Positions 1-64,000 of a DNA stretch of 64,000 bases are shown here, piece after piece. How positions within the stretch are numbered: the stretch's first letter is position 1; each line of letters opens with the position of its first letter. The notes under the pieces were generated by a model. That model was not told the origin of the DNA. It made no database searches and saw only the letters and a program-made list of their open reading frames with translations. Location of the stretch: assembly GCF_024582835.1 (NCBI RefSeq), contig NZ_CP102096.1:992001-1056000 (forward strand). Reading direction: 5' to 3'. Position numbers and translations under genes: made by a program. The DNA comes from Vibrio japonicus. GTDB lineage: Bacteria > Pseudomonadota > Gammaproteobacteria > Enterobacterales > Vibrionaceae.

Positions 1-938
1 GAACTTGCCATTAGCCAGCCAAACAAGGTAATTCCTAGGCTGCCAATGGGTACAATTCCGACTTCAATTCTATGGTTAGACAGTTTGTCACATGCTAACG
101 AACCAATAGCAATACCCACCGAAAACAGGGCTAACAAGAAAGAAACCGCACTTTCACTCCCGTTTAGATAAATCTTGGTGAAATTAGGAAATTGGGTGAG
201 ATATGCAGCACCCAAAAACCAAAACCAACTGATTGCCATGAGTGACTGGAACGTTGTTTTGTCGGCTTTGGCAATCGCAATGGTGTGTTTGGTTTGCTTA
301 ACGGGTTGCCAGCGAAATGCAAGATTAGGGGCACACGCCGGAGCTTCAGGAATTGAGCGACTCGCGATATAACCAAACAACGCGAACAGAACGACGGAAC
401 CAGCCGCCCAATACTTAGCACTCTCTGCCGATGCAATAACACCTGCGCCTAATGTACCGAGCAAAATAGCAAGGAAAGTACCTGTCTCAACAAGCGCGTT
501 GCCGGGAACCAGTTCGTCTTGTTTCAGCTGCTGAGGAAGAAGCGCATATTTAACAGGACCAAAGAATGCGGACTGAGTACCCATCAGAAAAAGCAGCAGC
601 AGTAGAATTAAGTAGCTCTCGGTGATAAAACCGATCGCCCCTAAACACATGATGCCAATTTCGGCCAACTTTACTTTGCGGATAAACCACGACTTTTCGT
701 ACTTATCCGCTAAAACACCCGCTGAGGCTGAGAAAAGGAAGAAAGGCAGAATGAATAGGCCAGCAGCAAGGTTGATAAAAAGGTTGCTTGAGATGGGTAG
801 GACGCCTACGCCAGCAAAAGCCACAAACAGCAATAAAACGTTTTTGAATATGTTGTCGTTAAATGCACCAAAAAACTGTGTAATGAAGTAGGGCAGGAAT
901 CGCTTCTGCCCTAAAAGAGATGTCTGACTGTTCGGCAT
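1..938 (-). CDS. MFS transporter, LplT/Aas-like, N-terminal part
   Basis: The gene runs off the left edge; 312 N-terminal residues are visible from an ATG at 938. The protein begins MPNSQTSLLGQKRF and carries the signature FFGAFNDNIFKN near residue 25, then GTQSAFFGPVKYALLP near residue 130, typical of the lysophospholipid transporter LplT and of the MFS half of LplT-acyltransferase-acyl-ACP synthetase fusions. At least eight hydrophobic helices are visible. Known family role: flipping lysophospholipids across the inner membrane for re-acylation. Whether the acyltransferase and AMP-ligase domains follow cannot be seen. A TetR gene lies directly upstream on the same strand, 6 bp from the ATG, so the two are probably co-transcribed. 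Confidence 0.85.
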   Translation of the reverse strand, partial: MPNSQTSLLGQKRFLPYFITQFFGAFNDNIFKNVLLLFVAFAGVGVLPISSNLFINLAAGLFILPFFLFSASAGVLADKYEKSWFIRKVKLAEIGIMCLGAIGFITESYLILLLLLFLMGTQSAFFGPVKYALLPQQLKQDELVPGNALVETGTFLAILLGTLGAGVIASAESAKYWAAGSVVLFALFGYIASRSIPEAPACAPNLAFRWQPVKQTKHTIAIAKADKTTFQSLMAISWFWFLGAAYLTQFPNFTKIYLNGSESAVSFLLALFSVGIAIGSLACDKLSNHRIEVGIVPIGSLGITLFGWLMAS

Positions 939-944
939 GTTTAC

Positions 945-1556
945 CTAGGTTCCTTCAGGATTTGACTTCCAGTTGGTGAGATAGTTGGCCAGTAAGTTGT
1001 CAATAAGTTGCTTACCATCAATAGGCAATGAAGCGAAGAACTTATCATCAACACTGAGAAGAGTAATACCGTGAACACCAGACCAAAGCACTCGACTCGC
1101 TTCTAGCACTTCTTCATCGCTTCTTTCTGGTGCAAGAACTTTTAGAAGATACTCGAGCATGCCAGTCATATTACTAATACGCTCGGCTTGCCATTCGGGA
1201 AGAGGCTCACCATTCATGTTGTGCTCAAAAATTAATTGCCAACGGTAAGGGTTCTTGTGTGCAAAGTCGTGATAACAGTAGGCGAGTTTATACAAAGCCG
1301 TTTCTGGGTCATCGTTCTCGCATACTGAGGATCGTGCTTCACTTGAAAGTTCATCCAAGGTTTGAGCCACAGCATGAAGTAGCAGTAAATTGTAATTCCC
1401 AAACACGTTAACCAGTGTACTGGGCACGTAACCGATCATATTCGCGATTTTTCGCAAACTGAGTTCGTGGTATGAATTTTCACTTAGAAACTCCCTTACT
1501 GTATTTAAGGTAAGTTCGATAAGTTCTTCTCTTGTATGATCGTTTCGTCTGGCCAT
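945..1556 (-). CDS. TetR/AcrR-family regulator with WHG-type C-terminal domain
   Basis: A helix-turn-helix lies at about residues 5-55 (start MARRNDHTREEL). The C-terminal region carries YRWQLIFEHNMNGEPLPEWQ and LWSGVHGI, the pattern of the WHG ligand-binding domain (TetR_C_13). I chose the ATG at 1556 (203 aa). The longer reading from 1586 would begin inside a palindrome at 1573-1585 that looks like the operator, and neither start has a strong Shine-Dalgarno sequence. It lies immediately upstream of, and co-directional with, the LplT-like gene, suggesting autorepression and control of that gene. The ligand is unknown; an acyl or lipid effector would fit the neighbour but is inference. Confidence 0.85.
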   Translation of the reverse strand: MARRNDHTREELIELTLNTVREFLSENSYHELSLRKIANMIGYVPSTLVNVFGNYNLLLLHAVAQTLDELSSEARSSVCENDDPETALYKLAYCYHDFAHKNPYRWQLIFEHNMNGEPLPEWQAERISNMTGMLEYLLKVLAPERSDEEVLEASRVLWSGVHGITLLSVDDKFFASLPIDGKQLIDNLLANYLTNWKSNPEGT

Positions 1557-1572
1557 GGTTAAAACTTTTAAA

Positions 1573-1585
1573 TGAACATCGTTCA
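1573..1585. promoter_or_regulatory. Candidate TetR operator palindrome
   Basis: TGAAC-ATC-GTTCA is a perfect 5-bp inverted repeat with a 3-bp spacer. It lies 17-29 bp upstream of the chosen TetR start, where an autoregulatory operator would be expected. Assignment is by position and symmetry only. Confidence 0.45.
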
Positions 1586-1748
1586 ATATTCTAATAAGTG
1601 AAGCCCACTAGCGTCAACTCAGTCAACCTCAATTTGCAATATTCTGATACAAGTGCGAGTGAGTATTTAGTTTGCTTACAGAGCACGAACCATTATTATG
1701 AGAGTATAACTAGAATTTCTTATCTCGAAAGAACCCGAAAGGATAAAT

Positions 1749-2624
1749 ATGAAACGATTGTTTTCTCTCGTTGCTTTGCTGATGGTTTCTGTTGCTATTA
1801 CACCAGTAGCTGAAGCGAAAAAGTTTGGTGGCAGTAAGTCTTTAGGTAAAAGCTACAATACTGCTCCAGCTCCAAAGCAACAAACTCAAAATACAAGCAC
1901 TGTTGGTAAAGATCAGACAACAGCGGCTAAAAGTTCAAGTAAAAAAGGTCTAATGGGCGGCATTCTAGGCGGCTTATTGGCTGGTGGCTTGCTTGCAGCT
2001 TTCTTTGGTGGCGCGTTTGAAGGTATCCAGTTTATGGATATTCTGATTATGGGTCTTATTGCTTTCCTTATCTTCAAACTCGTGCGCGGGTTATTAGGTG
2101 CTAAGAAGGGCAGTATGAACCAGCATCGCCAACAACCCGCGTTTGGTGGCAATGCACCGAAGTTTGAACAGCCAAACGTTCATAACTTTGAGCAGCCTCA
2201 AACTGGTTCACAAGGTGGCTTTGGTTTCAGTGCACAGAGTGATGTACCACACAACTACCCACCGGGCTTTGACCAAGTCGCATTTATCAATGGTTCGCGT
2301 GAGCACTACCGAACTCTGCAAGGTGCTTGGAATCACAATCAGCTAGATACGATTGAAGAGTATGTATCTCCAAGCTTGTTTGAAGACCTTAAAGCTGAAC
2401 GCGCAAAACTAGACGGTGAGCAACACACAGACGTAATGTATGTTGACGCGGAAATTGTTCGCGCTGATTACGATGCAACTAAAGCTCAGCTTAGCCTGCA
2501 GTTCAGTGGTCGTTACCGTGATTCGGTAGAAGGTGTTGAAGAGAATATCGAAGATATCTGGCACTTAGAGCGTGACCTAACTACGCCAAATGCACCTTGG
2601 CTGATTGTTGGTATCCAAGGCTAA
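1749..2624 (+). CDS. Tim44-like domain membrane protein
   Basis: 291 aa. An N-terminal signal or anchor segment (MKRLFSLVALLMVSVAITPVAEA) is followed by a Gly/Ser/Gln-rich stretch, two adjacent hydrophobic segments at about residues 69-115 (GGILGGLLAGGLLAAFFGG, then FMDILIMGLIAFLIFKLV), a Gln-rich linker and a C-terminal alpha+beta domain at about 165-291 of Tim44-like type. Bacterial members are inner-membrane proteins without a settled role. The gene is monocistronic: it ends in a strong terminator and the next gene has its own leader. Confidence 0.85.
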   Translation: MKRLFSLVALLMVSVAITPVAEAKKFGGSKSLGKSYNTAPAPKQQTQNTSTVGKDQTTAAKSSSKKGLMGGILGGLLAGGLLAAFFGGAFEGIQFMDILIMGLIAFLIFKLVRGLLGAKKGSMNQHRQQPAFGGNAPKFEQPNVHNFEQPQTGSQGGFGFSAQSDVPHNYPPGFDQVAFINGSREHYRTLQGAWNHNQLDTIEEYVSPSLFEDLKAERAKLDGEQHTDVMYVDAEIVRADYDATKAQLSLQFSGRYRDSVEGVEENIEDIWHLERDLTTPNAPWLIVGIQG

Positions 2625-2641
2625 CGACAACAAAATAAAAC

Positions 2642-2673
2642 AAACGCCCGAGCTCAACACTCGGGCGTTTTTT
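2642..2673 (+). terminator. Rho-independent terminator after the Tim44-domain gene
   Basis: An 11-bp perfect stem, AAACGCCCGAG/CTCGGGCGTTT, with a 7-nt loop and a following T run, starts 18 nt after the stop codon. Confidence 0.9.
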
Positions 2674-2738
2674 ATTGTCTCTACACTGGGATAGTTGTTA
2701 GTATTCTTAAAAATAATCAAGATAATAAGGTAAGTAAC

Positions 2739-3059
2739 GTGGCTGAATTTAAGTACAAAGATTTATCTCAGGAAGAACAAGACAAGCTAGATGCAGCGGT
2801 TTTTCGCCGTTTACTGACACATTTAGATGACAATAAAGACGTGCAAAACATCGATCTGATGATTTTGGCGGGCTTCTGCCGTAACTGCTTTAGCAAATGG
2901 TACAAAGCAGAAGCAGATAACCAAGGTTTGGAATTGGACATTGATGATGCGCGCGAGCGTGTCTATGGCATGACTTACGATGAGTGGAAACAAAACCACC
3001 AACCAGCAGCAACCCCAGAGCAGCTTGCTGCGTTCGAAGCGCGTCAAAATAAAAAGTAA
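2739..3059 (+). CDS. DUF1244 family protein
   Basis: 106 aa, start MAEFKYKDLSQEEQ. The family hallmark is DLMILAGFCRNCFSKWY at about residues 40-56, with two conserved Cys in FCRNCF. It is a small helical cytosolic protein family widespread in Proteobacteria with no established function. The FCRNC cysteines could bind metal; that is inference. It stands alone between two terminators. Confidence 0.85.
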   Translation: MAEFKYKDLSQEEQDKLDAAVFRRLLTHLDDNKDVQNIDLMILAGFCRNCFSKWYKAEADNQGLELDIDDARERVYGMTYDEWKQNHQPAATPEQLAAFEARQNKK

Positions 3060-3071
3060 AAAACAAATAGT

Positions 3072-3107
3072 AACGCCACCTACTTTGATAAAGAGGGTGG
3101 CGTTTTT
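3072..3107 (+). terminator. Rho-independent terminator after the DUF1244 gene
   Basis: Stem AACGCCACC/GGTGGCGTT with a 15-nt loop followed by TTTT, 12 nt after the stop codon. Confidence 0.85.
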
Positions 3108-3157
3108 ATTGGCGTTTCTAGTTGATTAATCTACGTGTTTCTTAATTTACGTATTAC

Positions 3158-4225
3158 TTAATCGATGTGCCCTGTTGCTTCAAACGCTTCGAGTTTAGCC
3201 ATAAACGGCTGTAGGTCGCCGATATTCTCTTTCACCCATTCTGGGTTGTAATAGGTGTCTAGGTATCGTTCACCGCTATCGCAAAGCAGAGTGACAATTG
3301 AGCCTTTTTCGCCTTTTGCTTTCATTTCGCTTGCCAGTTGCAACACACCGTATAGATTGGTTCCTGTTGATGCCCCCACCTTACGACCAAGGACTTTTTC
3401 CAGCCAATGCGCAGTCGCAACTGAAGCAGCATCCGGAATTTTACGCATCTCATCAACCACGCCAGGAATAAAGCTTGGTTCCACTCTCGGGCGGCCAATG
3501 CCTTCAATTTTACTGCCACATTCGCCAGTTAGATTGACATTACGCGATTGGAAATAATCGAAAAATACCGAGTTATCTGGATCAACGACACACAGTTTGG
3601 TGTCGTGCTTTTGGTAGCGAATGAAGCGGCCGATAGTCGCCGATGTGCCGCCAGTGCCTGGGCTCATTACAATCCAAGTTGGGATAGGGTGATCTTCCAT
3701 CTCCATCTGGCTAAAAATGGAATTGGCAATGTTGTTATTACCACGCCAGTCAGTTGCGCGCTCGGCGTAGGTAAATTGATCCATGTAATGACCGTTTAAC
3801 TCTTCCGCTAAACGCTTCGATTCTGCATAAATTTGATCTGAGCGTTCAACTAAGTGCGCTTTACCGCCGTAGAACTCGATCTGTTCGATTTTTTTACGCG
3901 CTGTGTATTTTGGCATAACCGCGATAAACGGAAGCCCAAGTAAGCGGGCAAAATAAGCCTCTGATACCGCAGTGCTGCCAGAAGAAGATTCGATGATCGG
4001 TGTGTTCGGTCCAACCCAACCATTACAAATCGCGTACAGGAATAAAGAACGAGCAAGTCGGTGTTTCAGAGAGCCTGTTGGGTGTGTACTTTCGTCTTTT
4101 AAATAGATGTCGATACCATCGACGCTCGGTAGATCGAGTTTAATCAGGTGCGTATCTGCACTGCGTTGATAATCCGCTTCAATCTTACGTACAGCATCAT
4201 TGATCCAGTTGTGGTCAGTACACAT
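3158..4225 (-). CDS. PLP-dependent cysteine-synthase-fold enzyme, probable cysteine desulfhydrase
   Basis: 355 aa from the ATG at 4225, chosen because AAGGAG sits 10 nt upstream; the longer reading to 4273 lacks a ribosome site. It is a fold-type II PLP enzyme: the internal-aldimine Lys lies in TGSLKHRL (about residue 53), the phosphate-binding loop is [12 protein letters not shown] (about 185-196), and [14 protein letters not shown] (about 80-93) contacts substrate carboxylate. The overall pattern resembles Cds1-type cysteine desulfhydrases more than CysK/CysM. It is divergent from a clear decR homologue, whose E. coli product activates cysteine degradation, which supports L-cysteine to pyruvate, ammonia and sulfide. 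The reaction is inferred from family and neighbour; a cystathionine- or serine-type substrate is not excluded. Confidence 0.8.
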
Positions 4226-4345
4226 CGGTAGGGAACTCCTTAGAATTAGTATGCTGTTAATGTATCCCTTCATAAAGAGAAAAACTTTGCTATTTATCCT
4301 TTGATTTGCTTTATTTAGAGAAAATATTTCTATGAATTGAGAGTT

Positions 4346-4819
4346 ATGGAAATCGAATTAGATAGGACTGACCGGAAAATACTCAATCTATTACAGCAAG
4401 ATGGAACCCTGTCGCTGAATGATTTGGCAGAGGCGGTTAACCTAACCACAACGCCTTGTTGGAAACGGTTGAAAAAGCTGGAAGAAGCAGGGGTGATAGT
4501 GAAGCGTGTTGCACTGCTAAACCCAGAGAAATTGGATTTATCATTCACCGCCTTTGTGATGATAAAGACCAGTGATCACTCTCATGAGTGGTACAGCAAG
4601 TTTGTCTCAACGGCTAGCGAGTTTCCTGAAGTGATGGAGTTCTATCGTATGGCGGGAGAGTACGACTACATGATGAAAGTATTAGTGAAAGACATGCCAA
4701 GTTTTGACCGCTTCTATAAAAAATTGGTGAACTCTGTAGTGGGCATTTCCAATGTCACATCCACATTCGCGATGGAACCGCTTAAATACACCACGGCATT
4801 ACCGATTGGCGGAGAGTAA
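4346..4819 (+). CDS. decR: Lrp/AsnC-family cysteine-responsive regulator DecR
   Basis: 157 aa. It aligns closely with E. coli DecR (YbaO) as I remember it: the helix-turn-helix stretch [20 protein letters not shown], then [12 protein letters not shown] and [20 protein letters not shown] at the C-terminal RAM effector domain. The ATG at 4346 is preceded by GAGAG; a TTG three codons upstream is less likely. E. coli DecR activates cysteine-degradation genes in response to cysteine. Here the divergent neighbour is a cysteine-desulfhydrase-like gene with a 120-bp shared intergenic region, so the regulon logic appears kept with a different enzyme. Confidence 0.88.
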
Positions 4820-4834
4820 CGGCTCCGCCAATCG
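4803..4834. terminator. Hairpin between convergent decR and tesB
   Basis: A perfect 12-bp inverted repeat, CGATTGGCGGAG/CTCCGCCAATCG, with an 8-nt loop spans the decR stop codon. It lies at the convergence point with tesB (stop at 4842). There is no good T tract on either side, so termination is plausible rather than certain. Confidence 0.6.
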
Positions 4835-4841
4835 AAGATGA

Positions 4842-5702
4842 TTACTTGGTAAAGCGCATGACACCTTCTTGAACCGCAGAGGCGACTAGGTGACCTTGGC
4901 GGTTGTATATCTCGCCGCGTACCAAGCCGCGAGTATTGCTGGCGGTTGGACTGTCGATAACGTAAAGCAGCCATTCATCCATTTTAAAAGGTCGGTGGAA
5001 CCAAATAGAATGGTCGATAGTCGCTACTTGGAAGTTTGGTGTCATCAGTGACACGCCATGAGGATGCAGTGCAGTAACCAAAAAACCCCAGTCTGAGGCG
5101 TAGCCAAGCAGATATTGGTGGATGAGCTGATTGTCTGGCACTTCTCCATTCGCTTTAATCCACAGGTACTGTTTTGGCTCTTCTTTTTGAGGTTTGAGTG
5201 GGTTAACAACAGTAACAGGGCGTATCTCGATTGGCTTTTCGCCGCAGAAAGCACGTTTTAGCTTTTCTGGAAGTTTGTGTTCGATAGTGGCGGCTAGTTC
5301 TGACTCTGAAGCAAAATTCTCAGGCCCAGGAACATCGGGCATTGTGTTTTGGTGCTCAAAACCAGGCGCTTCACCATGATACGAAGCGGTCAGATAGAAG
5401 ATCGGCCTACCATTTTGAACGGCTTTGACACGGCGTGTGCTAAAGCTACGACCATCGCGAAGATTTTCTACATCGTAGATGATCGGTTTCTCAGAGTCAC
5501 CCGGATATAAGAAGTAGCTATGGAAAGAGTGGACGGTACGATCAGGATCGACGGTATATCTCGCGGCAGAAAGGGCTTGGCCAATGACCTGACCACCATA
5601 GACTTGTGGTAAGCCTAGATTTTCACTTTGACCACGAAATAGACCTTCTTCTAATTTTTCTAATTGCAGTAAATCCAGCAATTCGCTCAGTGGCTTACTC
5701 AT
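4842..5702 (-). CDS. tesB: Acyl-CoA thioesterase II
   Basis: 286 aa, the same length as E. coli TesB. Double hot-dog fold: [18 protein letters not shown] near residue 35, [12 protein letters not shown] near 60, and in the second half a segment with [21 protein letters not shown] and [23 protein letters not shown]. It hydrolyses medium- and long-chain acyl-CoA to free fatty acid and CoA in the cytosol. The ATG at 5702 has GAGGGG upstream, so the TTG at 5705 is not used. Neighbours ybaY and atl reproduce the E. coli tesB-ybaY-ybaZ order. Confidence 0.95.
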
Positions 5703-5896
5703 CAACGATCCCCTCTTTAACTGTTATCTAGCTAATTATTCTACGCACTTTAGCGATAATATAAACAAATGTTTAACAACAATGTCATTAAGAAGCGTGC
5801 TACGTTAAAAAGCTGTCAACACTTCATACGGTACAATGACATTCAAAAGTCACATCGTTATAATTTCTTTGATTTTAGTGAGTTAAGAGAGGCTTT

Positions 5897-6325
5897 ATGA
5901 AAAAGGCACTAGCACTTGTAATGTCAGTGGTATTGGGCGCGGTTTTAATGGGATGTCAGATGTCTGAAGAACAGGCAAAAGAAACGAAGATGGACTCGAT
6001 CACAGGTAGCGTTTTTTATCGTGAGCGCATTGCACTGCCAGATAACGCGGTTGTCACTGTGAAGCTCCAAGATGTTTCGTTGGCTGATGCTCCAGCGAAG
6101 GTCATTGCAGAGCATCGCTTTGAAACCAATGGTGCTCAGGTTCCATTCGACTTTGAGCTTACCTATGACGCCTCAGAAATTGAACCGCGTCATCGCTACA
6201 GCGTCAGCGCACGTATTGAGGTGGAAGGAAAGCTTAAGTTTATTACCGATACTTCTTACCCAGTCATTACGGATGAAAACACGACAGACAAAGTCGAGCT
6301 GCGCTTAATCTCAGCTGCTCGATAG
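5897..6325 (+). CDS. YbaY family lipoprotein
   Basis: 142 aa. The lipoprotein signal MKKALALVMSVVLGAVLMGC places the lipidated Cys at residue 20. The rest is one beta-rich YbaY domain, with SITGSVFYRERIALPDNAVV, VTVKLQDVSLADAPA and PFDFELTYDASEIEPRHRYS. YbaY proteins are outer-membrane lipoproteins of unclear role; the domain resembles secretion-pilotin folds. Synteny with tesB and atl matches E. coli. Confidence 0.88.
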   Translation: MKKALALVMSVVLGAVLMGCQMSEEQAKETKMDSITGSVFYRERIALPDNAVVTVKLQDVSLADAPAKVIAEHRFETNGAQVPFDFELTYDASEIEPRHRYSVSARIEVEGKLKFITDTSYPVITDENTTDKVELRLISAAR

Positions 6326-6342
6326 TTTCGCGTGATATCGAG

Positions 6343-6367
6343 AATGGCAGCGACTACGGCTGCCATT
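6343..6367. terminator. Hairpin between convergent ybaY-like and atl genes
   Basis: A perfect 9-bp inverted repeat, AATGGCAGC/GCTGCCATT, with a 7-nt loop overlaps the 3' end of atl (stop at 6354). It is placed to act on either strand; T-runs are short. Confidence 0.6.
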
Positions 6368-6656
6368 TGTACTTTCTCAGACTTATCTTTCCTTCAGCAG
6401 AGACCTCTATACCTTCAGCCATCAGCTTTTCTTTCTGCCTTTCCAAATCGTTACCTTTCAGCGAAATTTTCCCTTGGCTATTGATCACACGAAACCATGG
6501 TAGTTTGGAATCTTTCGGTAAGTTACTCAGTGCTTTTCCAACATGTCGTGCATAACCGGGATAACCCGCGAGTTTTGCGATGTCACCGTAAGTTGCTACT
6601 TTTCCTTGCGGAATTTGGTGAATTACAGCAAAGATTTGCGCTAAAAACTGATCCAT
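6354..6656 (-). CDS. atl: Alkyltransferase-like DNA lesion-binding protein (ATL)
   Basis: 100 aa. It has the DNA-binding domain of O6-alkylguanine-DNA alkyltransferases (TYGDIAKLAGYPGYARHVGKAL, arginine finger about residue 37), but the acceptor motif PCHRV reads PWFRV (residues 53-57): Trp replaces the catalytic Cys. ATLs therefore bind O6-alkylguanine without repairing it and hand it to nucleotide excision repair. A structure of the V. parahaemolyticus orthologue has been reported; the sequence here is very similar but not identical to what I recall. Equivalent to E. coli YbaZ by synteny. Confidence 0.93.
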   Translation of the reverse strand: MDQFLAQIFAVIHQIPQGKVATYGDIAKLAGYPGYARHVGKALSNLPKDSKLPWFRVINSQGKISLKGNDLERQKEKLMAEGIEVSAEGKISLRKYKWQP

Positions 6657-6706
6657 AATGAATTTGTCCTTGGTGTAAACGTTCCAGGAAGGGATAAGGA
6701 GAGGGC

Positions 6707-7447
6707 ATGGTATTTTCTACATTTCAATTCGTTGTGACAACCTTATTAGCAGTCGTATGTGCGCGAGCGATCAGCTTAAGTGAAGGCGACATACCTGTAC
6801 TTGCTTTGCTTATTCCTGCTTTATGGGTATTACCCCAAGGTGGAATAGTCGGGTTAATTTTAATGGCTGCAATGACAACTTATGGACTCACGTTGCCTTA
6901 TCAGCCGATTGCATTATCTGTCAGTGTGTGGGTTTTATTCCCACTATTAATGGTTGTCTTTTCAAAGCGTAGCAGCTTAGGTGTGTTACTCACATCCGCA
7001 TTAATAGTTGTCACGCTACAAGTCGGGATCATGGTGACTCAGGCTGGTGGAAAGTTGGCGGGTGAGCCAGTTGTGACCGTTATTCAGACATTAACTGTGA
7101 TTGTGATTTGGTGGGCGGCCAATCATTGGAGGCCTTCAAACAAGCATAGTTGGTGGGTATTGGGTCTGATCCTTCCTCTGTGGGTTGCGGATCTCTCGTA
7201 TGCGGCTCTTGTTGCTCTTTCCGTAACAGGGATTATCGCATCGATGGAAAGTCTGTCTAAGCTCAACACTTTCAAATGGACGAAGTTACTGTGTTGGACG
7301 TTACCTACCGTCGGCTTTGCTGCGTTAGTCGTTTCGCCAAGTGTAGACGTCCCAAATCCTGTATTTGTGGTTTGGCTATGTTTGCTGGCTACTGCATGGA
7401 TGACAGACTACATATTGAGAAGTGCCGAAGAGGGCCAAGATATTTAA
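6707..7447 (+). CDS. Polytopic membrane protein of unknown function
   Basis: 246 aa, almost wholly hydrophobic, with about seven to eight predicted transmembrane segments and short loops. GGAGAGGGC precedes the ATG. I do not recognise a family motif. It sits between atl and the 4.5S RNA gene and is not obviously co-transcribed with either. Weak resemblance to permease membrane domains cannot be turned into a function. Confidence 0.7.
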   Translation: MVFSTFQFVVTTLLAVVCARAISLSEGDIPVLALLIPALWVLPQGGIVGLILMAAMTTYGLTLPYQPIALSVSVWVLFPLLMVVFSKRSSLGVLLTSALIVVTLQVGIMVTQAGGKLAGEPVVTVIQTLTVIVIWWAANHWRPSNKHSWWVLGLILPLWVADLSYAALVALSVTGIIASMESLSKLNTFKWTKLLCWTLPTVGFAALVVSPSVDVPNPVFVVWLCLLATAWMTDYILRSAEEGQDI

Positions 7448-7561
7448 TTGCTCCTGCAAAGTGTTTTTCTCTTATATGACTGTAAAATATGCAGATTGCG
7501 TCTTTTGTGGTTGCTAACTAAGCAGTTAAACCCAAAATGTCATTTTTCTTTGCCAACTCGC

Positions 7562-7590
7562 TTGAAATACACAATGGGATACCGGATAAT
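7562..7590 (+). promoter_or_regulatory. Sigma-70 promoter of the 4.5S RNA gene
   Basis: -35 TTGAAA (7562-7567), exactly 17 bp, then -10 GATAAT (7585-7590). The predicted start near 7597 leaves a leader of about 30 nt before the mature RNA. Confidence 0.75.
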
Positions 7591-7599
7591 CCTCTCACT

Positions 7600-7616
7600 C
7601 CTTAGCGATGCTAAGG
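7600..7616 (+). other. Leader hairpin of the 4.5S RNA precursor
   Basis: A perfect 7-bp stem CCTTAGC/GCTAAGG with loop GAT lies inside the predicted 5' leader. E. coli 4.5S RNA is made with a leader that RNase P removes; this hairpin may guide or delimit processing here (inference). Confidence 0.5.
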
Positions 7617-7628
7617 AAACAGAATCTA

Positions 7629-7738
7629 TGGAGGCCCTGGTCCTCCCGCAACAATAGCTCGTGAACTCGGTCAGGTCCGGAAGGAAGCAGCCGCAGCGAG
7701 TGACTTGTGTGCCGGGATGTGGCTGGGGCTTCCACCCA
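7629..7738 (+). ncRNA. ffs: Signal recognition particle 4.5S RNA
   Basis: The conserved SRP core is intact: GGTCAGGTCCGGAAGGAAGC carries the GGAA tetraloop, and AGCAGCC then GTGTGCCGGGATGTGGCTGG form the Ffh-binding symmetric and asymmetric loops. The outer ends (GGAGGCCCTGGTCCTCCCGC and GGCTGGGGCTTCCACCC) pair to close the rod. Length about 110 nt matches bacterial 4.5S RNA. Exact ends are estimated from pairing. Confidence 0.96.
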
Positions 7739-7741
7739 TTT

Positions 7742-7772
7742 AAAACGCCGCTTTTATTAGCGGCGTTTTGCT
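7742..7772 (+). terminator. Terminator of the 4.5S RNA gene
   Basis: A perfect 10-bp stem AAAACGCCGC/GCGGCGTTTT with an 8-nt loop, directly after the RNA. Confidence 0.88.
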
Positions 7773-7915
7773 ATCTAAATTCTTATAAAACAATAAGTTA
7801 CTTTTCAGTGGTGCAGCTAAGGAAGCAAGTTGGTACTAAATGGTGGTACTAAATATGCGCTATCTTACTCAACGCTCCTCCGGTATCTGGTACCTTATGA
7901 GATGAAGTGGGCGAC

Positions 7916-8821
7916 TCACCATCTCTCTCTTTTCTCCTTTAGAAAATCAATGAGTATACGAGTTTTGGTCGGCATATTTTCGCGTGATGGGACATAGAGA
8001 AAGAAACCAGTAAATGGAGGGCACCATTCGTCGAGTACTCTGATTAATTTTCCACTATCGATATGCTCTCGAACAGCAAAGTCTATATGCTGTATTAGCC
8101 CTATACCGTTTACCGCTGCCCTAATCATCCCTTCATCATCATTGGTGATAAGTTTGCCGTTAGGTTGAACCTCAAAATCTCCGCCATCCGGTTCCGTAAA
8201 CTCCCAAGAGTACAAAGAGTGGCTTGTTGAGTTTCTAAAGCCTAAACAGTTGTGATTAACGAGCTCAGAGGGTTTGGTCGGGGTGCCATATGTTTCAAAA
8301 TATTCAGGTGAGCCAACGACCGCCATTTCCAGCATCGGAGTGATAGGGATCGCTACGACATGCTCTGCTAGAGACTCCCCCAATCTTATCCCTGCATCGC
8401 ACCCATCAGCGATGATATTGGCTAATCCGTCGTCCATAATTAGCTCGATCTTTAACTTCGGGTATCGGGTTAAAAATTCAGATAGGTGGGGTTCTATAAT
8501 GTACTTTGCCACGACTCTAGAGGTATTAATTCTTAATAGGCCTGTCGGCTCCGCATTGATTTGACCAATGTTTCGCAGTGCATCTTCTATTGACCCAAAC
8601 GCTGGTTGCAGACTTTCATACAATAGTCTTCCCTCCTCCGTTAGCGACATATCTCTGGTCGTTCTGTAGATCAGCGTGACGCCTAATTTCTGTTCTAAAT
8701 TTTTTAGGTTTTGAGACAAAGCTGCGCGAGTCACCCTGAACTCTTTCGACACCTTAGTAAAACTTTGTAGCTGCGCAATGCGAACAAACCACAAAAGCGC
8801 TGGAAGTAATGATGGCTCCAT
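7916..8821 (-). CDS. LysR-family transcriptional regulator
   Basis: 301 aa. The N-terminal winged HTH includes LQSFTKVSKEFRVTRAALSQNLKNLEQ, followed by TLIYRTTRDMSLTEEG. The C-terminal effector domain has the CrgA/AaeR-like layout (GLLRINTSRVVAKYIIEPHL, DAGIRLGE). The ATG at 8821 is preferred over the GTG at 8830 because GAGTG precedes it. It is divergent from a Cys-type alpha/beta hydrolase with 219 bp between starts, the usual LysR-target arrangement, so that hydrolase and perhaps the following genes are its likely targets. Confidence 0.9.
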   Translation of the reverse strand: MEPSLLPALLWFVRIAQLQSFTKVSKEFRVTRAALSQNLKNLEQKLGVTLIYRTTRDMSLTEEGRLLYESLQPAFGSIEDALRNIGQINAEPTGLLRINTSRVVAKYIIEPHLSEFLTRYPKLKIELIMDDGLANIIADGCDAGIRLGESLAEHVVAIPITPMLEMAVVGSPEYFETYGTPTKPSELVNHNCLGFRNSTSHSLYSWEFTEPDGGDFEVQPNGKLITNDDEGMIRAAVNGIGLIQHIDFAVREHIDSGKLIRVLDEWCPPFTGFFLYVPSRENMPTKTRILIDFLKEKRERW

Positions 8822-9040
8822 ACTTATCACTCTATTGTTAAGTGTTTCTTAATTCTGTAGTCATCATTATGCTCTCGATGAATTCAAATCACAAATGTAT
8901 AGTTAACTCAGTTTCCGGTGACCGAACTCCTTAGATGATTCGCTAATCGGACTGAAATGGCTGAGGTGGTTTACAAAATAATGGCAATACCATTTACCTG
9001 TAAATTTCATCTTAAACAGAGCGTTAATGAGGAGTTTATT

Positions 9041-9961
9041 GTGAAAAGTGTAATGATTAAAAACAAATACTGGGACATCGCTGCTGACATTTACTACCCA
9101 CAAGGTTTCAGTGAAGATAAAAAGTATGCTGCGATCATCAGCGCTCACCCAATTGGTAGCTGTAAAGAGCAGACCTCGGGTGAAGTATACGGTGCGGCTT
9201 TGGCAGAAGCGGGATTTGTGGTCATTGCATTTGACGCAAGCTACCAAGGTGCAAGTGGTGGTGAACCTCGTTATATCGAAGATCCAACACAACGCGTTGA
9301 AGACTTCAGAGTAGTTACTGATTACCTAATGACACTGCCATATGTTGATGAAAACCGAATTGGTGTGTTGGGTATCTGTGGCGGTGGTGGTTACGCGATT
9401 AACGCTTCAATGACAGAGCGACGCATTAAAGCAGTCGCTACCATCACGGGAGCAAACTATGGCCGATTAATGAGAGAGGCTTTTAGTGGCTTTGACCCTA
9501 TCAGCGCAATGGAAGCTATGGCCGCTCAACGCACTGCCGAAGTACGCGGAGAACAGCGTCGAGTTGATGATTTATTACCTCCGTCTCCAGAAGAAGCGAG
9601 AAGCTTAGGTCTAGTAGAAACAGATTTAATGGGCGCAACTGAATATTACCGTTCAGATCGTGGTCGCAAACCAAACGGCGTAAACCGTTCTCTGTATTCT
9701 CACCAAGCAGCAGCAGTGGGTTGGGATGCATTCCATTTGGCTGAAGTACTTCTAACTCAACCTCTCATGGTTGTTGTCGGCGACAAAGTAGGGGCTTTCG
9801 GCGCGTATCGAGATGGCTGTGAAATCATCGGTCGAGCGGCTTCAAAGAATAAAGAGTTAGTGGAGCTACAAGGCTGGTCTCACTATGACCTTTATGACAA
9901 ACCTGAGCCAGTAGGCATGGCGCTAGAAAAGCTGATCCCGTTCTACAAAGAAAACCTGTAG
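9041..9961 (+). CDS. Alpha/beta hydrolase, Cys-nucleophile, paralogue A
   Basis: 306 aa from a GTG at 9041, chosen because GAGGAG lies 6 nt upstream; an in-frame ATG at 8957 has no ribosome site. Nucleophile elbow GICGGGG (Cys113) where most hydrolases have Ser, and catalytic His in GWSHYDLYD (His281). Oxyanion region HPIGSCKEQTSG. The dienelactone-hydrolase/COG1073-like fold suggests hydrolysis of a lactone, ester or thioester; the substrate is unknown. It is closely similar along its length to paralogue C (15597-16541), sharing SCKEQTS, DPxQRVED and MEAMAAQRTAE. Cytosolic; divergent from a LysR regulator. Confidence 0.85.
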   Translation: MKSVMIKNKYWDIAADIYYPQGFSEDKKYAAIISAHPIGSCKEQTSGEVYGAALAEAGFVVIAFDASYQGASGGEPRYIEDPTQRVEDFRVVTDYLMTLPYVDENRIGVLGICGGGGYAINASMTERRIKAVATITGANYGRLMREAFSGFDPISAMEAMAAQRTAEVRGEQRRVDDLLPPSPEEARSLGLVETDLMGATEYYRSDRGRKPNGVNRSLYSHQAAAVGWDAFHLAEVLLTQPLMVVVGDKVGAFGAYRDGCEIIGRAASKNKELVELQGWSHYDLYDKPEPVGMALEKLIPFYKENL

Positions 9962-9968
9962 TTGAAAT

Positions 9969-9996
9969 GCAGCACTGTGTTAACACGCAGTGCTGC
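9969..9996 (+). terminator. Hairpin after hydrolase A
   Basis: A perfect 9-bp stem GCAGCACTG/CAGTGCTGC with a 10-nt loop lies 8 nt after the stop. No T tract follows, so it could be a transcript-end stabiliser rather than an intrinsic terminator. Confidence 0.45.
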
Positions 9997-10139
9997 GAAC
10001 AATCGATGAGTCATTGTTCCCTTTCTAAAAGGGCCCTCATTTAAACCCTGATGTTCAACGGCGACTATTGTCCTATCCCTTTTACTGGACAGCAGCCGTA
10101 GTTGATACAACTGACTTATTAATATCGCGGATGTATAAA

Positions 10140-10775
10140 ATGAAAAAAGTACTGATTTTGGGCGCTAACGGACAAATTGCAACTTGGGTTGTAAAAATGC
10201 TCGCGGAGCGACAAGACATCGAACAAACCCTCTTTGTTCGCGACCCTGGCAAATTAAACTTTACGCTTCCAGAAAATGCTCAATTAATTGTTGGAGATGC
10301 TTTAAATCCCAAAGGATTGTATGAGGCGATAAAAGGCCATGACATCGTTTACGCCAACCTAGCAGGGGAGCTGGACGTACAAGCTAAAAATATCGTGTCA
10401 GCTATGGCTAAAGCCGATGTGAAGCGTCTGATCTTCGTAAACTCCTTAGGTATTTACCAAGAAATTCCGGGGAAGTTTGGTGTATGGAATCAGAATGAAA
10501 TTGGCAAGTACCTCGGCCCATATCGCGCTGCGGCCGACACGATTGAGGCTTCGGATCTTGATTACACCATTCTCAGAGCTGCATGGCTAACGGATCACGA
10601 TGAAGTCGACTTTGAAGTGACCAAACGTGATGAACCATTCAAAGGCACGATTGTGTCGCGTAAGAGCGTCGGGGCCCTTATCACCGACATCATCGACGCG
10701 CCAAAAACATGGTCTAGAGCAAATCTTGGGGTTAACAAGCCAAACACGGACGGTGATGTACCGGTATTAGATTGA
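10140..10775 (+). CDS. NAD(P)H-binding Rossmann protein, tandem paralogue 1
   Basis: 211 aa, start [14 protein letters not shown]. The dinucleotide loop GANGQIA is at residues 8-14, and the atypical short-chain-dehydrogenase signature [12 protein letters not shown] lies near residue 145. No Tyr-x3-Lys dyad is obvious, so this is an NmrA/SDR_a5-type reductase or sensor. It is clearly homologous to the next gene (shared IPGKFG, LDYTILR, SRKSVG and GVNKPNTD). The ATG at 10140 was chosen; another ATG lies three codons upstream. The physiological substrate is not predictable. Confidence 0.85.
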
Positions 10776-10983
10776 ATTTACTGAGACAAGGGAAAAATTC
10801 TGTGGTGGTTGAGAACCAAGGCATAAACTCAATCGCTAAATAGGTAGTAAGCAAAAGTATAGATTTCAGGGAGCTCGATACCGAGTTGTTATGGTTGATA
10901 GCAATTAATATCTCCATAACTCAAATTTAATTCAGGCAATAAGTAAATATTAAATCCAATTTAGAAAGTAAAGGAAATTAAAT

Positions 10984-11622
10984 ATGAGTAATGTTCTTGT
11001 TCTTGGTGCCAGCGGACAAATAGCACAATGGGTGGTGAAATCTTTGACTAACCAACCAGAAATTAATCAAACGTTGTTCTTACGAAACCCTAAAAAATTA
11101 GCCGAATTTGACCCGTCCCAAGCTCAAATCGTAGTGGGTAACGTGCTCGACCGTGAATTACTTAAATCGTCAATGTCAGGCCAAGATATTGTCTATGCCA
11201 ACCTAATCGGTGATGACCTAGATAAACAAGCAGAAGCCGTTATCGGTGCGATGCAAGAAACTGGCGTGAAACGACTGATATTTGTTCTGTCTTTGGGTAT
11301 CTATGATGAAATTCCCGGTAAGTTTGGTGAGTGGAACGACAACATTATCGGTGAGCCGCTTAAGTATTATCGCCGCGCTGCTGATGCCATTGAAGCCTCT
11401 GGTCTAGATTACACCATTTTGCGACCCGCTTGGCTGATGGACGAAGACGAAGTGGATTATGAAATCACAGAGAAGGGGCAGTCTTTTAAAGGCACAGTCG
11501 TCTCACGTAAGAGTGTCGGTGATTTGATTTCTAAAGTCATCGTAAATCCAGATCTGCACATTGGCGCGAACCTAGGTGTAAATAAACCGAATACTGACGC
11601 CGATAAGCCGTATTTCATGTAA
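10984..11622 (+). CDS. NAD(P)H-binding Rossmann protein, tandem paralogue 2
   Basis: 212 aa, start MSNVLVLGASGQIAQWVVKS with AAGGA upstream. GASGQIA is the nucleotide loop; LDYTILRPAWLMDEDEVDYE matches the preceding gene almost residue for residue. The 208-bp gap holds no gene, and the pair evidently arose by tandem duplication. It lies upstream of the Old Yellow Enzyme gene, also an NAD(P)H-linked reductase, which suggests a shared reductive role (inference). Confidence 0.87.
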   Translation: MSNVLVLGASGQIAQWVVKSLTNQPEINQTLFLRNPKKLAEFDPSQAQIVVGNVLDRELLKSSMSGQDIVYANLIGDDLDKQAEAVIGAMQETGVKRLIFVLSLGIYDEIPGKFGEWNDNIIGEPLKYYRRAADAIEASGLDYTILRPAWLMDEDEVDYEITEKGQSFKGTVVSRKSVGDLISKVIVNPDLHIGANLGVNKPNTDADKPYFM

Positions 11623-11763
11623 ATCACAACATGCTTCTGAGTCACTCCTCATTACCCAGAACGGCAATAGGAATGCCTCAATCACTCACTGAAAAATATT
11701 TTCAATACCATTGCTGATGAATGTCTTAACGACTAATGATGTAATTAGAGGTTTTAGTTACTA

Positions 11764-12897
11764 ATGATTGACTCAATATTTCAACCTTTTACTTTTGCTA
11801 ACGGTATCACCTTAAAAAACCGTGTTGTGATGGCACCGATGACCACTTGGTCATCTAATGAAGATGAAACTATTTCTGATGAAGAACTGGCGTATTATCG
11901 ATCTCGTGCTCATGGGGTCGGCTTGATGTTGACTGGGTGTACCCATATACAACCAAGCGGTATTGGCTTTACGGATGAGTTTGCAGCGTATGATGATCGC
12001 TTTATTCCAAGCTTGCGTAAACTCGCTAACGCAGCAAAGAGCGGTGGCGCTACAGCAGTTTTGCAGCTGTTCCACGCAGGTAATAAAGCAGTTCCAGCGT
12101 TGATCCCCAACGGTGAGCTTGTTAGTGCGAGTGCCGTTGTTGCACCGAAAGGGCCATTTAATGATGGGAAGCTGGCGAGTCGTGCATTAACGGAGCAAGA
12201 AATACTTGATGTTATTCGTGACTTTGGTGAAGCCACGCGTCGTGCTATTGAGGCAGGTTTTGATGGCATTGAGCTACATGGTGCGCACGGCTTTTTGATC
12301 CAGAACTTCCTGTCACCACTATCCAACCAACGAACGGACAAATGGGGCGGTACACTCGAAAATCGCATGCGTTTTCCTCTAGAGGTGGTTCGTGAGGTTC
12401 GTCGTGTTATTTCGGAATATGCTGATCGTCCTTTCCTGCTCGGTTATCGTATCTCGCCAGAAGAACCTGGAGAAGGTGCACTTCGAATTGACGATGCATT
12501 AGCCCTTGCAGATCAGTTAGCGAATGAAGGTCACATCGATTACCTCCACACGTCTTTATACAATATCCTTTCAGGGACATCACAAGAAGACACAACGGGT
12601 AAAACTACCGCGGAGCGTTTTGTCGAAGTGATTGCTGGACGAATCCCTTTGATGGCCGCGGGAGAAATCCGTACGCCAAATGAAGCGCGTCAGGCTGTGA
12701 AAATGGATCTGCCGATGGTGGCGGTAGGCCGTAGCCTGGTGATGAACCCTAACTGGGTTGAGATGGCTCAGACTGGTCAGGAATCTGAAATTAAGATGCA
12801 GTTAGATTCATCCAGTAGTGCTAAAGCGTTACAGATCCCAACTAAATTATGGGAGGTAATTAACGCTACGCCAGGGTGGTTTCCTGTGAACGCATAG
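11764..12897 (+). CDS. NADH:flavin oxidoreductase, Old Yellow Enzyme family
   Basis: 377 aa FMN TIM-barrel enzyme. Visible motifs: PMTTWSSNED near the FMN site, LQLFHAGNKA, and the substrate-binding His pattern GIELHGAHGFLIQNFLSP followed by NQRTDKWGG and ENRMRFPLEV. The C-terminal phosphate site is AAGEIRTP and AVGRSLVMNP. It reduces activated C=C bonds of enones, quinones or nitro compounds with NAD(P)H; the exact substrate is unknown. The YqjM/NADH-dependent class is closer than NemA. Confidence 0.9.
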   Translation: MIDSIFQPFTFANGITLKNRVVMAPMTTWSSNEDETISDEELAYYRSRAHGVGLMLTGCTHIQPSGIGFTDEFAAYDDRFIPSLRKLANAAKSGGATAVLQLFHAGNKAVPALIPNGELVSASAVVAPKGPFNDGKLASRALTEQEILDVIRDFGEATRRAIEAGFDGIELHGAHGFLIQNFLSPLSNQRTDKWGGTLENRMRFPLEVVREVRRVISEYADRPFLLGYRISPEEPGEGALRIDDALALADQLANEGHIDYLHTSLYNILSGTSQEDTTGKTTAERFVEVIAGRIPLMAAGEIRTPNEARQAVKMDLPMVAVGRSLVMNPNWVEMAQTGQESEIKMQLDSSSSAKALQIPTKLWEVINATPGWFPVNA

Positions 12898-13217
12898 CTC
12901 ACCGTTAGGTGTTGAATCGTTCACGCTTGCATTTAATCCCTTCATTAAACGATCCTAATTTAGGGTCGTTTTTGTATGTAATCTGTTGAAATTGCGTTTC
13001 CCAAGCACTTAAAAGAGTAAGTATATGAATTATGTCTGATTCGAAAGGAATTTAGGAAAGTTCAATGCTCTAACGCCTTGGAAAATAGCCGAGGGAGAAC
13101 CTATCCTTTAAGTTCACCCAATTGCGTGAAATTGATAGAAACTTAGGGACAAATTGTATCTCCACTCTAAGAGGCTAAATACTAGAGTAATACCGCATAT
13201 TATTTAGGTACTCATCA
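12898..13217. other. Intergenic region, no gene seen
   Basis: About 320 bp between the OYE gene and ltrA. It contains a terminator-like hairpin at its left end and AT-rich sequence before ltrA, presumably the ltrA promoter. No ORF with coding character on either strand. Confidence 0.6.
12947..12974 (+). terminator. Terminator after the OYE gene
   Basis: A 10-bp stem AAACGATCCT/AGGGTCGTTT (one T-G wobble) with a short loop and trailing T run, 50 nt after the stop. Confidence 0.75.
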
Positions 13218-14345
13218 ATGCAGAAAAAAGAAGAATATGAAGTCGCGCCATTAGAGTTATTTTTTGATCTGATTTTTGTTTTCGCACTAATACAATTATC
13301 ACACCACCTCGCAGAGCATTTAACTTGGAGAGGGGCAGCTGAAACTGCAACTCTACTCATCGGTGTGCTTTCAGTCTGGTCGTATACCAGTTGGGCGGCA
13401 ACGATGATCCCAGTTCATCGCGGAACCAGTACCATTATGTTGCTTGTTGTGACACTGCTGGGACTGATGATGAATGCATCGATAGGGTCTGCATTTAGTG
13501 ATTCAGCCTGGAGCTTTGTGGTACCGATGCTTGTCATTCAGGTTGGCCGAACTATTTGGACTATCAAAAATTCACCCACAACAGAATACAAGCAACACTT
13601 TAAGGCGGTTTTGATTTGGTTAGTATTAGTGTCGCCACTATGGATTATAGGTGCTTTAACAGAACCAGAGACGCGACTGCTTTGGTGGGGGGCAGCTGTC
13701 CTTGTTGACCTAATTGGTTCCTATCTTGCTCACCCTATTCCAGGACACCGTATCAATTTTGAACAACTTCCTTTTGATGCGGAGCATATGCTAGAAAGAT
13801 ATAACTTGTTCGTGATCATTGCGCTTGGTGAAACCATCTTGATGGCTGGAACATCTATCGCGGAGCATCCGACTGATTTCATGACTCTCTTTACAGGAAG
13901 CGCGGCGTTGATGATCACAATGTCGTTATGGGCGCTTGCCTTTGGGTCGATACAAAAACATACGGAAGAGTACGCAAAAGTCACAATAAATCCGGTTGGG
14001 ATAAGCCACTATGCGATGAACGCCTTAATGGTTATGGTCGCAAGTCTTATTGTTTTGGCGGTAGGTAACGAAAAAATCATCCATCATCCAATCGAGCATG
14101 CTTCTTTATCAACAGGGCTTATGATTTCACTAGCGCCTGGAGTCTTTCTGATGATGCAAGGATTGTTTCTAAAAACCATGTTGAACATAAAGTCGCTCTT
14201 GCACTGGATTGGTGGGGTTATTACTGGCTTATCTGGTTTTTTGATTCTGTGGTTACCACCATACGCTGTGATTTTTATTGTCGGGTTAGTGCTAACGTGT
14301 CTTGCACTTCTAGATTGGCACTACAGGCACACAGAAACAGTGTAA
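13218..14345 (+). CDS. Low temperature requirement protein A (LtrA) family
   Basis: 375 aa, about ten to eleven transmembrane helices. The N-terminus EYEVAPLELFFDLIFVFAL is the LtrA hallmark (ELFFDLIFVFA), and ERYNLFVIIALGE around residue 190 is the second conserved motif. The family was named from a Listeria low-temperature mutant; molecular function is unknown. It is transcribed with the surrounding block but separated from OYE by a terminator. Confidence 0.9.
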   Translation: MQKKEEYEVAPLELFFDLIFVFALIQLSHHLAEHLTWRGAAETATLLIGVLSVWSYTSWAATMIPVHRGTSTIMLLVVTLLGLMMNASIGSAFSDSAWSFVVPMLVIQVGRTIWTIKNSPTTEYKQHFKAVLIWLVLVSPLWIIGALTEPETRLLWWGAAVLVDLIGSYLAHPIPGHRINFEQLPFDAEHMLERYNLFVIIALGETILMAGTSIAEHPTDFMTLFTGSAALMITMSLWALAFGSIQKHTEEYAKVTINPVGISHYAMNALMVMVASLIVLAVGNEKIIHHPIEHASLSTGLMISLAPGVFLMMQGLFLKTMLNIKSLLHWIGGVITGLSGFLILWLPPYAVIFIVGLVLTCLALLDWHYRHTETV

Positions 14346-14609
14346 CTATCAATGCAATAGCACAATAAACAATGTTAAATATTCATGATGATATGTTTTT
14401 TATCTAAATTTTCATTGATTTATGTGGTCATTATTTAAGGTTTGATGTGAGTGTTAATGATGTTTTGTCATTTTAGGCAATCATTGTCTCGTTTTGTGCA
14501 AACAACTCATTGCATTGCCCCCTATACTCGTTTGTAAATCAAGAGCACAGTAAATCACTGAGTATCAGTGCTCCAAATAAACCATCAACTCTCGCTAGGA
14601 GCAGTTCAA

Positions 14610-15524
14610 ATGAACAAAGTTAATTTCCCAAATACAAATGGTCTGGATATTACACTGGCTGGTCTAATCAACTTTCCTGCTGACTTCGACAAGAGCCAAC
14701 GCTATCCAGCGGTTGTGGTTTCTCACCCTGGCGGTGGTGTTAAAGAACAGACAGCAGGTACCTACGCTAAGAAACTGGCTGAACACGGTTTTATCGCTAT
14801 CGCTTACGATGCTTCGTACCAAGGTGAAAGTACTGGTGAGCCTCGTCAACTAGAAAACCCACACGTCCGTACTGAAGATGTAAGCGCGGTGATCGATTAC
14901 CTAACCACGCTGGATTACGTCGACAACGATCGTATTGGTGCGATGGGTATTTGTGCTGGTGCGGGTTACACAGCGAATGCAGCGATAAACGACCGCCGAA
15001 TTAAAGCGGTTGGTACGGTAAGTATGGTGAACATTGGTCAGATGTTCCGCAATGGTTGGGATAATAACGTTAAAGACAGCGATGCTCTTCCTTATATCGA
15101 AGCTGGCTCAGGTGCCAGAACATCAGATGCGAGTGGTGCAGAAATCGCGACCATTCCAATGGCACCAATGAATGAAGAAGACGCACCTAACGAAGAACTT
15201 CGCCAAGCGTGGGAATACTACCACACTGACCGTGCGGCTTACTGCACCGCGCCAGGCTTTGCAACAGCCCGCAGCTTATCTCAGATCATTACCTACGATG
15301 CATTCTTCAAAGCGGAGGCATTTTTAACGCAGCCACTTTTAACCGTTGTGGGCAGCGATGCGGGCAGCAAATGGATGAGTGATGACCTGATGGCGCGAGC
15401 AGCAAGTAACGACAAACAAATGCATGTTGTTAACGGTGCAAATCACATGGATCTTTATGACGGCGAGTCTCAAATTGCAGAAGCTATCGGTGTTCTAGCA
15501 CCTTTCTTCCAACGTACGCTGTAA
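14610..15524 (+). CDS. Alpha/beta hydrolase, Cys-nucleophile, paralogue B
   Basis: 304 aa; AGGAG precedes the ATG at 14610. Nucleophile elbow GICAGAG (Cys115) and catalytic His in GANHMDLYD (His279). It shares HPGGGVKEQTAG, AYDASYQGESTGEPR and the overall layout with paralogues A and C but is more distant, with an insertion around residues 160-190 (SGARTSDASGAEIAT). Likely a cytosolic hydrolase of the dienelactone-hydrolase superfamily; substrate unknown. It is 72 bp upstream of paralogue C on the same strand, so probably one transcript. Confidence 0.85.
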   Translation: MNKVNFPNTNGLDITLAGLINFPADFDKSQRYPAVVVSHPGGGVKEQTAGTYAKKLAEHGFIAIAYDASYQGESTGEPRQLENPHVRTEDVSAVIDYLTTLDYVDNDRIGAMGICAGAGYTANAAINDRRIKAVGTVSMVNIGQMFRNGWDNNVKDSDALPYIEAGSGARTSDASGAEIATIPMAPMNEEDAPNEELRQAWEYYHTDRAAYCTAPGFATARSLSQIITYDAFFKAEAFLTQPLLTVVGSDAGSKWMSDDLMARAASNDKQMHVVNGANHMDLYDGESQIAEAIGVLAPFFQRTL

Positions 15525-15552
15525 AACAAACCTAACTCAATTATAGATATAA

Positions 15553-15571
15553 GGCTCAACAAGCTTGAGCC
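15553..15571 (+). other. Intercistronic hairpin between hydrolases B and C
   Basis: A perfect 7-bp stem GGCTCAA/TTGAGCC with a 5-nt loop lies in the 72-bp gap. No T run follows, so it may tune the stability or relative expression of the two cistrons. Confidence 0.4.
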
Positions 15572-15596
15572 TGTGTATAACTAAGAACGGATTTTA

Positions 15597-16541
15597 ATGA
15601 TGATGAACACTAAAAAAATTACCTTTAAAAATGCCGATATGGCCTGGGACATGTCCGCGTTAATTCTGTTACCAGAAGGGTTTGATGAATCAAAACGTTA
15701 CCCAACGATGATCAGTGTCCACCCTTTTGGTAGCTGTAAAGAGCAAACATCCAGTGCTGTATATGGTAAAGCGTTGGCTGAATTAGGTTACGTAGTGATC
15801 GCTTTTGATGCGAGTTTCCAGGGAGAATCTGGTGGACTTCCTCGCTATGTTGAAGACCCAAGCCAACGTGTTGAAGATATCAGTCGTGTCATCGATTACG
15901 CAGTAACCTTACCTTATGTCGACGAAGAGCGCATTGGTGGCCTTGGTATCTGTGGTGGAGGTGGCTACATCTTTAGCTCAGCGCTGACTGAAAAACGCTT
16001 GAAAGCGGTTGTTGGTATAACACCGGTGAACGTAGGGCGCTTGTTCCGCGAAGGGTTCAGCTTGTATAACCCAATTGGTGCGCTTGAAGCGATGGCCGCT
16101 CAGCGTACGGCCGAAGCTCGCGGCGCAGAGTTGCAAGTCAATGAACTTCTTCCCCCAAGTCCTGAGTTTGCGAAAGAGAATGGACTGACAGAACGTGACG
16201 TATTCGAAGCGACGGATTATTACAAAACGCCACGTGGACAATCTGAGGGTGGGGCAACACGTATGTTGTTCTCTCACGCACAAAAAACATTGAGCTGGGA
16301 TGCGTTTGCTTTTGCAGAAACGTTGATGACTCAACCAATGATGGCGGTTGTTGGTCAAAAAGTCGGTGCATTCGGTGCATTTCGTGATGGTCAGGAAATC
16401 TTTGGCCGAGCGGTAGCATCGAAAGATCGCCAACTAGTGGATTTGGAAAACTGGTCACACTACGAGCTGTACGACCATCCAGAAGCGGTCGGAATGGCAA
16501 TGGATAAGGTTGCTCCTTTCCTTGCTACACATCTCAAGTAA
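15597..16541 (+). CDS. Alpha/beta hydrolase, Cys-nucleophile, paralogue C
   Basis: 314 aa, beginning with three consecutive ATG codons; the ribosome site is weak. Nucleophile elbow GICGGGG (Cys119), His in NWSHYELYD (His288), oxyanion segment HPFGSCKEQTSS. It is very close to paralogue A (9041-9961), including SPEFAKENGL against SPEEARSLGL and VVGQKVGAFGAFRDG against VVGDKVGAFGAYRDG. The two copies lie about 6 kb apart with redox genes between. Confidence 0.85.
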   Translation: MMMNTKKITFKNADMAWDMSALILLPEGFDESKRYPTMISVHPFGSCKEQTSSAVYGKALAELGYVVIAFDASFQGESGGLPRYVEDPSQRVEDISRVIDYAVTLPYVDEERIGGLGICGGGGYIFSSALTEKRLKAVVGITPVNVGRLFREGFSLYNPIGALEAMAAQRTAEARGAELQVNELLPPSPEFAKENGLTERDVFEATDYYKTPRGQSEGGATRMLFSHAQKTLSWDAFAFAETLMTQPMMAVVGQKVGAFGAFRDGQEIFGRAVASKDRQLVDLENWSHYELYDHPEAVGMAMDKVAPFLATHLK

Positions 16542-16551
16542 ATTGAAATTA

Positions 16552-16588
16552 AGAAGCGTTTTCCACAACAGGAGAGCGCTTCTGTTTT
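16552..16588 (+). terminator. Terminator after hydrolase C
   Basis: AGAAGCG/CGCTTCT stem with a long loop, then TGTTTTTGTTTT, 10 nt after the stop. Confidence 0.6.
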
Positions 16589-16646
16589 TGTTTTAATCAT
16601 TCTCTTTCAGAAAATTATCTTTGTTTAAGTATATAGGTGAGTGACC

Positions 16647-17264
16647 ATGATCCGATGGATAGGCATTGTACTGTTGATAGCTGTAGTAGTGGTATTTGTG
16701 GTTGCATTCGTGGTCACTCGTGTCGAAAATGCACAACATGCTGAAAACCAACAACTACAAGAGCGCCAGGCAACAGCTAGCGATAAACAGGCTACAACAG
16801 CGGTTGTGGTGTTTTCCCGGTCTGGCAACACTGGAATCCTTGCCAACCACATTGCAAATAAAACTAACGCTAATATTTATGAAATCACTGCGAACAACTA
16901 TGAGCTTGGCGTCCCTGGATTGATCAGTGCATTAAAGGACGCGCGGAGCAACGTGGCAGAGATTATGCCTACGCGTATCGACCTTTCATCGTATGATACT
17001 GTCTATTTAGGCTCACCTATTTGGTTATACAGTCCAGCACCACCTATTTGGCAATTTGCAAAAGATAACGATTTCACGAAAAAACATGTCGTGTTGTTTA
17101 ATACTTTCAACAGCAAGTTCGAGCAGCATTTCATTGATGAATTTGAGGCGCTGGTTCGGTCTAACGGTGCAGTGAGTTTTTCTCATCAATATGTTAAGCG
17201 TGGAAGGATGGGTAGCCAGATTTCTACTGAGCAAATGCTTAAAATTTTTGATCAGAAACAGTGA
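16647..17264 (+). CDS. Membrane-anchored flavodoxin-like protein
   Basis: 205 aa from the ATG at 16647, with AGGTGAG upstream. A single N-terminal transmembrane helix (IGIVLLIAVVVVFVVAFVV) precedes a flavodoxin domain: FMN phosphate loop FSRSGNTGILA (about residues 53-63), and VYLGSPIWLYSPAPP contacts the isoalloxazine ring. Most flavodoxins of this type are soluble, so the anchor is unusual. The downstream AraC gene is 17 bp away and probably co-transcribed. Likely an FMN electron carrier or NAD(P)H-quinone type reductase at the inner membrane. Confidence 0.85.
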   Translation: MIRWIGIVLLIAVVVVFVVAFVVTRVENAQHAENQQLQERQATASDKQATTAVVVFSRSGNTGILANHIANKTNANIYEITANNYELGVPGLISALKDARSNVAEIMPTRIDLSSYDTVYLGSPIWLYSPAPPIWQFAKDNDFTKKHVVLFNTFNSKFEQHFIDEFEALVRSNGAVSFSHQYVKRGRMGSQISTEQMLKIFDQKQ

Positions 17265-17281
17265 TGCTATAGGGAAAGATT

Positions 17282-18181
17282 ATGTTAACGACTCACGGGA
17301 ATTACGATATCCACAATTTAGCTGATAAAGCATTTGCTTACGGAAAAACCGAAGGCGATCACAACACGAGTATCCAAGGATTAACAGTGCATATTAGAAA
17401 CAATCCAACGACACCTTTGCACTGCATCTACACTTTGAGCTTGTCTATGATCTTACAAGGGGCTAAGCAATTAGCGATTGAAAAAGAAGTATTACCATGT
17501 GTTGCAGGACAATCAATGTTAACAACGTTTGATTTGCCTGTCGTTTCACATGTAACGGAAGCAACCAGATATAATCCATTTGTTGCTGTTGTATTAAAAC
17601 TCGATTATGAATTGATCATGCAGACCTGTGTTGAACTTGATCTTGATAAACCTGCACGTGATGTGAAGTATAAATCAATCTCAATCCATGATATTGACGC
17701 GGGACTTGGCAATGCAGTAACTCGTCTTCTAGATTTGCAGAAAGAACCTATTTATCTTGATAGCTTAACCCCGTTAATTAAGAAGGAAATACTAACACGT
17801 CTCTTGTTAGGGCCTCATGGTACACACCTGCGTCACTTAGCTTCAGCGGGTACGCCTAGTTCGCAAATACTAAATGTTATCACTTGGATGAAGACAAATT
17901 TAACGAATAGTATAGAAATTAACGAGCTAGCTCAGCGAGCACATATGAGTGCTTCTTCGTTTCGACAACACTTTAAGGCTTTAACAGGAACAAGCCCTCT
18001 TCAATATTTGAAAAACTTACGTTTGCAAGAAGCTAGAGACCAAATGTTATTAAACGGTTTAGATGCAAGCCAAGCTAGTGGTTTTGTAGGATATGAGAGT
18101 GCTTCGCAGTTCAGTCGCGAATACAGTCGATTGTTTGGGCTGCCTCCTCAGAAAGATATTCAACGTTTGCGTCAAGCGTAA
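17282..18181 (+). CDS. AraC-family transcriptional regulator
   Basis: 299 aa. The N-terminal half has the AraC_N type (PF06719) cupin-like segment (LSMILQGAKQLAIEKEVL, SMLTTFDLPVVSHV). The C-terminal half carries two HTH motifs: INELAQRAHMSASSFRQHFK and ASGFVGYESASQFSREYSRL. AGGGAAAG precedes the ATG. The nearest plausible targets are the flavodoxin gene upstream and the hydrolase block. Confidence 0.92.
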   Translation: MLTTHGNYDIHNLADKAFAYGKTEGDHNTSIQGLTVHIRNNPTTPLHCIYTLSLSMILQGAKQLAIEKEVLPCVAGQSMLTTFDLPVVSHVTEATRYNPFVAVVLKLDYELIMQTCVELDLDKPARDVKYKSISIHDIDAGLGNAVTRLLDLQKEPIYLDSLTPLIKKEILTRLLLGPHGTHLRHLASAGTPSSQILNVITWMKTNLTNSIEINELAQRAHMSASSFRQHFKALTGTSPLQYLKNLRLQEARDQMLLNGLDASQASGFVGYESASQFSREYSRLFGLPPQKDIQRLRQA

Positions 18182-18280
18182 ACATAGGAATTGGTCCTAC
18201 TTTGTTATAGTTGTGATTGTGGGTTGATGGTTAAGCTTGCTCTGCGAGTCGCCCACTTCCTTCAACGTAGGAACCACATG

Positions 18281-18493
18281 TATTCCATAATAGATAAGAG
18301 TCGCACATACCCTACAAATGGTGAACAAATATATTTAACCGGAAGGAATCAAGCCGGAAGTCTGATTGCCTATCAAGGAGGTAATAAGCATGCCCAGATG
18401 CATGCTACGTCTTGTGGTGGTACGAATTCATCCTACCGGTGTTGGAATGGATACCGTGGATTGAGCAGTGACAGCACACTTAATCTCTGCTGA
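18281..18493 (+). pseudogene. Possible cytochrome c remnant
   Basis: The reading frame ending at 18493 contains NGEQIYLTGRNQAGSLIAYQ and, after it, GGNKHAQMHATSCGG. This resembles the region just before the haem-binding site of small c-type cytochromes (G-x-IY-x-TG...CxxCH), but the CxxCH itself is absent and the rest is out of pattern. I read it as a decayed fragment. The resemblance is short and could be coincidental. Confidence 0.35.
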
Positions 18494-18521
18494 TTGACCG
18501 AGAGACCAAGTGTGCCACATA

Positions 18522-18974
18522 TCATATGTGCTGATTGCCGATGCGGTGAGACGACAGCAATATGCTGGTTTCTGAGGTAGAAATACCGCTAATCTCTCTG
18601 ATCCGGCACAGCACACCGTCAAATTCTTCCAGCGAGCGTGCTTGCAACTCCAATACCATATCCCAACGCCCGTTCGTTGAGTGAATGGCGCACACGCAGG
18701 GCTCACTCATCAGCTCTGTTCGTACCTTTCTGGACGTATCCCCTTCCAGAACAATGCTCATTAACGCCCTGACCATCGCGAGTTGTTCATTGGCACCACT
18801 TGAAACCAGCGCGGTATAGCCATTGATGATTCCCCGCTTCTCCAGCCGAGTCATACGGTTTTGAATGGTGGCACGAGAAACGCCAACGGTCTTTGCCAGC
18901 CAAGCCACGGGCAGGCGAGCATTCATTCTCAGGTGGCTTATCAGCTGGCGGTCTATGTGGTCGATAGAATCCAT
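18522..18974 (-). CDS. Lrp/AsnC-family transcriptional regulator
   Basis: 150 aa from the ATG at 18974, with AAGGAT upstream; a longer reading to 19025 lacks a ribosome site. HTH: IDRQLISHLRMNARLPVAWL then VGVSRATIQNRMTRLE. The RAM effector domain contains NGRWDMVLELQARSLEEFD. It points away from an ornithine cyclodeaminase remnant, an NhaC antiporter and an ornithine-racemase-type gene, so it is probably the regulator of that amino-acid module. Confidence 0.9.
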   Translation of the reverse strand: MDSIDHIDRQLISHLRMNARLPVAWLAKTVGVSRATIQNRMTRLEKRGIINGYTALVSSGANEQLAMVRALMSIVLEGDTSRKVRTELMSEPCVCAIHSTNGRWDMVLELQARSLEEFDGVLCRIREISGISTSETSILLSSHRIGNQHI

Positions 18975-19128
18975 GTATATCCTTTTTTTGCATGAATATA
19001 TCAAATCGTTAGCAAATGTTATCATATTGATAACTAAGTTATCAATTTATCTGAATTTTGTATCTATTATTTAGCATTGCCTCCCAGGATAATGACGCCA
19101 GCAAAAAAATACTTGTTGTAGGGAAAGG

Positions 19129-19449
19129 ATGACCCGATTTATTGATGTTGATTGCCTTGGCCGTATTGAGGGTGATATTCAGCAACTGCAAGCAGAGCAC
19201 CAGGTGACCGAGTTTTGGGAAGTACTGAATGGTACTAAGCCAGGAAGAACGTCCGATGAGGAAATTACAATCTTTGATTCGGTCGGTTTTGCATTAGAAG
19301 ATTACTCAGTGCTGCGCTTGCTGCTTGATATTTCCCAACAAAACAATTTGGGTGAGTTAATCGATTTGGTTCCGCAACCAGACAACTCAAAAAATCTTTA
19401 TGCATTGTTATATCAGGATGAGAATGTTGAATTAATGCAGGCTATTTAA
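19129..19449 (+). pseudogene. Ornithine cyclodeaminase, C-terminal remnant
   Basis: 106 aa matching only the last third of ornithine cyclodeaminase/mu-crystallin proteins: RIEGDIQQLQAEHQVTEFWE, then VLNGTKPGRTSDEEITIFDS and VGFALEDYSVLRLLLD. Intact enzymes are about 330-350 aa; the NAD-binding Rossmann core and catalytic Asp region are missing upstream, where only 150 bp separate it from the divergent lrp-type gene. An ATG with AAAGGA sits at its start, so it may still be translated. The intact enzyme converts L-ornithine to L-proline and ammonia; this fragment cannot. Confidence 0.8.
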
Positions 19450-19789
19450 TGAAAGTATTAAGACATCTTTAGCCGGTCACTAAAACCCAACTTAGCTTCG
19501 ATTTCATTGGATATTAAACACAAATAGGCTCTGGGAATTATTTCTTGGGTCCATTTAACATTATTATTAATTAACGTCCTTACTAGGCAGGATCCGCCTA
19601 ATTAATAAAATTAAAAGACCAGACACACTTCAAGAAAAAGCAATATCGATACTATTTTTTTAGCGAATACAAAAAAAGCCATTAAATATTATGTAATATT
19701 TTCCTTTGTTTACATGGACTTAACTATTTTCACAATTGAATTCAATTCTTTGTGAAATTTATACTCAATAATTAAGAGTAAGAGGGATT
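19450..19789. other. AT-rich intergenic region, no gene seen
   Basis: About 340 bp between the cyclodeaminase remnant and the NhaC-type gene. It is AT-rich with no convincing ORF; the nhaC-type promoter is presumably here. Confidence 0.6.
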
Positions 19790-21244
19790 ATGAACAACGA
19801 TACTCCAAAAATACCCTTCACCATGGCAATTTTGCCGATCATCCTGATGGTCGGTGCCATGCTGGTAACTATTGTCATATTTGAAGGTAGCCCACATATA
19901 CCTCTTGTATTTGGCACCATGACCGCAGCGCTGGTCGCCTGGATGCATGGTTATAAGTGGCAGCATATAGAAGATAGCATCTACAGTGGCATCAAACTGG
20001 CTCTCCCCGCCGTCGTAATCATCCTTCTTGTTGGTGTTGCCATAGGTGCTTGGATTGGTGGTGGCGTTGTCGCAAGCATGATTTACTACGGGTTGCAAAT
20101 ACTGTCCCCATCTCTGTTTCTTGTTTCCATTACTCTTATCTGTGCCGTAGTGTCTATTGCCATCGGTAGTTCGTGGTCCACCATGGGCACCATTGGTGTT
20201 GCTGGTATGGGCATTGGTATCAGTATGGGTATCCCCGCGCCCATGGTTGCAGGTGCTGTAATATCCGGTGCCTATTTTGGGGACAAGATGTCTCCCTTGT
20301 CCGATACCACCAACCTGGCCGCTGGACTAACGGGTACTGATCTTTTTGAGCATATTAAACATATGCTCTATACCACCGTACCCGGGCTGTTGATTGCCCT
20401 AACAGTATACTGGTATCTGGGCCAGAGCTTATCTGCTGGCGACGCCGAGTTTGAACAAATCAGCACCACCATGGCGATATTGCAGGACAACTTTGTTATT
20501 TCTCCTTGGCTATTGTTGATCCCAGTCTTCGTGATTTTTCTGGTCACCCGTAAGGTACCAGCCCTGCCAGCCTTATTCGCGGGTATTTTGCTAGGTTTTC
20601 TGAGCCAGATCTTCATTCAGGGAGGCTCTGTGGCGGAAGCGGTGAAAGCACTACAAAACGGCTTCAGCATTGAAACCGGTAACGACATGGTCGACGGCCT
20701 GTTCAATCGCGGCGGCTTGGAGTCCATGATGTATACGGTCTCCATGACCATTGTCGCCATGACTCTAGGAGGAATACTGGAAAACACGGGTATGCTGAAA
20801 TCTATTGTTGAAAAAATAATCAGCTCATCCAAGTCGGCAAAAAGCCTGATCCCGACCACCATTTCTTCCTGCTTTCTGACCAACGCAAGCTGTTCGGAGC
20901 AGTATATCTCCGTCGTTGTGCCTGCCAGAATGTTTGCCAGTACCTATCAGGAAAAGGGACTGCACTCTAAGAATCTGTCCAGAGCACTGGAAGATGGCGG
21001 TACCCTGACCTCCGTGTTTATTCCCTGGAATACCTGCGGCGTCTTTATTCTGGCGACTCTTGGGGTTGGTGCGGTTGAGTACGCTCCCTACGCAATACTT
21101 AACTTTATGGTTCCCATGATCTCCATCATCTTTGCGTTGACCGGTTTTTCCATCGTTAAGCTGGAAAATACCAATGACGAAACACACAGTCACAGTGAAA
21201 TACGTGATGGTGTTGATCCGCAAAGACAGCAAACTAATATCTGA
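19790..21244 (+). CDS. NhaC-family Na+/H+ or amino-acid antiporter
   Basis: 484 aa, about twelve transmembrane segments. NhaC-family features: IGSSWSTMGTIGVAGMGIG, VAGAVISGAYFGDKMSPLSD then TTNLAAGLTGTDLFEH, and TNASCSEQYISVVVPARMF. AGAGGG precedes the ATG. NhaC relatives include antiporters exchanging Na+ or H+ and, in some lineages, amino or organic acids. Association with ornithine-type enzymes suggests import or exchange of an amino acid rather than pure pH homeostasis (inference). GC-rich codon choice contrasts with the AT-rich genes downstream, a possible sign of transfer. Confidence 0.88.
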   Translation: MNNDTPKIPFTMAILPIILMVGAMLVTIVIFEGSPHIPLVFGTMTAALVAWMHGYKWQHIEDSIYSGIKLALPAVVIILLVGVAIGAWIGGGVVASMIYYGLQILSPSLFLVSITLICAVVSIAIGSSWSTMGTIGVAGMGIGISMGIPAPMVAGAVISGAYFGDKMSPLSDTTNLAAGLTGTDLFEHIKHMLYTTVPGLLIALTVYWYLGQSLSAGDAEFEQISTTMAILQDNFVISPWLLLIPVFVIFLVTRKVPALPALFAGILLGFLSQIFIQGGSVAEAVKALQNGFSIETGNDMVDGLFNRGGLESMMYTVSMTIVAMTLGGILENTGMLKSIVEKIISSSKSAKSLIPTTISSCFLTNASCSEQYISVVVPARMFASTYQEKGLHSKNLSRALEDGGTLTSVFIPWNTCGVFILATLGVGAVEYAPYAILNFMVPMISIIFALTGFSIVKLENTNDETHSHSEIRDGVDPQRQQTNI

Positions 21245-21385
21245 CATTGATAGTTACGCCAGATAAATAATGGCTTACTTTAGGTCATAAAATTGATGAG
21301 CAATTCATGGAATGGATTGTTCATCTTATTCTTTATGCATCTATGGCGTAATTATCATCTCTCGTTAGCATGACAGGAATAACAT

Positions 21386-22495
21386 ATGCTTAAACTTCCA
21401 AGAATTGTCTGGGATCAGGACAAACTACTACACAATGCAGCTTACTTGGACGAATTATGCAGAAAAAGTGAATATCCTATTAACTGGGTGCCCGTCACCA
21501 AAGTGGTCAGTGGAGATACTGAGATCATCAGGACCCTGATTAACACCGGTTGCCGATTCCTAGCTGACTCCCGAATAGAAAATCTCAAAAGTATCAAAGA
21601 AATATCTGACAGCTGCCAGACCATGTTGCTGCGTCTGCCAGGAATTCATGAAGCAGAAGACGTCGTAAAATATGCAGATATCAGCCTAGTTTCAGAAATT
21701 GAAACAATTAAAAAACTGCAAGATAAAGCATGCCTTCTGGGGGTAAACCACAAAATCATTGTGATGATAGAGCTCGGCGATTTGCGCGAAGGGATATTGG
21801 CAGAGAACCTTATCAAGGTTGGTCAGTTTATACTGAAACAGAGCAATATCGAGTGGTTAGGCATTGGCACCAACCTGACCTGTTATGGCGGCGTTATTCC
21901 CTCCGAAGAAATTATGCTGGAGCTGGCTGCCATAAAACAGCAGGTGGAAAGAGAGCTTAACCATTCGCTTGAGATTATATCTGGCGGTAATTCCAGTATT
22001 CTTCCGCTGCTAATGGAGCAGAAAATTCCGAAAGGAATAAACCAGATTCGGCTGGGCGAGTCCCTATTTTTCGGTAGGGAGAGCGCCTATGGCAAAAACA
22101 TACCTGGAATGTACAATGACGTTTTCACGCTACAGGCTGAAGTCATTGAAGTGAAAGAAAAAAATTCCATTCCCAGAGGTACGTTAGGGATGAATGCCTT
22201 TGGTGTAAAGCCTGTTTTCATCGACCGGGGAATACACAAAAGAGCAATTGTTGCCTTGGGAGAGCAGGATGTTCCGGTCTCGGATCTGACCCCGCTCAAT
22301 CGCTCTATAGAAATCATTGGCAGCAGCAGTGATCACCTCATTCTGGATGTAACAGGGACTAATACTAGAGTCGGTGATGTCCTGTCATTTAAAGTCAACT
22401 ACAAGTCGTTGCTCTATGCCATGACCTCTAAATATGTTAATAAAAAGCAGACATCAACAGAGCAACTGGTGGGTAATAATGCCTTAACATATTGA
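21386..22495 (+). CDS. Alanine/ornithine racemase-family PLP enzyme
   Basis: 369 aa fold-type III PLP enzyme. The PLP Lys lies in NWVPVTKVVSGD (Lys39), the pattern of the ornithine racemase (Orr) branch rather than biosynthetic alanine racemase. ISGGNSSILPLL and NQIRLGESLFFG form the phosphate and substrate sites. The C-terminal beta domain (about 230-369) is shorter than in Alr. AGGA precedes the ATG; it follows the NhaC gene by 141 bp. Likely interconverts D- and L-forms of ornithine, alanine or a similar amino acid. With the cyclodeaminase broken, the pathway from ornithine to proline is interrupted here. Confidence 0.85.
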   Translation: MLKLPRIVWDQDKLLHNAAYLDELCRKSEYPINWVPVTKVVSGDTEIIRTLINTGCRFLADSRIENLKSIKEISDSCQTMLLRLPGIHEAEDVVKYADISLVSEIETIKKLQDKACLLGVNHKIIVMIELGDLREGILAENLIKVGQFILKQSNIEWLGIGTNLTCYGGVIPSEEIMLELAAIKQQVERELNHSLEIISGGNSSILPLLMEQKIPKGINQIRLGESLFFGRESAYGKNIPGMYNDVFTLQAEVIEVKEKNSIPRGTLGMNAFGVKPVFIDRGIHKRAIVALGEQDVPVSDLTPLNRSIEIIGSSSDHLILDVTGTNTRVGDVLSFKVNYKSLLYAMTSKYVNKKQTSTEQLVGNNALTY

Positions 22496-22655
22496 GGTCT
22501 ACCGGCAGAGCGATCGCATGAACATTCACTTTTCACTCACCCCTTTAAAACCAGCCAGCCTTTACATAGGCTGGAATAGAAGTATATGTTGAGCAATTAA
22601 AGTTACAAGGACGTTTAGCTAAGACTAACTCTCTTTCAGGTAAAAGGAGCTACTC

Positions 22656-22973
22656 ATGGGATTCTTTAGCGACCTAATTACAATGGGCCCTGGTTTTGCT
22701 TTAGATGGTTTAAAACTAGACATTGATAACACAGTCCATGATATCAAAGAAAATCCACGGAAAGCCGTTGTAAAAGTTGCAACTAGCGCTTTTAGCGTTG
22801 CCATTGCTTCTAATGTTATTACTCTATTAGGTAAAAATACCAATAGCATCGATATAGCCAAAGCGTTCGAAAATAGCCCTGAATGTGATGACTGGATCGA
22901 AGAAACAGGTGGAAGCGATGAGTCATTCTCTGAGTACTTTGATAGATGGGAACGACGAAATAGAAGCACGTAA
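22656..22973 (+). CDS. Small hypothetical protein
   Basis: 105 aa, start MGFFSDLITMGPGF, with AGGAG 7 nt upstream. It has a central amphipathic or hydrophobic stretch (VVKVATSAFSVAIASNVITLLG) and an acidic Asp/Glu/Ser-rich C-terminal third. No motif recognised. An antisense ORF covers the same bases but lacks a ribosome site. First gene of an AT-rich stretch of unknown genes. Confidence 0.65.
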   Translation: MGFFSDLITMGPGFALDGLKLDIDNTVHDIKENPRKAVVKVATSAFSVAIASNVITLLGKNTNSIDIAKAFENSPECDDWIEETGGSDESFSEYFDRWERRNRST

Positions 22974-23044
22974 ATCATCATGTACTGCTTTTTTATCAGT
23001 TAATCTAAGTGAAAATTAGTGATTTAATTTAATCCATTTGTCCG

Positions 23045-23075
23045 AGGTGTGCTGACGCAGGCGCGTCACGCACCT
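23045..23075. other. Imperfect inverted repeat preceding direct-repeat copy 1
   Basis: AGGTGTGCTGACGC pairs with GCGTCACGCACCT (one bulge) around a 4-nt loop. It immediately precedes the repeat at 23079; the matching position before copy 2 keeps GTAGGTGCATCA, so the repeated unit may include part of it. Confidence 0.4.
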
Positions 23076-23078
23076 TTG

Positions 23079-23126
23079 CCCCCTACATTCTAATCAATAT
23101 CAGCACGCTATAAGATCAAATCTCCA
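23079..23126. repeat. Direct repeat copy 1
   Basis: 48 bp running from CCCCCTACATTCTAATC to GATCAAATCTCCA. It matches 23848-23894 with four substitutions and one single-base gap. Confidence 0.85.
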
Positions 23127-23225
23127 ACTTTAGGGTCTCAGAAGAATTTGGTACCTAGTTCACGGATCACTTTTGCAAAAATCTGCATGATTTATAAACC
23201 AACATCAAAAATGGAAGTTACAAAA

Positions 23226-23795
23226 ATGACTTCGGATAAAACCAATAATGCTAAAGATCTACTTTCCAATGCGGGAAATAAAATAATTGCAGAAAAAAGA
23301 AAGGTACAAGAGAAAATCAAGAACGATAAACTGAGTTTTTGGTTAAACTCTAAGCTAGATTTCTTAACGCAGGACATAATGGTGGCGATTGCCTGGAGTG
23401 ATGGAGTCATAAATGTTCAAGTAAAGCCTGACGCAGAGCAGGAAAAAATTAAAAATATAACGATTAATAGCTTTCTTACTCCGGTCAACTTAATGATAGA
23501 TAAAGACCACTTAACGAAAGATATATCACCTGATAATCCTTCTATACAATTTAAAGTTGTTAAACACTTTACTGTCGATATATATGAATATCTCTTTTCC
23601 TTCAGGTATGATTTTGTAAATCAAGAAGATATAAAACAATTTCTAAAAGGAGAAAGTCCGACTGGTTACGCGCAGCTATTGGTCAGTAAGAAAAAACTAG
23701 ATCAGTCGACTTTGGATAAAATAATACGGATAGATGATAGCGTTTCAAATGCAAACGACGCAGTTGATATAGTTTGTTCTCTAGTTGGTGATTAA
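23226..23795 (+). CDS. Hypothetical protein flanked by direct repeats
   Basis: 189 aa from the ATG at 23226 (GGAAG upstream); the upstream in-frame ATG at 23148 would overlap sequence just after the repeat. Lys-rich, soluble: a charged helical N-terminus (NAKDLLSNAGNKIIAEKRKV) then a domain with LDFLTQDIMVAIAWSDGVIN and HFTVDIYEYLFSFRYDFV. No family recognised. AT-rich base composition and the flanking repeats suggest a cassette-like origin. Confidence 0.65.
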   Translation: MTSDKTNNAKDLLSNAGNKIIAEKRKVQEKIKNDKLSFWLNSKLDFLTQDIMVAIAWSDGVINVQVKPDAEQEKIKNITINSFLTPVNLMIDKDHLTKDISPDNPSIQFKVVKHFTVDIYEYLFSFRYDFVNQEDIKQFLKGESPTGYAQLLVSKKKLDQSTLDKIIRIDDSVSNANDAVDIVCSLVGD

Positions 23796-23847
23796 CAGTG
23801 TATAACAAAAATAATCAAGTCTTATCCTTACCGTAGGTGCATCATAA

Positions 23848-23909
23848 CCCCCACATTCTAATCAATATCAATACGCCATAAGATCAAATCTCCAGCCATA
23901 AGGAGATTT
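23848..23909. repeat. Direct repeat copy 2 with hairpin
   Basis: 23848-23894 is the second copy of the 48-bp repeat at 23079-23126. Its right end extends into a perfect 8-bp inverted repeat AAATCTCC/GGAGATTT (23886-23893 and 23902-23909) around AGCCATAA. Copy 1 keeps only the left arm. Confidence 0.8.
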
Positions 23910-24228
23910 GAGATGGCAAAACGATGTACTTGAATCCAAGAACGCCAAAAGTTACAAGCTACGGAGTCATCAAATATCGGTGGCTTCGTCAAAGCAGAAG
24001 TCATCGAAAAACGAAACGCTACCAAAACGAACTTCAATGTCACACGTGCCACAGAAGCTCTACGGTGAAATTGCGCACAAATAAACCCGTGCCCATGAAA
24101 AGACTGGGTATAGAGCACTAACGGAGTATATTCATGTGCACCTGTAAAAAGTGTCGCATTTCAAACTTGATACTAAGCATTAATATAAATTACTATTCTA
24201 AAGTTTTCTTACAAAAAAGGGTGTTGTA
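23910..24228. other. Non-coding or decayed sequence after repeat copy 2
   Basis: About 320 bp. Short readings on both strands exist, including one beginning MAKRCT that stops at once and then stays open for about 40 codons, as an old frame-broken gene would. I could not identify a parent gene. Confidence 0.4.
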
Positions 24229-24732
24229 ATGGCAAAGAGTATGAGTGATGGTTTACTTAGTTTCCCCATTATAATTGTGATGGGATTCGCAATATTATAT
24301 CCGTTCTCGGTTGCTTATGATTATATTATCGAATTCTATACGTTAATGTTGACAAAGGTTCGGCTTTGGGTAATACCAATTAATGTAACCTTATTGGTAT
24401 TGTTGATTGTTCCTTGGGCGAAGGTTAGACAGGTATACCGATATGAAATCGCCTTAACAGATGAAGAGCGAAAGTATTACCACATTCCAATTTGGCACTA
24501 TGCCGTATATGTAGTGTTGCTTATTATTACATTAATCCCTTTAGTATTCGTTTGTAATGCTTGGTTTGGAAGTTGGGCTACATATGAATATCAAAACACT
24601 GTATGGTTTGGGTTAGATCGTTTGTGGGACAACAGTGAATGGAGGTGGATAGTTCCGTTGGTGAGTTTTGTTTTCTCAGTAAAATGGTCACGTAAAATTC
24701 TGAAAAAACAATATAGCCCTAGCTATGAATAG
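24229..24732 (+). CDS. Hypothetical membrane protein
   Basis: 167 aa with four predicted transmembrane segments (FPIIIVMGFAILYPFSVAY, WVIPINVTLLVLLIVPW, IWHYAVYVVLLIITLIPLVF, WIVPLVSFVFSV). AT-rich, no motif recognised. It is 9 bp upstream of another membrane gene, so the two form a bicistron and may act together. Confidence 0.65.
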   Translation: MAKSMSDGLLSFPIIIVMGFAILYPFSVAYDYIIEFYTLMLTKVRLWVIPINVTLLVLLIVPWAKVRQVYRYEIALTDEERKYYHIPIWHYAVYVVLLIITLIPLVFVCNAWFGSWATYEYQNTVWFGLDRLWDNSEWRWIVPLVSFVFSVKWSRKILKKQYSPSYE

Positions 24733-24741
24733 GAAATAGAT

Positions 24742-25188
24742 ATGTTACAGCTAGTCAGCCTATTAACAAGTTTTATTCTTGCATTCTTTTTTGGAGCATT
24801 TTACGTTCATTTTTTAGGCGATTATATTGGCCCGATTCTACCTTTGTTTTTACTCCCTTTAGGTATTTTTCTTTACTGTACGGGTGGATCAAATACACCC
24901 AAAAAGGGTTTTGGTGCCATAGCTATGTTCTTAAGTGCCGTATTTTTTATGTCGGTGATGGCCTTTGTATTAGGTCAAAAGACTAAGTTTCCCCAAGGTA
25001 CGCCGTTAGATTATTACGATAAAGCAGGAGATCTAGGGATATTTTTGCTTCTATATGGTCCATATTGGGTATTGGATAATATTGTTGCAATAGTTTGGAT
25101 AGTGATAGGTTCATTCTGTTGTTACAAAATGTGGAAGTACAATGAAGTTGGTAAAAATAAAGCTCGAGCTAGAAAAGAACGTAACTAA
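24742..25188 (+). CDS. Hypothetical membrane protein
   Basis: 148 aa, four predicted transmembrane segments, with AGGAAATAG before the ATG and a basic tail (KNKARARKERN). The second gene of the pair with 24229-24732; a strong terminator follows. Function unknown. Confidence 0.65.
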   Translation: MLQLVSLLTSFILAFFFGAFYVHFLGDYIGPILPLFLLPLGIFLYCTGGSNTPKKGFGAIAMFLSAVFFMSVMAFVLGQKTKFPQGTPLDYYDKAGDLGIFLLLYGPYWVLDNIVAIVWIVIGSFCCYKMWKYNEVGKNKARARKERN

Positions 25189-25498
25189 AATCATCGTATA
25201 AGGTTGGAGTGACCAATTTATAGCCGTCTTATTAATGTTTCAGTATGCAGTAAGTGCATGAAAAGGGGCTAAGAATGTTTAAGAGGTGATTTCGTCTAAC
25301 TAATCTATCCGCCCCATGTCCCATGGGGCGTTTTAGTGTGAGAAGTTCCAAGTAAGAAGTGAGTCGATATCGAATTTTGGTTTTCTGTCTGAATTACTTA
25401 ACAAAGCCGAGAGTAAGCGATAAAAACGATAATCTGCTCGATTCTGGCTTTGCAAGGCATTAACATACATTAAAGTTTTCATTTTAAAGTGGTTGTTT
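25189..25498. other. Intergenic region with terminator, no gene seen
   Basis: 310 bp; holds the terminator at 25310-25334 and, presumably, the yjdM promoter. No coding frame with a ribosome site. Confidence 0.6.
25310..25334 (+). terminator. Terminator of the membrane-gene pair
   Basis: Perfect 9-bp stem CGCCCCATG/CATGGGGCG, 3-nt loop, TTTT tail. Confidence 0.85.
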
Positions 25499-25828
25499 AT
25501 GTCTTTTCCTCCGTGTCCAAACTGTCAATCTGAGTATGTTTACCAAGATCAGAGCAATCTTGTGTGCCCTGAATGCGCGTACGAATGGAATCCTTCAGAA
25601 GTTGAAGAGTCATTTAGTGTCAAAGATGCAAACGGAACGCTTTTAGCTGAAGGTGACAAAGTCACGCTTGCCAAAGATCTTAAGGTTAAAGGGAGTTCAC
25701 TGGTTCTAAAAATTGGCACAAAAGCGGTGATCAGACGCATTGTTGAAGGGAAAGACCACCAACTTGACTGCAAAGTCGATGGGGCAGGTGAGATGATGGT
25801 GACCGCCCAGTTTGTGAAAAAAGCCTGA
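25499..25828 (+). CDS. yjdM: YjdM/PhnA zinc-ribbon protein
   Basis: 109 aa, matching E. coli YjdM (formerly PhnA) throughout: zinc ribbon [25 protein letters not shown] as C-x2-C...C-x2-C (residues about 7-30), then [20 protein letters not shown] and [15 protein letters not shown]. The ATG at 25499 is used; the TTG at 25493 is not needed. Despite the old name it is not a phosphonate enzyme in enterics; the role is unclear. It is convergent with the LysR gene, 28 bp apart. Confidence 0.93.
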
Positions 25829-25856
25829 GTCAGTACAGACCCAGTACTATTCTCCG

Positions 25857-26840
25857 TTATTCGCCCGTTGGCTGGTGGTGCGCACTTTGTATGACGTTCA
25901 ATGTGTCGCGCACCAGCTCCTGAGTTTGCTGTTTGAGCAAGCGGACAAATTGAATTTCTATATTGCTTAGTGAGACCGTTTCAGGTGTCACTAGATACAT
26001 CTCCGTTACGGGCAGTGATTCATAGGGCGGAAGTGGCCATAACATTCCCTGCGCTACATAAGGTTTGGCGCTTTCTACAGTGAGTGCACCGAAGCCGATG
26101 CCAGCCATGATCATACGGCGTACTTCTTCCACATTTGCTGACACTGCGACCAATTTCCCCCAAAACTGCTGTTGATCACGAAACTGAGCTATAGAATCTA
26201 GCCCTTCGCCTGGCTGGTCACTTTCAAATGAGATATAGGGTAGCCCCTTAACGTCGTCAATGGTCAGATCTTCGCGGCCAAAACATGGGTGAGTGCGCCC
26301 ACAATAAAAACCCATCTGCTCATAGCCCAGAAAATCGCAGCGAATACCCGTTTTGGCAATTTTCTTGTTACTGAGCCCGATTCTTAGCAGGCCGTCGGCA
26401 ACATGGCTGACAATGTCTGCGCTTGGATGAGTGTTAACGTTAAAAATGACATTCGGAAACAGCGCATGATAGTGAGCAAGAGTGGCATCAAATGCTGGGC
26501 ATTGTAGATGGCTGGCGATCTCGATCGTCAATTCTCCCTGAATGTTATCCGTTTGATCGACAAACTGATCGGCCATATTACCGATAATACGGCTTACCGA
26601 CGATGCATATTCATAGACCCGCATTCCGTGCAAAGTCAGCGAAAATACCCCTTTTTTACGTAGAATTAGCGGCCTATCAACGTGTTCTTCAAGGCGCTTT
26701 AAGGCATTACTGACACTGGGTTGGCTCAGAGAAAGTTTACGTGCAGCGGCGCTGATTCCTCCTTCATTCACAATGGTCAGAAAGGTATAGAGCAAGTTCC
26801 AGTCGAGATTGCGCAGTAAACGATCTTTAGCGTTAAGCAT
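25857..26840 (-). CDS. LysR-family regulator, probable DgcR
   Basis: 327 aa from the ATG at 26840, which has AAGGA upstream; a longer start at 26870 (337 aa) is possible. HTH: GGISAAARKLSLSQPSVSNALKRLE. Effector domain with IQGELTIEIASHLQCPAF and GLLRIGLSNKK. It is divergent from the D-glutamate uptake and dgcNA genes, and the D-Glu pathway described in marine Proteobacteria has a LysR regulator (DgcR) in the same position. Identity as DgcR rests on that context. Confidence 0.88.
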   Translation of the reverse strand: MLNAKDRLLRNLDWNLLYTFLTIVNEGGISAAARKLSLSQPSVSNALKRLEEHVDRPLILRKKGVFSLTLHGMRVYEYASSVSRIIGNMADQFVDQTDNIQGELTIEIASHLQCPAFDATLAHYHALFPNVIFNVNTHPSADIVSHVADGLLRIGLSNKKIAKTGIRCDFLGYEQMGFYCGRTHPCFGREDLTIDDVKGLPYISFESDQPGEGLDSIAQFRDQQQFWGKLVAVSANVEEVRRMIMAGIGFGALTVESAKPYVAQGMLWPLPPYESLPVTEMYLVTPETVSLSNIEIQFVRLLKQQTQELVRDTLNVIQSAHHQPTGE

Positions 26841-27033
26841 AGGGGTTGTTTCCTTGACTAATTTATCCATAGCGACAGGCTATGTATATCATACTAATTC
26901 ATCATTATGGATATTAACTTTTTTTTAACATACTCATTTGTGTCTTTGTAATCGTTTGCTGAAGTGAAAGGACGAAGTCTTCAAAGCAAGCGAGAGTCCA
27001 AAAATAAACCAGAACAAAAGTAGAAGGGAATCT

Positions 27034-27816
27034 ATGATGGAAAAAGGGAAATTACTAGGTGCTTTGCTTGCCAGCTCTATGGCCGTTGCTGCATCAACGA
27101 GTGTGAGTGCAGAAACGATCAAAATTGGTACTGAAGGCGCGTACCCTCCGTTTAACTATTACACGGCTGACGGCCAATTAGCTGGCTTCGATATTGAGAT
27201 CGGCAAAGCCTTGTGTAGTGAAATGAAAGTAGAGTGCGAGTTCGTCGCTCAGGATTGGGATGGCATTATTCCAGCACTTCTTGCAGGTAAATACGACATT
27301 ATTCTTGCTTCAATGTTCATTACCGATGCGCGTAAAAAGCAAGTCGCTTTTAGTGAACCGTATCAAGCCTCTGCAATGACATTCGTTGTTGATAAACAGT
27401 CGGGTATCAAAGATGTCTCTCCTGAAGCGATGAAAGGCATGATCATTGGTGCGCAAGGCTCGACCACTCAGGCTGAATACCTATTAGCCAAATATCCAGA
27501 TTCAGACGTGCGCCTGTACCCAACTCAAGATGCAGTAAACCTTGATTTGGTGAGTGGCCGTATCGACGCTCAAGCAGGCGACATTATGCCAATGACGGAT
27601 TGGCTTAATTCCGAAGATGGGGCTTGTTGTCATAAAGTCGGTGATCTAATCACGGATCGCACCTTCGTGGGTGACGGTGTGGGCATGGCTCTGCGTAAAG
27701 AAGACGAGAAACTTCGTCAGCGCGTGGATCAGGCGTTGGCAAACATCATTGAAAACGGCACCTATCAGAAAATTAACGACGAGTTCTTCTCGATTAACCT
27801 ACTGACTCTGAAGTAA
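27034..27816 (+). CDS. Amino-acid ABC transporter, periplasmic binding protein
   Basis: 260 aa. Signal peptide (about residues 1-26, cleavage after SVSA) then a SBP_bac_3 domain: IKIGTEGAYPPFNYYTADGQ, GFDIEIGKALC, FVAQDWDGIIPALLAGKYD, and the carboxylate-binding Arg of the family in TDARKKQVAFSEPY. Strong GAAGGGAA before the ATG. First gene of an operon with two permeases, dgcN and dgcA; the likely ligand is D-glutamate or a related acidic amino acid (inference). Confidence 0.92.
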   Translation: MMEKGKLLGALLASSMAVAASTSVSAETIKIGTEGAYPPFNYYTADGQLAGFDIEIGKALCSEMKVECEFVAQDWDGIIPALLAGKYDIILASMFITDARKKQVAFSEPYQASAMTFVVDKQSGIKDVSPEAMKGMIIGAQGSTTQAEYLLAKYPDSDVRLYPTQDAVNLDLVSGRIDAQAGDIMPMTDWLNSEDGACCHKVGDLITDRTFVGDGVGMALRKEDEKLRQRVDQALANIIENGTYQKINDEFFSINLLTLK

Positions 27817-27878
27817 GTCATCTGGATAGTGGCGGCTTAGGTCGCCATTAAGTTGTAAATCCTATAGAGAGCGATGTA

Positions 27879-28595
27879 ATGGATTATCTGATGTATCTGA
27901 GTCTGGGTGACAGTGGCTGGGGAGATGAACTCCTAAAAGGCCTAGCTGTGACCATTGGTTTAGCGCTGTGTGCTTTACCTGTTGGTTTGATCTTGGGAAC
28001 GGGTGTGGCTGCGCTGTCGATAAGTGCCCACAAAACGTATCGCTGGTTTGCGCATGTTTATACGACGGTACTGCGTGGCCTACCTGAGCTACTGACTCTG
28101 TTTATCATCTATCATGGCGTCGGCCTTTTAATTAATAAAACGCTCAAGTGGATTGACCCCAATAATGGTTTTTTCGAGTTAAATCCATTTGGTGCTGGCG
28201 TGATCGCACTGGGATTGGTGTTCAGTGCTTATGCGGCAGAAGTTTTACGCGGTGCTTGGAAAGCAATGAACAAAGGTCAACGAGAGGCTGGTTATTCATT
28301 GGCGATGAGTCGCCTGCAAATTTTTTGGTTTATCGAGCGTCCTCAACTACTGCGTTTAGCTCTCCCTGGGTTGGGTAACCTTTGGATTAACTTGCTTAAA
28401 GACACCGCTCTAGTATCCGTCATCGCGCTCGATGATTTAATGCGCGCTGCTAACATTGCGGTTGGTGTGACCAAAAAACCATTTTTGTTTTATCTCACTG
28501 TCTGTCTAGCCTATTGGGTCGTTTGCGTGTGCTGCGAAAGGGTACTGGCTGCGATGGAATTGAACTCGAAGCGCGGCATTCGCGTGAGTCGCTAA
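27879..28595 (+). CDS. Amino-acid ABC transporter permease (HisQ type)
   Basis: 238 aa, about five transmembrane helices. The family EAA loop reads REAGYSLAMSRLQIFWFIERPQ, and AAEVLRGAWKAMNKGQ precedes it. It is 62 bp after the binding-protein gene and 10 bp before the second permease; the two form the heterodimeric membrane pore. Confidence 0.9.
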   Translation: MDYLMYLSLGDSGWGDELLKGLAVTIGLALCALPVGLILGTGVAALSISAHKTYRWFAHVYTTVLRGLPELLTLFIIYHGVGLLINKTLKWIDPNNGFFELNPFGAGVIALGLVFSAYAAEVLRGAWKAMNKGQREAGYSLAMSRLQIFWFIERPQLLRLALPGLGNLWINLLKDTALVSVIALDDLMRAANIAVGVTKKPFLFYLTVCLAYWVVCVCCERVLAAMELNSKRGIRVSR

Positions 28596-28605
28596 GGAGA
28601 AGGTT

Positions 28606-29325
28606 ATGACGGATTTTATCGCTAAAGTGGCTCCAATGTTGCTCGACGGGACTTGGATGACACTCAAAATTACCTTTATCTCGGTTGTTTTAGCGGCACT
28701 GCTGGCCCTACCGATGTCAATTTTGCGTATTCAGTCTTCACGTGTTTATCGTTGGCCGGTGTTGTTATTTATCTCTTTCTTTCGTGGTACACCATTAATC
28801 GCGCAGCTGTTTTTGTTGTACTACGGTTCTGGCCAATTCCGCCCTTGGTTGATGGATATGGGGTTATGGAGCTTTTTCCGGGACCCGGTTAATTGCGCAC
28901 TGCTGGTATTCACTCTGAATTCACTAGCGTATCAAACAGAGATTTTACGCGGCGCGATTCAGTCTGTAGACGCAGGCGAAATTGAGGCGGCCAAATCTAT
29001 GGGCATGAATAACAGCTTATTGTATCGACATATTGTGCTTCCTCTTGCTTATCGTATCGCTTTTCCTGCGCTAGGTAACGAATGCATTTTGATGCTCAAA
29101 GGCGGAGCGGTCGCAAGCGTGATTACTGTCATGGATCTGATGGGGCAGACACGACGCGCGTTTTCTCAGACGTTTGATATATCGACTTATTTTCTGGCGG
29201 CGGCGATGTACCTAGTTATCGCAACTTTGTTTGTGATGGCATGGCGTCAGGTAGAGCGTTACTTATACCGCCACCAAATTCAGCGAACGCCGGGCGCAAA
29301 ATCCGCGCCTGTCGCTGCAACCTAA
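28606..29325 (+). CDS. Amino-acid ABC transporter permease (HisM type)
   Basis: 239 aa, about five transmembrane helices. EAA loop EAAKSMGMNNSLLYRHIVLP, preceded by YQTEILRGAIQSVDAGE. Strong AAGGAGAAGG before the ATG. No ATP-binding subunit gene follows: the next gene is dgcN. The importer must borrow an ATPase encoded elsewhere. Confidence 0.9.
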   Translation: MTDFIAKVAPMLLDGTWMTLKITFISVVLAALLALPMSILRIQSSRVYRWPVLLFISFFRGTPLIAQLFLLYYGSGQFRPWLMDMGLWSFFRDPVNCALLVFTLNSLAYQTEILRGAIQSVDAGEIEAAKSMGMNNSLLYRHIVLPLAYRIAFPALGNECILMLKGGAVASVITVMDLMGQTRRAFSQTFDISTYFLAAAMYLVIATLFVMAWRQVERYLYRHQIQRTPGAKSAPVAAT

Positions 29326-29405
29326 TTTTTCACACTACCACAACCAGTTGGCAACGGGAGTTAAGGCTCTTGTGGGCTGCTTGACTTTAAAAAAGGATCA
29401 ATACA

Positions 29406-30428
29406 ATGAACAAGATTGAATTGAAAACGCCTTATTTGGTGTTTCTGGGTGATGCAAATGATCTTCTAATGGCGAAAGTAGCGAAAGGTGTGGCGCATTG
29501 GCGACCAGAAAAATGTTTGGCGCAGTATCGTCTGCCAGGAGCAAAGGTCGATCTTGGTATCGCGGAAATGTCACCACGCGAAGCAGCGGCTTGCGGGGCG
29601 AAAACGTTTATTCTTGGTCTTGCACCGGTGGGCGGTACATTGCCTACAGAGTGGTTAGATATTTTGATTGAAGCGATGGAAGCCGGAATGGACATCGCTA
29701 GTGGTCTGCACATGCACCTGAACGATGTTCCTGAACTGGTCGCAGCGGCAGAACGCACGGGTCAAAAATTATTGGATGTTCGTATACCACAAGGCCCAAT
29801 GGTATGTGGTACGGGTCTTCCGCGTAGTGGTAAACGCCTGCTGAGTGTGGGGACGGACTGCTGTGTGGGCAAAATGTTTACCACACTGGCCATTCACCGT
29901 GAGATGGAAAAACGCGGCATTCCAGCGACCTTCCGTGCAACAGGCCAAACAGGCATTTTAATTGAGGGCAGTGGTGTGCCAGTGGATGCTGTCGTGTCAG
30001 ACTTTATCTCCGGCATGGTGGAAACACTGTCTCCGGACAATGCGCCAGAACACTGGGACATCATTGAAGGGCAAGGATCTCTATTGCATCCAGCATACGC
30101 GGGTGTGAGTTTGGGCTTGCTACATGGTGCTCAGGCGGACGTAATTATCGTATGTCACGAAGTGGGTCGTACTCAGATGGATGAAATGGAAGGGTACAGT
30201 GTGCCTGATCTGCAAACCACCATCGACATTAACCTCACCATGGGCCGAGTCACCAATCCGAACATTCGTCTCGGTGGTATTGCTCTTAATACCGTGAATC
30301 TGAGTGAAGAAGAAGCACTGGCTGAAATCGCTCGTATTGAGAAACAGTTTGGCGTACCCGTTGTTGACCCAGTACGTACGGGTGTGGCGAAAATCGTCGA
30401 TGGCATTACTGAGGTGTGCTATGCGTAA
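29406..30428 (+). CDS. dgcN: D-glutamate N-acetyltransferase DgcN (DUF1611)
   Basis: 340 aa DUF1611 protein. The N-terminal Rossmann-like domain (about residues 1-140, with AACGAKTFILGLAPVGGTLP) is followed by a P-loop-like domain with VGTDCCVGKMFTTLAI (Lys156 in GK), and DIIEGQGSLLHPAYAGVSLG near residue 220. DUF1611 members of this type were identified as DgcN, acetylating D-Glu in the DgcN-DgcA pathway of marine bacteria. It overlaps dgcA by 8 bp, a strong sign of coupled function. Confidence 0.88.
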   Translation: MNKIELKTPYLVFLGDANDLLMAKVAKGVAHWRPEKCLAQYRLPGAKVDLGIAEMSPREAAACGAKTFILGLAPVGGTLPTEWLDILIEAMEAGMDIASGLHMHLNDVPELVAAAERTGQKLLDVRIPQGPMVCGTGLPRSGKRLLSVGTDCCVGKMFTTLAIHREMEKRGIPATFRATGQTGILIEGSGVPVDAVVSDFISGMVETLSPDNAPEHWDIIEGQGSLLHPAYAGVSLGLLHGAQADVIIVCHEVGRTQMDEMEGYSVPDLQTTIDINLTMGRVTNPNIRLGGIALNTVNLSEEEALAEIARIEKQFGVPVVDPVRTGVAKIVDGITEVCYA

Positions 30429-31407
30429 AATGAGCGTACGTGTAGAGAAATGGCCGCTGCACGAGCCGTTTGTCATTTCTCGCATGGACCCAATGCTACA
30501 CGGGGAAGTGGTCGTCGTGGAAATCGAACAAGATGGTTGTGTCGGGCGCGGAGAGTGCGAACGGATGGACATCTTTGAGCCAGATTATCCGTTTGACGTG
30601 TTAGCGGATGTCGAGTCTGTTATTGAAGCCGTAGAATCAGGTATCAGCCGCGATGAGCTGCGTGAACTGCTACCTTCTGCGGCACCGCGTAACGCCATTG
30701 ACTGCGCGCTGTTCGAGTTAGAAGCGAAGCTCAAACAGCAACCCGCATGGCAGATGGCTGGATTCGTGAGTGCGCCACAGTCTGTGACGACAGTGTTCAC
30801 GCTATCACTCGATAGTGCTGAAAACATGGCAAAAGCAGCTGCTGCGCAAAAGCATCGACCAATCCTAAAGCTAAAGCTTGGACGTGATGGTGACTTGGAG
30901 CGTGTACGTGCCGTGCGTGAAGCCGCGCCAAACTCTCGTTTAGTCATCGACGCTAATACAGGGTGGAGTTTCGCTCAGTTGTGCGATTACTTGCCAGCGT
31001 TAGCGGAACTCGGCGTAGAGATGGTTGAACAACCGCTGTCGTTTGAAGAAGAGCATTTGCTAGAAACTATCACTCCGATGTTGCCAATTACCGCTGACGA
31101 ATCTTGCATTGACCGCACTTCTCTGGCAGCGCTGAAAGGGCGTTATCAGGCTGTGAACATCAAGTTAGATAAAACCGGTGGTATAACGGAAGCATTGGCT
31201 CTGCTGAAAGAGGCACAAGAGATGGGCTTTGAAGTGATGGTCGGTTGCATGATTGGTACTTCTCTTGCGATGGCTCCGGCACTTCTTCTTGCTCAGCAAG
31301 CTCGTTGGGTTGATATCGATGGCCCACTGTTGTTGTCTGAAGACAGATCGCCGTCTCTCCAATATAGAGAGAGTCTGGTCGAACCAAGTGAAGGCGTGTG
31401 GGGTTAA
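30421..31407 (+). CDS. dgcA: N-acetyl-D-glutamate racemase DgcA (enolase superfamily)
   Basis: 328 aa. Muconate-lactonising-type enolase-superfamily enzyme: acid/base Lys in LKLKLG (Lys150/Lys152), metal ligands in DANTGW (Asp177), VEQPL (Glu203) and ADESC (Asp226), second base Lys in NIKLDKTGG (Lys248). The same fold includes L-Ala-D/L-Glu epimerase; dgcN directly upstream favours N-acetyl-D-Glu racemase. GAGGTG precedes the ATG at 30421, which lies inside dgcN. Confidence 0.88.
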   Translation: MRKMSVRVEKWPLHEPFVISRMDPMLHGEVVVVEIEQDGCVGRGECERMDIFEPDYPFDVLADVESVIEAVESGISRDELRELLPSAAPRNAIDCALFELEAKLKQQPAWQMAGFVSAPQSVTTVFTLSLDSAENMAKAAAAQKHRPILKLKLGRDGDLERVRAVREAAPNSRLVIDANTGWSFAQLCDYLPALAELGVEMVEQPLSFEEEHLLETITPMLPITADESCIDRTSLAALKGRYQAVNIKLDKTGGITEALALLKEAQEMGFEVMVGCMIGTSLAMAPALLLAQQARWVDIDGPLLLSEDRSPSLQYRESLVEPSEGVWG

Positions 31408-31442
31408 CCTACTTTCGCTAGCAACGTCAGAAGCTCTAAACG

Positions 31443-31473
31443 AAAACCATGGTGGCGTGCCATGGTTTTTCTT
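31443..31473 (+). terminator. Terminator of the dgc operon
   Basis: Perfect 10-bp stem AAAACCATGG/CCATGGTTTT with a 7-nt loop and T-rich tail. It separates dgcA from the TRAP operon. Confidence 0.88.
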
Positions 31474-31658
31474 TTAAATAACCAATGATTTTCTAAACTT
31501 ACAGCTGGATAGAGCATAAAGGGTAGACACTTGAAGATTTGAATGTGGCGAGAACAATAATTGTGCAACTATGCTACATCCACATTATAGATTATAACTA
31601 ATTGGTTTATGAGCAGTTGATAGATTGATTTATAGTGAAACGTTAAAAAAATAACAAC

Positions 31659-32684
31659 ATGGAAATGTTTAAAGTGAAAAACTTGACCAAATTTATTCTC
31701 GGGGGCGTAAGCGCAAGCTTGCTTTCAATGTCTGTTGCTCAAGCTCAAGAGTGGCGATTCAACAACTTCTTGCCTGAAACACGACCAGAAGCGAGAGAAT
31801 TAGAGCAGTTTGCAGCCGATGTAAAAGCCAAAACTAATGGTGAAATTGATATCAAAGTATTCAGTGGCGGTTCATTGGGCCTAAAAAATACTGACGTATT
31901 GCGTTTTCTACCGCGTGGCGCTGTGGATATGAGCCTAGCTTGGGCCAACTATTTAGGTCGTGATGCCGAAAGCTTAAGTACAGTCATGGTACAAGGCACG
32001 ATTGGTTCTGTTGAAGAATTGAACGCCGCGCTACCAGAAGTGAAGAAAATCTACGAAGAAGAATTCTCAGATTGGGATGTAGCGATTACGGGTTACGTTG
32101 CGTTACCTATGCTAGAAGCGTCTATTTTCTGTCGCGAAGATCCAATCAATTCGCTAGATGACCTGCGTGGTAAAAAGCTACGTGTATGGGCAAAAGACCA
32201 AGTGGATACATTCGGTCGTCTTGGCATTTCAGCGCAAATTATCCCTCAGGAAGAGATGTATGTTGCGATGAAAACAGGCGTAGTGGACTGTGCAGTTTAC
32301 CCAGCACTTTATGCTCACACAGTCTCGTTACAAGAAGTGTCTAAGTACGCAGCTTACTTATACCCGATGGCTTCAGGCCCATACATTCTTGGTATGTCTC
32401 AGGATAAGTGGGATTCCCTGTCTAAAGAACACCAGCAAGCGTTGACTGAAGCAGGTGATGCGGTGTGGCAACGTACCAACTCATACGAAGATGATCACCA
32501 GAAAGAACTTGATGCACGAGCGAAGTTAGCCGAAGGTGGTGTGACTTGGTTGGATGATTTTTCTGAAAAAGATCGTCAGGAATTTACTGCTGCGATAACG
32601 GAAGTTTGGGGTGAGCTTGCGAAAGAAGCGGGCGGTAAAGCGCCAGAATATCGTGAGCGTGTACTGAAAGCACTTGGTCGATAG
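31659..32684 (+). CDS. TRAP transporter substrate-binding protein (DctP type)
   Basis: 341 aa. Signal peptide to about residue 30 (SVAQAQ), then a DctP fold: FNNFLPETRPEARELEQFAA, VFSGGSLG, and the helix with the carboxylate-binding Arg in DDLRGKKLRVWAKDQVD. Later KTGVVDCAVYPALYAH, the usual MxxGxVD hinge. ATGs at 31659 and 31665 and a GTG at 31674 are all possible starts; the first is reported. Binds an organic acid in the periplasm; ligand unknown. Confidence 0.88.
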   Translation: MEMFKVKNLTKFILGGVSASLLSMSVAQAQEWRFNNFLPETRPEARELEQFAADVKAKTNGEIDIKVFSGGSLGLKNTDVLRFLPRGAVDMSLAWANYLGRDAESLSTVMVQGTIGSVEELNAALPEVKKIYEEEFSDWDVAITGYVALPMLEASIFCREDPINSLDDLRGKKLRVWAKDQVDTFGRLGISAQIIPQEEMYVAMKTGVVDCAVYPALYAHTVSLQEVSKYAAYLYPMASGPYILGMSQDKWDSLSKEHQQALTEAGDAVWQRTNSYEDDHQKELDARAKLAEGGVTWLDDFSEKDRQEFTAAITEVWGELAKEAGGKAPEYRERVLKALGR

Positions 32685-32698
32685 TTGCTGACATCAAT

Positions 32699-33205
32699 AT
32701 GAGTTTAGTTTCAACATTTATTGATAAAGGGCTGAAACGTTCAGCCTTTTTTCTTGCCGTTTTGTCTGCACTCTCTTTAGTGGCGATTCTCGTCGTTATT
32801 GTAGCGAGTGTGGTATTGCGTAAGTTCTTCGATGCTCCTTTGTTTTTCGCTGAAGAGCTCGTCGGTTTATTGATGAGCGCGAGCCTGTTTCTGGCGTTGC
32901 CGATGGCGACGATGAAAGGGCAACATATTCGCGTGACATTACTGCTCGATTCTTTAAAAGCGCGAGCCCCGTTTCTGGAAAAAGCGATTATCTTGTTTGG
33001 CATTTTGGTGGGTATCAGCTTTTGTGGTTGGATTTTCTGGGAAGCAATTCCTTGGATGGAGTTTGCGATCAAACGCGAGCTTAAATCCGAAACTGCACGA
33101 ATTTTGTTGTATCCGCTGATGTCCGTCGTGCCTGTTTCGATGGGCCTATGCGGTATTATTTATCTCGCAAGATTACTTGGCTTTATTAAATTAGAGGAAC
33201 GTTAA
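32699..33205 (+). CDS. TRAP transporter small permease (DctQ type)
   Basis: 168 aa, four transmembrane helices; LRKFFDAPLFFAEELVGLLM and MATMKGQHIRVTLLLDSL are DctQ-family patterns. It is 14 bp after the binding protein and 1 bp before the large subunit. Confidence 0.9.
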   Translation: MSLVSTFIDKGLKRSAFFLAVLSALSLVAILVVIVASVVLRKFFDAPLFFAEELVGLLMSASLFLALPMATMKGQHIRVTLLLDSLKARAPFLEKAIILFGILVGISFCGWIFWEAIPWMEFAIKRELKSETARILLYPLMSVVPVSMGLCGIIYLARLLGFIKLEER

Positions 33206-33206
33206 G

Positions 33207-34496
33207 ATGTTTTGGACGACCCTCGTCTCAGTATTAGTGGCTAGCGCGAGTAGTGGTATTGCGTTAGGTGCTGCACTTGGTTTCACTGGCCTTATTCTTC
33301 TGCATTTCTTTAACTATGGTTCTGCCTATCTGGCGGTGGATACCATTTGGGGTATTTTCAACTCGTTTACCCTTAGCGCAGTGCCCATGTTTATCTTGTT
33401 GGGTGAAATCTTGTTAAGAAGCGGAATCAGTGAACGAGCTTATGCAGCGTTTACGCCGATTTTCGCCCGAGTGCCTGGCGGCTTGTTACATTCGAACGTG
33501 GCCGTGTGTACTTTGTTTGGAGCGGTCAGTGGTTCAAGCTTATCAACAGCCGCTGCGATTGGATCTGTTGCGTACCCGGAACTGAGCAAACGCGGTTACA
33601 ACAAAGAAGCCGTGGTGGGCAGTCTTGCCGGAGCAGGCACGTTGGGGTTATTGATCCCACCAAGCTTGTCGTTACTGATTTTTGGTGCTCTAACTGAAAC
33701 CTCCATCGGCCGATTATTTGCGGCGGGCATTGTTCCAGGTGTGATGGTGAGCGCGTTGTTTATGCTCTATATCTTCCTGCGTAGTGTGAAGAACCCTTCG
33801 ATTGCACCGCGAGACAATACCGCATACAGCTTAGGTTTCATCTTACATGGCATGTTGCGTGTGTGGCCGATTCTACTGCTGATACTGGCTATCATGGGCA
33901 GCATCATGTTTGGTGTCGCGACCCCGACGGAAGCGGCAGGTGTTGGTGTGGCCGTTGCGATTGTGATTTCTTTTATCTGGGGTGACCTAACGCTAAAAGG
34001 GCTAGGTGAATCTGTCTATCGCAGTGCGTTGATGTTTGCTTCGATCGGTTTTATTGTCCTTGGCGCAGCCATTTTATCTCAATCAGTCAGCATTCTCGGT
34101 GTCCCGCAGGCGATTCTTGAAGCAGCTATCGACAGCGGCTTAGGTAAGTACGGTATCTTCCTACTGATCGTCTTGATTTATGTTCTGTTCGGTTGTGTCT
34201 TTGATGGTTTGTCTTTGATGGTGATGACACTACCTATCGTTTTCCCGTTGCTAACTGGGCTCGGTTTTGATCCGATATGGGTGGGTGTGATGATCACTAT
34301 CCTGATCGAAATAGGGCAGGTCACACCGCCCGTTGGGCTCAACCTTTCGGTATTAACCGCCATTACCAAAGGTGAAATCAGTTTGGGGCGTACCGCGATA
34401 GCCACCATCCCGTATTGGGGAATTTTATTATTGGCTATCGGCATTATTACCTTAGTACCAAGTGTGGTGCTGATTTTACCTAATGCGATTTTTTAG
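33207..34496 (+). CDS. TRAP transporter large permease (DctM type)
   Basis: 429 aa, about twelve transmembrane helices. DctM signatures: FTLSAVPMFILLGEILLRSG, GAVSGSSLSTAAAIGSVAYP, and TPTEAAGVGVAVAI. GAGGAA precedes the ATG. Couples substrate import to a Na+ gradient, as usual in marine bacteria. Confidence 0.93.
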   Translation: MFWTTLVSVLVASASSGIALGAALGFTGLILLHFFNYGSAYLAVDTIWGIFNSFTLSAVPMFILLGEILLRSGISERAYAAFTPIFARVPGGLLHSNVAVCTLFGAVSGSSLSTAAAIGSVAYPELSKRGYNKEAVVGSLAGAGTLGLLIPPSLSLLIFGALTETSIGRLFAAGIVPGVMVSALFMLYIFLRSVKNPSIAPRDNTAYSLGFILHGMLRVWPILLLILAIMGSIMFGVATPTEAAGVGVAVAIVISFIWGDLTLKGLGESVYRSALMFASIGFIVLGAAILSQSVSILGVPQAILEAAIDSGLGKYGIFLLIVLIYVLFGCVFDGLSLMVMTLPIVFPLLTGLGFDPIWVGVMITILIEIGQVTPPVGLNLSVLTAITKGEISLGRTAIATIPYWGILLLAIGIITLVPSVVLILPNAIF

Positions 34497-34505
34497 AGGA
34501 TTTGT

Positions 34506-34910
34506 ATGACAATCAAAGTCAAACCAGCTAGCTACGGACCGGTGTTCGCTAAAGTAAATGATGAAGGCGCATTGGTATTTGCTTCCGCTGAGAGTGAGTT
34601 CACTGCGACGCCATCGTTGGAAAGCCCAGCAATGACACTACTCTACTCGATTGCGTCATGCATGGTGCTGTCGCTTCAGATGGTTGCGAAGCGTAAAAAA
34701 ATCGCTATTGAACCGTTTCAGTTTGAAGTGATTGGCCATAAAGGTACCGTGCTCCCGGCGCATTTCGCCCATTACGAAATTGCGCTCAGCCGAGGCATTC
34801 ACCCAGACCTAGAGGTTGCCCAAAAGCTGATGCAAGATGCGAAATCCATTTGTACTATTAGCAACAGCATGTCGGGTACTTTTGAACTTAGCTTGAAAGA
34901 GAAGGAATAA
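34506..34910 (+). CDS. OsmC-like protein
   Basis: 134 aa OsmC/Ohr superfamily. The two peroxidatic cysteines sit at Cys52 (SIASCMVLSLQ) and Cys116 (DAKSICTISN), the family spacing. GAGGATTTG precedes the ATG. It is 9 bp after the TRAP large subunit and 3 bp before the GYD gene, so it belongs to the transporter operon. Likely a thiol-dependent peroxidase or a reductase of an oxidised substrate; the exact substrate is unknown. Confidence 0.85.
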   Translation: MTIKVKPASYGPVFAKVNDEGALVFASAESEFTATPSLESPAMTLLYSIASCMVLSLQMVAKRKKIAIEPFQFEVIGHKGTVLPAHFAHYEIALSRGIHPDLEVAQKLMQDAKSICTISNSMSGTFELSLKEKE

Positions 34911-34913
34911 GCC

Positions 34914-35249
34914 ATGGCATTAGAAACGTATTTGGTTCAAGTCGCTTTTACCGCAGAAGCAATGGCGGGATTGGTTAAAAATCCTGAGAATCGACTAAGC
35001 AGCATGATCCCAATCGTGGAAAAGATGGGCGGTAAGTTTATTGGTAGTTGGATCTCATTTGGTGAGTACGATTCAATCGCGGTGATTGAAATGCCAGACC
35101 ATGTACACATCAAAGCGTTTTCGATGGCAGCCATGGCTGGTGGCGGATTGCGTCATTTCCATATCACGCCAATGATCTCATTTGAAAAAGGTGTCGAAGC
35201 GATGAAACTTGCGGGCTCCTTGGCGTATCAAGCGCCTCAAGAAGACTAA
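34914..35249 (+). CDS. GYD domain protein
   Basis: 111 aa with a GYD-type ferredoxin-like fold: GSWISFGEYDSIAVIEMPDH carries the GEYD version of the motif, and MAAMAGGGLRHFHITPMIS follows. AAGGAATAAGCC precedes the ATG. GYD proteins are small, probably dimeric, without an established function. The last gene of the TRAP-OsmC-GYD operon. Confidence 0.85.
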   Translation: MALETYLVQVAFTAEAMAGLVKNPENRLSSMIPIVEKMGGKFIGSWISFGEYDSIAVIEMPDHVHIKAFSMAAMAGGGLRHFHITPMISFEKGVEAMKLAGSLAYQAPQED

Positions 35250-35273
35250 ACAAGTTCGCATAAGTCTTGAACA

Positions 35274-35304
35274 AAAATAAGCGGCCTTGGTCGCTTATTT
35301 TGTG
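35274..35304 (+). terminator. Terminator of the TRAP-OsmC-GYD operon
   Basis: Perfect 10-bp stem AAAATAAGCG/CGCTTATTTT with an 8-nt loop, 25 nt after the stop. Confidence 0.85.
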
Positions 35305-35321
35305 TTTGTGACAGCCGCAGT

Positions 35322-35556
35322 TTAATCAGAACAATGCTGCTTAATGAGCGTCATTAACCTTTCTAGATATTCCAATGTCTCAGCTTCTGGTGCAAAACCA
35401 ATATTGATTCGTAGGCAATCGCGGTATCGCTCTGACTCAGTAAACCACGGTCCAATACGAATATCCGGATTCTCCTATTCCTCCGAAAGACTTAACTCAC
35501 TGACATCTTTAGAGAAAATGTTGCATTAAAACCGCTAGGGTGAGCGTTCAAGGTCT
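35322..35556 (-). pseudogene. PLP-dependent aminotransferase C-terminal remnant
   Basis: On the minus strand 35474-35322 reads NPDIRIGPWFTESERYRDCL, RINIGFAPEAETLEYLERLM and then TLIKQHCSD with a natural stop: the C-terminus of a MocR-type or class I aminotransferase. A stop codon at 35475-35477 and a frame shift separate it from HPSGFNATFS further upstream (about 35556-35510). No start or PLP-lysine region is left. It has been reduced to about 75 codons. Confidence 0.7.
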
Positions 35557-35646
35557 GTTAATCTTCATCTATGTCGTAGGCAAAGCCACTTATGCCAGCG
35601 GCAATAACACTTTCCCTAAATGTGGCGTTATTTTTAAGGAGTAAAA

Positions 35647-35991
35647 ATGCCTCATTGTATTATCGAACACTCATCCTCTCTCAATGCGAGTGAACTCAAT
35701 CAAGTTGTATTTCAGGGCGCTTTAGAGTCTCAATTATTCGAAGCAGATGGTCGCGATATTAAAGTTCGCAGCATCGCGTATGACCATTTCCAAACGGGTA
35801 CCGAGCGACAAGATTTTATCCATGTGACGCTGCGTATTCTTTCAGGTCGCAGTGATGACGCCAAACTCAAACTGTCACAATCTGTGCTGGCAAAGCTGGA
35901 ATCGCTCGCATTAACGGATGTATCTCTAACCGTCGAAGTTGTGGATATGGACCGAGACAGTTACTCGAAGCGTGTTGTGTCAGGAGACTAA
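35647..35991 (+). CDS. 5-carboxymethyl-2-hydroxymuconate isomerase family
   Basis: 114 aa, HpcD/CHMI type, tautomerase fold with N-terminal Pro after Met removal (MPHCIIEHSS). Conserved DGRDIKVRSIAYDHF and FIHVTLRILSGRSDD. It isomerises the homoprotocatechuate-pathway intermediate in organisms that have it; no other hpa genes are in the window, so here it may be an orphan tautomerase. AAGGAG lies 8 nt before the ATG. Confidence 0.88.
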   Translation: MPHCIIEHSSSLNASELNQVVFQGALESQLFEADGRDIKVRSIAYDHFQTGTERQDFIHVTLRILSGRSDDAKLKLSQSVLAKLESLALTDVSLTVEVVDMDRDSYSKRVVSGD

Positions 35992-36234
35992 TATTCACAA
36001 AACCCTTTTATCCTCACAATCACAATATTTTTCTTTCTTATCCGTTTAAGTTCATCAATTATCCGCCGCCCGGAGCTTTAACTCTATACTCACGTTGGAT
36101 TGAACTCTGTCCGTGAGTTGATGAGAATTGATTGACGTAAACCACTGATAAATTAAGCTAATAGCTCAATGTGAAAAATTTAACAGCTTGAGCAGTTCTG
36201 GTTCATGATTAGATTTGATAAATAAGGTCACACT

Positions 36235-37170
36235 ATGAAAGAGTTTTTGATTACAAGTTGGCTATTCAGCACCGCTCAGGCTGAGAAATATGAGCCGAGT
36301 TCTGATTCAATTGTTCCTTCTGTTTGGTATCACTGTCAGCGTGACGCGCTTGGTCTAAGGGAATGGTTGGTCGGAAATGGCATTTCAAATGCTATTGTTG
36401 ATTCGCTACTTGCAGACGATACGCGCCCTAGGTTTGAGCAATATTCTGAGGACTGTTTCTTAATCATTCTCCGAGGTATGAACTTTAACGAAGGCGCTGC
36501 ACCCGATGATATGCTGAGTTTGCGTATTCTCTGGTACAAAGGCGCAGTCATTTCTACCAGAAAAGTACCATCACGTGCGGTCACATCGCTCGTAACTCAG
36601 CTGGAGGAGGGGCAGGGGCCAAAAACGCTTCAGGAACTGATTCTTGGTATGGTCAACCGGATCAACCGCAATATTTCAGACTTCTTGGATCCGGTTGAAG
36701 AGCTGCTAGACGAACTGAATGTGGAATCGAATACCGATCTGAAAAGTCTAAACGCGATCCATACTCGTTTATTGAGATTAAGGCGTTATCTCAAACCGCA
36801 AAAGTATGTATTAGAAGATTTACTGGCTAGTCACCCATCCGTGCTGTCTAAGCAGCAGAATGAATTAAAGAACTGTTTGGATATGATGGCTAGGATCAAT
36901 GAATCGGTCGAGTTTTACATTGAACAAATCGGTGTTTATCTCATGAACGTCAATCAGCAAAACGCAGAGAAGATGAATAGAAACACCTATCTGTTTTCTG
37001 TGATTGCTGGGGTCTTTTTACCTGCTGGTTTTTTCACCGGATTGCTTGGGGTGAACATTGCAGGTATTCCAGGGACAGAAAATCCGATTGCATTTACTCT
37101 TTTCTGCGTAGCCTTGTTGGCTATTGTCGCCTTGGAAGTGGTCATACTTAAGAAGTTGAGGTTTATCTAG
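36235..37170 (+). CDS. zntB: Zinc transporter ZntB (CorA family)
   Basis: 311 aa. Large N-terminal cytosolic alpha/beta domain and two C-terminal transmembrane helices (VIAGVFLPAGFFTGLLGVN, then FTLFCVALLAIVALEVVIL). The pore motif is GVNIAGIPG, the ZntB form of the CorA GMN motif. AAGGTC precedes the ATG. Catalyses zinc transport across the inner membrane. The stop codon overlaps the GTG start of the next gene. Confidence 0.9.
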   Translation: MKEFLITSWLFSTAQAEKYEPSSDSIVPSVWYHCQRDALGLREWLVGNGISNAIVDSLLADDTRPRFEQYSEDCFLIILRGMNFNEGAAPDDMLSLRILWYKGAVISTRKVPSRAVTSLVTQLEEGQGPKTLQELILGMVNRINRNISDFLDPVEELLDELNVESNTDLKSLNAIHTRLLRLRRYLKPQKYVLEDLLASHPSVLSKQQNELKNCLDMMARINESVEFYIEQIGVYLMNVNQQNAEKMNRNTYLFSVIAGVFLPAGFFTGLLGVNIAGIPGTENPIAFTLFCVALLAIVALEVVILKKLRFI

Positions 37171-37715
37171 TGATTGAATTTATCCAAAGCAATGTGTTGA
37201 TTAAGCAGGCAGCACTTGGCATTGCATTAATCATTGTCTATTTGGTGGTTAAGCGATTGGGACAACGGTGGATTGAATCGTTGGCGGAAAGCAAAAACGT
37301 TTCCGTAAATCGTACTCAGTTTGTTGTTAAGGCGTTTAATGTCGCTGTTTTTGGACTGTTTATCGCTTTCTTTTTGATCATTCTAGATGTCGGCTTTGGC
37401 GATGTGTCGGTGTTTTTATCTTCTATATTTGCGGTGTTGGGTGTTGCATTATTCGCTCAGTGGTCGATTTTAAGCAACTTGACAGCAAGTGTATTGATTT
37501 TCTTTGTGTTTCCATACCGAATAGGGGATAGGGTAAAAGTGGCAGATAAGGATGAAGACATCAGCGGCATCATTATTGATATAACAATGTTCCATGTCAT
37601 TCTTCGCCATTCAAATGGAAATATCATTACTTACCCTAACAACCTGATTTTACAAAAAGGGGTAACAAAATTGCTAACCTTGCCAGATGTTCCTGCCATT
37701 TCTAACGAAAAGTAG
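37170..37715 (+). CDS. MscS-like mechanosensitive channel domain protein
   Basis: 181 aa, GTG start at 37170 overlapping the zntB stop by one base. Three hydrophobic helices followed by the MscS signature region LGVALFAQWSILSNLTASVL and a beta domain IGDRVKVADKDEDISGIIID. At 181 aa it is shorter than MscS (about 286 aa), ending after the beta domain without the vestibule. Translational coupling to zntB suggests linked ion homeostasis. Confidence 0.85.
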   Translation: MIEFIQSNVLIKQAALGIALIIVYLVVKRLGQRWIESLAESKNVSVNRTQFVVKAFNVAVFGLFIAFFLIILDVGFGDVSVFLSSIFAVLGVALFAQWSILSNLTASVLIFFVFPYRIGDRVKVADKDEDISGIIIDITMFHVILRHSNGNIITYPNNLILQKGVTKLLTLPDVPAISNEK

Positions 37716-37757
37716 TGCTCTGGAAACGTAAATTGCTGAAGCGATATTAGGTGCGAT

Positions 37758-38150
37758 ATGAAAAGTTTTAATATAGAAGATGCAAGCCAGATATTTGTCG
37801 GAGCGTTTGCTTTGGCAGTGCCTATCTCTTTTTCTGAAGAAGCCTGGAAGCTGGGGGAAACACTGCCCAGCCAGAATCTCGCTTTATTGTTCACCTTATC
37901 TATTGTTTTCTTAGGGCTATATACCTACGAGAGTGTATTCCAGAAGAATATTCAATCTCGGAAGTTTGTGTTCATCTTCAGGATTATTGTTGCCTACCTC
38001 ATGACGGCATTGGTCGTGGCTCTAGTTTTGTTTTGTCTCGACAAGTTGCCCGTTATCTCAGATCCATTAGTTGCGTTTAAACGCATCATCGTTATATCCA
38101 TGCCAGCTTCAATGGGTGCGATTGTTGTGGATAGCTTTGATAAAGAATGA
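37758..38150 (+). CDS. DUF2391 family membrane protein
   Basis: 130 aa, about four transmembrane segments, with DASQIFVGAFALAVPISFSE at the N-terminus, YESVFQKNIQSRKFVFIFRI in the middle, and ISMPASMGAIVVDSFDKE at the end. Resembles the DUF2391 family of putative integral membrane proteins; function unknown. 42 bp after the MscS-like gene; likely the third gene of this operon. Confidence 0.75.
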   Translation: MKSFNIEDASQIFVGAFALAVPISFSEEAWKLGETLPSQNLALLFTLSIVFLGLYTYESVFQKNIQSRKFVFIFRIIVAYLMTALVVALVLFCLDKLPVISDPLVAFKRIIVISMPASMGAIVVDSFDKE

Positions 38151-38718
38151 CGACCTCTTGGTTGAAGTGGGTCGCAATTTTACATTTCTTGATGGTTACC
38201 CTAAAACTCCCCAAAGTCCCTCTAATAATGCAATCTTATACCTACTCGACGCGTAGAATATCCCAAATCTAGGCTGATTCCGTAGTGTGATACAAGCAGT
38301 GATAGCGTTCACACTTCAAGAGGTCTAATCAGGTGAATGTTGCAAAATGTTAGGTGGTTTGCATATTTAATGTTAATTTTTCTGCACAATACTTAGCATA
38401 AGATGCTAGATTACGGCTTCTTATTAGATGAAGTGACATTTAAGGTTGCTTGGTTTGAGTCGATTATTCGATCATTCTGACTGAACTAAGGCTAAGTAGT
38501 ATTTTCCCCTGAAATTTTGACCTGAATGGGGAATTATGCGATTTATCACTACATTTTTATGGCAAATTACTTTGATGGTTGGTAATGTGTGCCGCGATCT
38601 TTGTATGTCTTTAGATTTTTTGTGCTCGATTGTTGCTCTAAAAAACTCTAAATCACTGGCCGTTCTAGTGAGCATACAAGGAAGTCATGGATGCAAATGA
38701 AAAACTTGGAGTTTACGC
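38151..38718. other. Long leader region upstream of oppA, no gene seen
   Basis: 568 bp without a convincing ORF. AT-rich, with a weak 6-bp hairpin TTCCCC/GGGGAA at 38504-38533. opp operons of enterics are under sRNA and Lrp control, so regulatory sites are likely here but I cannot pinpoint one. Confidence 0.55.
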
Positions 38719-40341
38719 ATGTATAAAAACAAAATCACTCAAGCCCTTCTTCTAGGTGCTGGTTTCGCAATGGCCTCAACCGCAGCTCTAGCAGCAAACG
38801 TTCCAGCAGGAACTGAGCTAGCAGCAACACAAGAAATTGTTCGTGGTAATGGTACTGAAGTTGCAACAATCGACCCGCACAAATCTCAAGGTGTTCCAGA
38901 GTCTCACGTTATTCGTGATCTTCTTGAAGGCTTGGTGAACCAAGATGCGGATGGTAACACTACCCCAGGTGTTGCTGAGTCTTGGGAAACAGCAGACAAC
39001 AAAACATTCACTTTCCACCTACGTAAAGACGCAAAATGGTCTAACGGCGACCCTGTAACAGCAGGCGACTTCGTATACAGTTTCCAACGTGCAGTTGATC
39101 CTGCAACCGCTTCTCCATACGCTTGGTACATGGAATACACCAAGATGAAGAATGCTAAAGACATCGTCGCTGGTAAAAAGGACAAGAGCGAGCTAGGTGT
39201 TAAAGCAGTTGACGATCACACGCTAGTGGTTGAGCTAGACGCAGCGGTACCATACTTTGTTATGATGATGGGTCACACGACCGTTAAACCAGTTCATAAA
39301 GCAACCGTTGAAAAGTTCGGTGATAAGTGGACAAAACCTGAAAACTTCGTGGGTAACGGTGCGTACGTTGTAGACAAGTGGGTAGTGAACGAGCGTCTAG
39401 TTCTTAAGCGTAACGAACAATATTGGGACAACGAAAACACCACTCTAAACAAGGTTACGTTCCTACCGATCGAAAACCAAGTAGCTGAGATGAACCGTTT
39501 CCTATCGGGTGAAATTAACATCAGCTACGATGTTCCAGTTGAGCACTTCAAACGTCTGAAGAAAGAACACCCAGAATCACTGTCAGTAGTGGGTAACTTA
39601 TGTACTTACTACTACATCTTTAACACTAAGAAAGCCCCATTCGATGATGTGCGCGTACGTAAAGCGATCTCTTACGCGATTGACCGCAACATCGTTAGTG
39701 ATGCGATCATGGGACAAGGTCAAAAACCAGCTTACTTCTTGACACCTGAGATCACGTCTGGCTTCAACCCAGTCATGCCAGAATACGGTCAAATGACGCA
39801 GAAAGAGCGTGACGAGGAAGCGGCGCGTCTTCTAGCTGAAGCGGGTTACGGCAAAGACAATCCACTGAAATTTAACCTTCTTTACAATACATCTGAAAAC
39901 CACAAGAAAGTGGCGGTTGCTTTAGGTTCAATGTGGAAGAAAACTCTAGGTCTAGATGTAACGCTAGAAAACCAAGAGTGGAAGACTTACTTATCTTCGA
40001 AAGACTCAGGTGACTTCGAGGTAGCGCGCGCAGGTTGGTGTGGTGACTATAACGAAGCGTCTTCATTCCTAACTCTAATGAAGAGCAACAACACCACTGG
40101 CGGTATCCACTACGATAGCAAAGCTTACGATGAGATCATCGACAAAGCGCTGAGCTCTACTTCTGAAGAAGAACGTAACGCTCTTTACCTAGAAGCAGAA
40201 GCGCTAATGGCTAAAGATATGCCTATCGCACCTATCTACCAGTACGTGAAATCACGTCTACTGTCTCCGAAAGTGGGTGGCTTCCCAGCTAACAACCCAG
40301 AAGAGAAGATTTACTCTAAAGATCTATACATCATTAAGTAA
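38719..40341 (+). CDS. oppA: Oligopeptide ABC transporter periplasmic binding protein
   Basis: 540 aa. Signal peptide to about residue 25 (STAALA), then a SBP_bac_5 fold: DPHKSQGVPESHVIRDLLEG, TFHLRKDAKWSNGDPVTAGD, and RAVDPATASPYAWYM, all close to E. coli OppA. GGAG precedes the ATG. Captures peptides of 2-5 residues in the periplasm. Its gene is 132 bp ahead of oppB, allowing separate, higher expression. Confidence 0.95.
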   Translation: MYKNKITQALLLGAGFAMASTAALAANVPAGTELAATQEIVRGNGTEVATIDPHKSQGVPESHVIRDLLEGLVNQDADGNTTPGVAESWETADNKTFTFHLRKDAKWSNGDPVTAGDFVYSFQRAVDPATASPYAWYMEYTKMKNAKDIVAGKKDKSELGVKAVDDHTLVVELDAAVPYFVMMMGHTTVKPVHKATVEKFGDKWTKPENFVGNGAYVVDKWVVNERLVLKRNEQYWDNENTTLNKVTFLPIENQVAEMNRFLSGEINISYDVPVEHFKRLKKEHPESLSVVGNLCTYYYIFNTKKAPFDDVRVRKAISYAIDRNIVSDAIMGQGQKPAYFLTPEITSGFNPVMPEYGQMTQKERDEEAARLLAEAGYGKDNPLKFNLLYNTSENHKKVAVALGSMWKKTLGLDVTLENQEWKTYLSSKDSGDFEVARAGWCGDYNEASSFLTLMKSNNTTGGIHYDSKAYDEIIDKALSSTSEEERNALYLEAEALMAKDMPIAPIYQYVKSRLLSPKVGGFPANNPEEKIYSKDLYIIK

Positions 40342-40473
40342 CGCTTAACCCGATAGAACTATAAAATTTAGGCTCTGCATGTGAGAAATTGCATGTAGCG
40401 CCTACCTACAATCTAAAATTGAATTTGGATTGATTTTTTTAATTACATTGTCACAGACTGGAAGAGTGAGTTT

Positions 40474-41394
40474 ATGCTTAAATTCATCGCGAAAAGGATA
40501 TTTGAGGCGATCCCAACAATGTTGGTTTTGATCACTATATCTTTCTTTCTTATGCGCTTTGCGCCAGGTAACCCATTTTCTACCGAGCGACCATTACCTC
40601 CAGAAGTAATGGCCAATATCGAAGCAAAATATGGTTTGGATAAGCCTGTATTTGAACAGTACACCACTTATCTAACAAACGTTATTCAAGGCGACTTCGG
40701 TCCTTCCTTTAAGTACCTTGATTATTCAGTAAATGAACTAATTTCTGTCGCACTACCAGTTTCAGCGAAAGTCGGTTTCATCGCCTTTCTTTTCACTCTC
40801 GTGATGGGTGTGACTGTCGGTACCATTGCCGCATTGAAGCAGAACACTTGGGTAGACTACACCATAATGTCCACAGCCATGTTGGGTGTTGTTATGCCAT
40901 CGTTTGTTTTGGCACCTGCACTGATTTATCTATTTTCTCTCCATTGGAATATCTTCCCAGCAGGTGGATGGCATGATGGCAGTGCGAAATATCTCGTTCT
41001 TCCAGTTATCGGTATGTCATTGCTGTACGTTGCGACGTTTGCTCGTATCACTCGTGGCTCGATGATTGAAACGTTGAACAGTAACTTTATCCGTACTGCT
41101 CGTGCGAAAGGTCTAAGTTACCGCTACATCATCATCAAACATGCACTAAAACCAGCACTTCTACCTGTTGTTTCTTACATGGGTCCTGCATTCGTAGGTA
41201 TCATCACAGGTTCAGTTGTTATCGAAACCATCTTTGGTTTACCTGGTATCGGTAAGTTATTCGTTAACGCAGCATTCAACCGTGATTACTCGTTAGTAAT
41301 GGGTGTAACCATTCTGATTGGTTTCCTATTCATTCTATTCAACGCGATTGTAGATATTCTACTTGCAATGATTGACCCGAAAATTCGCTACTAA
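40474..41394 (+). CDS. oppB: Oligopeptide ABC transporter permease OppB
   Basis: 306 aa, six transmembrane helices; starts MLKFIAKRIFEAIPTMLVLI, EAA loop RTARAKGLSYRYIIIKHALK, ending GFLFILFNAIVDILLAMIDP. Inner-membrane pore subunit paired with OppC. Confidence 0.95.
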   Translation: MLKFIAKRIFEAIPTMLVLITISFFLMRFAPGNPFSTERPLPPEVMANIEAKYGLDKPVFEQYTTYLTNVIQGDFGPSFKYLDYSVNELISVALPVSAKVGFIAFLFTLVMGVTVGTIAALKQNTWVDYTIMSTAMLGVVMPSFVLAPALIYLFSLHWNIFPAGGWHDGSAKYLVLPVIGMSLLYVATFARITRGSMIETLNSNFIRTARAKGLSYRYIIIKHALKPALLPVVSYMGPAFVGIITGSVVIETIFGLPGIGKLFVNAAFNRDYSLVMGVTILIGFLFILFNAIVDILLAMIDPKIRY

Positions 41395-41409
41395 CAGGGA
41401 CATTTGGTT

Positions 41410-42312
41410 ATGTTAACGAAAAAAGAAAACCTAGAAGCGATTGAAAAATTCTCTGAAAATTTAGAGATCGAAGGTCGCAGTCTATGGCAAGACGCTCGAA
41501 TCCGCTTTATGCGCAACAAAGCGGCAATGGTGAGCCTATTTATCCTACTTATCATGACGTTGGCAGTTATTGTATTGCCGATGCTTGCTCCATATACATT
41601 TGATGATACTGACTGGTACGCAATGCACGTTGGCCCAAACGCTGACCACTGGTTTGGTACAGACAGTTTAGGCCGAGACCTGTACGTACGTACTTTGATT
41701 GGTGGCCGTATCTCGCTAATGGTTGGCGTGATGGGCGCATTCGTAGCGGTACTGATTGGTACGCTTTACGGCGCGGCATCTGGCTTCATTGGGGGTAGAG
41801 TTGACCGCATTATGATGCGTATCCTAGAGATCCTTTACGCTGTACCATTTATGTTCCTCGTTATCGTACTAGTCACATTCTTCGGTCGTAACATCATTCT
41901 TATCTTCGTTGCTATCGGTGCGATTGCTTGGCTAGACATGGCGCGTATCGTACGTGGTCAAACACTGAGCTTACGCAGCAAAGAATTTATCGAAGCAGCA
42001 CACGTTTGTGGTGTAAGTAAATGGAAAATCATCACTCGCCATATCGTGCCAAACGTATTGGGTATCGTAGCGGTTTACTCGACGCTTCTAATCCCAAGCA
42101 TGATTTTGACTGAATCATTCCTATCATTCCTTGGTCTTGGTGTTCAGGAGCCAATGACAAGTTGGGGCGCACTTCTACAAGAAGGTGCACAGACAATGGA
42201 AGTAGCAATCTGGCAACTAGCATTCCCTGCTGTATTCATGGTTGTGACTCTGTTCTGCTTCAACTACGTTGGTGACGGTCTGCGCGATGCGCTGGATCCA
42301 AAAGACAGATAA
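41410..42312 (+). CDS. oppC: Oligopeptide ABC transporter permease OppC
   Basis: 300 aa from the ATG at 41410 (AGGGA upstream; the TTG at 41404 is not needed). N-terminal cytosolic extension with SLWQDARIRFMRNKAAMVSL, OppC_N type, and EAA loop EAAHVCGVSKWKIITRHIVP. Confidence 0.94.
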   Translation: MLTKKENLEAIEKFSENLEIEGRSLWQDARIRFMRNKAAMVSLFILLIMTLAVIVLPMLAPYTFDDTDWYAMHVGPNADHWFGTDSLGRDLYVRTLIGGRISLMVGVMGAFVAVLIGTLYGAASGFIGGRVDRIMMRILEILYAVPFMFLVIVLVTFFGRNIILIFVAIGAIAWLDMARIVRGQTLSLRSKEFIEAAHVCGVSKWKIITRHIVPNVLGIVAVYSTLLIPSMILTESFLSFLGLGVQEPMTSWGALLQEGAQTMEVAIWQLAFPAVFMVVTLFCFNYVGDGLRDALDPKDR

Positions 42313-42336
42313 TTAAAAGATAAGATTAAGGAAACT

Positions 42337-43311
42337 ATGATGAGTTTATTAGATGTCAAAGATCTGCGCGTCGAATTTACCACACAAGATGGTATCGTAA
42401 CCGCAGTAAACGATTTGAACTTCTCTCTGAATCAAGGTGAAACCCTAGGTATCGTAGGTGAGTCAGGTTCAGGTAAATCCCAGACAGTATTCGCAATCAT
42501 GGGTCTACTGGCTAAAAACGGCATTATCTCAGGTAGTGCCAAATTCGAAGGTAAAGAAATCCTAAACCTTCCAGAAAAAGAGCTGAACAAGGTTCGTGCT
42601 GAACAGATCGCCATGATCTTCCAAGATCCGATGACATCGCTTAACCCTTACATGAAAGTTAGTGATCAGCTGATGGAAGTTCTGATGCTGCACAAAGGCA
42701 TGGGCAAAGCGGAAGCATTCGAAGAATCTGTTCGTATGCTAGAAGCGGTGAAAATTCCTGAAGCTCGTAAGCGTATCACCATGTACCCGCACGAGTTTTC
42801 AGGCGGTATGCGTCAGCGTGTAATGATTGCGATGGCATTACTATGTCGTCCAAAGCTGTTGATTGCCGATGAGCCGACAACGGCACTGGACGTAACCGTT
42901 CAGGCGCAGATTATGGATCTGCTTAACGAGCTAAAAGACGAGTTCAATACCGCCATCATCATGATTACGCACGATCTTGGTGTTGTTGCAGGTTCATGTG
43001 ACAAAGTATTGGTAATGTACGCAGGTCGTACAATGGAATACGGTACAGTAGATGAAATCTTCTACAACCCAAGCCACCCATACGCGGAAGGCCTATTAAA
43101 AGCGATCCCTCGCCTTGATACAGAAGGTGAGATCCTGCCAACCATTCCAGGCAACCCGCCTAACTTACTTCGCCTACCACCTGGCTGCCCTTACCAAGAG
43201 CGTTGCCATCGTGTGATGGACCGTTGTAAGCGTGAGGCACCGATCCTGACTCCATTCGGTGATGGCCGTCAGCGTGCATGTTTTTCTGATTGGGAGGCTT
43301 GGAAGAAATGA
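42337..43311 (+). CDS. oppD: Oligopeptide ABC transporter ATPase OppD
   Basis: 324 aa (or 323 from the second ATG at 42340, better spaced from AAGGA). Walker A GESGSGKSQ, signature FSGGMRQRV, Walker B LLIADEPTTALD, switch His in MITHDLGVV. The C-terminal oligopeptide-transporter extension holds a Cys cluster CPYQERCHRVMDRC, probably a 4Fe-4S site as in related OppD proteins. Confidence 0.95.
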   Translation: MMSLLDVKDLRVEFTTQDGIVTAVNDLNFSLNQGETLGIVGESGSGKSQTVFAIMGLLAKNGIISGSAKFEGKEILNLPEKELNKVRAEQIAMIFQDPMTSLNPYMKVSDQLMEVLMLHKGMGKAEAFEESVRMLEAVKIPEARKRITMYPHEFSGGMRQRVMIAMALLCRPKLLIADEPTTALDVTVQAQIMDLLNELKDEFNTAIIMITHDLGVVAGSCDKVLVMYAGRTMEYGTVDEIFYNPSHPYAEGLLKAIPRLDTEGEILPTIPGNPPNLLRLPPGCPYQERCHRVMDRCKREAPILTPFGDGRQRACFSDWEAWKK

Positions 43312-44300
43312 GTATCGATAAAAACCTAATTCTGGATGTGAAAAATCTTAAAGTTCACTTTAGCATAGCAGCAAAGTCTGCATGGCCTTGGTCTAAGCCT
43401 TCGAACCTAAAAGCGGTTGATGGTGTCAACGTTCGCTTGTACGAAGGGGAAACGCTTGGTGTAGTAGGCGAGTCAGGCTGTGGTAAATCGACGTTTGCAC
43501 GTGCGATTATTGGTCTAGTTGAAGCGACGGAAGGTGAAGTCGTGTGGTTGGGTCAAGACCTGACTAAAATGCAAGAAGTGAAGCGTCGTGAAACGCGTAA
43601 AGAAATTCAGATGATTTTCCAAGATCCTCTGGCGTCTCTTAACCCGCGTATGACCGTCGGTGATATCATCGCAGAGCCATTGGAAACGTTCTACCCAGAA
43701 CTGTCTAAGCAAGAAGTAAAAGACCGAGTTAAAGAGATGATGGCGAAGGTAGGTCTGCTACCAAACGTGATCAACCGTTATCCGCACGAGTTCTCTGGTG
43801 GTCAGTGTCAGCGTATCGGTATTGCACGTGCACTTATCTTGAAGCCAAAAATGATCATCTGTGATGAACCAGTATCGGCACTGGATGTATCGATTCAGGC
43901 TCAGGTTGTAAACTTGCTGAAAGAGCTGCAAAAAGAGCTAAGGCTTTCTTTGGTATTCATCGCGCATGACTTGTCGGTAGTGAAGCACATCTCTGACCGC
44001 GTATTGGTGATGTACCTAGGTAACGCGGTAGAACTTGGTGAATCAGATGCACTGTTCGCTGATCCTAAGCACCCATACACACGCGCACTGATGTCTGCGG
44101 TTCCGATTCCGGACCCTAATATTGAGCGCAATAAGAAAATCCAAATGTTGGAAGGTGACTTACCTTCTCCAATTAGCCCGCCATCTGGTTGTGTATTCCG
44201 TACTCGATGCCCGCAAGCGACAGAAGAGTGCTCGAAGATCAAACCTACGATTAAAGGTACCGATATTCACGCTGTATCGTGTATACATGTTGAAGTTTAA
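43308..44300 (+). CDS. oppF: Oligopeptide ABC transporter ATPase OppF
   Basis: 330 aa; ATG overlaps the oppD stop by 4 bp (ATGA), so translation is coupled. Walker A GESGCGKST, signature FSGGQCQRIGIA, Walker B MIICDEPVSALD, and the C-terminal CVFRTRCPQATEEC cluster. Confidence 0.95.
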   Translation: MSIDKNLILDVKNLKVHFSIAAKSAWPWSKPSNLKAVDGVNVRLYEGETLGVVGESGCGKSTFARAIIGLVEATEGEVVWLGQDLTKMQEVKRRETRKEIQMIFQDPLASLNPRMTVGDIIAEPLETFYPELSKQEVKDRVKEMMAKVGLLPNVINRYPHEFSGGQCQRIGIARALILKPKMIICDEPVSALDVSIQAQVVNLLKELQKELRLSLVFIAHDLSVVKHISDRVLVMYLGNAVELGESDALFADPKHPYTRALMSAVPIPDPNIERNKKIQMLEGDLPSPISPPSGCVFRTRCPQATEECSKIKPTIKGTDIHAVSCIHVEV

Positions 44301-44322
44301 ACCATTCAGCCTGTGACGGCTT

Positions 44323-44357
44323 AAGCGCGGCATCTTTCGGGAGTCGCGCTTTTTTTG
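44323..44357 (+). terminator. Terminator of the opp operon
   Basis: AAGCGCG/CGCGCTT stem with a 15-nt loop and TTTTTTT. Confidence 0.8.
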
Positions 44358-44460
44358 TACTCCTTCAAAATATTTGAACATCTAAGCCAACAGATTTGGG
44401 TTATGAGATGAATGGCATTTTTTATACTAGAGCAATAACGCAATAGAGTAGGAGAGCGGC

Positions 44461-45405
44461 ATGGGTAAGCTAGTTGACGGCATTTGGCATGATGTGTGGT
44501 ATGACACTAAGTCAAGTGGAGGCAAATTTGTACGTGAAGACGCTGGTTTTCGCGACTGGATAAAAAAAGAACCAGATGCAAAGTTTCAGCCAGAATCGGG
44601 TCGCTATCATTTGTATGTGTCGTTAGCTTGTCCATGGGCACATCGTACTCTTATTTTTCGTACACTTAAGAACTTAGAGAACCACATAGATGTGACCGTA
44701 GTGTGCCCTGACATGCTGAAAGAAGGCTGGCAAATGGGGCTCCCTGAACCACTGTTCGGTTATAAGCGTTTGCATCAAATATACACACACGCCAAACCTG
44801 ACTATACAGGGAGGGTGACCGTTCCCGTCCTCTGGGACAAAAAGTACAACACGATAGTCAGTAATGAGTCGTCTGAAATTATTCGGATGTTCAACTCTGA
44901 GTTTAATCACATCACTGGAAATACCAACGATTATTATCCGGAAGAGTTGCAAGGCTTGATTGAAGAGTGGAACCATTTTGTCTATTCAAACATCAATAAC
45001 GGTGTTTATCGCTGTGGTTTTGCGACGACGCAAGACGCTTACGAAGAGGCCTTTGAAGACCTGTTTTCAGCTTTAGATAAGCTAGACAGTCACTTAGCAA
45101 CCAGCCGCTACCTTGCCGGAGATGTACTGACAGAGGCAGATTGGCGATTGTTCACGACGTTGATTCGTTTTGATGCGGTGTATGTAGGGCATTTCAAATG
45201 CAATAAAAAGCGAATCCAAGACTATCCTAACTTGCAAGGTTACCTCAAAGAGTTGTACCAAGTGGAAGGCATCAAGAAAACCACGGATTTTTATCACATC
45301 AAGCGTCACTACTATTACAGCCATACGGGAATCAATCCGACGCAAGTGGTCCCAGCGGGGCCTGATCTAGATTTGGACACTCCGCATGGCAGAGAGGGCG
45401 TTTAA
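44461..45405 (+). CDS. yqjG: Glutathionyl-hydroquinone reductase
   Basis: 314 aa Xi-class glutathione transferase. The catalytic Cys lies in SLACPWAHRTLIF (about residue 63), WGFREPHLP-type and VPVLWDKKYNTIVSNESSEI complete the thioredoxin half, and a helical domain follows with YRCGFATTQDAYEEAFEDLF. Reduces glutathionyl-hydroquinones to hydroquinones using GSH. Closely similar to E. coli YqjG; monocistronic. Confidence 0.93.
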   Translation: MGKLVDGIWHDVWYDTKSSGGKFVREDAGFRDWIKKEPDAKFQPESGRYHLYVSLACPWAHRTLIFRTLKNLENHIDVTVVCPDMLKEGWQMGLPEPLFGYKRLHQIYTHAKPDYTGRVTVPVLWDKKYNTIVSNESSEIIRMFNSEFNHITGNTNDYYPEELQGLIEEWNHFVYSNINNGVYRCGFATTQDAYEEAFEDLFSALDKLDSHLATSRYLAGDVLTEADWRLFTTLIRFDAVYVGHFKCNKKRIQDYPNLQGYLKELYQVEGIKKTTDFYHIKRHYYYSHTGINPTQVVPAGPDLDLDTPHGREGV

Positions 45406-45543
45406 AAATATCCTAAGCTCGGTTTAACTTGGGCTACCCCGTAATTCTCCTGATTGGAACGATTGTACAACCTGACTCACAGATTAATCCTTGAAAGCTC
45501 CTAAACTGATGATTAGAGGGTAGTTATCTCGATTAGGAGCAAT

Positions 45544-46818
45544 ATGGATATCAGTGAATTTGTAGGTGGTGACAACCATATTTGGAACTTGTTTGTCTCT
45601 TTGTTACTTGGGGCGATCATTGGCACCCAACGTGGCTGGGTATTGAGGCATAGCATAGAAGGAAGCCGTGTTGCCGGGATCCGTACTTTTTCGTTAGTCA
45701 GCTTACTTGGTGGCCTGACGGCCATTCTTGCTCATATTTACACTCCTTTATTGATAGGCTTTGCGTTGGTTGCTCTTATCATGCTGGCTGGGATCGCGTA
45801 TATCATTCAGCAAAGAAGAAATACAAGCATAAGCATTACCGGTGTAGTAAGCCTGCTGATTACGTTTGTGATTGGCTGTTTGGCGTTATCCGGGCAGGCT
45901 GTGCTCGCCGCTTCAGCCGCTGTAATCACTGCTCTAGTATTGGATAATAAAAGAGAGCTGCATGACGCCCTGCAAAAACTTCAAGAGTACGAGCTGGATG
46001 CGGCGCTGCGATTGCTATTGATCTCGATTGTCTTCTTGCCACTGCTACCTAATCAGTCTTATGGGCCTTGGAAAGCTCTGAACCCATACCAGATTTGGTG
46101 GATGGTAGTGCTTATCGCCAGCATCTCTTTTATAGGCTATTTTGCTATCAAAATAGGTGGTGCGAAGCGGGGTGTATTGTTTACGTCTGTCTTCGCGGGG
46201 TTGAGCTCTTCAACAGCATTGACGTTACAATTCTCTCAGCTATCTAAAGAACAGCCTAATATTAGCTCATTGCTGGCAAGCGGCATTTTGCTAAGTTGTG
46301 GCACTATGTTTCCGCGTCTTGTGGTGATTTTGGCGGTATTAAATCCAGCGTTGGTTCAGTCATTATGGCCCGTGATGATGGCGATGATGGCGACGATGTA
46401 CTTGTTTGCATGGTGGATCTGGCGTGAAAGCGATGGTGAAAACATAGAACAGACCAACAACCAGAATAACCCATTGGCACTGAGATCCGCTGTCTTTTTT
46501 GGGGTGCTACTGGCGATTATTATGTTGTTGTCTCACGCGTTGTCTAATTGGTTTGGTGATACCGGTACGTTAGTGTTAGCTGCGGTCTCTGGCATTACGG
46601 ATGTGGATGCGATTTCGTTGGCGCTGGGCAGGCAAAGTACATTAACACTCTCTATTTCAACGGCTGTACTGGGGATATTGATGGCGTCTTCGGTCAATAC
46701 TTTAGTGAAAATGGGGATGGTGATTGTTATCGGTGATAAGGCTTTAGCACGCAAGTTATCACCCGCGATGCTGATGACCGTGCTCATTGGAGCTGCGGTA
46801 TTTGTGTTGGTTGAATAG
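45544..46818 (+). CDS. MgtC/SapB and DUF4010 membrane protein
   Basis: 424 aa. The N-terminal MgtC-like part (about residues 1-140: LLLGAIIGTQRGWVLRHSIE then VAGIRTFSLVSLLGGL) is followed by a DUF4010 domain (about 190-424: GLSSSTALTLQFSQLSKEQP, VSGITDVDAISLALGRQ). About twelve transmembrane segments. MgtC proteins modulate F-ATPase and Mg2+ homeostasis in some pathogens; function of this two-domain form is unknown. Confidence 0.87.
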   Translation: MDISEFVGGDNHIWNLFVSLLLGAIIGTQRGWVLRHSIEGSRVAGIRTFSLVSLLGGLTAILAHIYTPLLIGFALVALIMLAGIAYIIQQRRNTSISITGVVSLLITFVIGCLALSGQAVLAASAAVITALVLDNKRELHDALQKLQEYELDAALRLLLISIVFLPLLPNQSYGPWKALNPYQIWWMVVLIASISFIGYFAIKIGGAKRGVLFTSVFAGLSSSTALTLQFSQLSKEQPNISSLLASGILLSCGTMFPRLVVILAVLNPALVQSLWPVMMAMMATMYLFAWWIWRESDGENIEQTNNQNNPLALRSAVFFGVLLAIIMLLSHALSNWFGDTGTLVLAAVSGITDVDAISLALGRQSTLTLSISTAVLGILMASSVNTLVKMGMVIVIGDKALARKLSPAMLMTVLIGAAVFVLVE

Positions 46819-46845
46819 AAAAAGCCCTCGATGATTCGAGGGCTT
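46815..46845 (-). terminator. Terminator of ackA-pta
   Basis: Perfect 10-bp stem AAGCCCTCGA/TCGAGGGCTT with a 4-nt loop; read on the minus strand it is followed by TTTTTC. It lies between convergent stops and could also serve the MgtC/DUF4010 gene. Confidence 0.85.
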
Positions 46846-46873
46846 CAATACTTAAATCAGATTCGGAGAAGAA

Positions 46874-49018
46874 TTACTTCTGCTCTTGGTCTGCTTGAAT
46901 CGCGGTTAGTGCGATTGTGTACACGATGTCGTCGACTAGTGCACCACGAGACAGATCGTTAACTGGCTTGCGCATGCCTTGCAGCATTGGACCGATAGAT
47001 ACTAGATCAGCTGAACGTTGTACTGCTTTGTAAGTCGTGTTACCAGTGTTTAGGTCTGGGAATACGAATACTGTCGCTTTACCTGCTACTGGAGAGTTTG
47101 GCGCTTTAGACGCAGCAACGTTTTCCATGATAGCAGCGTCGTACTGTAGAGGACCGTCAATGATCAGATCAGGACGTTTCTCTTGAGCCAGTTTTGTTGC
47201 TTCACGTACTTTATCAACGTCTGCACCCTTACCAGATTCACCAGTAGAGTAAGAGATCATTGCAACGCGTGGTTCGATACCAAATGCCGCTGCAGAGTCA
47301 GCAGATTGGATAGCGATTTCAGCCAGCTGTTCAGCCGTTGGGTCTGGGTTGATTGCACAGTCACCGTAAACCAGTACTTGATCAGGCAGAAGCATGAAGA
47401 ATACTGAGGATACGATAGACGCGTTTGGTGCAGTCTTAATGATTTGGAACGGAGGAACGATAGTGTTCGCAGTCGTATGAACCGCACCAGAAACTAGGCC
47501 GTCCACTTCGTTGTTCTCAAGCATCATTGTGCCAAGGAATACAGAATCTTGTAGTTTCTCGCGAGCCACAACCTCAGTCATGCCTTTCGCACCACGTAGC
47601 TCAACAAGACGAGCAACGTAGTTTTCGCGTACAGAATCTGCATCGATGATCGTAACACCTGCACCTAGCTCAACGCCTTGTTGCGCTGCTACACGTTTGA
47701 TTTCTTTAGGGTTACCTAGAAGCACACATTCTGCAATGCCGCGCTCAGCACAAATTGCTGCCGCTTTCACTGTACGTGGCTCGTCACCTTCAGGAAGAAC
47801 GATACGTTTGCCCGCTTTACGCGCGTATTCAGTTAGCTGGTAACGGAATGCTGGTGGGCTTAGACGACGAGACTTCTGAGTCCCCTCTGTCATAGACTCG
47901 ATCCAGTTACCGTCGATGTGGCTTGCTACGTGCTCGTTGATAAACTCGATACGCTCTTTGTCGTCTGCAGGCACTTCTAGGCTGAAGCTTTGTAGGTTCA
48001 AAGACGTCTGCCAAGTGTTACCGTGTGCTTTGAAGATTGGCAGGCCAGTATCAAAGGCTGGCTTACAAAGACCCACGATCTCTTCTGGCATGTCGTAGCC
48101 GCCAGTTAGAAGTACAGCACCGATGTCAACGCCGTTCATTGCCGCAAGAGAAGCTGCAACGATTACGTCTGGGCGGTCTGCTGACGTTACTAGTAGTGAG
48201 CCTGGTTTGAAATGTTCGATCATGTGAGGCAGAGAACGTGCACAGAACGTGATGCTCTTGATACGACGTGTCTTAATATCGCCTTCGTTGATCACTTCAG
48301 CTTTCAGGTGCTTCGCCATGTCTACTGCACGAGTAGCAATTAGGTCGATGCTCCAAGGCACACAGCCAAGTACACGAATTGGAGAAGTGTTGAAGATTTC
48401 CATCACTTTCATTTCGTTTTGCTTCGCGCTGTCTGCATCATCGAAGATTTCAGATAGGTCAGGGCGAGTACGACCTGCTTCATCCACTGGTGCGTTCAGT
48501 TTGTTGATGATGACGCCAGAGATGTTTTTGTTCTTAGTGCCACCGAAGTTAGAACATGCCACTTCGATACGCTCTTTAAGCTGTGCCGGGTTATCAGTAC
48601 CAGGAGTCGCAACAAGAACGATTTCAGCACCCAGAGTCGCTGCAATTTCAGCGTTCACTTGGTTTGCAAATGGATGCTTACGAGTAGGTACAAGACCTTC
48701 AATTAGCGTTACGTCAGCATCTTTGTTGATTTGGTTGTAGCGCTCTACTACTGTTTCCAGTAGTTCGTCCATGTTGTCGTTACCGATTAGAGAATCAGCA
48801 ACTGACATAGGCATCGGTTCGCCAATCTTGATATCGCTGTTAACACCGATCACTGTTGAAGTCAGATCAGGTTGTTCATTGCCAGTACGCGGCTGAGAGA
48901 TAGGCTTGTAGAAAGAAACGTTAACGCCTTTGCGCTCCATTGCGCGAACAACACCCATGCTTACGCTAGTAAGACCAACACCAGCACTTGCAGGGATAAG
49001 CATAATAGTACGAGACAT
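46874..49018 (-). CDS. pta: Phosphate acetyltransferase
   Basis: 714 aa, the long Pta type: an N-terminal P-loop-like domain ([20 protein letters not shown]), a DRTGG domain, and the C-terminal PTA_PTB catalytic domain from about residue 385 ([18 protein letters not shown]). Interconverts acetyl-CoA and acetyl phosphate. It is 116 bp downstream of ackA and co-transcribed. Confidence 0.97.
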
Positions 49019-49134
49019 TCGTAGAATACCTTTAGCTATTGGGAGAAAAGCTCAACTGCGTATTCCTTGGATTGGAATAGGAGTTAAGCCCCAGTAAGAA
49101 CACCGGCTGGCACTAGGCCAACCGGTTGAGTCAA

Positions 49135-50331
49135 TTAAAGCGCTGCTAGACGAGCAGTGTCTTCAGCAATAACTAGCTCTTCGTTTGTAGAGATAACCAT
49201 TGCAGGGATGCGGCTATCTGCAGTTGTGATAGTGCCTTCGCCGCCGAAACGTGCTTTAAGGTTCGCTTCACCATCAACTTCGATACCGAATACGCCAAGA
49301 CGGTTTAGAACCATTTCACGGATTGGGCCTGAGTTCTCACCGATACCACCAGTGAATACGATCGCGTCTAGACGACCTTCTAGAGTTGCAGTGTAACCCG
49401 CTACGTACTTAGCTAGACGGTGACAGAATACGTCCATCGCGCGAGTTGCTTCTTCTTTTTGGCCGTAGTTGTCTTCAACGAAACGACAGTCAGAAGTCAC
49501 TTCAGTCAGACCTTGTAGACCAGACTCTTTAGTTAGCATCGTGTTGATTTGATCAACAGAGTAACCTAGCGCGTCGTGTAGGTGGAAGATGATCGCAGGA
49601 TCGATGTCACCACAACGAGTACCCATTACTAGACCTTCAAGTGGAGTTAGACCCATAGAAGTATCTACAGATTTACCGTTCTTGATTGCACATACAGATG
49701 CACCGTTACCTAGGTGGCAGTTGATGATGTTTAGTTCATCAGCAGGCTTACCTAGACGCTCAGCTGCTTCGCGAGCGATGAATAGGTGAGAAGTACCGTG
49801 CATACCGTAACGACGGATGCCGTTCTCTTTGTATAGTTTGTATGGAAGTGCGTATAGGTACGCTTCTTCTGGCATTGTTTGGTGGAATGCAGTGTCGAAT
49901 ACTGCAGACATTGGTAGGCCAGGGAATGCTTTTTGAGCTGCTTTGATACCGATGATCGCTGCTGGGTTGTGAAGAGGTGCTAGAGTTGCACAGTCTTCGA
50001 TACCTTGTAGTACCTCGTCAGTGATAAGCACTGATTGAGTGAATTTCTCGCCGCCGTGTACAACGCGGTGACCAACAGCTTTTAGCTGCTCTGCAAGTTC
50101 TGGCTTAGAAGCAAGAATAGTTTCAACGATGAAAGATAGAGCTTCATCGTGTGCAGCGCCTTCGCCTAATTGTGCTTCGTGCTTGCCATCAAGTTTCCAC
50201 TTGATACGTGCTTCAGGAAGGTGAAGACATTCAGCAAGACCTGTTAGGTGCTCGTCGCCATTTGCTGCATCAACAATAGCGAACTTAAGAGAAGAACTAC
50301 CGCAGTTTAAAACTAAAACTAGCTTAGACAT
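49135..50331 (-). CDS. ackA: Acetate kinase
   Basis: 398 aa. ASKHA kinase: [15 protein letters not shown] at the N-terminus, [35 protein letters not shown] and [12 protein letters not shown]. Converts acetyl phosphate and ADP to acetate and ATP. First gene of ackA-pta; controls the acetyl-phosphate pool. Confidence 0.97.
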
Positions 50332-50694
50332 GAGTGACTACCTGTTATTCGTCTGATTGAAATCAATCAGTAAGGATGAAAATTAATCACAAGAATAGTC
50401 GATGCTGAAAATAGCGCGTACTAATCTTGGTCAAAAAAACTTCTAATTCCGTCTAATTATGACCGTGGTGATTCCAAATCACCGCGTTTGCATCCTTGCA
50501 GATAGGTCTCAATAGTTGCTTATCTGCTAAATAACAGCAACAATGAGAGAGTAGGTCTGCAAAGGATAACGATAAGCGCCAATGATAACAAAAAATTTTT
50601 GAAAGAATATTAACTTTTATCATTTTTTTATGTTTTTAGTTTAATCTTTCAATTTTATTTTAGTTGCAGCCCGAAGTTATAGAGTGAGAGTTGT
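50332..50694. other. Divergent promoter region of ackA and yfbV
   Basis: 363 bp, very AT-rich toward yfbV. No gene on either strand; promoters of both genes are expected but not assigned. Confidence 0.6.
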
Positions 50695-51147
50695 ATGAGT
50701 AACAAAGTCGGATTAGTTCATAGCCTACGCAATGGGCAGAAGTACATGGATACTTGGCCAATGCGAAAGGAGCTCAACTTACTGTTTCCAGAGCAACGTA
50801 TTATTAAAGCGACTCGCTTTGGGATTAAAGTCATGCCCGCCATTGCCGCAATCAGTGTGTTGACTCAAATGGTGTTCAATAACTACCAGTCAATGCCGCA
50901 GACGGTCATCATTGCTTTGTTTGCGATCAGCATGCCTATTCAAGGAATGTGGTGGTTGGGGAACCGAGCGAATACCCAGTTACCGCCCTCATTGGCGGGA
51001 TGGTATCGAGAGCTTCACCAAAAAATTGTTGAGAGCGGATTCGCGCTAGAGCCTATGAAATCACGCCCTAGGTATAAAGAGTTAGCGCAAATTTTAAATC
51101 GAGCTTTCAGGCAATTAGACAAAGCATCACTGGAACGCTGGTTTTAG
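50695..51147 (+). CDS. yfbV: YfbV/UPF0208 membrane protein
   Basis: 150 aa (E. coli 151). DUF412: [20 protein letters not shown] and [20 protein letters not shown], two transmembrane helices, then [20 protein letters not shown]. In E. coli YfbV limits the reach of MatP on the Ter macrodomain. Adjacent to ackA as in E. coli. Confidence 0.95.
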
Positions 51148-51235
51148 TCAGTAGGGAACACCTAACAGAAAACGTTCCAGTACAGAAAAAATAGACAAGC
51201 ACTCACAAAAGTTGAGCGCCTGCTTGCGTCTAAAC

Positions 51236-52360
51236 TTAGCTGAACATAGAAATCGCTTTTACTGGGTCGACATATTCTAAGTTGAACCCTTCGGCAACTT
51301 CTTTACACGTCACTTTCCCATGAATCACGTTCAGGCCTTCTAGCAAACCTTTGTCTTCTAGGAGCGCGTCACGGTAGCCCTTATTGGCGAGTTTAACGAT
51401 ATAAGGTAGCGTCGCGTTGTTTAGAGCGAAAGTCGATGTGCGGGCAACAGCCCCGGGCATATTCGCCACACAGTAATGTACAACATCATCAACAATATAG
51501 GTTGGATCCGCGTGCGTTGTTGCGTGAGACGTTTCAAAACAACCACCTTGGTCTATGGCAACATCCACCACCGCTGCCCCTGGTTTCATTCTAGAGACGT
51601 GCTCTTTGGTGACGAGTTTAGGAGCGGCAGCGCCAGGGATTAAAACTGCACCGATGACTAAGTCTGCTTCGAGAACGTGTTTTTCTATTGCGTCGTCAGT
51701 AGAGTAAACGATTTTTGCATGACCCTGGAATTCTTCATCCAAACGGCGTAATGTGTCAACGTTGCGGTCAAGTATCGTCACATCGGCGCGAAGGCCAATC
51801 GCCATACGCGCTGCATTTGCGCCAACAACACCGCCTCCAATGATGACGACTTTCGCGGGTGCAACGCCGGGAACACCTCCTAGGAGCAAACCACAACCTC
51901 CTCGAGACTTCTCTAAAGTTTGTGCACCTGCTTGAATAGACATGCGACCGGCAACCTCAGACATTGGTGCTAGCAGTGGTAAGCGGCCCATATTATCTGT
52001 TACAGTTTCATATGCTATACAGACAGCTTTGCTCTTGATTAGCTCTTCAGTTTGTGGAAAATCTGGAGCTAGGTGCAAATAGGTAAATAAAATTTGCCCC
52101 TCGCGAAGCATAGCTCGCTCGATTGATTGAGGTTCTTTTACCTTAACTATCATTTCTGCTGTGGCAAATACCTCAGCGGCAGTAGGAAGTATGGATGCGC
52201 CTACAGCGATGTAATCATCGTCTGAAAAACCGATGCCTGCACCAGCATTTGTTTCTACAAAAATTTGGTGGCCGTGAGATACGAGTTCTCGAACGCTGGC
52301 AGGGACCAAGCCTACACGGTATTCATGGTTCTTGATTTCCTTTGGTACGCCAATGATCAT
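51236..52360 (-). CDS. ald: Alanine dehydrogenase
   Basis: 374 aa. Typical N-terminal [20 protein letters not shown], Rossmann domain [20 protein letters not shown], and catalytic Lys/His in VKVKEPQ and TYLHLAPD. Deaminates L-alanine to pyruvate with NAD. Divergent from lrp over an AT-rich 174-bp region, so Lrp control is likely. Confidence 0.96.
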
Positions 52361-52534
52361 CCTGACTCCTTAGTTGTATGTGAGTTGAAAAATCAGTTCA
52401 TAGTTGTAAAGGCTATCGAGTAGGGTATTGTTGGACGTATATCTAGTGTAGGTGTGATGTAATAAAATTTGATACTAAATATTAAAAAGTTGTAGTATAT
52501 ATTTTTGCAAGGAAGTAATAAGGTGGGATAATAA
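52361..52534. promoter_or_regulatory. Shared ald/lrp control region
   Basis: 174 bp, strongly AT-rich (for example AATAAAATTTGATACTAAAT), between divergent starts. Lrp-type regulators bind AT-rich degenerate sites; specific operators cannot be assigned by eye. Confidence 0.5.
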
Positions 52535-53029
52535 ATGGCAGACAACAATAAGAAGCCGTCCAAGGATTTAGACCGTATCGATCGTAACATTCTCAATGAG
52601 TTACAGAAAGATGGTCGTATTTCGAATGTAGAATTATCTAAGCGTGTTGGACTATCTCCGACACCGTGTTTAGAGCGTGTACGCCGTTTGGATCGCCAAG
52701 GATATATTACAGGGTATACAGCGTTGCTGAACCCTCAATATCTGGATGCATCACTACTTGTATTCGTTGAAATTACATTAAATCGTGGTGCACCAGACGT
52801 ATTTGAACAGTTTAATACTGCAGTTCAAAAACTCGACGATATTCAAGAGTGCCACCTAGTTTCAGGTGATTTTGATTACTTGTTGAAAACGCGCGTATCA
52901 GATATGAGTGCTTATCGTAAGTTACTTGGGGATACCTTACTGCGTTTACCTGGTGTGAATGACACCCGTACTTACGTAGTAATGGAAGAAGTGAAGCAAA
53001 CTAACCAGTTAGTGATAAAGACACGTTAA
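52535..53029 (+). CDS. lrp: Leucine-responsive regulatory protein
   Basis: 164 aa, matching E. coli Lrp length: LDRIDRNILNELQKDGRISN, HTH VELSKRVGLSPTPCLERVRR, and the RAM domain ECHLVSGDFDYLLKTRVSDM. Global regulator of amino-acid metabolism. Lies directly upstream of ftsK as in E. coli. Confidence 0.97.
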   Translation: MADNNKKPSKDLDRIDRNILNELQKDGRISNVELSKRVGLSPTPCLERVRRLDRQGYITGYTALLNPQYLDASLLVFVEITLNRGAPDVFEQFNTAVQKLDDIQECHLVSGDFDYLLKTRVSDMSAYRKLLGDTLLRLPGVNDTRTYVVMEEVKQTNQLVIKTR

Positions 53030-53105
53030 TTCACTTCAGTTTCGAATACCTTTCGATATTCTGACTTTATGTAATTGGGTTTTATGCCCTGATATGGTTA
53101 AATCG

Positions 53106-53143
53106 ATAGTCCGAGTGGCAATGCCGCTCGGACTATTTTTTTT
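53106..53143 (+). terminator. Terminator of lrp
   Basis: Perfect 10-bp stem ATAGTCCGAG/CTCGGACTAT with an 11-nt loop and eight Ts. Confidence 0.93.
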
Positions 53144-53168
53144 CCTACATTTCTAAGATAAGTTGGCT

Positions 53169-56159
53169 ATGTTCAAAGAGAACAGAATTAAAGTTGAAAC
53201 AATAATCAAAACTGGTGAAGAGCCTCAGTCTTCCCGTTTGTCTGGTCCACAGCGAATTAAAGAGTGCATGCTTATCGTTATTGTGCTGCTCTCTATCTTG
53301 TTGTCTGTCGCACTTCTGACATTTAGCCCAGCCGATCCATCTTGGTCTCAGACTGCGTGGGGAGCGGACGTCGAAAACGCTGGTGGCCTTTTAGGTGCTT
53401 GGCTTGCCGACACGCTGTTCTTTACCTTTGGTTCTTTAGCATATCCGATCCCTTTTATTATCACCGTGGCAGCGTGGGTCGTACTGAGAAAACGAGGCGA
53501 AGATGAATCCATAGACTTGATGTTGTGGGGAACGCGTTTACTTGGCTTGACCATATTGATATTAACCAGTTGTGGTCTGGCTGATATCAACTTCGACGAT
53601 ATCTGGTATTTCTCCTCAGGAGGCGTAATAGGGGATGTACTGACGACTCTGTCTCTTCCAACATTCAACGTGCTGGGCACAACACTTGTACTGCTGTTTC
53701 TTTGGGGAGCGGGTTTGACACTACTGACGGGTATATCGTGGTTGACGATTGTCGATTGGCTGGGTGATAAAGCCATATCACTCTTTACTGGGTTGGTAAA
53801 TAAACTCCGTGGAGAGCGTGAAGAAGTATATGAGCCCCAGCTGACTACACCAGAGCCTTCTAGGTTAAAAGAACAGGAGCCTATAGAGCCGACTACTGCT
53901 TTTGATGCGAAGCCAGAAGTAGAGCGCGAGCCTCAGCGCAGATTTAATATCCATGTGCCTGAAGAGCGTAAAGAGCCTGTCTTTTCAGGCGTGCCTGTAG
54001 TCGAAGACAATACTCCAGTAACAGCTGCACCACCTGTAGCACATACAACACCAGTGACACCTGTGGTTCCAGTAGAGCGAGTACAACAAGCATCAGTGGA
54101 ACCAATTTACACCAAGCCGAATCTAGAGGTTGAGCCTACGCCTTCCTATCATGAAGAACCGCTTATGGAGCGTACTCACCAGCTTGGAGCCACCATTGAA
54201 GAGTTAGAGGCTGCCGCGCAGTCTGAAGAAGATTTTCCTCAGCAAATGGACGACTATCCACAGGAATATATGGCTTCTCAAGAGGAATATTTCGGTGAAG
54301 TGGATAATGATTACCAGCCTGATAGATCTCAAGAGGTCGATGTTGCCCAATCTTTACCTTGGGTAGATTCACAGTCAGACGTTGTAGCAGACGATACTCA
54401 ACCTGTTATTGAGCCTCAAAGCCTAGACGAAATCACGTCTAATATTGAACCCGATCCTGTTCATCAAGAGCCTGTGATTTCAACGTTTGACGTTGCAGAG
54501 GAAGAAATCGAACGATCGGCCAGTGTTGACGTGGAAGAAGTGACAGAGCAGGACAAAGACGTTTCTGCCTTCCAGAATATCGTTGCAGATGCGCAAGCGA
54601 ACGCAGTCGCTCAACGTAACCCATTCTTAGTACAGCAAGATACTAATCTACCCAAGCCAAAAGAGCCTATGCCGACGCTTGAGCTCCTTTATCACCCGGA
54701 GAAGCGCGAGAACTTCATTGATCGCGATGCGCTGGAAGAGATTGCGCGTCTAGTAGAAGCGAAACTTGCAGACTACAAGATTAAAGCAGAAGTGGTGGAT
54801 ATTTTCCCTGGGCCAGTCATTACGCGCTTTGAATTGGATCTTGCGCCGGGTGTGAAAGTTAGCCGAATTTCTGGGCTATCAATGGACTTGGCGCGTTCTC
54901 TTTCTGCCATGGCAGTACGAGTTGTTGAGGTGATTCCGGGCAAGCCGTATGTTGGCCTTGAACTGCCAAATATGAGCCGCCAGACCGTATACTTCTCTGA
55001 TGTTGTGGGAAGCCAACAATTTATTGAAGCGAAATCCCCGACTACCGTTGTCCTCGGACAAGATATCGCGGGTGAAGCTGTCGTGGCTGATCTGTCAAAA
55101 ATGCCGCATGTTCTTGTAGCAGGTACGACAGGCTCAGGTAAGTCGGTTGGTGTTAACGTAATGATTCTGAGTATGCTTTACAAAGCAACCCCAGAAGAAG
55201 TGCGCTTCATTATGATTGACCCTAAGATGTTGGAACTTTCCATTTATGAAGGTATTCCACACCTGTTATCAGAAGTCGTCACGGACATGAAAGACGCGTC
55301 GAATGCACTACGCTGGTGTGTGGGAGAGATGGAACGCCGCTATAAGCTGATGTCAGCATTGGGCGTGCGAAATATCAAAGGTTTTAACGACAAACTCAAA
55401 ATGGCGGCAGAGGCAGGGCATCCGATTCACGACCCACTATGGCAGCCGGGTGATAGTATGGATGAGTATCCGCCGTTGCTAGAAAAACTGCCGTACATCG
55501 TTGTGGTCGTCGACGAGTTTGCAGATCTTATGATGGTTGTTGGTAAGAAGGTTGAAGAGTTGATTGCACGACTCGCGCAAAAAGCGCGTGCAGCGGGTAT
55601 TCACTTGATTCTTGCGACTCAGCGTCCTTCTGTTGATGTGATCACTGGCTTGATTAAAGCTAACATCCCAACGCGTGTGGCATTTACCGTTTCAACAAAA
55701 ACGGACTCGCGCACCATTCTAGACCAAGGCGGCGCAGAATCGCTGCTGGGCATGGGTGACATGCTTTATCTACCACCAGGTTCTAGCCACACAATTCGTG
55801 TTCACGGTGCGTTTGCATCTGATGATGATGTTCATGCTGTGGTGAACAACTGGAAAGCGCGTGGTAAGCCAAATTACATTGACGAAATCACTCATGGCGA
55901 TCAAGGCCCTGAAGCATTACTTCCGGGTGAGAAACCTGAAGGGGATGAGGAGATGGATCCGCTGTTCGATCAAGTGGTTGAACACGTTGTTCAATCTCGA
56001 CGTGGTTCTGTTTCTGGTGTTCAGCGCCGCTTTAAAATTGGCTATAACCGCGCTGCGCGAATCGTCGAGCAGTTGGAGTCACAAGGTATTGTTAGTGCCC
56101 CGGGCCACAATGGTAACCGTGAAGTATTAGCTCCGGCTCCAGGCCGAGATATGAACTAA
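53169..56159 (+). CDS. ftsK: DNA translocase FtsK
   Basis: 996 aa from the ATG at 53169. N-terminal membrane domain with four to five helices (to about residue 210), an acidic Pro/Glu-rich linker (about 215-500), and the C-terminal motor: Walker [13 protein letters not shown] (about residue 655), Walker [16 protein letters not shown] (about 777), and the KOPS-reading gamma domain [20 protein letters not shown] at the end. Couples septation to dif-site resolution by XerCD. The linker is shorter than in E. coli (1329 aa). Confidence 0.97.
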
Positions 56160-56183
56160 CTCAACTCAAACAAGTAAAGTAAG

Positions 56184-56210
56184 AAGCGCAGGAATTCCTG
56201 CGCTTTTTTT
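56184..56210 (+). terminator. Terminator of ftsK
   Basis: AAGCGCAGG/CCTGCGCTT perfect 9-bp stem with AATT loop and seven Ts. Unlike E. coli, no lolA follows. Confidence 0.92.
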
Positions 56211-56235
56211 GTACTTAAAAGAAGAGAGCCAACAA

Positions 56236-56754
56236 TTATTTGTTCTTGGCAAATTGAGAAACAACAATGACAGCCAAGGCAATAAGATTTGCAGCGAAAA
56301 TAACCACCAACCATTGCGGCATAGAGAGTGTGAGAAACTGCCACACAATCTTGCTGCAATCGCCATACGCTTCAAACAGCCAAGGAGCCCATTGGTTGAG
56401 TGGCGCCCAGCTTGGGAAGGTTACAAACAAATCGCAAGTCGCAAATGGCGATGGGTTAAATTGATAATCCACGTGCTGTAAAGACAGTGCTAAACCCTTA
56501 TAGGCGCTTGCTCCCCAAACCGCAAAACCAGACCATCTTACAAGAGGGTTTTGCGGGGCAATCAAACCAATAAGCGCCGCAGCACCAATGCCTAGCATTG
56601 CGATTCTCTCGTATATACACATGACACATGGCGCAAGCATCATAACGTGTTGAAAGAATAGAGCGCATGCTTCAAAAAACACGACAAAGATGAGTAGTAA
56701 TAGCCAAGATAGTCGGCCTTGCGAAAACGTTTTAAGTGCGGAAAGAATATTCAC
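56236..56754 (-). CDS. dsbB: Disulfide bond formation protein B
   Basis: 172 aa, GTG start at 56754 with AGGA upstream. Four transmembrane helices; first redox pair in APCVMCIYERIAM and the second pair in the periplasmic loop (FATCDLF and YGDCSKI). Ubiquinone-linked oxidant of DsbA. Confidence 0.95.
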   Translation of the reverse strand: MNILSALKTFSQGRLSWLLLLIFVVFFEACALFFQHVMMLAPCVMCIYERIAMLGIGAAALIGLIAPQNPLVRWSGFAVWGASAYKGLALSLQHVDYQFNPSPFATCDLFVTFPSWAPLNQWAPWLFEAYGDCSKIVWQFLTLSMPQWLVVIFAANLIALAVIVVSQFAKNK

Positions 56755-56766
56755 AGAGGTGTCCTA

Positions 56767-56800
56767 GTAATAAAAAAAGCTCTGACATATCAGAGCTTTT
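56767..56800 (-). terminator. Terminator of nhaB
   Basis: Perfect 11-bp stem AAAAGCTCTGA/TCAGAGCTTTT with a 4-nt loop and, read on the minus strand, a T run. Lies downstream of nhaB and upstream of dsbB. Confidence 0.88.
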
Positions 56801-56846
56801 TATCGTGTAAAAGTTTCAGTAGCAATAAAAACTTTTCAAATATGGG

Positions 56847-58436
56847 TTAGTGGCCATTTGATACCGCGTGCATGACTTCACCAGTATGATGGGAAATCCA
56901 GCCTGCATCGTAGAACCACTGTGTCATAGGTTCAACAAAGTACATGATGCCCACTAGGCCAACAATAGCCAGTACGATAGTGTATGGCAGAGCCATGATG
57001 ACCATTCGGCCGTAAGACAAACGAATTAGCGGAGCCAGAGTCGATGTCAGTAGGAATAGGAAAGCGGCCTGACCGTTTGGTGTTGCGACGGAAGGTAGGT
57101 TAGTACCGGTATTGATCGCAACTGCTAACAAGTCAAATTGGTCGCGGGTGATGATACCTTCAACAAGTGCTGTTTTAACTTCGTTGATGTAAACCGTACC
57201 TACGAACACGTTGTCTGACACCATAGAAAGAACACCGTTAGCGACGTAGAACAACGCAAGTTGCGCGCCTTTATCTTCTACATGCAATACCGCATCAATA
57301 ACAGGTTTGAACAACTCCTGATCGATAATCACGGCAACCACAGAGAAGAAAACCGCTAATAGGGCAGTAAACGGCAACGCCTCTTCAAATGCTTTACCAA
57401 GAGCGTGCTCTTCAATAACGCCTGTAAATGCCGTTGCTAGGATAATCACAGATAGACCAATAAGGCCTACAGCCGCTAAGTGCAACGCAAGACCAACAAT
57501 CAACCAAACCGCAATGGCACCTTGAATCCACAGTTTTGCCACATCTAGGTTAGTACGCGTTTTTCTTTCTTCATTGTCGAAATCAACCAGAATTTTACGT
57601 ACGTTGTCAGGAAGGCGCGCACCATAACCGCACACTTTAAACTTCTCGACTAGCACACATGTAATAAGTCCACAAACAAAGACAGGTGCAGTGACAGGAA
57701 GCATACGGATAATAAACTCGCCGAAATTCCAGCTTGCTTGATCCGCGATGATTAAGTTTTGTGGTTCGCCTACCATGGTCATAACACCACCAAGTGCCGT
57801 ACCGACACCCGCATGCATGAGCAGTGAACGTAAAAACGCACGGTAGTTTTCAAGGTCATCACGTGTCAGTTCTGATAGGTGGTCATCTTGCGTATGGTCA
57901 TGTGTTGCGCTGGACCCTTTACCTGACGCTACTTTGTGATAAATAGCGTAGAAGCCAACCGCAACGCTGATAACAACAGCAATAACGGTTAACGCGTCAA
58001 GGAAAGCAGAGAGAAATGCAGCCGCGAAACAGAATGCCACAGACAGCATGGATTTGGAGCGGATACCTAGTAGTATCTTCGTAAAAATAAACAGTAGTAA
58101 CTGTTTCATGAAGTAGATACCAGCAACCATAAAGATAAGCAGTAGTAGCACTTCAATATTAGCGACAAGCTCGTGTTTTACCTGCTCTGGACTGGTCATT
58201 CCAATTGCGATGGCTTCGATGGCTAGCAAACCACCTGGCTGCAAAGGGTAGCACTTAAGCGCCATAGCGAGCGTAAAGATAAACTCAGCAACGAGCAACC
58301 AGCCAGCTACAAAAGGGTCAACGAGGAAGAAAACAATAGGGTTCAGTATAAGAAATGAGATGATGGCAACTTTGTACCAATCAGGGGCTTTACCAAGAAA
58401 GTTCTTAATAAACGCATTTCCGAGTGAAATCGGCAT
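56847..58436 (-). CDS. nhaB: Na+/H+ antiporter NhaB
   Basis: 529 aa, about twelve transmembrane helices; [20 protein letters not shown] start, [20 protein letters not shown], and [20 protein letters not shown] near the end. Electrogenic Na+/H+ antiport; Na+ extrusion important in a marine genus. The dsbB-nhaB-fadR order is as in E. coli/Vibrio. Confidence 0.96.
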
Positions 58437-59122
58437 GATCGTAATACTCTTATATGTTGTTATGAATCGACACTACAAATGCTTGTATTCATAAATCGGA
58501 GCAGTAGTAAACTAAACCACAAATATACGATGAGTGATTGTTTTTTAAAACTTAGGCTGCGTACCCGATCCAACAGCGACTTAGTAAAACGACATAAGGC
58601 GTTATCAATGTGGTCTTGCCAAGTCACTCCCTGAGAAGACAAGCACTTTTACTTCGGTCGTCACTCTACTCCACAGCTAGATTTAGTCAATAATTTAAGT
58701 GGACTTAGATAATTAGATTCGGAATTTTTGTCAAAAAACGCGATCTGAGTTGCGTAAAGATGACTTAATAGTTGTTAAAACGCATCACTACATGCGGGGT
58801 GAGCCTGAAGTTCTAATATAGCAGTGAATTTAACGTGCTTTTTGCCGTGATTTCAGGAAGGTTTTTGCAAATTTGAAAACTAAGAAATAGTAAAAAAGTA
58901 TAGACTTCACAGTTGGTTAACGGTGTTAATTTTTTATTAAACTTCGAAATAAGTGCGTTAATCATTGATGGGAATATACAAAATACCTGCGGTGCAATTA
59001 GAGCTTATACTTTAAGTATGTTTGACACCAAGTTTACTTGCTTGCGGTTTCCGATAACTCATAACTAGTGGTATGATGAGTTCTATTAGACCCATATAAA
59101 ATAAATATTGGATAAAACATAA
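58437..59122. other. nhaB/fadR divergent intergenic region, no gene seen
   Basis: 686 bp without a convincing gene; very AT-rich to the right. A short minus-strand reading (58460-58642) lacks a ribosome site and family resemblance. Confidence 0.55.
59068..59077 (+). promoter_or_regulatory. Candidate extended -10 promoter of fadR
   Basis: AGTGGTATGAT contains the extended -10 pattern TG-N-TATGAT about 45 bp before the fadR ATG. The -35 region is weak. Confidence 0.4.
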
Positions 59123-59962
59123 ATGGTCATAAAGGCAAAGAGCCCAGCGGGATTTGCGGAAAAATACATTATTGAAAGTATTTGGAAAGGACGCTTCCCT
59201 CCTGGCTCTATTTTACCTGCAGAACGAGAGCTCTCCGAACTTATTGGTGTAACCCGAACTACATTGCGTGAAGTGTTACAACGTTTAGCTCGTGATGGCT
59301 GGCTTACTATCCAGCATGGGAAACCAACCCGAGTTAATCAGTTTATGGAAACATCGGGGCTACACATTTTAGATACTTTGATGACTCTAGACGCGGAAAA
59401 CGCGACTTCTATCGTTGAGGATTTGCTTGCAGCACGTACTAACATTAGCCCGATTTTCATGCGATACGCATTCAAGGCGAATAAAGAAAGCTCAGAGAAA
59501 ACTATCTCAACGGTTATCGAGTCTTGCGAAGCCCTCCTTGCCTCTGAATCATGGGACACGTTTATGGAATCGTCAGCTTATGCAGACAAGATTCTTCAGC
59601 ACGTAAAAGATGATGGTGAAAAGGACGAGGAAAAACGTCAGGCAATTTTGATTGCGAAAACGTTCAATTTCTATGATTACATGCTTTTCCAACGCTTAGC
59701 GTTCCATTCTGGTAACCAAATTTATGGTTTGATCTTTAATGGATTGAAAAAGCTATATGATCGCGTGGGTAGTTACTACTTTTCTAATCCGCATGCGCGA
59801 GATTTGGCATTAAAGTTCTACCATGATTTGCTCGACGTTTGTGAGTCAGGTGATCGTGATAGAATCCTGATTGTTATTCGTAATTATGGGATGGAAAGTG
59901 CGCAAGTCTGGAATAAAATGAAGATGACACTACCTACCAACTTTACAGAAGATGACAGCTAA
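59123..59962 (+). CDS. fadR: Fatty acid metabolism regulator FadR
   Basis: 279 aa; GntR winged HTH ([20 protein letters not shown] and [20 protein letters not shown]) and an acyl-CoA-binding C-terminal domain. The insertion typical of Vibrio FadR, about 40 residues longer than the 239-aa E. coli protein, is present (around residues 138-178). Represses fad and activates fab genes. Confidence 0.96.
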
Positions 59963-59988
59963 GCTCTTTACCTTCAATGACAACAATA

Positions 59989-60012
59989 AAAAACCGCATC
60001 AGCGGTTTTTTT
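59989..60012 (+). terminator. Terminator of fadR
   Basis: AAAAACCGC/GCGGTTTTT 9-bp stem, 4-nt loop, T run. Confidence 0.9.
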
Positions 60013-60057
60013 ATTGTTTGTAAGCTAGAGGAGTGTAGCAGTAGGTCTGCTAGACCA

Positions 60058-61230
60058 TTAACAATCCGCACATTCATCTTCATTCCCGCCAGCTTCTTGG
60101 AACCAGCTTGTGAGATGCGTTTTCAGATCTTTCAACTCGTCTGGGCCAATGAGTGCCAAACCTAAGTCTTCTGCTCGAGTAATATCATTGTGGCGAAGAG
60201 GTCGGAAACTCACCAACATAGCGCGAGCCTGCAAGCCCCCAAGTAAGTCTCTGAGTGATTCCAACTTGTACAGCGTATCGTCACCGTCGTCTCGCATACC
60301 TTTGGTTTTACACTCTATGATGTGCAGTTTGTTATTCACGACAGACGCAACGTCAAGCTCATTTCGGACTTCTCTATCACCAAGCTGACGATAAACTTGT
60401 ACGTTTAATGAGTGATCCTGAATCGTTGGCATGTCTTTTTGAATTTGACGAACAGTGCTGTGTACGAGCGTTTCGAGCCATTCCCCATTAGAGAAGCGTC
60501 TCGCATCTTCATCGGCGAAGGTGAGAATACCCTTTTCGTAAGTGGCGATGTCTGCTTCAACCAAGTCACTGAGTAGCATATTAAGTTCACGATAACCTTG
60601 TTGCTTCTCAGACAGCTCAACATCAAGCTTTTGTTCTTTACGGCATGTGGTGGCTAAATAATTGAGCGTGGCTAAGCCTGGCCCTAGCTCTAAAGCATTG
60701 CTTGCCCAGCGTTCACCCAACTCATAAAGCTTTTGATCCAATTTAGGTGGGAGTTGGCTCTCGCTAAATTCGCCTCGAGCACCAAATATTGTCAGATAAT
60801 CATCTATTGTTATGCGATCTTGTACTTGAGCATCGTCTAGACCATCAGGGTACAGCCAACACAAGCGGTCAGAACTTGGCTCTACAACGAAAATCGGCCA
60901 GTGAAAACTACGAAATATCTCATATACCGATAACAGGCGATGACGAAGACCACAGCTCGCGTTCAGCTTTACCTCTGTGAATCTTTGATTTAAATCGTCT
61001 GCAAGAAGTGCGATTGCCTGTTTAATTTTGGAAGTATTAGCAACATTAGGGATTTCAAAAAACTCAGAGGTAATTTGACGTTTCGCCAGTACTTTATGAA
61101 GGCGCGCATACATCTCTTCTTGCGCTTTTACGCCAATAAAAACGATATGGTTACTGGTAGTACGATTGTCTAGCAACGGAGTTACCAAGCGAATAGGGTC
61201 TTGGTCGATGATGCCAACATGTATTGCCAT
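60058..61230 (-). CDS. Orphan DUF1887 (Card1/Can2-type) CARF-like nuclease
   Basis: 390 aa. N-terminal CARF-like Rossmann domain (about residues 1-150), a middle winged-helix-like linker (about 160-245), and a C-terminal PD-(D/E)XK nuclease: GEWLE (Glu253), NELDV (Asp293), LHIIECKTK (Glu306-x-Lys308). In CRISPR-linked Card1/Can2 the CARF pocket carries an N-x-T-G-G-T-K-type motif; here the equivalent stretch reads LNASCGLRHRLL (Asn90 to Gly94), so ligand recognition has probably changed. The V. cholerae orthologue VC1899 has a known structure (1XMX) and no assigned role. No CRISPR array or cas gene is near; neighbours are fadR and hinT. Confidence 0.88.
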   Translation of the reverse strand: MAIHVGIIDQDPIRLVTPLLDNRTTSNHIVFIGVKAQEEMYARLHKVLAKRQITSEFFEIPNVANTSKIKQAIALLADDLNQRFTEVKLNASCGLRHRLLSVYEIFRSFHWPIFVVEPSSDRLCWLYPDGLDDAQVQDRITIDDYLTIFGARGEFSESQLPPKLDQKLYELGERWASNALELGPGLATLNYLATTCRKEQKLDVELSEKQQGYRELNMLLSDLVEADIATYEKGILTFADEDARRFSNGEWLETLVHSTVRQIQKDMPTIQDHSLNVQVYRQLGDREVRNELDVASVVNNKLHIIECKTKGMRDDGDDTLYKLESLRDLLGGLQARAMLVSFRPLRHNDITRAEDLGLALIGPDELKDLKTHLTSWFQEAGGNEDECADC

Positions 61231-61683
61231 AACTGTTCCTCAAGTATGGCTTGCAAAAAAATGTGAAGGAAAATAAGGGGCAAGCCTATTATCCATATAA
61301 TGTCGCGGGTCATAAAAAACAAGGGTAACTCGCAAAATTAGACGTGTTTGTTCCTACTTTCAATATTGTTATAGCGTAAATGATGGGCTGAGAGTCTCGT
61401 TAGCTCCTAGATCTCCATTGAATTTACCAACATTGGTTTAAGAACCAGCGTGACTGAATGAGATCATTAAAAGCCTTGGTCTATTATAGGTTTAATAAAA
61501 TTGCTTTTATTTTGCTGATCACAAGATAAACACTTGTCGTGTTTAAGCGCAGAGTTTGTTCAAGGAAGATTCCGATGCACGTTTTATTTGGCGTTAATCA
61601 CTGATTTTCATTGGTGATTTTGCGCCGCTTGACGCATACTCGAGGACGACAAATATGTAAAAGATAAAAACACGGAGCACTTC
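61231..61683. other. Intergenic region between the DUF1887 gene and hinT
   Basis: 453 bp between divergent starts; no gene seen. A short minus-strand frame (61594-61800) overlaps hinT and has no support. Confidence 0.55.
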
Positions 61684-62034
61684 ATGGCTGAAGAAACCAT
61701 TTTTAGTAAGATTATTCGTAAAGAAATTCCAGCGGATGTGGTTTATCAAGACGAACTTGTGACTGCATTTCGTGATATTAACCCTCGCGCGCCTAGTCAT
61801 ATCCTTATTATCCCAAACAAGTTGATTCCGACAGTGAATGACGTAAACGATGAAGATGAAGCGTTAATGGGTCGTATGTTTGTTGTTGCTCGTAAGCTAG
61901 CAAAAGAAGAGGGCATTGCCGAAGACGGTTATCGTTTGATTGTAAACTGCAATTCTCACGGTGGTCAGGAAGTGTACCATATTCACATGCACTTGTTAGG
62001 CGGTAGACCTCTTGGTCCTATGCTGATGAGTTAA
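61684..62034 (+). CDS. hinT: HIT-family purine nucleoside phosphoramidase HinT
   Basis: 116 aa. The histidine triad HIHMH in [15 protein letters not shown] (about residue 100), preceded by [17 protein letters not shown]. Hydrolyses adenosine 5'-phosphoramidates. Followed by lipoprotein genes leading to lpoB, as in E. coli hinT-ycfL-lpoB. Confidence 0.97.
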
Positions 62035-62135
62035 TCAATATATCCCATTCAATTTGGTGTCGGTGGCTCTTTCTTCCGGCACTGTCATCCTTTATGCTTA
62101 TCAATTGTAACTATTTAAGATCATTGGAGTACGAG

Positions 62136-63530
62136 GTGCGTCAATACGTTAAACTCGCATTCATTCTCGCTAGTTCTGCGTTTCTTTCCGCATGCTCGAG
62201 CTTTTCGGCAGGAAACTTATTTAGTCATTACAGCGCTCAAAACGAAGCTGTTTATCAGGCCGTTAAGTCTGGGCACTATCAAGAAGCCGATGCACTGCTG
62301 CCGGAGTATGTTGCGGGCGATATACTCGACAACTTAGAAAAAGGGCGTGTCCAATTACTTAACGAGCAATTTCAGCAGAGCCAAGCCTCGTTAGCACGCG
62401 GTGACTCAGCGGTGAGAGAGCTTCAAGACAAGGCTGTCATCTCAGTATCCGAATCTGCGGCAAGTATTAGCTCTTTTGCAGTGAATGATAATCTTAGCGT
62501 CTACCAACCTGCGGACTATGAACTCGGATTTTTGCACCTTTATTTGGGTCTGAACTATATACAGCAAAATAGTCTAGAAGATGCCTTGGTTGAAATGAGA
62601 CGTGCCAACATTGTCCAAGAACGCGCGCGTAAAGAAAGAGAGAGGGAGCTCGAATCTGCGCAAGAGCAGCTTGAAAATCAGGGCCTATCGCCCAACCTCG
62701 GGAGTATATTATCTCAATACCCAGATGCTGGTGACACGCTAAAAGCCGTACAAAATGGTTATCTGCTGTATTTGTCGGCTCTATTGTATGAAGCCAGTGG
62801 AGAGTTAAACAGCGCGTATGTGGACTACAGACGTGCGTTAGCCGTAGCACCAGATAACACGCAAGTGATAGAAGGTACTAAGCGAGTCGCAAAGCGTTTA
62901 GGAATGAGTTCTGATTTAAAACAACTTGAGAGACGTTACGGTAAGGCTAAGACGTTGGCGAGTAATGAATCTCGAGTGATTGTGTTAGAAGAGCAGGGTA
63001 TTGTTGAGGCAATGCAGGCGTGGAAGCAAAGTTTGCCTTTGTTTGACAGTCGTGGCTTAGGGGCCTTATACAGTATTTCTCTGCCATACTACCCAACTGC
63101 GCAAACGCAGAGTTTTCTACCTATGACACTCGACCAAAGCCAGCTGTCTAGTGACTTATTGACCGATGTGAATTTAATGGCGCAAAAGAATCTGTCTGAA
63201 CGCATGCCAGCAATTATCATTCGTCAGGCGATACGGGTTTGGGCTAAAGACCAACTTCGCCGTCAAACGACTGAGCAAAATGGTGTAGGGAATCTATTGT
63301 TTAATGTTTGGAATGTAATGACTGAACAAGCAGATACACGAAGCTGGTTAACACTGCCTGGGGAGATTCGCAGTAGCAGTGAAGTTGTGACTGCCGGCGA
63401 CCATGTGATTGAGGTTGCGGATAAGAGAATCCAATTCCACGTAGACGAAGGGGACACTGTATTGGTGTGGGTATCACGCCAAGGGAACAGTGCTACAATT
63501 TGGCATAAACAGTTAGGAAATATCCGATGA
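62136..63530 (+). CDS. COG3014-type lipoprotein
   Basis: 464 aa from a GTG at 62136 (GGAG 6 nt upstream); the ATG at 62094 lacks a ribosome site. Lipoprotein signal ending LSAC (Cys20), then a TPR-like helical region (about residues 45-260: LEKGRVQLLNEQFQQSQASL, ALVEMRRANIVQERARKERE) and a beta-rich C-terminus. Overlaps the YcfL gene by 4 bp. Vibrio and relatives carry this gene beside ycfL-lpoB; role unknown, a cell-wall link is suggested by context only. Confidence 0.82.
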   Translation: MRQYVKLAFILASSAFLSACSSFSAGNLFSHYSAQNEAVYQAVKSGHYQEADALLPEYVAGDILDNLEKGRVQLLNEQFQQSQASLARGDSAVRELQDKAVISVSESAASISSFAVNDNLSVYQPADYELGFLHLYLGLNYIQQNSLEDALVEMRRANIVQERARKERERELESAQEQLENQGLSPNLGSILSQYPDAGDTLKAVQNGYLLYLSALLYEASGELNSAYVDYRRALAVAPDNTQVIEGTKRVAKRLGMSSDLKQLERRYGKAKTLASNESRVIVLEEQGIVEAMQAWKQSLPLFDSRGLGALYSISLPYYPTAQTQSFLPMTLDQSQLSSDLLTDVNLMAQKNLSERMPAIIIRQAIRVWAKDQLRRQTTEQNGVGNLLFNVWNVMTEQADTRSWLTLPGEIRSSSEVVTAGDHVIEVADKRIQFHVDEGDTVLVWVSRQGNSATIWHKQLGNIR

Positions 63531-63916
63531 AAAAATGGCTTATCACAGCGATTGTCGCATTGACAATGGTAGGTTGTGCAGACAATACCGCAGGATTGCG
63601 CGTCGATGGTTCAACTCAGCAAGTGTTGTTTGATGACAATGTTCTTGCAGGTCATCTTCTGATTGAAGATATATCAACAGTACAAGAAGAGGGGCATGCG
63701 CGAGGCATTGTTCGTCTGACGAGTCGATACAAAGGGGATCAGGCTATTCTGTACCGCTTTTATTGGTACGACGATAACGGCTTAGAAGTGAACACGAAAC
63801 TAGGCCCTTGGCGTCAAGCCATTGTGCGTGGTTTTGAAACGATCCATATTTCAGAAGTTTCTGTGAATCCAAAAGGGCGACAATTCCGTGTTCAGATTCG
63901 CGAAAACAACAATTAA
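63527..63916 (+). CDS. ycfL: YcfL family lipoprotein (DUF1425)
   Basis: 129 aa; lipobox MVGC (Cys17), then DUF1425: LLIEDISTVQEEGHARGIVR, LTSRYKGDQAILYRFYWYDD, and GPWRQAIVRGFETIHISE. Start overlaps the previous gene (ATGA). Precedes lpoB as in E. coli. Confidence 0.88.
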   Translation: MKKWLITAIVALTMVGCADNTAGLRVDGSTQQVLFDDNVLAGHLLIEDISTVQEEGHARGIVRLTSRYKGDQAILYRFYWYDDNGLEVNTKLGPWRQAIVRGFETIHISEVSVNPKGRQFRVQIRENNN

Positions 63917-63984
63917 CATGAGCTAAAGTATGTCACCTTTAGATCATACAGATAGATTATAACGATACTTTTGAGGAACCAAGA

Positions 63985-64000
63985 ATGAAGAAAAGTGTTA
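63985..64000 (+). CDS. lpoB: LpoB, N-terminal start only
   Basis: ATG at 63985 with GAGGAA upstream starts MKKSV and runs off the right edge. Position after ycfL makes it the penicillin-binding-protein activator lipoprotein LpoB; the 16 visible bases cannot prove it. Confidence 0.5.

What the first reader, a model, noticed from the sequence alone, without database searches (positions are those of the whole stretch)
60058..61230. Orphan Card1/Can2-type nuclease with a diverged CARF pocket and an intact PD-(D/E)XK site
Seen: nuclease residues Glu253, Asp293, Glu306 and Lys308 are kept, while the pocket motif that in CRISPR-associated relatives reads N-x-T-G-G-T-K-like is Asn-Ala-Ser-Cys-Gly-Leu-Arg here. 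Known: Card1 and Can2 are DUF1887 proteins activated by cyclic oligoadenylate from type III CRISPR. Here there is no cas gene or array and the neighbourhood (fadR, nhaB, hinT) is core genome. Inference: a vertically kept, CRISPR-independent ligand-gated nuclease that senses a different nucleotide, or one whose gating has been lost; the adjacent HinT acts on adenylated compounds.
Basis: partly seen in the sequence, partly recalled or inferred. Interest (0 to 1): 0.75.

Follow-up and report, generated by a model that had tools for sequence, protein, structure and literature searches.

The report
CRISPR-free CARF nuclease kept by vibrios
Nearly all vibrios sampled keep a protein built like a CRISPR-triggered nucleic-acid cutter, mostly without the CRISPR system that would trigger it; its signal pocket was rebuilt and then held constant, so it probably answers to a different, still unknown, signal.

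Summary
It is the orthologue of V. cholerae VC1899 (structure 1XMX), and the main facts (orphan, cA4 pocket lost, nuclease residues kept) were published in 2021 with the suggestion of a degenerate enzyme "cast adrift" from CRISPR. My comparative data argue against degeneration. A match occurs in 241 of 247 Vibrionaceae genomes, RAMP (type III) genes in 16. In 91 intact orthologues the five nuclease residues checked are invariant, as are six of ten pocket positions named in print (D9, D11, R14, R96, V115, Q334); their codons vary silently. Two of the ten (10, 34) vary. dN/dS is 0.005-0.044 in 12 pairs. The pocket differs as a set from CRISPR-linked relatives (S-x-Q ... NATGGTK ... YVHP against D-x-D-P-x-R-L ... 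NASCGLRH ... VEP). Orphans with related pockets occur in Pseudoalteromonas, Thalassotalea and Kangiellaceae. Best reading: a Can2-type nuclease domesticated into a core, CRISPR-independent protein, probably gated by another ligand. Ligand and activity are undetermined. HinT is not a conserved neighbour: found in 7 of 20 Vibrionaceae loci, a phosphorylase-family gene in 15 of 20.

The parts
60058..61230 (-). VC1899-type CARF/PD-(D/E)XK protein, 390 aa
   Evidence: ORF; PF09002; 1XMX match
60781..61230 (-). CARF domain, about residues 1-150
   Evidence: AlphaFold2 model, mean pLDDT 92, aligned with CARF domains of solved structures
61186..61206 (-). pocket motif 1, residues 9-15 (D-Q-D-P-I-R-L)
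   Evidence: D9, D11, P12, R14, L15 in 91 of 91 orthologues, Q10 in 68 of 91; mostly S-x-Q in CRISPR-linked relatives
60940..60963 (-). pocket motif 2, residues 90-97 (N-A-S-C-G-L-R-H)
   Evidence: N90, S92, G94, R96, H97 91 of 91; A91 and C93 90 of 91; L95 88 of 91
60877..60888 (-). pocket strand, residues 115-118 (V-V-E-P)
   Evidence: V115, E117 91 of 91; P118 90 of 91; residue 116 V or I; YVHP in most CRISPR-linked relatives
60511..60780 (-). middle region, residues 151-240; PMC1462988 places a winged-helix domain at 161-249 of 1XMX
   Evidence: 37 of 90 positions at least 98% conserved; passages
60091..60510 (-). PD-(D/E)XK nuclease domain, residues 241-380
   Evidence: PF09002; 75 of 140 positions at least 98% conserved
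60472..60474 (-). catalytic-site E253 codon
   Evidence: 91 of 91
60352..60363 (-). N290-E291-L292-D293 catalytic motif
   Evidence: 91 of 91
60304..60318 (-). I305-E306-C307-K308-T309 catalytic motif
   Evidence: 91 of 91
61248..61286 (-). possible 5' leader stem-loop GGCTTGC...GCAAGCC ahead of the ribosome-binding site
   Evidence: all 7 pairs kept in 19 distinct rows, but no compensatory change; rows were chosen among loci that showed the pattern

Best explanation
The gene encodes a CARF-winged helix-PD-(D/E)XK nuclease of the same stock as the type III CRISPR effector Can2. An ancestor left CRISPR control; its cyclic tetra-adenylate pocket was replaced by a different set of residues (D9, D11, R14, L15, S92, C93, R96, H97, V115, E117), which has since been held nearly constant as the gene became core in Vibrionaceae. 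Most likely mechanism (inferred): a cellular ligand other than cA4 binds across a CARF dimer and closes the nuclease domains on DNA or RNA, as cA4 does in Can2. Because type III genes and SMODS-type CD-NTases are both uncommon in the family, the ligand is more likely a core metabolite, a product of nucleic-acid damage or something brought by phage. Shown here: homology, retention, constraint, independence from type III genes, pocket replacement. Inferred: descent from a CRISPR-linked ancestor, dimer, gating, ligand class, activity in the cell.
Against: The V. cholerae orthologue showed very little RNase activity, no plasmid nicking and no cA4 control in vitro (PMC7969007 passages), so no real activity is established for any orthologue. 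Two of ten published pocket positions vary: 10 and 34. The p-values ignore shared ancestry and rest on nine positions. All pairs with the window itself were saturated for dS, and two of the 12 computed pairs have dS over 2. The divergent member G001 (41%) has Y and D at 115 and 117. Three copies are interrupted. CRISPR-linked relatives also occur in G202 and G013, so this kind of signalling is not absent from the family. The CARF domain is not wholly foreign to the Card1 CARF profile: one orthologue scores just below its cut-off and some close ones carry it in the precomputed annotation.
Confidence: 0.6

Rival explanations
1. Degenerate defence enzyme cut adrift from CRISPR, no longer functional (published proposal for VC1899).
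For: Weak RNase activity, not cA4-controlled, negatively charged pocket (PMC7969007 passages). Three interrupted copies seen among 105 extracted relatives.
Against: Retention in 241 of 247 genomes, dN/dS at most 0.044 in the pairs computed, invariant catalytic and pocket residues.
Confidence: 0.07
2. Functional nuclease whose ligand gating is lost; the CARF dimer is only a scaffold and activity is set by substrate, partner or expression.
For: Little activity and no cA4 control reported; an acidic pocket does not suit an anionic ligand; the CARF domain is less conserved overall than the nuclease domain (mean 0.744 against 0.894).
Against: D9, D11, R14, R96 and Q334 are invariant with silent codon change; I judge that to be more than a scaffold needs (inference).
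Confidence: 0.23
3. It still serves type III CRISPR or CBASS signals supplied in trans, with altered specificity (for example another cyclic oligonucleotide).
For: The 39%-identical relative in Neiella litorisoli has a related pocket and lies beside a type III-D locus. The passages read report tests with cA4 only.
Against: 225 of 241 carriers have no RAMP gene and 223 of 247 genomes no SMODS match; the Neiella gene is convergent with the cas operon, which has a CARF-TM protein of its own.
Confidence: 0.1

Closest known systems
VC1899 of Vibrio cholerae (PDB 1XMX)
   Different: Scattered substitutions, for example V34 here and Asp34 in VC1899
Can2 (7bdv and the 8q3y-8q44 set), type III CRISPR effector
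   Different: 23% identity to 7bdv, 15% to the 8q set; cA4 contacts Ser, Thr, Lys, Tyr replaced (passages); no RAMP gene in this genome
Card1 (6wxw, 6xl1) and Cdn1 (9u49)
   Different: 17-19% identity; solved with cA4 by title. This CARF gave no PF23400 CARF_Card1 match at E up to 1, though an orthologue scores 22.4 bits against a cut-off of 24.6 and some close ones are annotated with it
RtcR CARF regulator
   Different: Transcription activator with an AAA+ domain, no nuclease domain

Membership tests
DUF1887 / Can2-Card1 protein family (by homology) | PF09002 endonuclease domain above cut-off | tested here: met
   213.6 bits, cut-off 26.4
DUF1887 / Can2-Card1 protein family (by homology) | N-terminal CARF fold | tested here: met
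DUF1887 / Can2-Card1 protein family (by homology) | PD-(D/E)XK catalytic residues | tested here: met
   E253, E291, D293, E306, K308 in 91 of 91
cOA-activated type III CRISPR effector | cA4-contacting pocket residues | tested here: not met
   Sequence alignment with CRISPR-linked relatives; structure-based comparison of VC1899 in PMC7969007 (passages)
cOA-activated type III CRISPR effector | Linkage to or co-occurrence with type III genes | tested here: not met
   No RAMP in this genome; RAMP in 16 of 247 Vibrionaceae genomes
cOA-activated type III CRISPR effector | Nuclease activation by cOA | not testable with these tools
   VC1899 reported as not cA4-regulated (passages); other cOA sizes were not mentioned in the passages read
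Degenerate remnant | Relaxed selection or frequent loss | tested here: not met
   dN/dS 0.005-0.044 in 12 of 22 pairs, the rest saturated; no match in 6 of 247 genomes

The most novel reading that the evidence does not exclude
VC1899-type proteins are a housekeeping branch of the CARF superfamily: a core, CRISPR-free nuclease switch of Vibrionaceae (with scattered cousins in Pseudoalteromonas, Thalassotalea, Kangiellaceae and a Shewanella MAG) gated by a ligand that suits an acidic-plus-arginine pocket, such as a guanine-containing or cationic nucleotide or a broken-RNA end, and cutting nucleic acid under a chromosomal stress signal.
Probability: 0.33. Interest if true: 0.8.

Novelty: new member of a known kind. 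Interest (0 to 1): 0.5.

Why it matters
The published view of VC1899 is a possible relic. If a family-wide core gene keeps a CARF-nuclease with a rebuilt, frozen pocket, then CARF signalling in bacteria is not only a CRISPR matter, and the ligand hunt has a defined target protein, residues and hosts. It would give a CRISPR-independent CARF sensor beside RtcR, this time joined directly to a nuclease.

Tried and rejected
HinT as partner: rejected, see synteny. Phosphorylase-family gene as partner: in 15 of 20 Vibrionaceae loci, convergent in all 15 (one ORF between in two), so not co-transcribed; kept as a lead only; Pfam run on one copy. Cas10 profile PF22335 as the type III marker: it matches in 209 of 247 genomes and in E. 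coli among the controls, which I take for GGDEF proteins; 7 genomes reach 99 bits; I used RAMP PF03787 instead. 5' leader hairpin: no covariation. NCBIfam: one chance-level hit. Rfam: no match near the gene. Foldseek against the PDB and viral libraries did not run; the VIA-align second look did. The 2020 CARF superfamily paper and the Card1 paper, known to me from recall or a reference list, are not held. Monophyly of all orphans is not supported: G638, G607 and an Acidobacteria MAG group among CRISPR-linked proteins. Support for the VC1899-type clade is moderate: 91, 74 as printed after re-rooting, where labels may shift by one branch. The gene tree was not compared with a species tree.

Full report

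What was known. PMC1462988 (passages) noted in 2006 that this protein comes from a genome without CRISPR and has Rossmann, winged-helix and endonuclease domains. PMC4012209 (passages) shows its CARF domain as a figure and mentions another non-CRISPR member of the VC1899 family in a secretion cluster. PMC6981274 (passages) expected the cA4 site to be largely preformed. PMC7969007 (12 of 14 passages shown) tested it: no plasmid nicking, very little RNase activity, not regulated by cA4, pocket residues not conserved (Asp9, Asp34, Arg96, Val115), catalytic Glu291 and Asp293 present; the authors suggested that it may be a degenerate enzyme cast adrift from CRISPR. Full-text searches for VC1899, DUF1887 and 1XMX, CARF with Vibrio and cyclic oligoadenylate (20 of 31 papers listed) and orphan Can2 terms listed no title or abstract opening about its retention across Vibrionaceae, and CARF domain with Vibrionaceae found no paper. 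The library is open-access only, and two relevant papers are not held.

Retention. The protein finds a match in 241 of 247 Vibrionaceae genomes (12 of 13 genera). Of the six without, four are 1.0-2.6 Mb genomes; the others are G169 (3.1 Mb) and G003 (4.4 Mb, 94% complete). In the order sample 46 of 394 match: 34 rows of Vibrionaceae and 12 of other families at 39% identity or less; no Vibrionaceae appears among the non-matches that the output lists, though 328 non-matches are unlisted. In the class sample 23 of 368 match besides this genome. RAMP genes, a type III marker, occur in 16 of 247 Vibrionaceae genomes; each of the 16 matched the query at E 6e-150 or better, so 225 of 241 carriers have no RAMP. 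This genome has none. It does have a cas1 on contig 2, with neighbouring ORFs and a 26-mer occurring 32 times that I recognise, from recall, as type I-F; type I-F is not known to make cyclic oligoadenylate (recalled).

Constraint. I extracted 105 relatives from the fetched loci, dropped three interrupted copies and 12 relatives under 58% identity, and aligned 91 rows including the window. These are 91 of the 241 carriers, chosen partly for closeness and partly for spread over genera. Invariant in 91 of 91: D9, D11, P12, R14, L15, G33, N90, S92, G94, R96, H97, V115, E117, Q334, and catalytic E253, E291, D293, E306, K308. In 90 of 91: A91, C93, P118; L95 in 88. Variable: position 10 (Q in 68) and position 34 (45 D, 30 V), which is one of the four residues that PMC7969007 singled out. 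Codons at the invariant sites vary silently, for example six codons for R14. Of 22 pairs tried, dS could be computed in 12, with dN/dS 0.005 to 0.044; two of these have dS over 2, and the other ten pairs, including both with the window itself, were saturated. By domain, in nine pairs, the values stay at or below 0.053. Published pocket positions in the CARF domain are more often at least 98% conserved than the rest of it (6 of 9 against 33 of 141, p 0.01; at 100%: 5 of 9 against 27 of 141, p 0.02); shared ancestry is not corrected for. If G001 (41% identity, 2.6 Mb genome) is counted, motif 1 holds except position 10, while positions 95, 97, 98, 115, 117 and 118 change.

Pocket switch and relatives. 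CRISPR-linked relatives mostly read S-x-Q-P-x-P-N, N-A/V-T-G-G-T-K and I-F-Y-V-H-P, with some that depart from this (G202, G013, G742); Vibrionaceae read D-x-D-P-x-R-L, N-A-S-C-G-L-R-H and V/I-E-P. Of 30 genomes tested for RAMPs, the eight without were G015, G001, G385, G567, G551, G275, G638 and G607; of eight genomes behind named records, seven had none, among them the four Pseudoalteromonas and P. phenolica, the exception being Sedimenticola, whose pocket is of the CRISPR-linked type; the Shewanella MAG could not be searched. In trees, the Vibrionaceae group joins these orphans and one CRISPR-adjacent protein of Neiella litorisoli; that gene lies convergent to a type III-D locus that encodes a CARF-TM protein. 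Other orphans (G638, G607, an Acidobacteria MAG) lie among CRISPR-linked proteins, so orphan status arose at least twice if the ancestor was CRISPR-linked.

Neighbourhood. In this window the order is ftsK, dsbB, nhaB, fadR, this gene, hinT, lpoB-like; fadR and hinT were checked by Pfam, the other names are recalled. In 20 Vibrionaceae loci, hinT was found in 7 and fadR in 2; a phosphorylase-family gene (PNP_UDP_1 in the one copy scanned) is near the gene in 15, and a chemoreceptor-type gene lies between gene and hinT in 3. Some flanks were cut by contig ends. No neighbour is shared by all, and none of these common ones lies in one operon with the gene.

Mechanism. Shown: fold, catalytic residues, selection, loss of the cA4 residue set. 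Inferred: dimer, ligand gating, nucleic acid cleavage. Type III genes are uncommon (above), and CD-NTases of the SMODS type match in 24 of 247 genomes (21 over the cut-off) and not here, so a family-wide activator made by those enzymes is unlikely; other CD-NTase profiles were not run. The acidic D9, D11 and E117 with R14, R96 and H97 could suit a guanine base or a cationic group; this is inference. [quoted passage not shown] Lost gating remains a serious rival because the V. cholerae protein was nearly inactive and no ligand is known.

Verdict. Real, correctly described, largely published as an observation; the new part, as far as the searches named above show, is the evidence that it is a conserved core protein and not a relic. 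I score interest 0.5.

Noticed in passing
window 61248-61286: Inverted repeat GGCTTGC...GCAAGCC in the likely 5' leader, all pairs kept in 19 distinct Vibrio rows (20 loci chosen among those matching the pattern), preceded by a conserved CATTATATGG segment; no compensatory changes.
   Followed up: partly
L255 (G000 contig 2, 196000-214000): cas1 followed by ORFs resembling a type I-F operon and an array with a 26-mer occurring 32 times; outside the window.
   Followed up: partly
L066-L085: A phosphorylase-family gene is a frequent convergent neighbour (15 of 20 Vibrionaceae loci); fadR takes its place in the window and in L082 and L083.
   Followed up: partly
L086 (Neiella litorisoli): VC1899-type gene convergent with a type III-D locus that also encodes a CARF-TM protein of 508 aa.
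   Followed up: partly
L092, L093 (G202), L094 (G013): Further CARF nuclease relatives near RAMP genes in Vibrionaceae genomes that also keep the core copy.
   Followed up: partly
L180, L214 (Thaumasiovibrio occultus): Two VC1899-type genes in one genome, one per chromosome, the second 36% identical to the window protein.
   Followed up: no
window 7635-7731: Bacterial small SRP RNA, 76 bits.
   Followed up: no
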